Notes under the pieces: generated by a model | The model's database searches: none | What the model was told of the DNA's origin: nothing | Seen by the model: only the letters and a program-made list of their open reading frames with translations | Part shown: positions 1 to 34,442 of the stretch, piece by piece | Position numbering within the stretch: the first letter of the stretch is position 1 | Layout: each line of letters starts with the position of its first letter | DNA from: Chitinophagales bacterium | GTDB lineage: Bacteria; Bacteroidota; Bacteroidia; Chitinophagales; LD1 | DNA: 34,442 bases | NCBI GenBank assembly: GCA_016786765.1 | Contig: JAEUUZ010000022.1 | Location: 1 to 34,442, forward strand | Direction of reading: 5' to 3' | Position numbers and translations under genes: made by a program

Positions 1-49
1 CAATCCTTTAGGTTCGTATTTGAATAGAAATATTGAATTTAGCTAAAAG

Positions 50-187
50 AGAAAGTGTTTAAGTAAACTACGCTTCAATCTGAGTAAAACTCATTTAGGG
101 ATAAAGACTTAAACACTTTTTCATCAAAATCTCAAATAGAAATTCGGGATAGTAGCCCATTATTAAGGAGTTGAGTTATTGATGAAA
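50..187 (+). ncRNA. Candidate bridge RNA of the IS110 element
   Basis: Two consecutive stem-loops are visible. Stem-loop 1 has a perfect 13-bp stem (52-64 with 107-119), an internal loop, and an inner hairpin TGAGT/ACTCA (81-85 with 89-93). Its 5' loop strand (69-80, TACGCTTCAATC) equals the left target, and its 3' strand (95-102, TTAGGGAT) is complementary to the right target ATCCCTAA (1211-1218). Stem-loop 2 pairs 121-127 with 179-185 and 131-135 with 171-175, separated by a 3x3 internal loop. Its 5' loop strand (136-143, ATAGAAAT) equals the element's right end (1205-1212), and 165-169 (AAGGA) is complementary to the left end TCCTT (4-8). This is the order target-binding loop then donor-binding loop, with same-sense left guides and antisense right guides, as described for IS621. 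Exact RNA ends are unknown. Confidence 0.8.
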
Positions 188-224
188 ACCTCTTTCAGCG
201 TTTATTAATCGTTAAAACAAATGT

Positions 225-1208
225 ATGGAAAAAATCTTTATTGGAATCGATGTCAGCAAAGAGAGCTTGGACATTTGCATCAAAAAAGGAACTGATTTTT
301 CATTTGAAAAGATTGACAATACCGTTTCGGCTGTGAATCGGTTTGTGAAACAGTTCAAGAAGGAGCAAGATGGTATTGTATTGGCTATGGAAAACACCGG
401 TCGCTACAATGTCCATTTATATGAAGTACTTGAACATCTCACTTGGTCGGTTTATGTCGTAAGCCCACTTCACATCAAAAAGAGTATTGGATTGGTAAGA
501 GGCAAAGATGACAAAACAGATGCTCAACGCATTACTTCTTTTATTGAAAAAAACTACAAAGAATTGCCCTTATGGAAAGCCGATTCGCAGGCATTAAGAC
601 AGCTCAAGGTATTGCAAACAGAAAGGAATACTCGTGTAAAAATGAAATCCAATTTGAAGCAACAACAATCGGATTATAGCCTAATGAAATCAATTGGTAT
701 GGATAAAAAGATAATGAAACTCAATAAGTTGTTGATTGCAACATTAGACAAACAAATTACTGAATTAGAGGCTCAAATAGAAGCGCTTATTAAGCAAGAT
801 GAAGAATTACAGGAACAAGCGCAACGGATACGCACTATACCTGGAGTTGGAAAAGTTCTAAGTTGGATGATGATAAGTAAAACCAACGGTTTTAAGCGAT
901 TTAATAATCCAAGAAAGATGGCGTGTTATGCAGGAGTAGTTCCATTTGATTATCAATCAGGTACTTCCATTCGATACAAACCCAAAGTATCCGTTTTTGC
1001 AGATAAGGAACTTAAAAAGACACTGCATATGGCTGCTATGAGTGCCATACAAATCGATAATGATTTACGAACTTATTACTTGAGAAAGGTAGAAGAAGGG
1101 AAAAATAAAATGTGTGTTTTAAATGCCATTAGAAACAAAATTATTCACAGGATTTTTGCTTTGATCAACCACAAAACTGTTTATCAGAAAAATTTGGTTT
1201 TGCCATAG
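225..1208 (+). CDS. IS110-family transposase (bridge-RNA-guided DEDD recombinase)
   Basis: The 327-residue product has the length and two-domain build of IS110 recombinases. The N-terminal RuvC-like DEDD domain shows D9 (GIDVSKESLDI), E56 (AMENTGR), and D96 and D99 (KDDKTDA). A helical, probably coiled-coil segment spans about 130-200. The C-terminal Transposase_20 domain begins at IPGVGK (205-210) and carries CYAGVVPFDYQSG (234-246), where S245 sits at the position of the catalytic serine known from IS621. Known members use both domains together with a bridge RNA to join donor and target DNA. The frame is intact and no key residue is missing, so activity is plausible. The start ATG at 225 gives the conserved N-terminus; an ATG at 221 is out of frame. 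The stop codon lies inside the left-donor sequence ATAGAAAT. Confidence 0.95.
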   Translation: MEKIFIGIDVSKESLDICIKKGTDFSFEKIDNTVSAVNRFVKQFKKEQDGIVLAMENTGRYNVHLYEVLEHLTWSVYVVSPLHIKKSIGLVRGKDDKTDAQRITSFIEKNYKELPLWKADSQALRQLKVLQTERNTRVKMKSNLKQQQSDYSLMKSIGMDKKIMKLNKLLIATLDKQITELEAQIEALIKQDEELQEQAQRIRTIPGVGKVLSWMMISKTNGFKRFNNPRKMACYAGVVPFDYQSGTSIRYKPKVSVFADKELKKTLHMAAMSAIQIDNDLRTYYLRKVEEGKNKMCVLNAIRNKIIHRIFALINHKTVYQKNLVLP

Positions 1209-1209
1209 A

Positions 1210-1231
1210 AATCCCTAACGCGGCATGCTGC
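1210..1231. repeat. Right half of the REP-like repeat split by the IS
   Basis: CTAACGCGGCAT (1215-1226) is identical to the reverse complement of 3514-3525, part of the intact repeat upstream of tgt. It abuts the element's right end. GCGGCATGCTGC (1220-1231) is a near-perfect palindrome with one G.T pair. The left half of the repeat should lie just outside the window; only CAATC (1-5) is visible. Confidence 0.75.
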
Positions 1232-1342
1232 TACCAATCAACATTAATTTCTAAACCTTATTCCTGTGATTTATATTGTAATTGCTTTAAGTATCGTAAA
1301 AAAGGGGTACCTTGTAGTTCCATTTATTTAAAACCCTAGATT

Positions 1343-3226
1343 ATGAAAGCAAATCTCTTCCCAAACGTAGCATCCAAATTTTTTGTATTCATCTGTTCAG
1401 TATTTTTAATCTTGAACTCCCCTATTTATGCTCAATCGTATTCAAAAGGGGATATAAGTTTGAATTTTCAGGGCGTTGGTACACACGACTCTGTAAATTG
1501 CTATACTCAAGGGTACTTGAATTATAGTGTTACGATTCAAAACTCATTTGTTGGCGACTCTGTTAAAATCATCTATTTGGTAGATGGAACTGAAATGTAT
1601 TCGGCTGTGAATATCAGTGGCCAAAATCCTTGGAATATTTTTGTGCCTAATCCGCGCGCTATTGCTATTGTTAGTGATCAAAATGTATCCGGAGGTTTAG
1701 CTAATTTTTATTTTTATGATGATACAAAGATAATTTCAGGGGCGGATACCATTTACGATATTGTAAACAATTTTTCAGTTCCTGTTTCTAATCCGTGTAT
1801 TTATGGAACCGCTTATGGGAAAATTTATATCGATAGAAATGACGATTGTATATTTAATGGGATAGATACAGGTATTGCTGATTCATATGTTTTTCCCGAG
1901 CCAATAATCACTTTGGATAGCCCTTCCGTTGCTGTTTTTGGACCTGTAGGCAATATTAGTCCAAGTGGTGATTACAGCATAACTATTCAAAAAAGTTGGT
2001 TGAAGAGCTACACAGTTGCACTGCCTTCTAAATACCAGTTCCTGTACACACCTTCTTCGTGTGCGCAAAACGTTTATTTGAGGTATACACTTCCTCAATA
2101 TAATCTTGATTTTCCTTTGCATTGCACTTCAAATGTCGATGTACAATGTACCGCGTTTACTTCTGGTGTTATTCGCCCATTGATTCCTTTTGTGCTTAGT
2201 CCATGCGTGAATAATTCCGGATGTGTTGAAACATCCGGTGTTTTGACCTTATGTTTAGATCATCGGGCGAAGTACAATGCAGCCCTCAGCGCTAATCCGG
2301 CTACAACAGTTGTAGGGGATACGCTTTCGTGGATTTATTCAAACTTAAATAGTTTGAGTAATGGAGGCTATTGGAATAGTTTTTTTGCTGGATTACATAT
2401 AACGCCCGATAGTACTGTAGGCATTGGTGATACGCTATGCTTTAGTCTTTTTACCGATATCCCTTCAAACGATGTTGACGCTACTAACAACAGCTATTCA
2501 TTCTGCCTACCGGTGGTCAATTCATTTGATCCAAATGTGAAGGAAGTAAGTCCAAAGGGAACCGGTCCCTTGGGAAATATTTCTCCTGCAACAAATACGT
2601 TAACTTATACTATTCATTTTCAAAATACTGGAAATGCTGTGGCGAACGAAATTACAATTGTTGATTCTTTAGATCCTAATGTTCTAGCGTCAAGTTTAAG
2701 AATAGTAGGCGCTACGCATACAATGACTCCGGAATGGGTAAGCAGTAACATTATTAAATTTAGATTTTTGAATATTATGTTGCCCGATAGTACCTCCGAT
2801 GAATTGAAAAGTCATGGTGCAGTAACTTTCACGATTAAACTTAAACCTCAATTAACGGTAGGAACAACAATTAAAAACAAAGCCTTTATTTATTTTGATA
2901 ATAATGCAGCTATTGTAACCAATTCAACCATTAATACTTTAGCTGAAATTGCCGGGGTGCACTTTAGTGTAGACCATATAAGTAAGGTAAATGTCTCTCC
3001 AAATCCTTTTCAAGAGAACATAAAGTTTTCGGTTGTAACAAATGCGGAGAATATAACCTATGGCATAATGATTTTCGATATGACTGGAAAGTTGGTGAAA
3101 TCGGTGAGTGGCATCAAAAGTAATGCCTTCGAAATAACCGGAGTTGATTTAGAACAAGGTATTTACGTTTATCGCCTATTGGCAAATGAGCAATTCGTTG
3201 AGCAAGGGAAAATTGTTCGCCAGTAA
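1343..3226 (+). CDS. Secreted surface protein with T9SS type A sorting domain
   Basis: The 627-residue protein starts with a signal peptide (about 1-30, hydrophobic stretch ending near YAQ). The middle contains the segment GKIYIDRNDDCIFNGIDTG, which resembles SdrD B-like/prealbumin-like repeats. From about residue 394 (SFDPNVKEVSPKGTG) a DUF7619-type domain follows, recognisable by TYTIHFQNTGNA, DSLDPN and KAFIYFDNNAAIVTN. The C-terminus (about 548-627) is a type IX secretion sorting domain, with VSPNPFQENIKF, TGKLVKS and GIYVYRLL as landmarks. Proteins of this build are exported through the outer membrane and anchored or released at the surface; the ligand or function is not predictable here. 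The gene is alone between the IS and a bidirectional terminator. Start choice rests on the signal peptide. Confidence 0.85.
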   Translation: MKANLFPNVASKFFVFICSVFLILNSPIYAQSYSKGDISLNFQGVGTHDSVNCYTQGYLNYSVTIQNSFVGDSVKIIYLVDGTEMYSAVNISGQNPWNIFVPNPRAIAIVSDQNVSGGLANFYFYDDTKIISGADTIYDIVNNFSVPVSNPCIYGTAYGKIYIDRNDDCIFNGIDTGIADSYVFPEPIITLDSPSVAVFGPVGNISPSGDYSITIQKSWLKSYTVALPSKYQFLYTPSSCAQNVYLRYTLPQYNLDFPLHCTSNVDVQCTAFTSGVIRPLIPFVLSPCVNNSGCVETSGVLTLCLDHRAKYNAALSANPATTVVGDTLSWIYSNLNSLSNGGYWNSFFAGLHITPDSTVGIGDTLCFSLFTDIPSNDVDATNNSYSFCLPVVNSFDPNVKEVSPKGTGPLGNISPATNTLTYTIHFQNTGNAVANEITIVDSLDPNVLASSLRIVGATHTMTPEWVSSNIIKFRFLNIMLPDSTSDELKSHGAVTFTIKLKPQLTVGTTIKNKAFIYFDNNAAIVTNSTINTLAEIAGVHFSVDHISKVNVSPNPFQENIKFSVVTNAENITYGIMIFDMTGKLVKSVSGIKSNAFEITGVDLEQGIYVYRLLANEQFVEQGKIVRQ

Positions 3227-3360
3227 TTTCACATCATTTTTTTTTCATTTGGATGGAGCTGACATACTTAATCCTGAAGGGGAGCGATAAAGTTGTTAGC
3301 ATTGAAAATAACCGGTCATTTTTTTTGAATTGCACAAAAAGTGTAACGCATGCATTGGAG

Positions 3361-3419
3361 AAAAAATAGCCACCGCCTGCTTCTGCGCCAGAGGCGGACC
3401 ATAGTGGCGTTATTTTTTT
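3361..3419. terminator. Bidirectional intrinsic terminator
   Basis: AAAAAATA (3361-3368) pairs with TATTTTTT (3411-3418), GCCAC (3369-3373) with GTGGC (3404-3408), and CGCCT (3374-3378) with AGGCG (3392-3396). The stem is GC-rich, flanked by A on one side and T on the other, and would terminate the surface-protein gene. It also carries a T run usable as the start of the following promoter. Confidence 0.65.
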
Positions 3420-3448
3420 GTCATTTAGAATGTTACCTTTTATCTTTG
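3417..3448 (+). promoter_or_regulatory. Promoter, Bacteroidota type, upstream of tgt
   Basis: TTTG (3417-3420), a 20-bp spacer, and TATCTTTG (3441-3448) match the -33 TTTG / -7 TAnnTTTG consensus. The predicted transcript would start near 3455, contain a small hairpin (GTTGGT/ACCAAC), then the REP-like repeat, and reach tgt about 215 nt later. No other gene fits this promoter. Confidence 0.5.
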
Positions 3449-3510
3449 GTTGGTGTTCCGCCATCAACCAACTCTTATTACCAATTTTTATACTAAAGCT
3501 CGATACTGCT

Positions 3511-3592
3511 TTTATGCCGCGTTAGCGATTGAAGCGTAAATCCTTTTGCGAGGAACGAGCAAAAGATTGTAGCGGAAAGCGCGTTAAAACGC
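3511..3592. repeat. Intact REP-like palindromic repeat (target family of the IS110 element)
   Basis: 3514-3538 read on the minus strand give TACGCTTCAATC, then G, then CTAACGCGGCAT. This is the same sequence the IS110 element has split at 1-5/1215-1226, with C instead of G at the centre. The unit continues with a hairpin CTTTTGC/GCAAAAG (3543-3549 with 3559-3565) and ends with GCGTT/AACGC (3581-3585 with 3588-3592). Such multi-hairpin intergenic units are typical REP/BIME-like elements. The rest of 3227-3668 holds the terminator and promoter listed separately; I see no gene in it. Confidence 0.65.
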
Positions 3593-3668
3593 CCAACCAC
3601 CAACAGTTATTATTGCCCGAAACTTTTCTTTTCGTGGTATAGGCATTTTAACTATTTTCACCACCTAT

Positions 3669-4799
3669 ATGAGTTTTCAATTATTAGCTACAGATAAGGA
3701 TTCGAATGCCAGAGCGGGGCTCCTGCAAACGGCACATGGCGAGATTCAAACGCCTATTTTTATGCCGGTGGGTACTGCGGGCACGGTGAAGGCGGTGCAT
3801 TTTCGCGAGTTGGAGCGCGATGTGAAGGCGCAAATTATTTTAGGGAATACGTATCATTTGTATTTACGTCCGGGTTTGAATGTGCTCGAAGCGGCCGGAG
3901 GTTTGCATAAATTTATTGGTTGGGATCACCCTATTTTAACGGATAGTGGCGGTTACCAAGTGTATTCGTTGTCGGAAATTCGAAAGATAAAAGAGGAAGG
4001 AGCGGAGTTCCGTTCGCATATTGATGGGTCGAAACATTTTTTCTCGCCCGAGTATGTGATGGACATTCAGCGCACCATTGGAGCCGATATTATTATGGCG
4101 TTTGACGAGTGTACGCCTTACCCTTGCGATTACGATTACGCCAAAAAATCGATGGCGATGACGCATCGTTGGTTGGATCGTTGTGTAACGCGTTTTCAGG
4201 AAACGCAACCGAAATATGGTTATGAGCAGGCGTTGTTCCCTATTGTGCAAGGCAGTGTGTATGCCGATTTGCGGAAACAGTCGGCTGAATACATTGCCTC
4301 GAAAGGCATGACGGGCAATGCGATTGGCGGCCTATCGGTAGGTGAACCCGATGAAGAAATGTATGGCATGACGGATTTGTGTTGTTCGATTTTGCCCAAA
4401 GATAAACCGCGCTACTTAATGGGCGTGGGCACTCCGGCTAATATTTTAGAGTCGATTGCCTTGGGTATTGATATGTTTGACTGTGTGATGCCCACGCGCA
4501 ACGCCAGAAATGGTATGCTGTTCACCACACAGGGCATTATCAATATTAAAAATGAAAAGTGGAAGAGCGATTTTTCGCCTATTGATGCCAACAGCGAGTG
4601 TGAATTGATGCGCACACACACTAAAGCGTATTTGCGCCATTTGATGCATTCAGGCGAAATGTTGGCTGCACAATTAGCAACATTGAATAACTTGAGTTTT
4701 TATTTGTGGTTGGTGGGACAAGCACGCGAACAGATTTTGGCGGGCACTTACAAATCGTGGAAAGATAAAATGGTGAAACAGGTGATGACCAGACTTTGA
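3669..4799 (+). CDS. tgt: Queuine tRNA-ribosyltransferase (tRNA-guanine transglycosylase)
   Basis: The enzyme exchanges G34 in GUN-anticodon tRNAs (Asp, Asn, His, Tyr) for a queuosine precursor. The 376 residues are the normal bacterial length. Landmarks are ILGNTYHLYLRPG (57-69), ILTDSGGYQVYSL (89-101, D92), FDEC (145-148), FPIVQGS (190-196), AIGGLSVGE (218-226) and DMFDCVMPTR (268-277), the segment that carries the catalytic aspartate. The usual zinc site CxCxxC plus His is largely missing: only C311 remains, the next two Cys positions are L313 and T316, and the His of the LHNL motif is N340. From memory, Bacteroidota Tgt proteins often show such a loss, so this is more likely lineage-specific than a defect. 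The LptF/G permease follows after 16 bp, probably in the same operon. Confidence 0.95.
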   Translation: MSFQLLATDKDSNARAGLLQTAHGEIQTPIFMPVGTAGTVKAVHFRELERDVKAQIILGNTYHLYLRPGLNVLEAAGGLHKFIGWDHPILTDSGGYQVYSLSEIRKIKEEGAEFRSHIDGSKHFFSPEYVMDIQRTIGADIIMAFDECTPYPCDYDYAKKSMAMTHRWLDRCVTRFQETQPKYGYEQALFPIVQGSVYADLRKQSAEYIASKGMTGNAIGGLSVGEPDEEMYGMTDLCCSILPKDKPRYLMGVGTPANILESIALGIDMFDCVMPTRNARNGMLFTTQGIINIKNEKWKSDFSPIDANSECELMRTHTKAYLRHLMHSGEMLAAQLATLNNLSFYLWLVGQAREQILAGTYKSWKDKMVKQVMTRL

Positions 4800-4815
4800 T
4801 CATCAGGAACGAAGC

Positions 4816-5892
4816 ATGAAGAAAATTGATTGGTACATTTTTAGAAAGTATGTAGGTACTTTTTTCTTTATCATGGGGTTGCTAATCGCCATTACCATTG
4901 TTATTGATATCTCCGAAAAAATCGACACGCTTTTGGATGGGGGTATTCCGTTGAAGTTAATTATTACGCAATATTATTTTGGGTTCATCCCTTATATTTC
5001 TTCGCTGCTGGCACCGTTTTTTATTTTGGTAGCGGTGATCTTTTTTACTTCGCAATTGGCCGATAGGTCCGAGATTATTGCCATTCTGAACAGCGGTACC
5101 AGTTTCTATCGGTTTCTGTTGCCTTACTTTTACGGAGCCTTATTTTTTGCCGTGTTATTGTATTTCGGAAATCATTATTTTATTCCGCGCGCCAATAAAA
5201 CGCGCATTGCATTTGAAGATAAATACATCAATAAAGTTTCGAAAACGGCTGCGTATAATTTTCACCGGCAGGTAGCTCCGGGTACTATAATTTATATGGA
5301 GGCGTATCGCCCTTATGACGCAACGGCCTACCGGTTTTCGATGGAGCAATTCGACAAAGGAAGTTTACAATACAAGTTGCGAGGCGACAGAATAGAATAC
5401 GTGAAAGCCACTAAGAAATGGCGTATCAGCAATTATTACATCCGTACGTTGGTGGGCGATCAATACCGATTACAGTATGGGGAATCGATTGAAAAAACGC
5501 TTCCGTTCAAACCCGATGATTTTCAGTTTGGGTCGGGTGTAAAAGAAGCCATGACTACACCGGAGTTGGAGGAGTACATCGATGAAATGAAAAAAGCGGG
5601 ACAGAGCTATTTAGAGTTCTACGAAATTGAGCGCTATCGTAGAACCTCCATTCCGTTTAGTATTTTTATTATGACATTGATAGGAGTGAGTTTAGCTTCA
5701 CGAAAACTTCGCGGAGGATTGGGATGGCATGTGGTGTTGGGTATTGGTTTGAGTGCTACGTACGAGATTATTATGAAGTTTTCGGTTACGTTTTCTACTA
5801 ATGCCTCTTTGCCTCCGGTGATGGGCGTATGGATTCCGAATTTAATTTACGGAGCAATTGCGTTGTATTTGTTGAAGAAGGCGCCTAAATAA
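4816..5892 (+). CDS. LptF/LptG family permease (YjgP/YjgQ)
   Basis: The 358-residue membrane protein begins with the family opening IDWYIFRKYVGTFFF. It has three hydrophobic segments in the first ~125 residues (about 13-35, 55-80, 100-122), a soluble beta-rich domain of about 150 residues, and three more C-terminal membrane segments, starting with SIPFSIFIMTLIGVSLASRK and ending in LIYGAIALYLL. This is the LptF/LptG build: six membrane helices around a periplasmic jellyroll that passes lipopolysaccharide to the Lpt bridge. LptF and LptG cannot be told apart safely here, so no symbol is given. It lies 16 bp after tgt, an arrangement I recall from other Bacteroidota. The imperfect inverted repeat downstream may end the transcript. 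Confidence 0.85.
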   Translation: MKKIDWYIFRKYVGTFFFIMGLLIAITIVIDISEKIDTLLDGGIPLKLIITQYYFGFIPYISSLLAPFFILVAVIFFTSQLADRSEIIAILNSGTSFYRFLLPYFYGALFFAVLLYFGNHYFIPRANKTRIAFEDKYINKVSKTAAYNFHRQVAPGTIIYMEAYRPYDATAYRFSMEQFDKGSLQYKLRGDRIEYVKATKKWRISNYYIRTLVGDQYRLQYGESIEKTLPFKPDDFQFGSGVKEAMTTPELEEYIDEMKKAGQSYLEFYEIERYRRTSIPFSIFIMTLIGVSLASRKLRGGLGWHVVLGIGLSATYEIIMKFSVTFSTNASLPPVMGVWIPNLIYGAIALYLLKKAPK

Positions 5893-5901
5893 GGGGAAGC
5901 T

Positions 5902-5977
5902 ATTAGCCTCTAGCCATTAGCTGCTAGAGTAGGATCTGAATTTTCTAGTTTTTAGCTTCTAGCAGCTAGCGGCTAAT
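5902..5977. repeat. Imperfect inverted repeat built of AGC/TAG words
   Basis: AGCTGCTAGA (5919-5928) pairs perfectly with TCTAGCAGCT (5958-5967), and ATTAGCC (5902-5908) with GGCTAAT (5971-5977). The left arm has about 7 extra bases. Repeated TAGC/CTAG words fill both arms. No T run follows directly, so this may be a repetitive palindrome rather than a standard terminator. Confidence 0.6.
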
Positions 5978-6010
5978 CGCCAAAACCTCTAAAATAATTC
6001 GCTTTCATGC

Positions 6011-6040
6011 TTTGCACTTGATTCTTTTAGCCTATTTTCG
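6011..6040 (+). promoter_or_regulatory. Possible promoter of lpdA
   Basis: TTTG (6011-6014), 18 bp, then TATTTTCG (6033-6040), which is one base off the TAnnTTTG box. The predicted start lies about 15 bp before the ATG. The match is imperfect. Confidence 0.35.
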
Positions 6041-6063
6041 CTCATCTAAAAAAATAAATCTGT

Positions 6064-7467
6064 ATGTCACAATATCAAGTTACGGTTATTGGTTCCGGTC
6101 CGGGAGGTTATATTGCTGCTATTCGTTGCGCCCAATTGGGTATGAAAGTAGCTATTGTTGAAAAATATGCTGTGTTGGGCGGTACCTGTACCAATGTGGG
6201 CTGTATTCCTTCAAAAGCATTGTTAGACTCTTCAGAGCATTACGATGCGGCTGCACATAAATTTACCGAGCATGGGATTGAAGTGAAAGGTATTTCTTTC
6301 AATTTCAAAACTATGGTAGAACGCAAAAACGGTGTGGTGAAAGCCAACAACGATGGCATTGCGTTTTTAATGAAGAAGAATAAAATTGATGTGTATTACG
6401 GTATGGGTTCGTTTGTAACGAAAAACAAAATTGCCATTACCGATGCAGCCGGAAAGAAAACTGAAATAGAAACCGAGAAAACGATTATAGCAACCGGCTC
6501 AAAGCCAACAGCATTGCCGTTTTTACCGGTAGATAAGAAAAGAATTATTACTTCTACAGAAGCGTTGAACTTGCCGGAAGTACCTAAACACTTGGTGATT
6601 ATTGGCGGTGGAATTATTGGTGTAGAACTGGGTTCTGTATTTTTACGATTAGGAGCGAAGGTGACTGTGGTGGAATATTTGGATAAAATTATTCCGTCTA
6701 TGGACGAAGACTTAAGCAAAGAAATGCAGCGTGTATTGAAGAAACAAGGCATGGAGTTCATGTTGTCGCACAAGGTGAGTGGCGCAACGGTGAAAGGAAA
6801 AGAAGTAACCGTTTCGGCTGAAAATAAAAATGGCGAGAAGGTAGATGTGAAAGGCGATTATTGTTTAGTAGCGGTTGGTCGTGCGCCATATACAGAAGGC
6901 TTAGGTTTGGAAAATGCAGGTGTTACTTTAGATGAACGCAAGCGTATTCCGGTGAATGATCATTTGGAAACGGCTGTTCCGGGTATTTATGCATTGGGCG
7001 ATGTGGTGCGTGGTGCAATGTTGGCGCATAAAGCTGAAGAAGAAGGTGTTTTGGTTGCAGAGGTTATTGCCGGACAAAAACCGCATATCAACTACAATTT
7101 AATTCCGGGTGTGGCGTACACATGGCCTGAAGCCGCTAGCGTTGGTGCTACTGAAGCGGAATTGAAAGCGCAGGGTAAAACGTATAAGGTAGGAAAGTTT
7201 CCGTTCCGTGCATTAGGAAGAGCGCGTGCTTCAGGCGATTTAGATGGTTTTGTAAAAGTATTGGCCGATACCGCAACCGATGAAATTTTAGGGGTACATA
7301 TTTTAGGTGCTCGTGCTGCCGATTTAATTATTGAAGGTGTTGTGGCGATGGAGTATCGTGCCAGTGCTGAAGATGTTGCGCGTATGAGTCACCCGCATCC
7401 AACCTACACAGAAGCCTTTAAAGAAGCTTGTTTGATAGCTACTGATAACAGAGCATTGAATATGTAA
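6064..7467 (+). CDS. lpdA: Dihydrolipoyl dehydrogenase (E3)
   Basis: This flavoprotein reoxidises dihydrolipoamide in 2-oxo-acid dehydrogenase complexes and the glycine cleavage system, reducing NAD+. The 467 residues match the family. Visible motifs are the FAD-binding GSGPGGY (10-16), the redox disulfide in GGTCTNVGCIPSKAL (C42, C47), the NAD-binding GGGIIGVELGSVFLRLG, the second FAD motif ALGDVV, and the active-site His-Glu pair in HPHPTYTEAFKEA near the C-terminus. The gene stands alone between a possible promoter and a strong terminator; no E1 or E2 gene lies nearby, so it may serve several complexes. The start is well placed because only two residues precede the conserved beta strand. 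Confidence 0.97.
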   Translation: MSQYQVTVIGSGPGGYIAAIRCAQLGMKVAIVEKYAVLGGTCTNVGCIPSKALLDSSEHYDAAAHKFTEHGIEVKGISFNFKTMVERKNGVVKANNDGIAFLMKKNKIDVYYGMGSFVTKNKIAITDAAGKKTEIETEKTIIATGSKPTALPFLPVDKKRIITSTEALNLPEVPKHLVIIGGGIIGVELGSVFLRLGAKVTVVEYLDKIIPSMDEDLSKEMQRVLKKQGMEFMLSHKVSGATVKGKEVTVSAENKNGEKVDVKGDYCLVAVGRAPYTEGLGLENAGVTLDERKRIPVNDHLETAVPGIYALGDVVRGAMLAHKAEEEGVLVAEVIAGQKPHINYNLIPGVAYTWPEAASVGATEAELKAQGKTYKVGKFPFRALGRARASGDLDGFVKVLADTATDEILGVHILGARAADLIIEGVVAMEYRASAEDVARMSHPHPTYTEAFKEACLIATDNRALNM

Positions 7468-7486
7468 TTTGTTTTGAACGTATTTG

Positions 7487-7519
7487 AAAAGGCACAGGCG
7501 TTTGGCTTGTGCCTTTTTT
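7487..7519. terminator. Bidirectional terminator between lpdA and the hydrolase
   Basis: AAAAGGCACAGGC (7487-7499) pairs with GCTTGTGCCTTTT (7505-7517) through one G.T pair, around a 5-nt loop, followed by T. The A-flanked left side lets it work for both convergent genes. Confidence 0.8.
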
Positions 7520-7525
7520 CTTGCG

Positions 7526-8461
7526 CTATTGTTCAAAAAAACGCAACACAGCATCATGCGTTTCCTTTGTTTTTTCTATCATCGGTACATGTCCGCAAGA
7601 GTCGAAAATAAGGACTTCGCTGTTTTTTATATCGTGACGAAAACGCTCTGCATGTTCAACCGGAATAATTTTGTCTTGCTTGCCCCAAACAATTAATGTT
7701 GGACATTGCACGCGACTGATTAACGTGGTGTCAGGGAATTGTTTAGAACGAGCCAATGCCAACATAAAGGCTAGATTCCCTTCACGGTTTGATGAAATAT
7801 TGTTTTTGATAACGCTCTCCGGATTTACCTTTGATTTATCGGCATAACAGTTTTCGGCACCACTTTTCGACATAAACATAGGCATTCCTCTATCGAAAAT
7901 TTTCCCTACCGATTTGTATTTGAACATCGCTAATTTATCGGCAACAGCTTTTGTGTCGTAGCCTGCGCTATTGAGTAATACTAATTTTTTAACGCGCTCA
8001 GGCTGCTCACCGGCAGTAAGCCATGCAATACCTCCGCCCATTGAGTTTCCGATAACATACAACGAATCGATGTGTAATGTGTCGAGCATAAAACGCATAT
8101 AGTCGTTATAGTCTTGAATATAGTTTTCGTTTTCTTTCACCGAAGGAAAATCGGAAAGTCCGAAGCCCGGTAAATCAACTCGAATAACACGAAAACTATC
8201 TTTGAACGCATCGGCTAATGCATCAAAGTTCATATACGATCCTCCAAAACCATGGATCATCAATATCGGAAAGCCTTTGCCTTCATCGGTATAATGCACT
8301 TCGGCATCGCGCCATTTCAAAAAGTGCGAAGCCGATGAAGCTAATTTACTTTTCGCTTCTTGCTTGGAAACAATAGCACTCGGACGAAGAAATACCACAG
8401 CTGTGATTAAGAGTATGCTGGCGATAAAGAAAAAGCCTAAGAAGCGAAACAGTTTTTTCAT
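7526..8461 (-). CDS. Alpha/beta hydrolase, membrane-anchored or exported
   Basis: The protein has an N-terminal hydrophobic segment (KLFRFLGFFFIASILLITAV), which could be a signal anchor, followed by a full alpha/beta-hydrolase domain. The oxyanion region is HGFGGSYMNF, the nucleophile elbow is GNSMGGG (Ser), the acid is in WGKQDKIIP (Asp) and the base in CGHVPMIEK (His). The order and spacing are those of the esterase/epoxide-hydrolase-like group; the substrate cannot be inferred. I chose the ATG at 8461 (311 residues) because the longer reading begins with TTG at 8515 and would add a polar stretch before the hydrophobic segment. It follows selD on the same strand with a gap of 54 bp, so co-transcription is possible, but a functional link to selenium is not indicated. 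Confidence 0.85.
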   Translation of the reverse strand: MKKLFRFLGFFFIASILLITAVVFLRPSAIVSKQEAKSKLASSASHFLKWRDAEVHYTDEGKGFPILMIHGFGGSYMNFDALADAFKDSFRVIRVDLPGFGLSDFPSVKENENYIQDYNDYMRFMLDTLHIDSLYVIGNSMGGGIAWLTAGEQPERVKKLVLLNSAGYDTKAVADKLAMFKYKSVGKIFDRGMPMFMSKSGAENCYADKSKVNPESVIKNNISSNREGNLAFMLALARSKQFPDTTLISRVQCPTLIVWGKQDKIIPVEHAERFRHDIKNSEVLIFDSCGHVPMIEKTKETHDAVLRFFEQ

Positions 8462-8515
8462 TGCAATTGAATTGTTTGCGAAACTAATTTTTTTTGTGCT
8501 GTACAAGCTCAGCAA

Positions 8516-9559
8516 TTATAGAACTTCAATCAAATGTTCTTTTTGGGAAGTCAACGTTCCAAAGGATTCAAGGGCTAATCCGTTTGCTTTTGCTATTGTT
8601 ACAAATTCATGTTCTTGACCGGAAGCAACTGCAACCAATAAGCCACCGCTCGTTTGCGGATCGGCAAGAATGAGTTTATATGCTTCATTCTGCAGTTTGA
8701 TTTTCGAGCCATAACTATCCCAATTGCGATGTGTACCACCGGGTACAGCGCCTTGTTCGATGTAATGCAATGCCTCTACAAACACCGGTATTTTATCGTA
8801 ATGAATTTGTGCACTTAGTTTACTGCCTTCGCACATTTCTGTCAAATGGCCTAATAGTCCGAATCCGGTGACATCTGTCATAGCATGTACATAAGGTAAT
8901 GTAGCAAACACTTCACCTATTTTATTTAGCTTCATCATCGATTCAGGAGCAATGTGTTGATGTTCGGGTAGGAGTATGCCTTTCTTCTCGGCAGTGGTTA
9001 AAGCCCCTACACCAAGGGGTTTGGTAAGAAATAAGGAACACCCTTCAGTTGCCGTGTTGTTCTTTTTAAGCTGCGAAATATTCACCCGGCCGGTTACTGC
9101 TAATCCAAAAATCGGTTCCTTAGAATCTATACTATGTCCACCGGCTAATAAAATGCCTGCATCTGCACAAGCTTGTCGTGCACCATCCAGAACCCTTGCG
9201 GCTACTGACGCATCGAGTTTCGCAATGGGCCATCCTAATATTGCAATCGCGAGTAAAGGGCTTCCTCCCATAGCATATACATCACTGATAGCGTTCACTG
9301 AAGCAATTCTTCCGAAGTCGAATGCATCATCTACAATGGGCATGAAAAAATCGGTGGTGCTGATAATAGCTGTACCATCTTCTAAATCATAAACCGCTGC
9401 ATCATCTTTTGCTTCGTTGCCAACCAATAAGCGTTTGCTATCCGGTAATGTGCCTTGAATCATAGCAGTAGAATGGAGTATGCTGTCCAAAACTTTTGGT
9501 GCAATCTTACATCCGCAACCTGCACCGTGGCTGTATTGTGTGAGTTTTATATTTTCCAT
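8516..9559 (-). CDS. selD: Selenide, water dikinase (selenophosphate synthase)
   Basis: SelD makes selenophosphate from selenide and ATP. The 347 residues begin with [19 protein letters not shown], where C15 and K18 correspond to the catalytic C17 and K20 of E. coli SelD. The glycine-rich and aspartate motifs of the AIRS/PurM fold follow ([43 protein letters not shown]). The active position is Cys, not selenocysteine. The start codon overlaps the stop of selU (TAATG), so the two are translationally coupled, and the product of SelD is the direct substrate of SelU. No selA, selB or tRNA-Sec gene is seen in this window. Confidence 0.97.
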
Positions 9560-10590
9560 TACGCGCTTGTTTTTTGAATAAGAATGTTTGCAATTTCTTG
9601 ATAGCTCTGTTTGTCGAAAAGCAGATCTTCTGCAATAGGATGTTGTTTTTTTGTTGCACTGAAGTGATACGCTTTGTCGTAATACCGTAACATTATTTTG
9701 GCAACTTCTTCCAATTGATTTTGCTGTAATGCTTCAAGCGCATTGTTCATGGATTCAGTGCCCATACGTTTCGCTAAGGGACGAATACACTCACTTAATG
9801 ATTCAATCGGGAATGACGCATATTGGTTCATCAAATGGCGAATTCTTCTTTCATAGGGTAAATGAATTTTGAAAACGGGAGCAGCTTTCAATTGTACCCA
9901 AAATGGTTCAGGAATATAACAAGTGCCTAGTGCTTTACTTTCATCTTCTAACCAACATGTTTTGTTGCAGTCAATTCGCGAAACTGCTAGATGTAAATTG
10001 TTTTCAAACTGTTCAGGCTTGGGTTGTGGAGCTTGACCTAATCCGCCAAAAGCCGATCCTTTGTGATTGGCGATTTTTTCTAAGTCGATAATTTGTGCTC
10101 CGGTTTTTTGCAATGCATAAAGAATTTCTGTTTTTCCGCTTCCGGTTTCTCCGCCAATTACACAAAGTTTTAGAGGCCTTGCAAAATCATCTAAAACGTT
10201 TTGACGATAAGCTTTGTAGCCGCCTTGTAAAACGTATACTTCATAGCCCAACAGGTTAATTAGCCAAGCCAATGCGCCTGAACGCATGCCGCCACGCCAA
10301 CAATGAATGAATACTTTTTTTTCCTGTGTTATTGTGCGAAGGGAGCGCGCAAAATCGCCCATTTTTTTGCCTACAATGTCGAGCCCAATTTCAATTGCTT
10401 TTTCTTTGCCTTCTTTTTTGTATGCGGTACCTACCACTGCTCGTTCTTCATCATTAAAAAGCGGAAAACTTGTTGCGTGAGGAATATGCCCTTTGTTGAA
10501 TTCTTTTGGTGCACGAACATCCAAAATTTGATAACCTTCCGATTGTTGCAGGAACTCTTGAATAGAAAGATATTGTATAGGTGTTGACAT
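9559..10590 (-). CDS. selU: tRNA 2-selenouridine synthase
   Basis: SelU (MnmH, YbbB) replaces the sulfur of 2-thiouridine at the tRNA wobble position with selenium, using selenophosphate. Counted from the ATG at 10590 the protein has 343 residues. The N-terminal rhodanese domain carries the essential cysteine C97 in [16 protein letters not shown], at the same number as in E. coli. A P-loop GETGSGKT follows at 147-154, then DLE. The ORF can be extended to a TTG at 10608, but the ATG gives the better N-terminus. selD follows with a 1-nt overlap. A 9-bp inverted repeat and a possible -7 box lie directly upstream. Confidence 0.95.
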
Positions 10591-10596
10591 ACTGCT

Positions 10597-10630
10597 CAAA
10601 AATAGCAATCGCTTCGCATTTTTGCTATTT
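10597..10630 (-). promoter_or_regulatory. Inverted repeat overlapping a -7 box upstream of selU
   Basis: AAATAGCAA (10600-10608) and TTGCTATTT (10622-10630) form a perfect 9-bp inverted repeat with a 13-nt spacer. On the minus strand TATTTTTG (10604-10597) fits the TAnnTTTG box and overlaps one arm. No clear -33 TTG is present. If this box is used, the transcript would begin about at the ATG (10590) and be nearly leaderless. Confidence 0.35.
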
Positions 10631-10714
10631 GTCTATATTTTATGCGTTTGGAATGTAGAGTAGCGATTTCTTCCGCACTTTAAAACTATAAGTAAAGAGG
10701 AATCAATTAATGTC

Positions 10715-11629
10715 CTATAATTCTTTGATAGCTTTGCTTTTGAAGAATTGCTGGCCAAAAGCCACCAAAAATACACCTGTAAAAATAAAGAGTGCAGCGA
10801 TAACTTTGTTCCAACTCAATGCATCTTTGCCTACTGCAATGGAAATAATAGCGGCAAGAATAGGTTGTAAATAAATGTAAGCACCTACCACTGAAGAGTG
10901 AACTTCACGAAGGGCTAAAATGTTGAATAAATAGGCACAGAAGGTAACGAAGATAACAACGAATGCCAGTGCGAGCCAAGCGTTTGCAGTGAATGTTTGC
11001 CACTGAATGGAATGGAATTGATTCCAACCTAAAACGATTACAGGCAGCAACCCAAATAGGAATACCCATTTAATAACTGTCATGGGATGATACTTCTTCA
11101 TCAATGGTCTTACCATTACTAAATACAATGCATAAGATGCCGCATTCAGTAAAATGAAAATATCGCCCAACATCGTTTCTGATGAAAAATTGAATTGCTT
11201 TCCACTAATAATCAAGAATGCTCCGGTTGCCCCAAACAAAATGCCTGCAATCTTGTACCAAGTGGGTTGTTCGTGTTTGATGAAAAACGAAATCACCATT
11301 ACTAATATTGGTGTGGTAATCATAATCAGTGCACCATTGATTGGCGTAGTTAAATTTAATCCGGCATAAAACATTTCTTGATTAATCACTACGCCAAAAA
11401 GGGCACAGCCAATGAGGAGCGGAATGTCTTTTCGTTTTATTTTTTCGTTCACCCAGAAAAAGTCAACAGCGAAAAACAATAGAACGGTTATGGATACGCG
11501 AATAAAGATAAATGCCTGAGGTAAAATGAACTCAGGCATTAACGTTTTAGAAATAATGAAGTTTGCTCCGTAGAACAAATTCACTAAAAAGAGTAAGATG
11601 TGCGCTATTGCTTTTCTCGAAAGCATCAT
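10715..11629 (-). CDS. EamA/DMT-superfamily transporter
   Basis: The 304-residue protein is almost entirely hydrophobic, with about ten predicted membrane helices arranged as two EamA halves. The first half runs to about 145 (it includes FYGANFIISKTLMPEF and ALIMITTPILVMVISFFI), the second to about 295 (it includes SSVVGAYIYLQPILAAIIS). These proteins export small metabolites such as amino acids or related compounds; the substrate is unknown. Its ATG overlaps the stop codon of glyS by 4 nt (ATGA), so translation is probably coupled. A second ATG follows at once (ATGATG), so the first residue may be one codon later. The positively charged C-terminal tail (KSKAIKEL) fits a cytoplasmic end. Confidence 0.88.
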   Translation of the reverse strand: MMLSRKAIAHILLFLVNLFYGANFIISKTLMPEFILPQAFIFIRVSITVLLFFAVDFFWVNEKIKRKDIPLLIGCALFGVVINQEMFYAGLNLTTPINGALIMITTPILVMVISFFIKHEQPTWYKIAGILFGATGAFLIISGKQFNFSSETMLGDIFILLNAASYALYLVMVRPLMKKYHPMTVIKWVFLFGLLPVIVLGWNQFHSIQWQTFTANAWLALAFVVIFVTFCAYLFNILALREVHSSVVGAYIYLQPILAAIISIAVGKDALSWNKVIAALFIFTGVFLVAFGQQFFKSKAIKEL

Positions 11630-13167
11630 CGTAAACCTTTTCTCCAGTCTGTTTTTTCGCTCACCACGGCTTTTAATTGGTCGATTGAAACGCGTTCTTG
11701 TTTCATGGTGTCGCGGTCGCGAAGCGTTACCGTATTATCTTCTAATGTTTGATGATCGATGGTAATACAATATGGTGTCCCAATGGCATCTTGGCGTCTG
11801 TATCGTTTTCCGATGGCATCTTTTTCTTCAAAGAAACAATTGGTTTCGAATTTCAAGTCGTTGTATATTTCTCTCGCTTTTTCCGATAGTCCGTCTTTTT
11901 TCATCAATGGCAATACAGCAACTTTAATAGGCGCAAGGAACGCAGGAAGTCTTAAAACTGTTCGGTCTGAACCATCTTCCAATTTTTCTTGTTCAAACGC
12001 ATTACACATAACCGCTAAGAAGGTTCGGTTTAAGCCCACCGATGTTTCTACCACATACGGCACATAACTTTGATTCAATTCCGGATCAAAGTATTGCAAT
12101 TTCTTGCCACTTAAATTTTGGTGTTGCGTTAAATCGAAATCGGTACGCGAGTGAATACCTTCCATTTCTTTGAAACCGAATGGAAACTCAAATTCAATAT
12201 CTACAGCCGCATTAGCATAGTGTGCAGTTTTTAAATGGTCTTTGAATTTTAGTTTAGAGGCAGGGAATCCAAGCGATTTATGCCATTGCATACGCGCTTC
12301 TTTCCAATGCTTGTACCATTCCATTTCAGAACCGGGCCGAACAAAGAATTGCATTTCCATTTGCTCGAATTCGCGGGTACGGAAAATAAACTGACGAGCA
12401 ACAATTTCATTTCGGAATGCTTTACCAACTTGCGCTATACCAAATGGAATACGCTGACGAGAAGTATTCAATACATTTAAGAAGTTTACAAAAATGCCTT
12501 GTGCTGTTTCAGGACGAAGATAAATAGTGTCTGAATCCTCAGCCACAGAGCCCATTTGGGTTGAGAACATGAGGTTGAACTGACGAACATCTGTCCAGTT
12601 GCGTGAACCACTTATCGGACAAACGATTTCCAAATCAACAATAATTTGTTTGATCTCATCTAGGTTGCTATCCTCTAGCGCTTTTTTGAAACGCGCTTCA
12701 ATTGCATCGACCTTTTCGCGATTGCGAAGTACATTCGGGTTCGTTTGTAAAAACATGGCTTTGTCAAACGTTTCACCAAATTTCTTCTCTGCCTTCTCCA
12801 CTTCTTTGGTGATTTTATCTTCCATTTTTGCCATGGCTTCTTCAATCAGCACATCTGCACGATAACGCTTCTTCGAATCTTTATTGTCAATCAATGGATC
12901 GTTGAATGCATCTACGTGTCCGCTGGCCTTCCATGTTTTTGGGTGCATAAAAATAGCCGCATCCAAACCCACAATATTCTCGTTTAATTGAACCATCGAT
13001 TTCCACCAGTAGTCTTGGATGTTTCGTTTAAGCTCTATACCATATTGACCGTAATCGTAAACGGCACCAAGTCCGTCATAAATTTCCGAAGATGGGAATA
13101 TGAATCCGTATTCTTTGCAATGGGAAATAACTTCCTGTAAATTGTTTGTGCTTGTTTCTTTACTCAT
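11626..13167 (-). CDS. glyS: Glycyl-tRNA synthetase, alpha2 (eukaryotic/archaeal-like) type
   Basis: The enzyme charges tRNA-Gly. It is a class II synthetase of the single-chain homodimeric type, 513 residues from the ATG at 13167. Landmarks are the N-terminal GFIFPSSEIYDGLGAVYDYG, the class II motif 2 region FRNEIVARQFIFRTREFEQMEMQ (in part), motif 3 near VETSVGLNRTFLAVMC with its arginine, and the C-terminal anticodon-binding domain starting near PIKVAVLPLMKK. A long insertion after the N-terminal catalytic segment is normal for this type. A TTG at 13194 would add nine residues without conservation, so the ATG is preferred. The EamA transporter follows with a 4-nt overlap, an unusual partner for a synthetase. 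Confidence 0.95.
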   Translation of the reverse strand: MSKETSTNNLQEVISHCKEYGFIFPSSEIYDGLGAVYDYGQYGIELKRNIQDYWWKSMVQLNENIVGLDAAIFMHPKTWKASGHVDAFNDPLIDNKDSKKRYRADVLIEEAMAKMEDKITKEVEKAEKKFGETFDKAMFLQTNPNVLRNREKVDAIEARFKKALEDSNLDEIKQIIVDLEIVCPISGSRNWTDVRQFNLMFSTQMGSVAEDSDTIYLRPETAQGIFVNFLNVLNTSRQRIPFGIAQVGKAFRNEIVARQFIFRTREFEQMEMQFFVRPGSEMEWYKHWKEARMQWHKSLGFPASKLKFKDHLKTAHYANAAVDIEFEFPFGFKEMEGIHSRTDFDLTQHQNLSGKKLQYFDPELNQSYVPYVVETSVGLNRTFLAVMCNAFEQEKLEDGSDRTVLRLPAFLAPIKVAVLPLMKKDGLSEKAREIYNDLKFETNCFFEEKDAIGKRYRRQDAIGTPYCITIDHQTLEDNTVTLRDRDTMKQERVSIDQLKAVVSEKTDWRKGLR

Positions 13168-13345
13168 AACGGGCGAATATAAGGATTTATCCAAATCAAT
13201 GTTTTATTGATTAGTCTATATATATCAATACGTTATGCTTTGTGCGAAAAAATATTGCTAAAAAGATTGCGCTTTTTGTAACAATTCATTCCGCAGAGGC
13301 GTAACTCAAAATAGGTTCTATTTTTCACTTTTAAATTCCTACAAT

Positions 13346-13705
13346 ATGAAAAAGCTATTTACACTTGCAACACTTTCCATCCTAGTTATAACTTCAGCTT
13401 TTGCTTCCGGCCATAAAAAGGAGGTGAGTGGTTTAAAAGCAACCGTACATGAAATTGATGGTATTTATGTATTGGTACCTACCTCTTTTAGTGATCATAA
13501 ATTGATTCCGCTTGGACTTCCTGCTGAATATGAAGTAGAAGGCTTAGAAGTTACAGTAGAAGGAACAATTTCGAAATGTAAAAGTAAACGTATCGATATT
13601 TCAATTAGCGCCATTGCAGTTGAACAAGACGTGCAAAAAAAATTAGGTCTTCACCACATTGAGTATAACAACCGATCATACGCCTTATCCGCATCACGAT
13701 TTTAA
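13346..13705 (+). CDS. Small secreted protein, paralog 1 of 4
   Basis: I do not recognise a named family. The 119-residue protein has a signal peptide (MKKLFTLATLSILVITSAFA, cleavage near residue 20-21) and a mature part of about 98 residues that looks beta-rich. The central motif GLPAEYEVEGLEVTVEGTIS is shared with the next three genes. The C-terminal half (AVEQDVQKKLGLHHIEYN and YALSA) is nearly the same in paralog 2, so these two are recent duplicates. It is probably periplasmic or at the cell surface; it lacks a lipobox Cys. A strong terminator follows, so it is likely transcribed alone. Confidence 0.75.
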   Translation: MKKLFTLATLSILVITSAFASGHKKEVSGLKATVHEIDGIYVLVPTSFSDHKLIPLGLPAEYEVEGLEVTVEGTISKCKSKRIDISISAIAVEQDVQKKLGLHHIEYNNRSYALSASRF

Positions 13706-13724
13706 TTTGTTTTTTTATGTTTTG

Positions 13725-13758
13725 AACGGTCGCTTCTTTGAAGCGGCCGTTTTTTTTT
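13725..13758 (+). terminator. Intrinsic terminator after paralog 1
   Basis: AACGGTCGCTTC (13725-13736) pairs with GAAGCGGCCGTT (13740-13751) through one T.G pair, with a TTT loop and a tail of T to 13758. Confidence 0.85.
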
Positions 13759-13921
13759 GTGGGACTGAATCCTTTTGTTAGCAATGGTTTCAAACATTAT
13801 CTCTGGATGTAGTTCTCCACATTTTTTGGTGGATAACATCGTGCTAAAAGCCGTAACTTGAGGTTGCGAATAGCGTAGATATAAACAGTGATCGTATTTC
13901 ATCATTCTTAAATCTTATGTT

Positions 13922-14278
13922 ATGAAAAACATTTTTACTCTCGCTATCTTAACCCTAATAGCGACCTCTACTTTCGCGCTAACACATCACAAACACATTA
14001 ACGCATTGAAGGCAACAGTGCATGAAGTGAATGGTATGTTCGTATTGATACCCGAACAATTCAGCGATCATAAATTAATTCCACTCGGACTTCCGGCTGA
14101 GTATCAAATCGAAGGTCTTGCAGTTACTGTTGATGGCACTATTTCCCGTTGCAAAAATAAAACTATTGATATTGCTATCAATGCCATAGCCGTGGAGCAA
14201 GATGTTCAAAAGCAACTTGGATTACAGCATATAGAGTACAATATCAAGGCTTACGCACTTTCAGCGGCTAAATTTTAG
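13922..14278 (+). CDS. Small secreted protein, paralog 2 of 4
   Basis: The 118-residue product has a signal peptide (hydrophobic core IFTLAILTLIATSTFA) and aligns with paralog 1 over its whole length. Both share LKATVHE, FSDHKLIPLGLPAEY, the EGL-VTV-GTIS core, the block AVEQDVQK-LGL-HIEYN and the tail YALSA. A pair of basic His/Lys residues follows the cleavage site (THHKHIN). The function is unknown. It has its own upstream region of about 160 bp after the paralog 1 terminator, so it is probably a separate transcript. The level of identity suggests a local tandem duplication. Confidence 0.75.
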   Translation: MKNIFTLAILTLIATSTFALTHHKHINALKATVHEVNGMFVLIPEQFSDHKLIPLGLPAEYQIEGLAVTVDGTISRCKNKTIDIAINAIAVEQDVQKQLGLQHIEYNIKAYALSAAKF

Positions 14279-14342
14279 CCCCATTAACATAGTGCTTTCT
14301 TTTTTTGATAATCAATTAGTTAGAGTTAATTCTGTTGGCTGT

Positions 14343-14368
14343 CTCCTTTTTTTGAAAAAAAAGAGGAG
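14343..14368. repeat. Perfect small inverted repeat between paralogs 2 and 3
   Basis: CTCC plus seven T (14343-14353) is mirrored by a run of A and GGAG (14355-14368, with GA bulged). It could form an RNA hairpin, or be a weak terminator or leader element; no T tail follows. Confidence 0.35.
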
Positions 14369-14432
14369 TAAAGTGAAACATAATTCGCTGAAGGGCGTAC
14401 ATAAGAGTCCTTAACTAACTAATGGATAGATT

Positions 14433-14792
14433 ATGAAAAAGATGTTTACGCTCATTACAATTTGTTTTTTATCGTTTGGTGCCGCATTTGCATCAGGAAA
14501 GGGTAAAGCTATTAGTTCTCTAAAAGCACGCGTTCAGCAAGTTGGAGGTGCTTATGTTCTAGTACCAACTGAATATTGCGGGTACAATTTTAGTCCAATT
14601 GGTTTGCCTGATGAGTATCAGGTTGAAGGATTGACAGTTACTGTAGATGGCATAAGCTATCAAGAAAGAAAGACCAATGCAGATTTAGAAATTCATAAAA
14701 TAGCTGTCGACAAAGATGTAATGGATCAATTGGCATTACGCAATATTGCTTACATTATTAAATCTACTTCAAAACAAGTATTGAACTACTAA
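14433..14792 (+). CDS. Small secreted protein, paralog 3 of 4
   Basis: The 119-residue protein has a signal peptide (MFTLITICFLSFGAAFA) and keeps the core of paralogs 1 and 2: LKARVQQVGGAYVLVPTEY, then GLPDEYQVEGLTVTVDG, and IAVDKDVMDQLALRNI. It has lost the YALSA tail and gained a Cys in the middle (TEYCGYNF). It is clearly homologous but diverged. The function is unknown; export to the periplasm or surface is inferred from the signal peptide. A terminator follows at 14809-14850. Confidence 0.72.
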   Translation: MKKMFTLITICFLSFGAAFASGKGKAISSLKARVQQVGGAYVLVPTEYCGYNFSPIGLPDEYQVEGLTVTVDGISYQERKTNADLEIHKIAVDKDVMDQLALRNIAYIIKSTSKQVLNY

Positions 14793-14808
14793 TAGTTTCA
14801 GAATAGTT

Positions 14809-14850
14809 AAACGGCTGTTCCCTTTCAAAAGGAGCGGCCGTTTTGTTTTT
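14809..14850 (+). terminator. Intrinsic terminator after paralog 3
   Basis: AACGGC (14810-14815) pairs with GCCGTT (14837-14842), and an inner CCTTT/AAAGG (14821-14825 with about 14828-14832) closes the hairpin. T-rich sequence follows to 14850. Confidence 0.7.
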
Positions 14851-14877
14851 TTAGGCATTCGATTTCATCCATTAGTC

Positions 14878-14885
14878 TATATTTG
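14878..14885 (+). promoter_or_regulatory. -7 box upstream of paralog 4 and gldA
   Basis: TATATTTG fits TAnnTTTG exactly and lies 40 bp before the ATG at 14926. I see no clear -33 TTG at the usual distance. It follows directly on a terminator, as expected for a new transcript. Confidence 0.4.
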
Positions 14886-14925
14886 GCACGATTCTTTTCT
14901 ATCTTTATTTTGAAAGCATAAACGA

Positions 14926-15276
14926 ATGAAGCGTATAATATCGGTTGTATTTATCTTTTTTACCTTGTCTGCATTCGCACAAACGGGCGGCTTTGATTTT
15001 AAAATTCCGGTGCGAAATGTAAAAGGTGTGGTTAAGAAACTCAATAGCGAACTCACCGTTATCGAGTTAGTGAAAAATGCCAATAAGCGTTATGTTGCCT
15101 CAAACCTACCGGATGAATTTAAAAAGGACGGCTTGCATGTTACTTTAAGTGGTTTGGAAGCTCCAATTCCTCCCTATATCCGAATGGCAGGTACACCCAT
15201 CAAATTGAAAAGTATAAAAGTGACTACCAAAGAACAGAAGTCATTCAAATTGACCAAAAAGAAATATAAACTCTAA
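14926..15276 (+). CDS. Small secreted protein, diverged paralog 4, upstream of gldA
   Basis: The 116-residue product has a signal peptide (VVFIFFTLSAFAQ) and a basic, beta-rich mature part. It retains the core motif as NLPDEFKKDGLHVTLSGLEA, but the rest (PPYIRMAGTPIKLKSIKV) is unlike paralogs 1-3. The C-terminus is very lysine-rich (KLTKKKYKL). The G-P segment RMAGTPIKL is reminiscent of small exported Bacteroidota proteins seen elsewhere, but I cannot name a family. The stop codon lies only 3 bp before the gldA start, so the two are almost certainly co-transcribed. Whether it takes part in gliding is not shown. Confidence 0.72.
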   Translation: MKRIISVVFIFFTLSAFAQTGGFDFKIPVRNVKGVVKKLNSELTVIELVKNANKRYVASNLPDEFKKDGLHVTLSGLEAPIPPYIRMAGTPIKLKSIKVTTKEQKSFKLTKKKYKL

Positions 15277-15279
15277 GGC

Positions 15280-16194
15280 ATGTCTATCGAAGTTAAGCAT
15301 TTGACTAAAGTATATGGTTCGCAGTATGCGTTAAACGATATTTCTTTCGAAGCCCACAAGGGTCAGGTTTTGGGTTTTCTAGGTCCGAATGGTGCAGGGA
15401 AGTCAACTACAATGAAAATTTTAACGGGCTTTATACCGCAAACTACAGGCGAGGCTATTGTGTGCGGACAAAACGTAGAAGCTCATCCGCTGGAAATCCG
15501 CAGAATGATTGGTTATTTACCGGAGAGTAATCCCTTGTATTTCGATATGTATGTTACCGAGTATTTAGAATTTTCAGCACGCATCCATCAATTGGGCGAT
15601 AAAACAAAAAGTAGAATTGACGAAATGTTGGAACGCACCGGGTTAACTGCAGAGCGCAGTAAAACAATTCGTCAACTATCGAAAGGGTACAAACAACGTG
15701 TGGGCTTAGCTCAAGCAATGTTACACGACCCGAAAGTGTTGATTTTAGATGAACCTACTTCCGGTTTGGATCCGAATCAATTAGTGGAAATTCGTTCGTT
15801 GATTAAGCAATTAGGGAAAGACAAAACGGTGGTGTTTTCTTCACACATTTTGCAAGAAGTACAAGCCATTGCTGATCGAATTGTGATTATCAATAAAGGC
15901 AAATTAGTAGCCGATGATACTGCTTCCGCACTTCAAGATAAATTACAGAACCAAACCATTGTGAAAGTAGAGTTCAAACAATCGATTACAAATGCACAAT
16001 TGGAGCAAATCAAAGGTGTGAAGTCTTTTTCAAAATTGAATGATGGGCGATGGAGTGTAGTATCAAATGGTGAAACCGACTTACGTGAATCTGTTTTCGA
16101 ATTCGCCAAGCAAAAGGATTTAACGTTATTACATTTAGAAAAGGAAGCTTATAGTTTAGAAGAGGTATTTAAGCAGTTAACGACTTCTAAATAA
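15280..16194 (+). CDS. gldA: Gliding-motility-type ABC transporter ATP-binding subunit
   Basis: The 304-residue ATPase has Walker A GPNGAGKST (35-43), a Q-loop region near GYLPESNPLYFDMYVTEYL, the signature LSKGYKQR (133-140), Walker B LILDEPTSGLDPNQLVEI (from 154) and the switch His in FSSHILQEVQ. The phrases IGYLPESNPLYFDMYV and DEPTSGLDPNQLVEIR are characteristic of GldA, which in Flavobacterium works with the permeases GldF and GldG in gliding. Those permeases are not next to it here, so a role in another ABC-2 transporter remains possible. The C-terminal 90 residues form the usual accessory domain. The gene ends 1 bp from the convergent permease gene, with no terminator between them. Confidence 0.8.
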   Translation: MSIEVKHLTKVYGSQYALNDISFEAHKGQVLGFLGPNGAGKSTTMKILTGFIPQTTGEAIVCGQNVEAHPLEIRRMIGYLPESNPLYFDMYVTEYLEFSARIHQLGDKTKSRIDEMLERTGLTAERSKTIRQLSKGYKQRVGLAQAMLHDPKVLILDEPTSGLDPNQLVEIRSLIKQLGKDKTVVFSSHILQEVQAIADRIVIINKGKLVADDTASALQDKLQNQTIVKVEFKQSITNAQLEQIKGVKSFSKLNDGRWSVVSNGETDLRESVFEFAKQKDLTLLHLEKEAYSLEEVFKQLTTSK

Positions 16195-16195
16195 G

Positions 16196-17422
16196 TCACA
16201 ACTTAAACTCCATATTTCCTTTTGTTGCTCTGCGCGAGGGAATAAACGATGCCAAGCCGGATATCACTACTACCGTGAAAAAGGCCAGCACTACATCGCT
16301 GAATTTCAAAATCACCGGATACGCATCTACTACAAAAGTACTGCCCGATGTACCTAATTTTACAAAACCGTATTTCATTTGCAATAGGCAGATGGAAATG
16401 GCAATCAAAATGCCTATTCCTGCGCCAATCAATGCTGATAGTATCCCTTCCATGACAAAAATAAACTGAATATCCCTTTCTGTTGCTCCCATGGTTTTTA
16501 AGATGGAAATGTCTTTTCGTTTCTCTAATACAATCATCAACAACGAACCAATAATATTGAACGAAACAATGAGCATAATAAAGCTGAGAATGGCATAAAC
16601 GGCCCAGCGTTCAATTTGCATGATTCTGTATAGGGTTTCTTTTTGCTCGTATTTTGTTTTGACTTGATATTCGTTGCCTAATGCAGCTTGTACCATTTTT
16701 TTTGCTGCTTTGGGGTCGATATCTTTTTTGAGTTTAAGTTCCAATGCCGATAACTGCTGCTCTTCACCCATCAGCTTCTGCATAAATTCAAGGGATACAA
16801 ACAAATACTTCCCGTCAAATTCCTGCTGAATAGAAAACATCCCTGTGGGAATAACTGATGCCGTATAAAATGCATCATCCGGTGAAAGTGAAGAACCACT
16901 GCCGTTTCGAGGTACATTGATAACGAGCGGCTCTGTAAATCCTTTAATGTTCAAACTCAAAGCATCGCAAATGTTAGCGCCTATAACTGTTCCGTCATAA
17001 TCTCCTTTTTTTAGGGAAAAGGAACCTTCTTTTACCTTTTCATTGAGCGATGTTACTGTCAAGTAATTATTGTCAACCCCTTTAACCGTGGCGATATAAT
17101 CTTTACCGGCATACTGTAAGTAGGCATTTTCTTCCAAGGTTGCAGATATGGTTTCCACTGTTCCGGTCTTATGGATAGTATTGCGCACTGCATCTGTATC
17201 TTGAAAAAATTTCCCGGAAGCAGTGGTAATCTGCAATTCAGGATAAAAAGAATTATATAAAGAAACAACTAACCCTTCAAAACCATTAAAAACACTAAGT
17301 ACTACCACCAACGCAAAGGCACCTACACCCATACCCAACATCGATACCCATGTCACCAAATTGATAGCATTGGTCGATTTTTTGGAAAACAAATATCGGA
17401 AGGCAATACGCAGCTTGTACAT
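16196..17422 (-). CDS. LolC/LolE-like ABC transporter permease (FtsX/MacB type)
   Basis: The 408-residue protein opens with the family N-terminus (RIAFRYLFSKKSTNAINLVTWVS, in part), a first membrane helix (about 27-50), a large MacB-type periplasmic domain (about 50-270), and three C-terminal membrane helices (about 273-297, 322-345 and 375-398). It ends with the FtsX signature region IPSRRATKG. LolC/E proteins extract lipoproteins from the inner membrane together with the ATPase LolD, which is not nearby. Other FtsX-type exporters have the same shape, so no symbol is given. The start codon overlaps the stop of rbfA by one base (TAATG), an arrangement I recall from other Bacteroidota. Confidence 0.85.
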   Translation of the reverse strand: MYKLRIAFRYLFSKKSTNAINLVTWVSMLGMGVGAFALVVVLSVFNGFEGLVVSLYNSFYPELQITTASGKFFQDTDAVRNTIHKTGTVETISATLEENAYLQYAGKDYIATVKGVDNNYLTVTSLNEKVKEGSFSLKKGDYDGTVIGANICDALSLNIKGFTEPLVINVPRNGSGSSLSPDDAFYTASVIPTGMFSIQQEFDGKYLFVSLEFMQKLMGEEQQLSALELKLKKDIDPKAAKKMVQAALGNEYQVKTKYEQKETLYRIMQIERWAVYAILSFIMLIVSFNIIGSLLMIVLEKRKDISILKTMGATERDIQFIFVMEGILSALIGAGIGILIAISICLLQMKYGFVKLGTSGSTFVVDAYPVILKFSDVVLAFFTVVVISGLASFIPSRRATKGNMEFKL

Positions 17423-17793
17423 TAGCTATTCTTGGCTATTTTCTCGTCTTCTTCGTGAATTTTTTTGAACAACTCTTCAATTTTAAAGAGTTCATCGAGG
17501 GTTTCATCTAAATAGAATTCAAATTCGGGCATTTTTCGCAAATCCTTAATCTTAGCTACAATCAAACGTTTCAAATTTGGTTTTGCCTCGTTTAACATGC
17601 CTAAAACAGCATCTTTCTGATCGGTATTGTAGATGCTGAAATAAAAACGGGCTAAGGATAAGTCGGTGGTTACTTTCACATTCGTTACAGACACCAACGC
17701 ACTTCCGTAAATGCCTTTCCCTTCGCGCATCAGAATTTCGGTGATGACTTCTTTCATCAACGAGCCTATCTTATTTTGTCTTCGATTGTCCAT
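17422..17793 (-). CDS. rbfA: Ribosome-binding factor A
   Basis: RbfA is a small KH-fold protein that binds the 30S subunit and helps mature the 5' end of 16S rRNA. The 123 residues begin with the typical DNRRQNKIGSLMKEVITEIL and contain SVTNVKVTTDLSLARFYFSI followed by LKRLIVAKIKDLRKMPEFEF, the conserved core, then DETLDELFKIEELFKKI. The tail is acidic and lysine-rich. The gene lies first in a pair with the LolC/E-like permease, with stop and start codons overlapping by one base. The ABC exporter on the other strand starts 155 bp away, so the intergenic region holds divergent promoters. Confidence 0.93.
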   Translation of the reverse strand: MDNRRQNKIGSLMKEVITEILMREGKGIYGSALVSVTNVKVTTDLSLARFYFSIYNTDQKDAVLGMLNEAKPNLKRLIVAKIKDLRKMPEFEFYLDETLDELFKIEELFKKIHEEDEKIAKNS

Positions 17794-17947
17794 AACGTAC
17801 TTTTCGCAAACCTACATAAAATTATGGGTAACTTGGAAAGCCAAAATGAGAACGGATAACCATACATCTAAAGGTTTTCGTATTTTGCGCCTCCAACATT
17901 GGGAACAATAAAAACAGCATTTTTCGTTTATTCATTTTTGAAGCCAC

Positions 17948-19771
17948 ATGAAAAGTCCTTTTAAACGCATTATTTACTACTTACGACATAATTTGGGCTA
18001 TGCGTTTTTGAATCTGTTTTTCAATGTGCTTTCTGCCTTTTTTTCTATGTTTTCGGTGGTCATGGTTATTCCTTTGCTGCAGTTACTTTTCGGACAAGTG
18101 CCTGATGTAACTGAAAAACCCGAATTTCAATGGAACGCCACATCTGTTCTTGATTTAATAAAATACAATCTTAGCCAACAGATGCATCAAAACGGAGTAG
18201 CCCATGCGTTGATGTTGGTTTGTATAGCAGTAGTAGTCATTATTTTTATCAAAAATGTTTGTCGCTATTTGGCATTACGTGCCCTAGCTCCCATACGCAA
18301 CGGGGTTTTACGCGATATTCGCAACGAGTTGTACGAGAAACTAGTTGTGCTCTCCTTATCGTTTTATCAAAAAGAGAAGAAAGGCGATTTGATTTCCCGG
18401 ATCACAAACGATGTGAAAGCCATTGAAATGGGCGTTATCAGTATGTTGGAAGTGAGCGTTCGTGAACCCATTAATATTATCCTTTCTTTGGTGTGGATGT
18501 TGATGATTAGCGCCAAGCTTACCTTATTTGTGTTTGTGATGTTGGCTGTAACTGGTGGTATTATTGGAAAGATTGGCAAAAGCTTAAAACGCAGTTCCTT
18601 CGACATTCAAAGCACTATGGGGCAAATGATTGCCTTGATTGAAGAAACCATTTCGGGCTTGAAAATCATTCAAGCGTTTAATGCCCGCGATTACAAAAAG
18701 GGACAGTTTGCTGAGCTGAATCGCAGCATTTACGAGCAATCAAACGTTATTAATATGCGTTACGAATTATCATCTCCGCTCACAGAGTTTTTGTCGATTT
18801 GTGTATTTAGCGCTGTGCTTTGGTTTGGGGGGGTATTGGTGTTTCATAAAGAGCTCGATGCTTCTACTTTCATTGGCTTCATTGCCATGTTTTCGTTACT
18901 TATTCAGCCGGCTAAGAGTTTCTCCAATGCATTCTATAATATACGTATAGGTTTAGCCGCTGCCGATCGAGTGTTTGAAGTGATGGATGCGCCCGTTACC
19001 ATTCAAGATGCTCCAGATGCCCATGAAATAAAGAGCTTTGAGCATTCGATAAGCTATAACAATGTATCGTTTAGCTACCCAAATGGTGAAAAAAATGCGA
19101 TTAAAGAGTTTTCGTTAACGATACCGAAAGGCAAGCTGGTAGCTTTAGTTGGCGCATCAGGTGCCGGGAAATCAACACTTACAGACTTGTTGCTTCGTTT
19201 CTATGATGTACAATCGGGTGCTGTTGAGGTTGACGGACAAGATATTCGCTCACTAAGGCTGAATAGCTTGCGTTCATTGCTTTCTGTAGTGTCGCAAGAA
19301 CCGGTGTTGTTTAACGATACGGTCTATAATAATATTGTTTTTGGATGGCCAAACGCCACAAAGGAGAAGGTTGTAGAGGCTGCTCGAATTGCCAATGCAC
19401 TTGATTTTATCGAGAAATTGGAACATGGATTTCAAACGAATATTGGCGACAGAGGCATGCGACTCAGCGGTGGCGAGCGTCAGCGGCTTACCATCGCTCG
19501 GGCCATTTTGCGCAATCCTGCCATTTTAATCTTAGATGAAGCCACGTCTTCACTCGATTCCGAATCGGAAAAAGCAGTCCAAGCTGCATTAACAAATGCC
19601 ATGAAAAACCGCACAGTGATTGCCATTGCGCATCGTTTGTCGACCATCACACATGCCGATCAAATCGTTGTTTTAAGCGATGGTAAAATTGTTGAGTCGG
19701 GTACTCACGATTCTTTACTCCGGCAAAGTGGCGCCTACGCCAAAATGATCGAATTACAACAGTTTGTATAA
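17948..19771 (+). CDS. ABC exporter, permease fused to ATPase (MsbA-like)
   Basis: This 607-residue half-transporter has a membrane domain with six predicted helices (about 20-48, 86-112, 165-187, 189-210, 280-300 and 303-322) and an ATPase domain. Walker A is GASGAGKST (402-410), the Q-loop is VSQEPVLFNDTVYNN, the signature is LSGGERQR (506-513), Walker B is ILILDEATSSLD (526-537) and the switch is H562 in AHRLST. It would act as a homodimer exporting a lipid or other hydrophobic substrate. MsbA, which flips lipid A-core, is the closest familiar relative and fits the other LPS genes in the window, but a multidrug or peptide exporter cannot be excluded. No accessory gene is adjacent. Confidence 0.88.
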   Translation: MKSPFKRIIYYLRHNLGYAFLNLFFNVLSAFFSMFSVVMVIPLLQLLFGQVPDVTEKPEFQWNATSVLDLIKYNLSQQMHQNGVAHALMLVCIAVVVIIFIKNVCRYLALRALAPIRNGVLRDIRNELYEKLVVLSLSFYQKEKKGDLISRITNDVKAIEMGVISMLEVSVREPINIILSLVWMLMISAKLTLFVFVMLAVTGGIIGKIGKSLKRSSFDIQSTMGQMIALIEETISGLKIIQAFNARDYKKGQFAELNRSIYEQSNVINMRYELSSPLTEFLSICVFSAVLWFGGVLVFHKELDASTFIGFIAMFSLLIQPAKSFSNAFYNIRIGLAAADRVFEVMDAPVTIQDAPDAHEIKSFEHSISYNNVSFSYPNGEKNAIKEFSLTIPKGKLVALVGASGAGKSTLTDLLLRFYDVQSGAVEVDGQDIRSLRLNSLRSLLSVVSQEPVLFNDTVYNNIVFGWPNATKEKVVEAARIANALDFIEKLEHGFQTNIGDRGMRLSGGERQRLTIARAILRNPAILILDEATSSLDSESEKAVQAALTNAMKNRTVIAIAHRLSTITHADQIVVLSDGKIVESGTHDSLLRQSGAYAKMIELQQFV

Positions 19772-19788
19772 GCGTTTTTCTTTATGTG

Positions 19789-19812
19789 ATTTTCTTTTCA
19801 TTGAAAGAAAAT
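19789..19812 (+). terminator. Weak terminator after the ABC exporter
   Basis: ATTTTCTTT (19789-19797) pairs with AAAGAAAAT (19804-19812). The stem is AT-rich; a T run follows at about 19821. Confidence 0.35.
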
Positions 19813-19904
19813 AGGCGTTTATTTTTCCAAATGTTAAGAGGATTTAAAGAAAAAATCGTTTGCCGATAATTGACGTGCGTTCATACTATTTCTCGCTGAA
19901 GCAC

Positions 19905-19936
19905 TTGCACTTGTGCTGTCTGTTGAACTATATTTG
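19905..19936 (+). promoter_or_regulatory. Promoter, Bacteroidota type, upstream of 20045
   Basis: TTG (19905-19907), 21 bp, and TATATTTG (19929-19936) match the -33/-7 consensus. The predicted start is near 19943, leaving a leader of about 100 nt before the ATG at 20045. Confidence 0.5.
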
Positions 19937-20044
19937 CATCAGCATTCGGATAGAAATAGGGGATGAGCGGTGAACATCCGAGTGTAGCAAAGCAGAGTAC
20001 AACTCTCCTCGCGGTTAGATTTTTCAAATTCAAAATATATATCT

Positions 20045-20512
20045 ATGAAAAAGTATGTAGCGACCCTTTTGGTAGCGTTGGTGGGGTTAACAGTAAACGC
20101 ACAAAATTCTTTTAACGGCAAATTGGTGCCTGCAACACAAGCTGTATTGAATACAGTGGTGACCAACCCAAATGTAATCATCATTACTGGGAAATTATTA
20201 AACGCAGCAACTAGCAATCCTATTACGGATGCGAATGTGAAACTGTCGAATGTAAGCAAAGGCTTGCTCAACGCAGCTGTTGACAAAAATGGCAATTTCG
20301 CGCTAGCCCTTGATAAGGACTTGATTACTGCCAGTACAGCACTAACATTCAAAATCGAAGGCTATGAAGATTTCTCCGTGAAAAAAATCAAACGTAATCA
20401 AGCGTATGTAGATATGGATATTCGTTTGTTGCCTGATGAGTCGAAACAGCCAACTATAGTGAAATATGTATTGAACGATGATCCATACAATACACTTGTT
20501 ATCAAATTCTAA
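20045..20512 (+). CDS. Secreted CarboxypepD_reg-like domain protein
   Basis: The 155-residue protein has a signal peptide (MKKYVATLLVALVGLTVNA, cleavage near 19-20). The mature part contains one Ig-like/CarboxypepD_reg-like domain, visible as IITGKLLNAATSNPITDANV, then DKNGNFALAL and LTFKIEGYEDFSVKKI, which is the typical pattern GxxxxxxxxxPxxxAxV followed by G-F and a G-Y turn. Such domains often sit in front of TonB-dependent receptors; here it stands alone, so it may be a small surface or periplasmic protein. The function is unknown. It has its own promoter and terminator and is therefore a single-gene transcript. Confidence 0.75.
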   Translation: MKKYVATLLVALVGLTVNAQNSFNGKLVPATQAVLNTVVTNPNVIIITGKLLNAATSNPITDANVKLSNVSKGLLNAAVDKNGNFALALDKDLITASTALTFKIEGYEDFSVKKIKRNQAYVDMDIRLLPDESKQPTIVKYVLNDDPYNTLVIKF

Positions 20513-20537
20513 TAAATTTTTGTTTTAGGGTTAAACG

Positions 20538-20575
20538 AATGAGGCTTCTGTAAAAGGAAGCCTTATTTGTTTTTA
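20538..20575. terminator. Bidirectional terminator between 20045 and 20563 genes
   Basis: AATGAGGCTTC (20538-20548) pairs with GAAGCCTTATT (20557-20567) through one G.T pair, followed by a T-rich tail. It serves both convergent genes; its right end overlaps the 3' end of the minus-strand gene. Confidence 0.75.
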
Positions 20576-20766
20576 TTGCGTTCTTCCAAAAATTTTCGTT
20601 GCGACTTAATATTGTGATAAATTAAGGCCGAAAAAATGGCACACATAAATGCAATATATACTTGACTCGTAAGTGCTTGCTTCGTAAATAAGAAATAAAT
20701 TCCAAGTCCAAATGCAGCAACAATTGCAGCAAGCCAGGCTTTTTCCAATAGTTGTAAGAACTTCAT
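20563..20766 (-). CDS. Small membrane protein, two membrane segments
   Basis: The 67-residue product has two predicted membrane helices (about 10-28, WLAAIVAAFGLGIYFLF, and 36-52, VYIAFMCAIFSALIYH) and a basic C-terminal tail (KSQRKFLEERNKNK). I do not recognise the family. I chose the ATG at 20766; the longer reading starts with GTG inside the neighbouring cysteine-cluster gene and adds an unrelated polar segment. It follows that gene by 26 bp on the same strand, so the two are probably co-transcribed. Confidence 0.6.
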   Translation of the reverse strand: MKFLQLLEKAWLAAIVAAFGLGIYFLFTKQALTSQVYIAFMCAIFSALIYHNIKSQRKFLEERNKNK

Positions 20767-20792
20767 GTTTCGGTTTGAATAAAATGAATGAA

Positions 20793-21284
20793 TTATAAAT
20801 CTAGATTTCTCAATTTTTCCATCACCACATTCACAGCCGGACAAACAGCGGTGTTTTGCAATGTTGTGTTGGGGTACTTAAAGAAATGACCGGAATCGGT
20901 ATACGGATAATTGGCACAATCTCCTGGTCGCACTTCGTAAATTTCACATTCGTTGTTGTCTTGCAAAAAAGGGCAAGGACTGCGATGTACCACATAATCG
21001 CCATCGTTATCTAACCGCAAATAGGTTTCAATAAATTGCGATTCTTTCATGCCCAAAAACTTTGAAATACGCTTTAAATCGGGCGTTTTGAAACGAGGAG
21101 AAATACTTTTACAACAGTTTCCACAGTCCAAACAATTTACTTGCGCAAAGGCTTCTTCATGCGCATCGGGTAGATATTTTTCTAATCCTTTTTTGTGTTT
21201 AATTCGCTTAAACATTTGCGTGTTCTGCTTTTGAAATTCCTTTCCCCGAATCAGTATTTCCGATATGTATTTTGCAAGTTCCAA
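20793..21284 (-). CDS. YkgJ-type cysteine-cluster protein
   Basis: The 163-residue protein carries the metal-binding cysteine pattern of the YkgJ/zinc- or iron-chelating family: CLDCGNCC (51-58), SPCPFLQDNNECEIYEVRPG with two more Cys, then DCANYPYTD and CPAV. The family is thought to bind Zn or Fe-S, but its biochemical role is not established. The start is unusual. The full-length reading begins with TTG (21284), and no ATG exists upstream before an in-frame stop; the first ATG is at 21215. I keep the TTG start because the N-terminal segment (ISEILIRGKEFQKQN) looks like that of relatives I remember. Confidence 0.75.
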   Translation of the reverse strand: MELAKYISEILIRGKEFQKQNTQMFKRIKHKKGLEKYLPDAHEEAFAQVNCLDCGNCCKSISPRFKTPDLKRISKFLGMKESQFIETYLRLDNDGDYVVHRSPCPFLQDNNECEIYEVRPGDCANYPYTDSGHFFKYPNTTLQNTAVCPAVNVVMEKLRNLDL

Positions 21285-21349
21285 TGTGGTGAAATAAGTT
21301 TAACGAAAAGCGAATCTAATCTATCTGCCCGATATTCGGAATGGATACA

Positions 21350-22765
21350 CTAATTACATGCTTCACTTATCAATTTGGTGAGCAGGGAACGGTTCTTGTT
21401 ATTTTCCATTTCTTTTTGAATGCTTTCTTGTAATGTCTTCAGTTTCGTTTTTTGTGCTTTATCATCCGTAGTTTTGATTTTATAAAACCGATGAAACCAT
21501 TTGCAGGCTTGTGTTTCGTTGGCTACAATGCCGGTGTTGAATTGTTGGTGTTTTTCCAAGTTTTCCAATTCGCGAGTTGCCGATTCCAAATCGTTTGTTC
21601 TGAAAAAGTAATAGGAGAGGAGAATCCGCGCATAGAAAATGGTATATAGTTCTTTTGAATTTTTTAGCACTTCGTCAATGTAAGGATAAGCTAAGTCATA
21701 TTCTTTCCTGAAAATATGAATAATCGCTAAGTTGATTTTTAACCGAAATCTGTAGGCGCTTTTATTGATTTCATTTTCCGGTAATTGCCTGTACACATCA
21801 AATACCTGTTTAAACCGATTGGTATTGATAAGGTTGGTTGAATACGTTAACAAGAAAATCAATTGATAATCCGTTTCATCTTCTTTGAAATGGCGCTCAA
21901 AATAGCGGTTGAAATACAGATGCGCTTCTTCGTAACGTCCTTGTAGCGACAATTCTACGCCTAAGTTAAAAATCGAAGTGGCGATGTATCGTTTGTATTG
22001 CGGACGATGAACAAATCGATCCTCAGCAAATTTTAATATCTCGGCTACATAGGCAATTCTGCTTTCAACATTCGTTTCACTTGTAAATGCGTTGTTTGCT
22101 TTAATTAGGGGTGTATAAAACGATTTAGCCGTATTCGCTCGATTAAGGCTTTCACTGTCTATGTCGATAAGCGGTAATTTTAGTTTTGTGTAAACATTGT
22201 TCAAAAAGTGGTAATAATATTTAGAGGCCTCCATGCTTTCGTTTGCAGCAATGGCATTATACGCAATCACTTTATCTGCTGCAGCTTTCAAATCATCAAT
22301 ATTACTGGAGGATAATTGTTTAGTGAATAAAAAGCGAATTCTTATTTCATACAAAGCTTTCAAGCCTGCATAATCTTTGGATTCTTCTAGCAGTTGAACA
22401 TAGCGCAGCCATTCTTTTTCCAATAAATCAAAGGCTCTGCGTTTGTTTAACTCGTTCAGGAAATAGATAATGCTTTCAATATCATATTCCAATCTTAGTG
22501 CTTTTAAATGGCTTGAAATAATAGTAACCATAGCCTCATAAACTGCACTGATCTGGTTGCGCAGATATTGTTCGTGTTTTTCTTCAAAAGGTTTTCCAAA
22601 TACACTCCGATATACCTTGCCTTTTTGCGTTTTAAATTCGTCTTCAGTTAGTTTTTGTAAAGCATTAAATAAGGCCGCTTGCGTTTTGGAAGATAGTGTC
22701 AGTTGTGCTGCAATATGTTGGAGTTCCTTTTTAGTGAGACAGGACTTGAGTTCGAAAAACTTCAT
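21350..22765 (-). CDS. Hypothetical helical-repeat protein
   Basis: I do not recognise this 471-residue protein. It has no signal peptide or membrane segment and appears almost entirely alpha-helical. Segments such as ATSIFNLGVELSLQGRYEEA followed by HLYFNRYFERH, and a second block with LRINLAIIHIFRKEYDLAYP-like spacing, resemble TPR-type helical hairpins, suggesting a protein-interaction scaffold in the cytoplasm. The N-terminus (KFFELKSCLTKKELQHIAA) is amphipathic. It stands alone: 65 bp separate it from the cysteine-cluster gene and 152 bp from the divergent DUF4412 gene. Members of this type occur as single genes in Bacteroidota, but I cannot assign a function. Confidence 0.7.
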   Translation of the reverse strand: MKFFELKSCLTKKELQHIAAQLTLSSKTQAALFNALQKLTEDEFKTQKGKVYRSVFGKPFEEKHEQYLRNQISAVYEAMVTIISSHLKALRLEYDIESIIYFLNELNKRRAFDLLEKEWLRYVQLLEESKDYAGLKALYEIRIRFLFTKQLSSSNIDDLKAAADKVIAYNAIAANESMEASKYYYHFLNNVYTKLKLPLIDIDSESLNRANTAKSFYTPLIKANNAFTSETNVESRIAYVAEILKFAEDRFVHRPQYKRYIATSIFNLGVELSLQGRYEEAHLYFNRYFERHFKEDETDYQLIFLLTYSTNLINTNRFKQVFDVYRQLPENEINKSAYRFRLKINLAIIHIFRKEYDLAYPYIDEVLKNSKELYTIFYARILLSYYFFRTNDLESATRELENLEKHQQFNTGIVANETQACKWFHRFYKIKTTDDKAQKTKLKTLQESIQKEMENNKNRSLLTKLISEACN

Positions 22766-22917
22766 TTTAATTATTGATAATCAATGTTATAGGAAGATAA
22801 ATTAATTGAAAAGTGTTATAAATTTAATAATTCTTACTGAATAGGTATTCAAATTTTGTTTCAATTTGTATTTTAATCCTTTAGTAACGCTCATTTTTCA
22901 ATCTAAAAACTAAAGCA

Positions 22918-23688
22918 ATGAAGCAACTGTTTATTTTATTCATAGTCGTTTTTTTAACACGCACGAGTTTTGCGCAACGCTCCTACGTGCGCTCAGCAAT
23001 TGAACGCGATATCGAAAAGAAAAATGAAGAAAAATACGGGGAACCCGGTAAAGCTAAACTAAACAACTGGCTCGATAATGTGAATGATGTTACAGTACGC
23101 GAAAAATATGTTTTCACTCAATCCATTACCTATCAGCATAAGAAATTCCGCAACGGTAAGGAAACTGAGACCAACGAGTCGATTATTTATGCTAATGCAA
23201 AGGAATCGCTTGTAGCAGCTAAAATGGACGATAAGCGGAAAAACTTCATGGTACTGGATTTGAAATCGCACGCACAAATGATATTTGATAACGAGAAAAT
23301 GACTTTTATGGCTATCAATCAGAATGCATTTATGAGCAAACGAATGCAAGAAGAGGCTAATGCCGGAAAGGCACCCAATTCGCTATCGAATTTGAAAGCT
23401 ACCGGTAAAACGAAAACAATTTTGGGGTATACGTGTAAGCAGTTTCAAAAGCTTAATGATGAGGGGAAAGTAACAGAAGAGTATTGGGTGGCTACCATGG
23501 CTGATTTTAAGGGTATCAACTTTTTAAATCCGAATGCCGCTTTAAACGAGAATGTAGTATTGGAAAGTATTTCATATCGAAACGGACAAATCGTTTCGAG
23601 CTTTATAGCAACGGCCATTAACAAAAGTGAAACCTTTACGGTAGATACCAAGAAATATACCCGAAATTCGATGGAACATATGCGTTAA
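22918..23688 (+). CDS. Secreted DUF4412 protein
   Basis: The 256-residue protein has a signal peptide (MKQLFILFIVVFLTRTSFA). After a charged stretch rich in Glu/Lys it contains the DUF4412 region, recognisable by MVLDLKSHAQMIFDNEKMTF, then TGKTKTILGYTCKQF and EEYWVATMADF. Such domains belong to small exported beta-rich proteins distantly like LolA/outer-membrane lipoprotein carriers, but no activity is proven. It is likely periplasmic. Its upstream region (22766-22917) is shared with the divergent helical gene; I see no clear TAnnTTTG box. carA follows after 86 bp. Confidence 0.8.
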   Translation: MKQLFILFIVVFLTRTSFAQRSYVRSAIERDIEKKNEEKYGEPGKAKLNNWLDNVNDVTVREKYVFTQSITYQHKKFRNGKETETNESIIYANAKESLVAAKMDDKRKNFMVLDLKSHAQMIFDNEKMTFMAINQNAFMSKRMQEEANAGKAPNSLSNLKATGKTKTILGYTCKQFQKLNDEGKVTEEYWVATMADFKGINFLNPNAALNENVVLESISYRNGQIVSSFIATAINKSETFTVDTKKYTRNSMEHMR

Positions 23689-23774
23689 GTATCATTTCGT
23701 TGGTTGATAATTAGTGTATATCTCGCCCCACGCTATTGTGATTTTCTTTTATCTTTACATTCCAAAAAACAGGA

Positions 23775-24881
23775 ATGATTAAACCATTCGATCAGCAGCC
23801 AGCAATACTTCTTTTAGCCGATGGCACTATATTCTACGGCAAATCTTTAGGAAAAATTGGCACCACATCCGGTGAAATTTGTTTCAACACCGGCATGACC
23901 GGCTACCAAGAAGTGTTTACCGATCCATCTTATTTTGGTCAGATTATTATTATGACCAACGATCATATTGGTAATTATGGTGCATTGGATACAGAGGTGG
24001 AATCGAAGCGTATTGCTATTTCCGGCTTAATTTGCAAGAAATTTTCAGCACATAATTTTTCGCGTTTGTCGGCAACAGAGTCGCTTCAAGCATATTTCGA
24101 GACAAATAATTTAGTGGGTATTTCTGATGTGGATACTAGAGCCTTAACCATCCATGTACGTGAAAACGGAGCCATGAATTGCATTATTTCATCGGAGATA
24201 ACTGATGTCGAAATACTGAAAAAGAAATTGGCTGAGACACCCGATATGAGCGGTTTAGATTTAGCCAAAGAGGTGTCTACCAAAGCGGTGTATTTTACCG
24301 GAAATGAATCAGCACCCTACAAAGTTGCAGTGTTAGATTGTGGCGTGAAACAAAGTATTCTCAACTGTTTGACCGATGCAGGAGTATATGCGAAGGTCTT
24401 TAATGCCTCTACATCATTTGAAGAGATGAAAGCCTGGAACCCAAATGGATATTTTATTTCCAATGGTCCGGGAGACCCATCGGCAATGCCGTATGCCATT
24501 GCAACCGTAAAACAAATTCAGGACAGTGGGAAACCGGTATTTGGAATTTGTTTAGGTCATCAGTTGTTAGCTTTGGCGAATGGGGTACCAACCTATAAAA
24601 TGCACCATGGGCATCGTGGCTTGAACCATCCGGTGAAAAATCTAGAGACCGGTATTTCCGAAATCACCTCACAAAATCACGGTTTTGCAGTAAGCAGAGC
24701 AGATGTGGCTAAAAATCCGAATATTGAAATAACACACATCAATCTCAATGATGATACGGTAGAAGGAATTCGTGTAAAAAACGCAAAAGCATTTTCTGTA
24801 CAACATCACCCTGAAGCAAGTCCAGGTCCTCACGATTCGCGTTATTTATTCCATCAGTTTATCGAAATGATGCAAAATTAA
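23775..24881 (+). CDS. carA: Carbamoyl-phosphate synthase small chain (glutamine-hydrolysing)
   Basis: CarA is the glutaminase subunit that feeds ammonia to CarB for pyrimidine and arginine synthesis. The 368 residues show the N-terminal CPSase_sm_chain domain (ICFNTGMTGYQEVFTDPSY) and the class I glutamine amidotransferase domain, with the nucleophile C259 in GICLGHQ and the rest of the triad in QHHPEASPGPHDS (H345, E347). All three residues are present. carB is not in the window, so the operon is split in this organism. A putative lipoprotein gene follows 2 bp after the stop codon and is probably co-transcribed. Confidence 0.96.
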   Translation: MIKPFDQQPAILLLADGTIFYGKSLGKIGTTSGEICFNTGMTGYQEVFTDPSYFGQIIIMTNDHIGNYGALDTEVESKRIAISGLICKKFSAHNFSRLSATESLQAYFETNNLVGISDVDTRALTIHVRENGAMNCIISSEITDVEILKKKLAETPDMSGLDLAKEVSTKAVYFTGNESAPYKVAVLDCGVKQSILNCLTDAGVYAKVFNASTSFEEMKAWNPNGYFISNGPGDPSAMPYAIATVKQIQDSGKPVFGICLGHQLLALANGVPTYKMHHGHRGLNHPVKNLETGISEITSQNHGFAVSRADVAKNPNIEITHINLNDDTVEGIRVKNAKAFSVQHHPEASPGPHDSRYLFHQFIEMMQN

Positions 24882-24883
24882 AA

Positions 24884-25501
24884 ATGGACAAGCATAGCGT
24901 TCATATTGTTTTTGCACTTTTTATCGGATTGATTTTGTGTGCGTGTAAACCTAAGTCCGATGGCATTGAACATCTCGGAAATGTCGAAAAAGAGGCCATT
25001 GCAGCCGATACCTCTACACAAGTGATTATCGATAATTCGTTTGAGTTTGTGAAAGATTTGGATTTCAAAGAACGAAGATTTACAGTACTTACAGGGGGGT
25101 ATGTTGATTTTAAGCAAGTGGTTGTAGTGGAAACCAAAACCAATCAACAGTTCGATACATTGTATCGTCTTTCGCCTGATTCGATAACTCGCATAGTTGC
25201 TGCCTTTGTCACAGATTTGGATATAGATAAGTCGCCTGAATTGCATTTGATTTTTAAGCATTTACCGTCAAATGCCCTATCCGATAGTGTTGTGTTGAAA
25301 TACAATGGACGTTGGACCAAAGCCACTTTCGAAACGAATAAGAAATTAGTAGGAGTGGAGTGGTCAGTGAAAGACGGTTTTCTAGTCGAAAAAGGTAATT
25401 TATTAAATAATACAAAAGATACGGTTCAGGGTTACGAATGGCTTTATTTCAAACTAAAAAATAATATTTTCAAACCCGAAAAGGCTGAGGCCGTTTTATA
25501 G
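24884..25501 (+). CDS. Putative lipoprotein, unknown function
   Basis: The 205-residue protein begins with a lipoprotein signal (VFALFIGLILCAC; Cys at 19 or 21 in a CAC motif), so it is probably lipid-anchored in the envelope. The mature part is rich in charged residues and beta strands. The phrase TDLDIDKSPELHLIF resembles the calcium-binding-like loop of VCBS/FG-GAP-type proteins, but only one copy is present. I cannot name a family. It lies 2 bp after carA and 33 bp before eno, so it sits inside an otherwise metabolic transcript. Confidence 0.7.
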   Translation: MDKHSVHIVFALFIGLILCACKPKSDGIEHLGNVEKEAIAADTSTQVIIDNSFEFVKDLDFKERRFTVLTGGYVDFKQVVVVETKTNQQFDTLYRLSPDSITRIVAAFVTDLDIDKSPELHLIFKHLPSNALSDSVVLKYNGRWTKATFETNKKLVGVEWSVKDGFLVEKGNLLNNTKDTVQGYEWLYFKLKNNIFKPEKAEAVL

Positions 25502-26824
<1,323 letters not shown>

Positions 26825-26863
26825 TGCCTTTCGTTGGCATGAAACTTGTTTAGGAATGGGCCT

Positions 26864-27991
26864 ATGCGATTAAGTTTATTCCTGTTGTTATTCAGTCTAT
26901 CTTCTCTTACTTACGCCCAAAAGTATCAGGGGGATGCGTTATTGTCTATCTTAGGACAGCAGAAAGATAGTAGCGAAACCTATAAAACATTTGCTCGTGA
27001 ATGGGGTTTGGGTCGTAAAACAGCTATGCCCGAAAAAGGGATTAAGGTGAATAAAAATAGTGAGACAGGGAGAATTATTGCCATTTCTTTTGCCGGTAAA
27101 GGTTACGAAGTAGGCGATGTGAAATTCAATAAGTTTGAAGGACAGATGCCTTTTGGTTTATCGATGAGTGATGATTATACGGCATTAAGAAATAAGCTAG
27201 GTGTTCCAAAAAAAGATGCTGAAACTGTATCTAAATTCGCAAAAAATGGCTTGAGTATAATTGCAACTTTCTCCAATAAATCGAAAACCAAATTGCAAGT
27301 TGTAAAGATTAGTTTAGGCTTTGGGGTGTTGGAATATAACCCCAATGCAGACGAAAATAGCGATGTTTCATCTGATGTAAAGAATGAACCTGTCAAAGAA
27401 GAAAAGGCATCAACCGATGTAAAAAAAGTGGAGCCCGCTAGTTCAAAAGAAAAAGTTGTTATTAGCGAGACCATGCCGGCTGATTTCTCTTCTTCAAAGT
27501 CTGCTCCTCGAAATACAAGTGCTTCATTGTCAAAAAAATCAGAGTTCTACAAACGCGTAATGGAAGTAATGGAAGCAGGTTCGGAATCTTATTTTGAAAG
27601 CATTCAGGCACCTTCAGAAACATTGGTATCTAACTTTTGGAATTACAAATACACTCACCAAAGTACAGTAAAAATACCTGGGGAAAAGTACAATTTTATA
27701 TATCGGTTTCCATTTGCTACTTCACAGAAAGATTTTGTAGTAGTGCTGAAAGATGGGAATTACGATGCTTCGTTTAAACAAACATACGATGAGTTTCTAT
27801 CCAAAATAAAAGCTGATTTTACGCCCGCTGAAGGATGGAAGTACACTAACCCTTTGGATGAAAATGCTAACTTTCCACTCAAAGATTTCGAAGCACAAAA
27901 TGCGAAGTATGGTTCGATAGTATTGGATTATCACCAAAATCCCCAAGGACAAAGTGTTTTGTATCTTCGATTCTTACTATATTATGATTAG
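26864..27991 (+). CDS. Secreted protein, first of a tandem paralog pair
   Basis: From the ATG at 26864 the protein has 375 residues; the longer reading begins with TTG at 26846. A signal peptide (MRLSLFLLLFSLSSLTYA) is followed by an N-terminal domain with MPFGLSMSDDYTALRNKLG, then a low-complexity Ser/Lys/Glu/Val linker (about residues 160-220), and a C-terminal domain with YNFIYRFPFATSQKDFVVVL and GSIVLDYHQNPQGQSVLYLR. The next gene has the same two domains without the linker. I do not recognise the family. Export is inferred from the signal peptide. The next gene starts inside its last codons, so translation is coupled. Confidence 0.72.
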   Translation: MRLSLFLLLFSLSSLTYAQKYQGDALLSILGQQKDSSETYKTFAREWGLGRKTAMPEKGIKVNKNSETGRIIAISFAGKGYEVGDVKFNKFEGQMPFGLSMSDDYTALRNKLGVPKKDAETVSKFAKNGLSIIATFSNKSKTKLQVVKISLGFGVLEYNPNADENSDVSSDVKNEPVKEEKASTDVKKVEPASSKEKVVISETMPADFSSSKSAPRNTSASLSKKSEFYKRVMEVMEAGSESYFESIQAPSETLVSNFWNYKYTHQSTVKIPGEKYNFIYRFPFATSQKDFVVVLKDGNYDASFKQTYDEFLSKIKADFTPAEGWKYTNPLDENANFPLKDFEAQNAKYGSIVLDYHQNPQGQSVLYLRFLLYYD

Positions 27992-28949
27992 GAAATCACT
28001 TTTTTGCGGTCTGTTTTTTTTATTGGCGTTGACAACATTTGCCCAGTCTGAAGAGTTGCTTAAGGTATTGGAAACTCCCATTGCAACTGAGGCGTTCATG
28101 TTCTATAGGGCTAAGAATCAATTAGACAACTCGCTTTCCAATCCTCGTTCCGGACTTAAATTATATACGGATGCCAATCGTCAGAAAGTAAAAACGGTGA
28201 TGTTTACGAATGCGAATCAAAATATTAATCAGAAAATTTTCAATCGATACAACGGAACTTTACCCTTTAATTTATCATTCAACTATTCCTTCAATGATAT
28301 TCGCACAAAAGTAGAGAAATCTTGTTCAAATAATGCCGGATTTGCTTGCTTTAAGCGTGATAACATACTTGTAACGATTGATTTTTCCGATCCTTTGAAA
28401 ATGGATTCTATACTCACCATTTCTTTTCGATATGATACTATAGCTACCACAAAACAAAGTTCCAATGAAGTGGTGAATGATATTTATGCAAATCTAGATA
28501 CACAGAATACGTTCAAGTCGTCTATCCTTGGAATATTTGCATCCGCGCAAAATTATGATTTAAAGAATGTGTTACAATATAAATGGCAACGTGAAAATAT
28601 ATGGAATTATATTCATACCTACAGAACTACAGTTACCGTTCCCGGTGAGCTCTATAACTTTGTATACTCATTTCCTTTCGAAAATTCACAACGCGATTTT
28701 GTGAGTGTATTGGCTGAAACGCATCATCAGATACAACCTGTTTATGATCGCTATGCTGATTTGATACTAACTAGTTTCCCCGTTGTGGAAGGTTGGGAAT
28801 ACAGTTATCATGTAAACAAAGAAAAGCCGAATGCTCCCCGTGATTTAATTATGCGCCATCCAAAAATCGGCACTTTTGTGTTAGATTATACCATGTCACC
28901 CTATGGTGTTGAAGTAGTGTATCTCCGCTTCTTATTCCTGTATCATTAA
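27984..28949 (+). CDS. Secreted protein, second of the tandem paralog pair
   Basis: The protein has 321 residues from the ATG at 27984; this start overlaps the previous gene by 8 bp and gives a good signal peptide (MIRKSLFCGLFFLLALTTFA). The N-terminal domain has LPFNLSFNYSFNDIRTKVE, matching LPFGLS-YTALRNKLG of its neighbour. The C-terminal domain has YNFVYSFPFENSQRDFVSVL and GTFVLDYTMSPYGVEVVYLR, matching the neighbour almost motif for motif. Two Cys (SCSNNAGFACFK) are specific to this copy and could form a disulfide. The function is unknown. The stop codon overlaps that of convergent galK by 4 bp. Confidence 0.72.
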   Translation: MIRKSLFCGLFFLLALTTFAQSEELLKVLETPIATEAFMFYRAKNQLDNSLSNPRSGLKLYTDANRQKVKTVMFTNANQNINQKIFNRYNGTLPFNLSFNYSFNDIRTKVEKSCSNNAGFACFKRDNILVTIDFSDPLKMDSILTISFRYDTIATTKQSSNEVVNDIYANLDTQNTFKSSILGIFASAQNYDLKNVLQYKWQRENIWNYIHTYRTTVTVPGELYNFVYSFPFENSQRDFVSVLAETHHQIQPVYDRYADLILTSFPVVEGWEYSYHVNKEKPNAPRDLIMRHPKIGTFVLDYTMSPYGVEVVYLRFLFLYH

Positions 28950-30052
28950 TTATTGATGCTATCAACACCATCGCAGGCAAATGTTGCATACACCTCACAA
29001 TTTAGTCCTGTTGCTTTTGTGTAAGACGTTGTAACTACTTCAGTAAAATCCTCAATCGATTCATTCTTTACTAGAGCAATAGCGCAACCGCCAAAGCCTG
29101 CACCGGTCATACGTGCACCCAAACAACCCAGTACTTCTTGCGCTGTTTCTGCCAACATGTCCAACTCTAATCCGCTTACTTCAAAATCGTATTTAAGCGA
29201 TGCATGTGAAGCGTTCATTAACTTCCCGAACGTGAATAAATCGCCATTCTCCAACATTTTTTTAGAAAGATTTACGCGCAGTTGTTCTGCAATAACATGT
29301 CTTGCTCGTTTGATTAACGCTTCATCTTTCAGTAACAACAAATGTTCCATACGCGCTTCTGCTAATGTTTGAATTGGCGCATGTTGTTGAAGTATGCGTA
29401 AAGCTTCATCACAACTGGCTTTTCGCTCGTTATAAGCCGATTTAATTAGCGATCGTGGTTTCTTGCTGTTCAAGATGAGTAAGCTGTAATCATCGAGTTC
29501 GAAAGGGATATGCTCATAGTTAAGGGTATTGCAATCCAACAAAATCGCGTGCTCTTTTTTGCTATTGGCAACAGCAAACTGATCCATGATTCCGCATTTT
29601 ACACCAATAAAATCGTTTTCTACTTTTTGACAAAATTGAGCCAAATGTTTTCTATTGATTTGAATATCTAAAAGGTCTTGGACGATGAAGGCAGTAAGTA
29701 CTTCAATGGCTGCAGAAGAAGAAAGGCCCGAGCCTTCTGGTAGGTTGCTGTCAAAAGAAATTGCTATTGAAGGTAAGTTTAGTCCTTCCATTTGCAAGTG
29801 CTTTAAAATTCCTAAGGGATAGTTACTCCATTCATTTTTCGGTTCAAACTCAGGTAACTCATTTATCTGAAATTCGAATTGATTTGCATGTGCTGCTGAA
29901 GACAATTTAATTTCACCTTGTGAATTATTGGTTACAGTAGCACTAATGCCAAGGTCAATGGCACAAGGCATTACTAGTCCGCCATTATAATCTAAATGTT
30001 CTCCTATTAAATTTACACGACCTGGAGCAAAATATTTTTTTTCAATGGTCAT
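28946..30052 (-). CDS. galK: Galactokinase
   Basis: GalK phosphorylates galactose at C1 with ATP, the first committed step of the Leloir pathway. The 368 residues show the GHMP-kinase motifs in order: the galactose-binding signature GRVNLIGEHLDYNGG (11-25), the phosphate-binding LPEGSGLSSSAAIEVL, CGIMDQFAV with the catalytic-base Asp, and the C-terminal GARMTGAGFGGCAIALV. The start codon overlaps the galT stop by one base (TAATG), so the two are translationally coupled. galE, galM and a galactose transporter are not in the window. The gene ends in a 4-bp overlap with the convergent secreted-protein gene. Confidence 0.96.
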   Translation of the reverse strand: MTIEKKYFAPGRVNLIGEHLDYNGGLVMPCAIDLGISATVTNNSQGEIKLSSAAHANQFEFQINELPEFEPKNEWSNYPLGILKHLQMEGLNLPSIAISFDSNLPEGSGLSSSAAIEVLTAFIVQDLLDIQINRKHLAQFCQKVENDFIGVKCGIMDQFAVANSKKEHAILLDCNTLNYEHIPFELDDYSLLILNSKKPRSLIKSAYNERKASCDEALRILQQHAPIQTLAEARMEHLLLLKDEALIKRARHVIAEQLRVNLSKKMLENGDLFTFGKLMNASHASLKYDFEVSGLELDMLAETAQEVLGCLGARMTGAGFGGCAIALVKNESIEDFTEVVTTSYTKATGLNCEVYATFACDGVDSINN

Positions 30053-31020
30053 TACTTATGCATTTTATCTCTAAAAATTTGTGCACACTCATCAATATCC
30101 AAAGGATTTGCAGCTGCACCTGCGCCCATTTCACTACCTGCATAATATTTGATTTTATCTTTTGCACGCAATGGAGGATAGAACTCTACATGAAAACGGA
30201 AATAGTTAGAACAATCAGCATATCTTTTTGTATTCACAGGCGATTGATGAATACACATCATGTAAGGGAAAGGTCGGTCGTAAATTGCATCAAAGCCTTT
30301 GGTAAGTTGTTTTAAAAGAAACCCGAACGATTTCTTTTCTGCTTCATTAAAATCAGAAAAGTTGAGCAAATTATTTTTTGCAACAATGAAAACGCCAAAC
30401 GGATAATCCGTAAAATAAGGGATGTAGGCCATGAAGTGTTTATTTTCTGCAACTACTCGCTTTTTGTACGCAAATTCCGATTGGTTCAAATCGTCAAACA
30501 AATTGCGTTTGTGTTTGTTGAAATACTTTTTGCAATTATCGAGCTCCGACTTTATTTTGAAGGGAATCCAAGAATAGGCGTATAGTTGACCATGCGGATG
30601 TGGCATGGTTACACCTACTTCTTCTCCTCTGTTTTCAAACTCAAAAATGTATTTGATTTTCTTATCCTTTGCTAATGCAATAAAGCGCGAAGTCCATAAT
30701 TCTACAAGCTTAAAGATGTGCTCATCACTAAGTTCGTAAAGTTTAATATCGTGTTTCGGAGAATATAAAAGCACTTCGCATTTTCCATATGCTTTTTTGT
30801 TTTTTACAATTGAGGTATTGTATGCTTCAATTGTATCAGGCTTTTGAGACAATACAGGAAAGTCGTTAGGATATGAAAATACATCAAAATCATTGGGTAC
30901 CTTTTTCCCTTCACCCGGACAAAAGGCGCACCAATTATGAGGCATATGCGGACGGTGCTGTCGATTAGTAGCCACCATGGTATAGGTATCAAGTAGCGGA
31001 TTCCATCTTAGTTCAGCCAT
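30052..31020 (-). CDS. galT: Galactose-1-phosphate uridylyltransferase
   Basis: GalT exchanges UMP between UDP-glucose and galactose-1-phosphate. The 322-residue protein shows the zinc-site pair CAFC (31-34), VTMPHPHGQLYAYSW (137-151) with the nucleophilic His as the second His of HPH (H143), and IHQSPVNTKRYADCSNYFRF with downstream His residues. The active site is complete. It is the first gene of the galT-galK pair on the minus strand, and its start lies 43 bp from the start of the divergent gamma-carbonic-anhydrase-like gene, so the promoters of both must share this short gap. The length is slightly below that of the E. coli enzyme. Confidence 0.94.
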   Translation of the reverse strand: MAELRWNPLLDTYTMVATNRQHRPHMPHNWCAFCPGEGKKVPNDFDVFSYPNDFPVLSQKPDTIEAYNTSIVKNKKAYGKCEVLLYSPKHDIKLYELSDEHIFKLVELWTSRFIALAKDKKIKYIFEFENRGEEVGVTMPHPHGQLYAYSWIPFKIKSELDNCKKYFNKHKRNLFDDLNQSEFAYKKRVVAENKHFMAYIPYFTDYPFGVFIVAKNNLLNFSDFNEAEKKSFGFLLKQLTKGFDAIYDRPFPYMMCIHQSPVNTKRYADCSNYFRFHVEFYPPLRAKDKIKYYAGSEMGAGAAANPLDIDECAQIFRDKMHK

Positions 31021-31063
31021 TCAAAATTTATTTTGTAAGAAAATTAAACTTGTTTTGTATTCT

Positions 31064-31576
31064 ATGAGTAGATACGAAGAACAATTAAAAGCACAGGTGA
31101 AAATAGGTAAAAATGTTTTCATTGCGCCTAATGCTACTATACTGGGTAATATTTCTTTAGCCGATAACGTTTCTATATGGTATGGAGCAATCCTTCGTGC
31201 TGATATGGATGCTATTACCATCGGATGCCGAACCAATGTTCAAGATGGAGTAATCATGCATACCGATCCTTTAAAACCAATTACAGTAGGAGAGGAGAAT
31301 ATTATTGGTCATGGGGCTATTCTTCATGGTTGCACTATCGGGAATAATAATTTAATCGGAATTCGATCTACAGTTTTGAACAAAGCAAGAATTGGGAATT
31401 ACTGTATCATTGGAGCACATGCATTAATAACGGAAGGAATGGAAGTTCCTGATTATTCAATGGTTTTAGGCTCTCCGGGTAAAATTGTAAAGCAATTGCC
31501 GGATTCCATTATTGATCAACTTAAGTTAGGTGCTTTTGCCTATGTGCACGAAGCAATGAAATATTTGGAATCGTGA
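31064..31576 (+). CDS. Gamma-carbonic-anhydrase-family hexapeptide protein
   Basis: The 170-residue protein (ATG at 31064; a TTG at 31055 is the only longer start) is a left-handed beta-helix with hexapeptide repeats such as VFIAPNATILGNISL and IGNNNLIGIRSTVLNKARIG. The zinc ligands of the gamma-carbonic-anhydrase family are present: H66 in IMHTD, and H83 and H88 in GHGAILHGC. The family includes true carbonic anhydrases as well as YrdA/PaaY-like proteins without shown activity, so I do not claim catalysis. The stop overlaps the GTG start of the glycosyltransferase gene by 4 bp (GTGA), so the two are co-translated. Confidence 0.85.
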   Translation: MSRYEEQLKAQVKIGKNVFIAPNATILGNISLADNVSIWYGAILRADMDAITIGCRTNVQDGVIMHTDPLKPITVGEENIIGHGAILHGCTIGNNNLIGIRSTVLNKARIGNYCIIGAHALITEGMEVPDYSMVLGSPGKIVKQLPDSIIDQLKLGAFAYVHEAMKYLES

Positions 31577-32559
31577 AAAAGATACTTGTTATACGATTTT
31601 CATCCATTGGCGATATTGTGCTCACTACGCCTGTTATACGATGTATTAAGGAGCAAGTAAAGGATGTAGAATTACATTTCATTACCAAAGACGAAAATCG
31701 ACAAATTTTAGCTGAAAATCCTTATATCGATAAGTTGCTTTTTCTGCAGTCGTCTCTTTGGAAAACAGCACAAATGCTTAAGCGTGAGCGATACGATTAT
31801 GTTATAGACTTACATCATAATCAACGGACTTGGTTGCTGAAACGAATGTTGGGTGTAAAATCTTTTTCATTCCCTAAGCTCAATTTTGAAAAATGGTTGA
31901 TGGTGAATTTCAAAATCAATCAGCTGCCAGCGCTTCATATCGTTGATCGATATTTTGAAGCGGTGAAGCACATTGGCGTAGAAAACGATGGTAAAGGGCT
32001 AGATTTTTTTGTTGGAAAGGGACTCGGTGAAATGCAAAGTATTGAGGGTCCATATATTGCTTGGGCCATAGGAGCGAAACAACAAACTAAGCAGTTGCCG
32101 GTGCATAAAATAATCGAAGCATTGAATAGTGAATATTTTCCTACTATGAAAGTCGTTCTTCTAGGCGGTAAAGAGGACAGTTCGAAAGCTGATCAAATTA
32201 TAGCCGGCACGCAGCACAGCAATGTGGTATCGCTTGTTGGTAAATGTAGTTTGCAAGTATCTGCATCGGTTGTACAATCGGCTCAATTGGTTATCACCAA
32301 CGATACAGGTTTAATGCATATCGCAGCTGCAATGCAACGCCCTATTGTTTCGCTTTGGGGAAATACCATTCCTGCATTTGGTATGTTTCCATATTACGGC
32401 CAAACTCAAACTGAAAATCGAATAGTACAAGTGCCTGAATTGGATTGTCGCCCATGTTCTAAAATTGGCTATAACACTTGTCCGAAGGGCCATTTTAAAT
32501 GTATGCAAAATATAGCAGTTCCTGAATTGATAGAACACATAAAAATGCTTATACAGTGA
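31573..32559 (+). CDS. Glycosyltransferase family 9 (heptosyltransferase-like)
   Basis: The 328-residue protein has the GT9 N-terminus KKILVIRFSSIGDIVLTTPV, in which the acidic residue after the glycine binds the acceptor, and the C-terminal donor-binding stretch ITNDTGLMHIAAAMQRPIVS followed by LWGNT. Four Cys cluster late in the chain (DCRPCSKIGYNTCPKGHFKC), a pattern common in GT9 proteins. It probably adds a sugar to the lipopolysaccharide core at the inner membrane; heptose as donor is family knowledge, not shown. The start is GTG at 31573, overlapping the stop of the previous gene; the N-terminus fits the family exactly. The convergent DUF4294 gene ends 1 bp away. Confidence 0.88.
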   Translation: MKKILVIRFSSIGDIVLTTPVIRCIKEQVKDVELHFITKDENRQILAENPYIDKLLFLQSSLWKTAQMLKRERYDYVIDLHHNQRTWLLKRMLGVKSFSFPKLNFEKWLMVNFKINQLPALHIVDRYFEAVKHIGVENDGKGLDFFVGKGLGEMQSIEGPYIAWAIGAKQQTKQLPVHKIIEALNSEYFPTMKVVLLGGKEDSSKADQIIAGTQHSNVVSLVGKCSLQVSASVVQSAQLVITNDTGLMHIAAAMQRPIVSLWGNTIPAFGMFPYYGQTQTENRIVQVPELDCRPCSKIGYNTCPKGHFKCMQNIAVPELIEHIKMLIQ

Positions 32560-32560
32560 G

Positions 32561-33142
32561 TTAACGGACTGAATATTCCGACCCCAATGATCGGATGGCC
32601 ATTTCCATAATCCACTCTTTATTTGGGTCGTATTTTTCTTTAAGATTATAATCGTAGTGTTTGGCCACAATTTGCCAAGTGAATGCAGAGAACCCTCCTT
32701 TCACATTTTTAATAATCTCGTAGCAATTGTTTCCGGTTTCTCGGTTAATCAATTTTACCAACACTTTCCCTTGGCCAATCGTCAAGTCGCGAAGTTCCTT
32801 CTCAAATTTTTCACGCATTTCTTTTTCAAGATCTTTTCTGTAATGGCGATAATCTCTCTTTTTCTCACTTCCTTTTTTGTCGTTTACATCAACATACAAC
32901 TGCTTTGCCATTTTTACATAGGGCAAAACTTTTCGAATTCTGCTTCTGCATAACCAATACTCTCTTTCATCATCCGGATTTCGGAATTGGAAAACGGTCA
33001 CATCTTTCAGTGTAATATTCACCGATGTATCAACAGTTGTAATTGATGTTGAATCTATTTCAGATGCCATAGCAAACTGCGACAGCAAGAGCATCAAAGT
33101 CAAAAACACGAATGTCCCAATGTTTAACCTATGATTTTTCAT
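32561..33142 (-). CDS. DUF4294 protein, exported
   Basis: From the ATG at 33142 the protein has 193 residues with a signal peptide (LNIGTFVFLTLMLLLSQFAMA). The DUF4294 domain follows, recognisable by DERYW-like spacing in NPDDEREYWLCRSRIRKVLP, a lysine/arginine-rich middle, then LTIGQGKVLVKLINRETG and KGGFSAFTWQIVAKHYDYNL. The function of DUF4294 is unknown; a periplasmic place is inferred. Longer starts exist (ATG at 33178, TTG at 33196) but would put a basic stretch before the signal peptide. It is convergent with the GT9 gene at a distance of 1 bp. Confidence 0.8.
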   Translation of the reverse strand: MKNHRLNIGTFVFLTLMLLLSQFAMASEIDSTSITTVDTSVNITLKDVTVFQFRNPDDEREYWLCRSRIRKVLPYVKMAKQLYVDVNDKKGSEKKRDYRHYRKDLEKEMREKFEKELRDLTIGQGKVLVKLINRETGNNCYEIIKNVKGGFSAFTWQIVAKHYDYNLKEKYDPNKEWIMEMAIRSLGSEYSVR

Positions 33143-33273
33143 ATTATACCTTTTAATTACCTGTAGTACTAATCTCATACCAAATTGTACTTTCAAGCTA
33201 ATTTAGTTTGTTTATTTTAACAGATGGAAAATCTATTTTTATGGAAATTCTTCTCTTATTACGTCAAAGCGAT

Positions 33274-33281
33274 TAATTTTG
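33274..33281 (+). promoter_or_regulatory. -7 box upstream of the small lipoprotein genes
   Basis: TAATTTTG fits TAnnTTTG and lies 29 bp before the ATG at 33310. At the -33 position only TTC is found, so the match is partial. Confidence 0.4.
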
Positions 33282-33309
33282 CAACAATTTTTAAAACAAA
33301 AAAAACAAC

Positions 33310-33552
33310 ATGAAAAAAATAACAGGATTATTGATAGCAAGTGTCTTCGTTGGCGCTGTGTTATCTAGCTGTGGCGACAAATATGTGCCACTGACAGAAG
33401 AACAAAAAACGGCAAAGGCAGATTCAATTTTTACAGCTACTTCTGAAGCTTACAAAGCAGAGAAAGAGGCAGCTTGTGCAGCAGAAATGCAAGCAAAAGT
33501 AGAGGCTAAAGTTCAAGAATTAACGGCAGCTGCAGCTACTGCTACCAATTAA
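33310..33552 (+). CDS. Small lipoprotein, coiled-coil-like
   Basis: The 80-residue product has a lipoprotein signal with lipobox LSSC (Cys at 21), so the mature chain is only about 60 residues and is lipid-anchored. The mature part is Ala/Glu/Lys-rich and probably helical (TATSEAYKAEKEAACAAEMQ, then AKVEAKVQELTAA). It shares the block AAC-A---AKV with the next gene (AACDAKVNESAQ), so the two are related. I know no family. Small helical lipoproteins of this kind may act as envelope spacers, but that is a guess. The next gene begins 24 bp downstream and is likely co-transcribed. Confidence 0.7.
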   Translation: MKKITGLLIASVFVGAVLSSCGDKYVPLTEEQKTAKADSIFTATSEAYKAEKEAACAAEMQAKVEAKVQELTAAAATATN

Positions 33553-33575
33553 TTAATCCAATAAAAAAACTAGAA

Positions 33576-34025
33576 ATGAAAAAAGCACTTATAAAATTAT
33601 CAGCACTTGCAACTATAGGATTAGTTATGGCAAGTTGCAGCAATGAAGAAGCGAATAAAAAGGCTGCTGAAGCCGATAACGCTGCAATTCAAACATTAGT
33701 AGATTCAAAAACTGCAAATATTGATGCAGAGGTATCTGCAGCATGTGATGCTAAAGTAAATGAATCTGCTCAAGCTATTGTAGATTCTTTGGCTAAAGCT
33801 ACACCAGCTAAAGCTGTTGCTAAAGCGGTAACTCCGGTTAAAAAGGCACCGGTAAAACCGGCAGCTCCTGCAAAGAAAGAAGAGCCTAAAAAAGGATTTG
33901 GCGGTAAAGTAGGAGATGATGCAGGCAGTACTAAAGCTGGGGGATTTGGTGGTCAAGTGAAAGACGCTAACTCGACAACAACAGAAACACCAAAGAAAAA
34001 AGGATTTGGTGGTCAAGTAAAATAA
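33576..34025 (+). CDS. Small lipoprotein with GFGG-V-K repeats
   Basis: The 149-residue product has a lipoprotein signal with lipobox MASC (Cys at 21), a helical Ala/Asp/Glu-rich part (to about 75) related to the previous gene, a Lys/Pro/Ala linker (about 76-105) and three C-terminal repeats: KKGFGGKVG, GGFGGQVKD and KKGFGGQVK, the last ending the protein. The repeat spacing is about 20 residues with Ser/Thr/Asp-rich spacers. The basic, flexible tail could bind peptidoglycan, a polyanion or a partner protein; this is inference. I recognise no family. A 28-bp perfect palindrome with a T run ends the transcript. Confidence 0.7.
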   Translation: MKKALIKLSALATIGLVMASCSNEEANKKAAEADNAAIQTLVDSKTANIDAEVSAACDAKVNESAQAIVDSLAKATPAKAVAKAVTPVKKAPVKPAAPAKKEEPKKGFGGKVGDDAGSTKAGGFGGQVKDANSTTTETPKKKGFGGQVK

Positions 34026-34043
34026 GCAAACAGATATTCATGG

Positions 34044-34076
34044 AAATGGGGTTGATGCATCAACCCCATTTTTTTT
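34044..34076. terminator. Terminator, 28-bp perfect palindrome
   Basis: 34044-34071 form a perfect inverted repeat centred on GATGCATC (AAATGGGG at the left, CCCCATTT at the right), followed by T to 34076. It terminates the two lipoprotein genes. Confidence 0.85.
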
Positions 34077-34264
34077 GTCCATATGTAAAGAATATACAAT
34101 TTGGTTCGTTCATCAATGTGTCATTTGTATTCTCTCAATGTACCTCAATCTACTAATTAATCAAGTTGTTTTGGGTAACTTGTAATCAATGATAAAAAGT
34201 AAACAGCGAATGTCTCATCTTTCTTTATAAATATTTTGACCTAATACATATTTATAATAGGTAT

Positions 34265-34314
34265 ACCTAGCAAAAAAAAAAGCCACTCATTTGAGTGGCT
34301 TTTTTTTGCTAGGT
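34265..34314. terminator. Long bidirectional terminator
   Basis: ACCTAGC (34265-34271) pairs with GCTAGGT (34308-34314), the A run (34272-34281) with the T run (34300-34307), and GCCACTCA (34282-34289) with TGAGTGGC (34292-34299) around a 2-nt loop. It ends the minus-strand partial gene. The stretch 34077-34264 between the two terminators is AT-rich and I see no gene in it. Confidence 0.8.
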
Positions 34315-34322
34315 GCAAAAGA

Positions 34323-34442
34323 TTATTGTTTAGGACCAGTTAAGTTGATTGTAGTTGTTGTTCCACCGTCAACTTCAGTTAATTGAACTGTCATTGAAGA
34401 AGTTGTAAATGTTCCTGTTCCAGTATAAGTAAGACCAAATGC
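34323..34442 (-). CDS. C-terminal end of a secreted-type protein (partial)
   Basis: This minus-strand reading frame enters from the right edge of the window and ends with TAA at 34325-34323; 39 residues are visible. They are rich in Thr, Gly and Val (AFGLTYTGTGTFTTSSMTVQ, then LTEVDGGTTTTINLTGPKQ), which suggests beta strands of an exported or lipid-anchored protein. Nothing more can be said without the rest of the gene. It is too short to be among longer predicted frames, but the alternating pattern and the strong terminator right behind its stop support it as a real gene. Confidence 0.6.
   Translation of the reverse strand, partial: AFGLTYTGTGTFTTSSMTVQLTEVDGGTTTTINLTGPKQ

What the first reader, a model, noticed from the sequence alone, without database searches (positions are those of the whole stretch)
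1..1226. A complete bridge-RNA system can be decoded from sequence: both loops match their donor and target
The 5' region of the IS110 element folds into two stem-loops with internal loops. Loop 1: its 5' strand 69-80 (TACGCTTCAATC) equals the left target, where CAATC (1-5) is visible and the rest agrees with an intact copy of the target repeat at 3527-3538. Its 3' strand 95-102 (TTAGGGAT) is the exact complement of the right target 1211-1218. Loop 2: its 5' strand 136-143 (ATAGAAAT) equals the right element end 1205-1212, extendable to 145 with one G.U pair. Its 3' strand 165-169 (AAGGA) complements the left element end 4-8. Four guide matches with the right polarity and the right order (target loop before donor loop) are hard to explain by chance. 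This gives a naturally programmed recombinase from Bacteroidota with a readable target rule.
Basis: partly seen in the sequence, partly recalled or inferred. Interest (0 to 1): 0.92.

Follow-up and report, generated by a model that had tools for sequence, protein, structure and literature searches.

The report
IS110 bridge-RNA element targeting Flavo-1 repeats
This is a jumping gene of the known IS110 kind whose small guide RNA can be read base by base: it directs the element into a repeated DNA motif (Flavo-1) that is scattered over this bacterium's genome, and more than forty relatives show the guides changing together with the sites they hit.

Summary
Window 6-1213 is a complete IS110-group element with a DEDD+Ser recombinase (CDS 225-1208) and a two-loop bridge RNA upstream of it. 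All four guide matches are present at the stated coordinates. Across 46-50 distinct related elements the target guides fit their own flanks far better than permuted flanks (z about 15 for each guide). This also holds between reciprocal nearest relatives (8 wins, 0 losses, 3 ties for each guide). RNA helices covary, and donor guides change with element ends. The left guide is 72-80 (9 nt), not 69-80. The right guide is 95-99; G100 pairs with the core and 101-102 act as handshake guide. In this genome 5 left and 4 right junctions lie in or fit Flavo-1 (RF01705), a family of about 70 copies, in the subset that best fits the guides. Two additions: joining the element ends creates a Bacteroidota-type promoter (41 of 41 elements), and a sister clade pairs as if the shared core were one base with a two-base handshake. 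The kind is known (bridge RNA, 2024), so this is a new member; Flavo-1 as an IS110 landing site appears unreported in the papers searched.

The parts
1..5 (+). Left target remnant CAATC (end of the disrupted Flavo-1 copy); C5 is the base shared with the donor (position 9)
   Evidence: all five left junctions in the genome end in CAATC inside Flavo-1 sequence
6..1213 (+). IS110-group element, conserved ends CTTTAGG ... CATAGAAATC (C1213 is the shared core base)
   Evidence: Multi-copy in the genome with constant ends and changing flanks; same ends in relatives
9..16 (+). TAGGTTCG, -7 box (TAnnTTTG type) of the promoter formed when the ends join in a circle
   Evidence: 41 of 41 distinct elements have TAnnTTTG at 5/6 or better here with TTG exactly 20 nt upstream across the junction
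1193..1196 (+). TTTG, -33 box of the circle-junction promoter, inside the end of the recombinase gene
   Evidence: TTG kept at the same distance whether in frame (31), out of frame (7) or outside the CDS (3); shuffled right ends give mean 7.6, maximum 15 of 41
21..190 (+). Predicted bridge RNA (start inferred from the -7 box; end not mapped)
   Evidence: Fold z -3.61 over 28-200; covarying structure in 32 sequences
49..64 (+). Target-loop stem, 5' strand (pairs with 107-122)
   Evidence: 91.7% of cells paired in helix 1, 11 of 12 pairs with double changes
107..122 (+). Target-loop stem, 3' strand
72..80 (+). Left target guide (LTG) GCTTCAATC
   Evidence: Per-position match to left flank .90 .95 1 .85 .85 .69 .79 .67 .54 then .21 at position 10
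82..92 (+). Target-loop hairpin GAGT/ACTC between the two guides
   Evidence: Helix 2, 94.5% paired, 4 of 4 pairs with double changes
95..99 (+). Right target guide (RTG) TTAGG, complement of CCTAA
   Evidence: Per-position .92 .84 .76 .70 .70 then .20
100..102 (+). GAT: G100 pairs with core C; A101 and T102 are handshake bases matching donor positions 8 and 7
   Evidence: Over 41 elements these bases pair with the donor in 1.00 and 0.98, with the target in 0.71 and 0.20
120..135 (+). Donor-loop stem, 5' strands (120-127 with 179-186; 131-135 with 171-175)
   Evidence: inner helix 91.3% paired, outer helix 60% on an alignment that is poor there
171..186 (+). Donor-loop stem, 3' strands
136..144 (+). 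Left donor guide (LDG) ATAGAAAT plus a U.G wobble at the core; equals right element end 1205-1213
   Evidence: relatives with other right ends carry the matching LDG (ATAGTAAT, ATAGATAT, ATGGAAAT, ATAGCAATC, TTAGAATG)
165..168 (+). Right donor guide (RDG) AAGG: AAG pairs with CTT at 6-8, G168 with core C5
   Evidence: in L077 a changed RDG (TAATGG) matches a changed left end (CCATTA)
169..170 (+). Donor-loop handshake bases AG, expected to meet target positions 8 and 7 (A169 fits T4, G170 does not fit A3)
   Evidence: Across relatives these two bases follow the target: own 0.83/0.76, null 0.56/0.43, p<=5e-5
225..1208 (+). IS110 recombinase, 327 aa; D9, E56, D96, D99 and Ser245; its stop codon lies within the donor half-site ATAGAAAT
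   Evidence: PF01548 and PF02371; IS621 and ISCro4 matched at 4.9e-21 and 3.5e-21; invariant residues in A1
1205..1213 (+). Left donor half-site ATAGAAATC (right element end)
1214..1226 (+). Right target CCTAA and rest of the disrupted Flavo-1
   Evidence: All four right junctions read AAATC|CCT[A/C]ACGC
3511..3590 (+). Intact Flavo-1 repeat (RF01705), an empty copy of the target family
   Evidence: Rfam 55.3 bits, E 1.5e-9

Best explanation
An IS110-group insertion sequence of a Chitinophagales (Bacteroidota) bacterium that uses a bridge RNA. Inferred cycle: the recombinase excises the element as a circle; joining right end to left end builds a Bacteroidota sigma-A promoter (TTTG, 20 nt, TAGGTTCG) that transcribes the bridge RNA and then the recombinase. 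The first RNA loop reads the target GCTTCAATC|CCTAA (guides 72-80 and 95-99). The second loop reads the element's own joined ends ATAGAAATC|CTT (guides 136-144 and 165-168). Top strands would be cut after the shared C and exchanged, with bases next to the core pairing across to the other DNA (handshake). Because the target is part of Flavo-1, the element spreads among the roughly 70 Flavo-1 copies. Shown: anatomy, guide-flank covariation, RNA covariation, target family. Inferred: transcription, excision, strand-exchange chemistry (from IS621).
For: Protein family and catalytic residues. Five left and four right junctions with constant ends, all left flanks inside Flavo-1. Own-versus-permuted target guides: RTG z 15.4, LTG z 14.9. 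Nearest-relative swaps 8:0 with 3 ties for each guide. Donor guides follow changed ends, own 7.51 versus null 6.34, maximum 6.87. RNA structure: 86.5% of cells paired against 69.7% in shuffles and 24-52% when slid; 26 of 30 pairs with double changes. Within Flavo-1, used sites fit the guides better than 29 empty copies: LTG 8.4 versus 6.9 of 9, p 0.002; RT 4.5 versus 3.0 of 5, p 0.005. Circle-junction promoter in 41 of 41.
Against: No expression or transposition data. The window's own left flank is cut by the contig end, so its left and right junctions cannot be paired. In this element the donor-loop handshake base G170 does not pair with target A3. Outer donor stem is only 60% paired on the alignment used.
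Confidence: 0.95

Rival explanations
1. The recombinase itself recognises Flavo-1 (protein-DNA or hairpin recognition), and the guide matches are secondary or coincidental.
For: Flavo-1 is a structured repeat with two similar arms, and all left junctions found lie at the same place in it.
Against: Related recombinases hit unrelated sites that match their own loops. Within Flavo-1 the used copies are those that fit the guides. Four empty copies carry a perfect LTG match on the other arm but not the RT match, and no insertion was found there.
Confidence: 0.03
2. Chance matches in an AT-rich sequence.
For: The donor octamer ATAGAAAT also occurs at 24-31, so single short matches in this element are not decisive alone.
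Against: Permutation nulls never reached the observed means in 20,000 trials; sharp guide borders at 9 and 5 nt; compensatory RNA changes.
Confidence: 0.01
3. A true bridge-RNA element that is now inactive in this genome.
For: No activity data; one handshake base mismatched.
Against: At least five left junctions and four right junctions with near-identical element sequence (99-100% over the 136-146 nt compared) and different flanks, an intact reading frame and catalytic residues point to recent movement.
Confidence: 0.1

Closest known systems
IS621 (IS110 group, E. coli), bridge-RNA system; Durrant et al. 2024 PMC11208160, Hiraizumi et al. 2024 PMC11208158
   Same: DEDD+Ser recombinase, bridge RNA in the left end upstream of the CDS, target loop before donor loop, LTG 8-9 nt, RTG within 4-7 nt, promoter formed at the joined ends, repeat elements (REP) as targets, handshake bases
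   Different: Only a distant protein relative (phmmer 78.9 bits over 311 residues); target is Flavo-1, not REP; promoter is of the Bacteroidota type; the strictly kept core base is C with T before it in most relatives, instead of CT; a sister clade shares only one base between target and donor
ISCro4 transposase (PDB 9t56)
   Same: Best PDB match, E 3.5e-21, nearly full-length alignment
   Different: Ends, RNA and target not compared here
ISEc21 and other IS110 members with seekRNA; Siddiquee et al. 2024 PMC11187229
   Same: Non-coding region upstream of tnp determines target choice
   Different: Different element and target
REP-targeting IS elements (ISPpu10, ISPa11 and others); Tobes and Pareja 2006 PMC1525189
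   Same: IS elements that home on a dispersed extragenic repeat
   Different: The repeat here is Flavo-1 of Bacteroidota

Membership tests
[quoted passage not shown]
   3.8e-22 and 3.2e-22, both over cut-off
IS110 group (IS110/IS1111 family) | Catalytic D, E, D, D and Ser | tested here: met
   D9, E56, D96, D99, S245 G246: by alignment to ISCro4; D9, E56, D96, D99, S245, G246 invariant in A1
IS110 group (IS110/IS1111 family) | Long non-coding left end, short right end (IS1111 is the reverse) | tested here: met
   Left end about 219 nt; right end 5 nt beyond the stop codon
Bridge-RNA system | Structured RNA with two internal loops upstream of the CDS | tested here: met
Bridge-RNA system | Loop 1 covaries with the target on both sides | tested here: met
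Bridge-RNA system | Loop 2 covaries with the element ends | tested here: met
   for LDG; RDG change seen in L077 only
Bridge-RNA system | Promoter formed at the joined ends | tested here: met
   Sequence signature only, 41 of 41; activity not tested
Bridge-RNA system | Core dinucleotide shared by donor and target | tested here: met
   TC shared in this element; 12 relatives differ at the first core base and share only C
Bridge-RNA system | RNA is expressed, binds the recombinase, directs recombination | not testable with these tools
   Needs bench work
Flavo-1 RNA family (target) | Covariance-model score over Rfam cut-off | tested here: met
   Intact copy 55.3 bits; three disrupted copies over cut-off, two below

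The most novel reading that the evidence does not exclude
In this Bacteroidota branch of IS110 the shared core has shrunk to one base (C) in a sister clade, and the handshake guides read two bases across: where target and donor differ at position 8, the target loop's 3' strand pairs with the donor (12 of 12) and the donor loop's 3' strand pairs with the target (6 Watson-Crick plus 5 G.U of 12). Such enzymes would be free of the core-dinucleotide constraint of IS621.
Probability: 0.5. Interest if true: 0.6.

Novelty: new member of a known kind. Interest (0 to 1): 0.42.

Why it matters
It gives a naturally multi-copy bridge recombinase from Bacteroidota with a fully read 14-bp target rule and a genome holding tens of near-match sites, which is a natural specificity assay. 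It ties the unexplained Flavo-1 family to a role as a dispersed DNA landing site, in line with a report that Flavo-1 hits lie in sense or antisense without preference and often outside transcripts (PMC9723704). The promoter signature and the one-base-core clade are directly testable and would matter for engineering these recombinases in Bacteroidota.

Tried and rejected
First genome-contig scan with the single protein found nothing; the alignment query worked. Blind scans for the right guide over the whole loop with 8-10 nt gave weak signals (z 1.4-1.6) because the guide is only 5 nt plus an anchored GAT; anchoring resolved it. A Flavo-1 model against joined flanks of relatives found only a weak hit for L143 (E 0.016), left open; so Flavo-1 targeting is shown for this genome only. 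A search for a syntenic empty site through the neighbouring gene gave only distant paralogues. The position-8 trait is one clade on the tree, so its permutation p-value overstates independence. A first pass on the handshake picked some wrong GTT anchors; one search corrects them.

Full report
What is there. The window is the start of contig C41 of a 3.6 Mb genome. Loci shared with named records place its order as Chitinophagales (inference). Bases 225-1208 encode a 327-aa protein with both IS110 domains, with IS621 and ISCro4 as its only PDB matches. Residues D9, E56, D96, D99 and S245 are invariant among relatives. The element runs from 6 to 1213, and the first five bases of the window, CAATC, are the left target remnant. 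The same ends occur at eight other places, all at contig ends of the genome: five left ends and, with this one, four right ends, 99-100% identical over 136-146 nt. That is the picture of a recently mobile element collapsed by assembly.

Both stem-loops fold with z -5.05 and -2.60. No Rfam model of a bridge RNA fires on the window, so I built the evidence from relatives: 84 loci with a recognisable donor loop, 52 of them with distinct target loops.

Covariation with target. With the conserved GAT as anchor, the five bases before it complement each element's own right flank in 3.92 of 5 positions; permuted flanks give 1.60 and never more than 2.24 in 20,000 trials. Agreement per position is .92 .84 .76 .70 .70 and then falls to .20. 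For the left guide, agreement from the junction outward is .90 .95 1.00 .85 .85 .69 .79 .67 .54 and then .21; own 6.43 of 8 against 4.51, maximum 5.11. To control for kinship I swapped flanks between reciprocal nearest relatives: own guides win 8, lose 0, tie 3, for both guides. So the guides in the window are 72-80 and 95-99. The letters TA at 69-70 belong to a conserved ACTA motif, which explains why no left junction in the genome reads TACGCTT.

Covariation with donor. Most relatives keep ATAGAAAT and CTTTAG, but diverged ones change both the right end and the LDG in the same way, for example ATAGTAAT, ATAGATAT, ATGGAAAT, ATAGCAATC, TTAGAATG. For 45 such elements the longest shared word averages 7.51 against 6.34 (maximum 6.87) under permutation. 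In L077 a changed left end CCATTA matches a changed RDG TAATGG.

RNA structure. On 32 sequences, 30 pairs are kept in 86.5% of cells, against 69.7% in shuffles and 24-52% when slid; 26 pairs show changes on both sides. The outer donor stem is the weakest part (60%), on columns that are poorly aligned.

Target family. The intact repeat at 3511-3590 is Flavo-1, RF01705. The genome holds about 70 copies, against 0-22 in 29 family members. All five left junctions are Flavo-1 sequence interrupted at the same place and in the same orientation. Compared with 29 empty copies, used copies fit the guides better on the left (8.4 versus 6.9 of 9, p 0.002) and right (4.5 versus 3.0 of 5, p 0.005); CAATC is in 5 of 5 used and 8 of 29 empty, CCT[A/C]A in 4 of 4 used and 5 of 29 empty. 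Left and right junctions cannot be paired, so these are separate tests. Flavo-1 has a second arm with GCT.CAATC; four empty copies match the left guide perfectly there, but the bases that follow do not fit the right guide, and no insertion was found in that arm. Eight of eight exact CAATCNCT[A/C]ACGC matches in the genome fall in Flavo-1 copies.

Promoter. When right and left ends are joined in the order of a circle, 41 of 41 elements show TTG exactly 20 nt before a TAnnTTTG-type box (at least 5 of 6 letters); shuffled right ends give 7.6 on average. TTG is kept at this place in frame (31), out of frame (7) and outside the CDS (3), so it is not merely a by-product of coding. TAnnTTTG is the -7 consensus of the primary sigma factor in Flavobacterium (PMC9723704); the TTTG box near -33 is from my general knowledge of Bacteroidetes promoters. 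In IS621 the joined ends form a sigma-70-like promoter (PMC11208160). This is the same arrangement with Bacteroidota signals.

Core and handshake. Hiraizumi et al. describe handshake guides that pair across after strand exchange, with a signal at position 7 (PMC11208158). Here the two bases after AAGG in the donor loop follow target positions 8 and 7 (0.83 and 0.76 against 0.56 and 0.43, p<=5e-5), and the two bases after G in the target loop pair with donor positions 8 and 7 in 1.00 and 0.98. In 12 elements the target differs from the donor at position 8, so the shared core is one base; there the target loop pairs with the donor 12 of 12 and with the target 0 of 12, and the donor loop pairs with the target in 11 of 12 (6 Watson-Crick, 5 G.U). 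Eleven of these 12 form one side of a single branch, so this is one origin with variation inside it, and I hold it at even odds.

Mechanism. Excision to a circle, transcription from the junction, assembly of a recombinase tetramer with target and donor loops, top-strand cutting 3' of the shared C, exchange and resolution are inferred from IS621; nothing here tests chemistry.

Known or new. Bridge RNAs are predicted in most ISfinder IS110 elements (85.7%, PMC11208160) and REP elements are known IS110 targets (PMC1525189; PMC11208160). This is therefore a new member. I found no paper joining Flavo-1 with IS110 in the library searched; the library is partial.

Noticed in passing
window 3511-3590 and about 70 places in G000: Flavo-1 (RF01705) is strongly expanded in this genome (69-71 matches) compared with 0-22 in 29 other genomes of the family; it looks like a REP-like dispersed DNA repeat rather than an ordinary small RNA.
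   Followed up: partly
window 13346-15276: Four small consecutive ORFs (116-119 aa) with signal-peptide-like starts are tandem paralogues (22-68% identity to each other); the two scanned had no Pfam match.
   Followed up: partly
window 1205-1208: The recombinase stop codon TAG lies within the donor half-site ATAGAAAT; 31 of 41 distinct elements share this overlap.
   Followed up: yes
window 24-31: A second ATAGAAAT occurs in the left end outside the donor loop; no role found.
   Followed up: no
L143: A Chryseobacterium sp. FH1 relative sits in sequence resembling Flavo-1 (AAAAAAGGATTTCCACTC), weak model hit E 0.016.
   Followed up: partly
L072 2824-2893: DUF805 RNA (RF03081, 74.8 bits) near a relative of the element.
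   Followed up: no
L126-L142: Salegentibacter maritimus F63223 carries 17 fetched loci with the same related element, most at contig ends, another natural multi-copy test of the target rule.
   Followed up: partly
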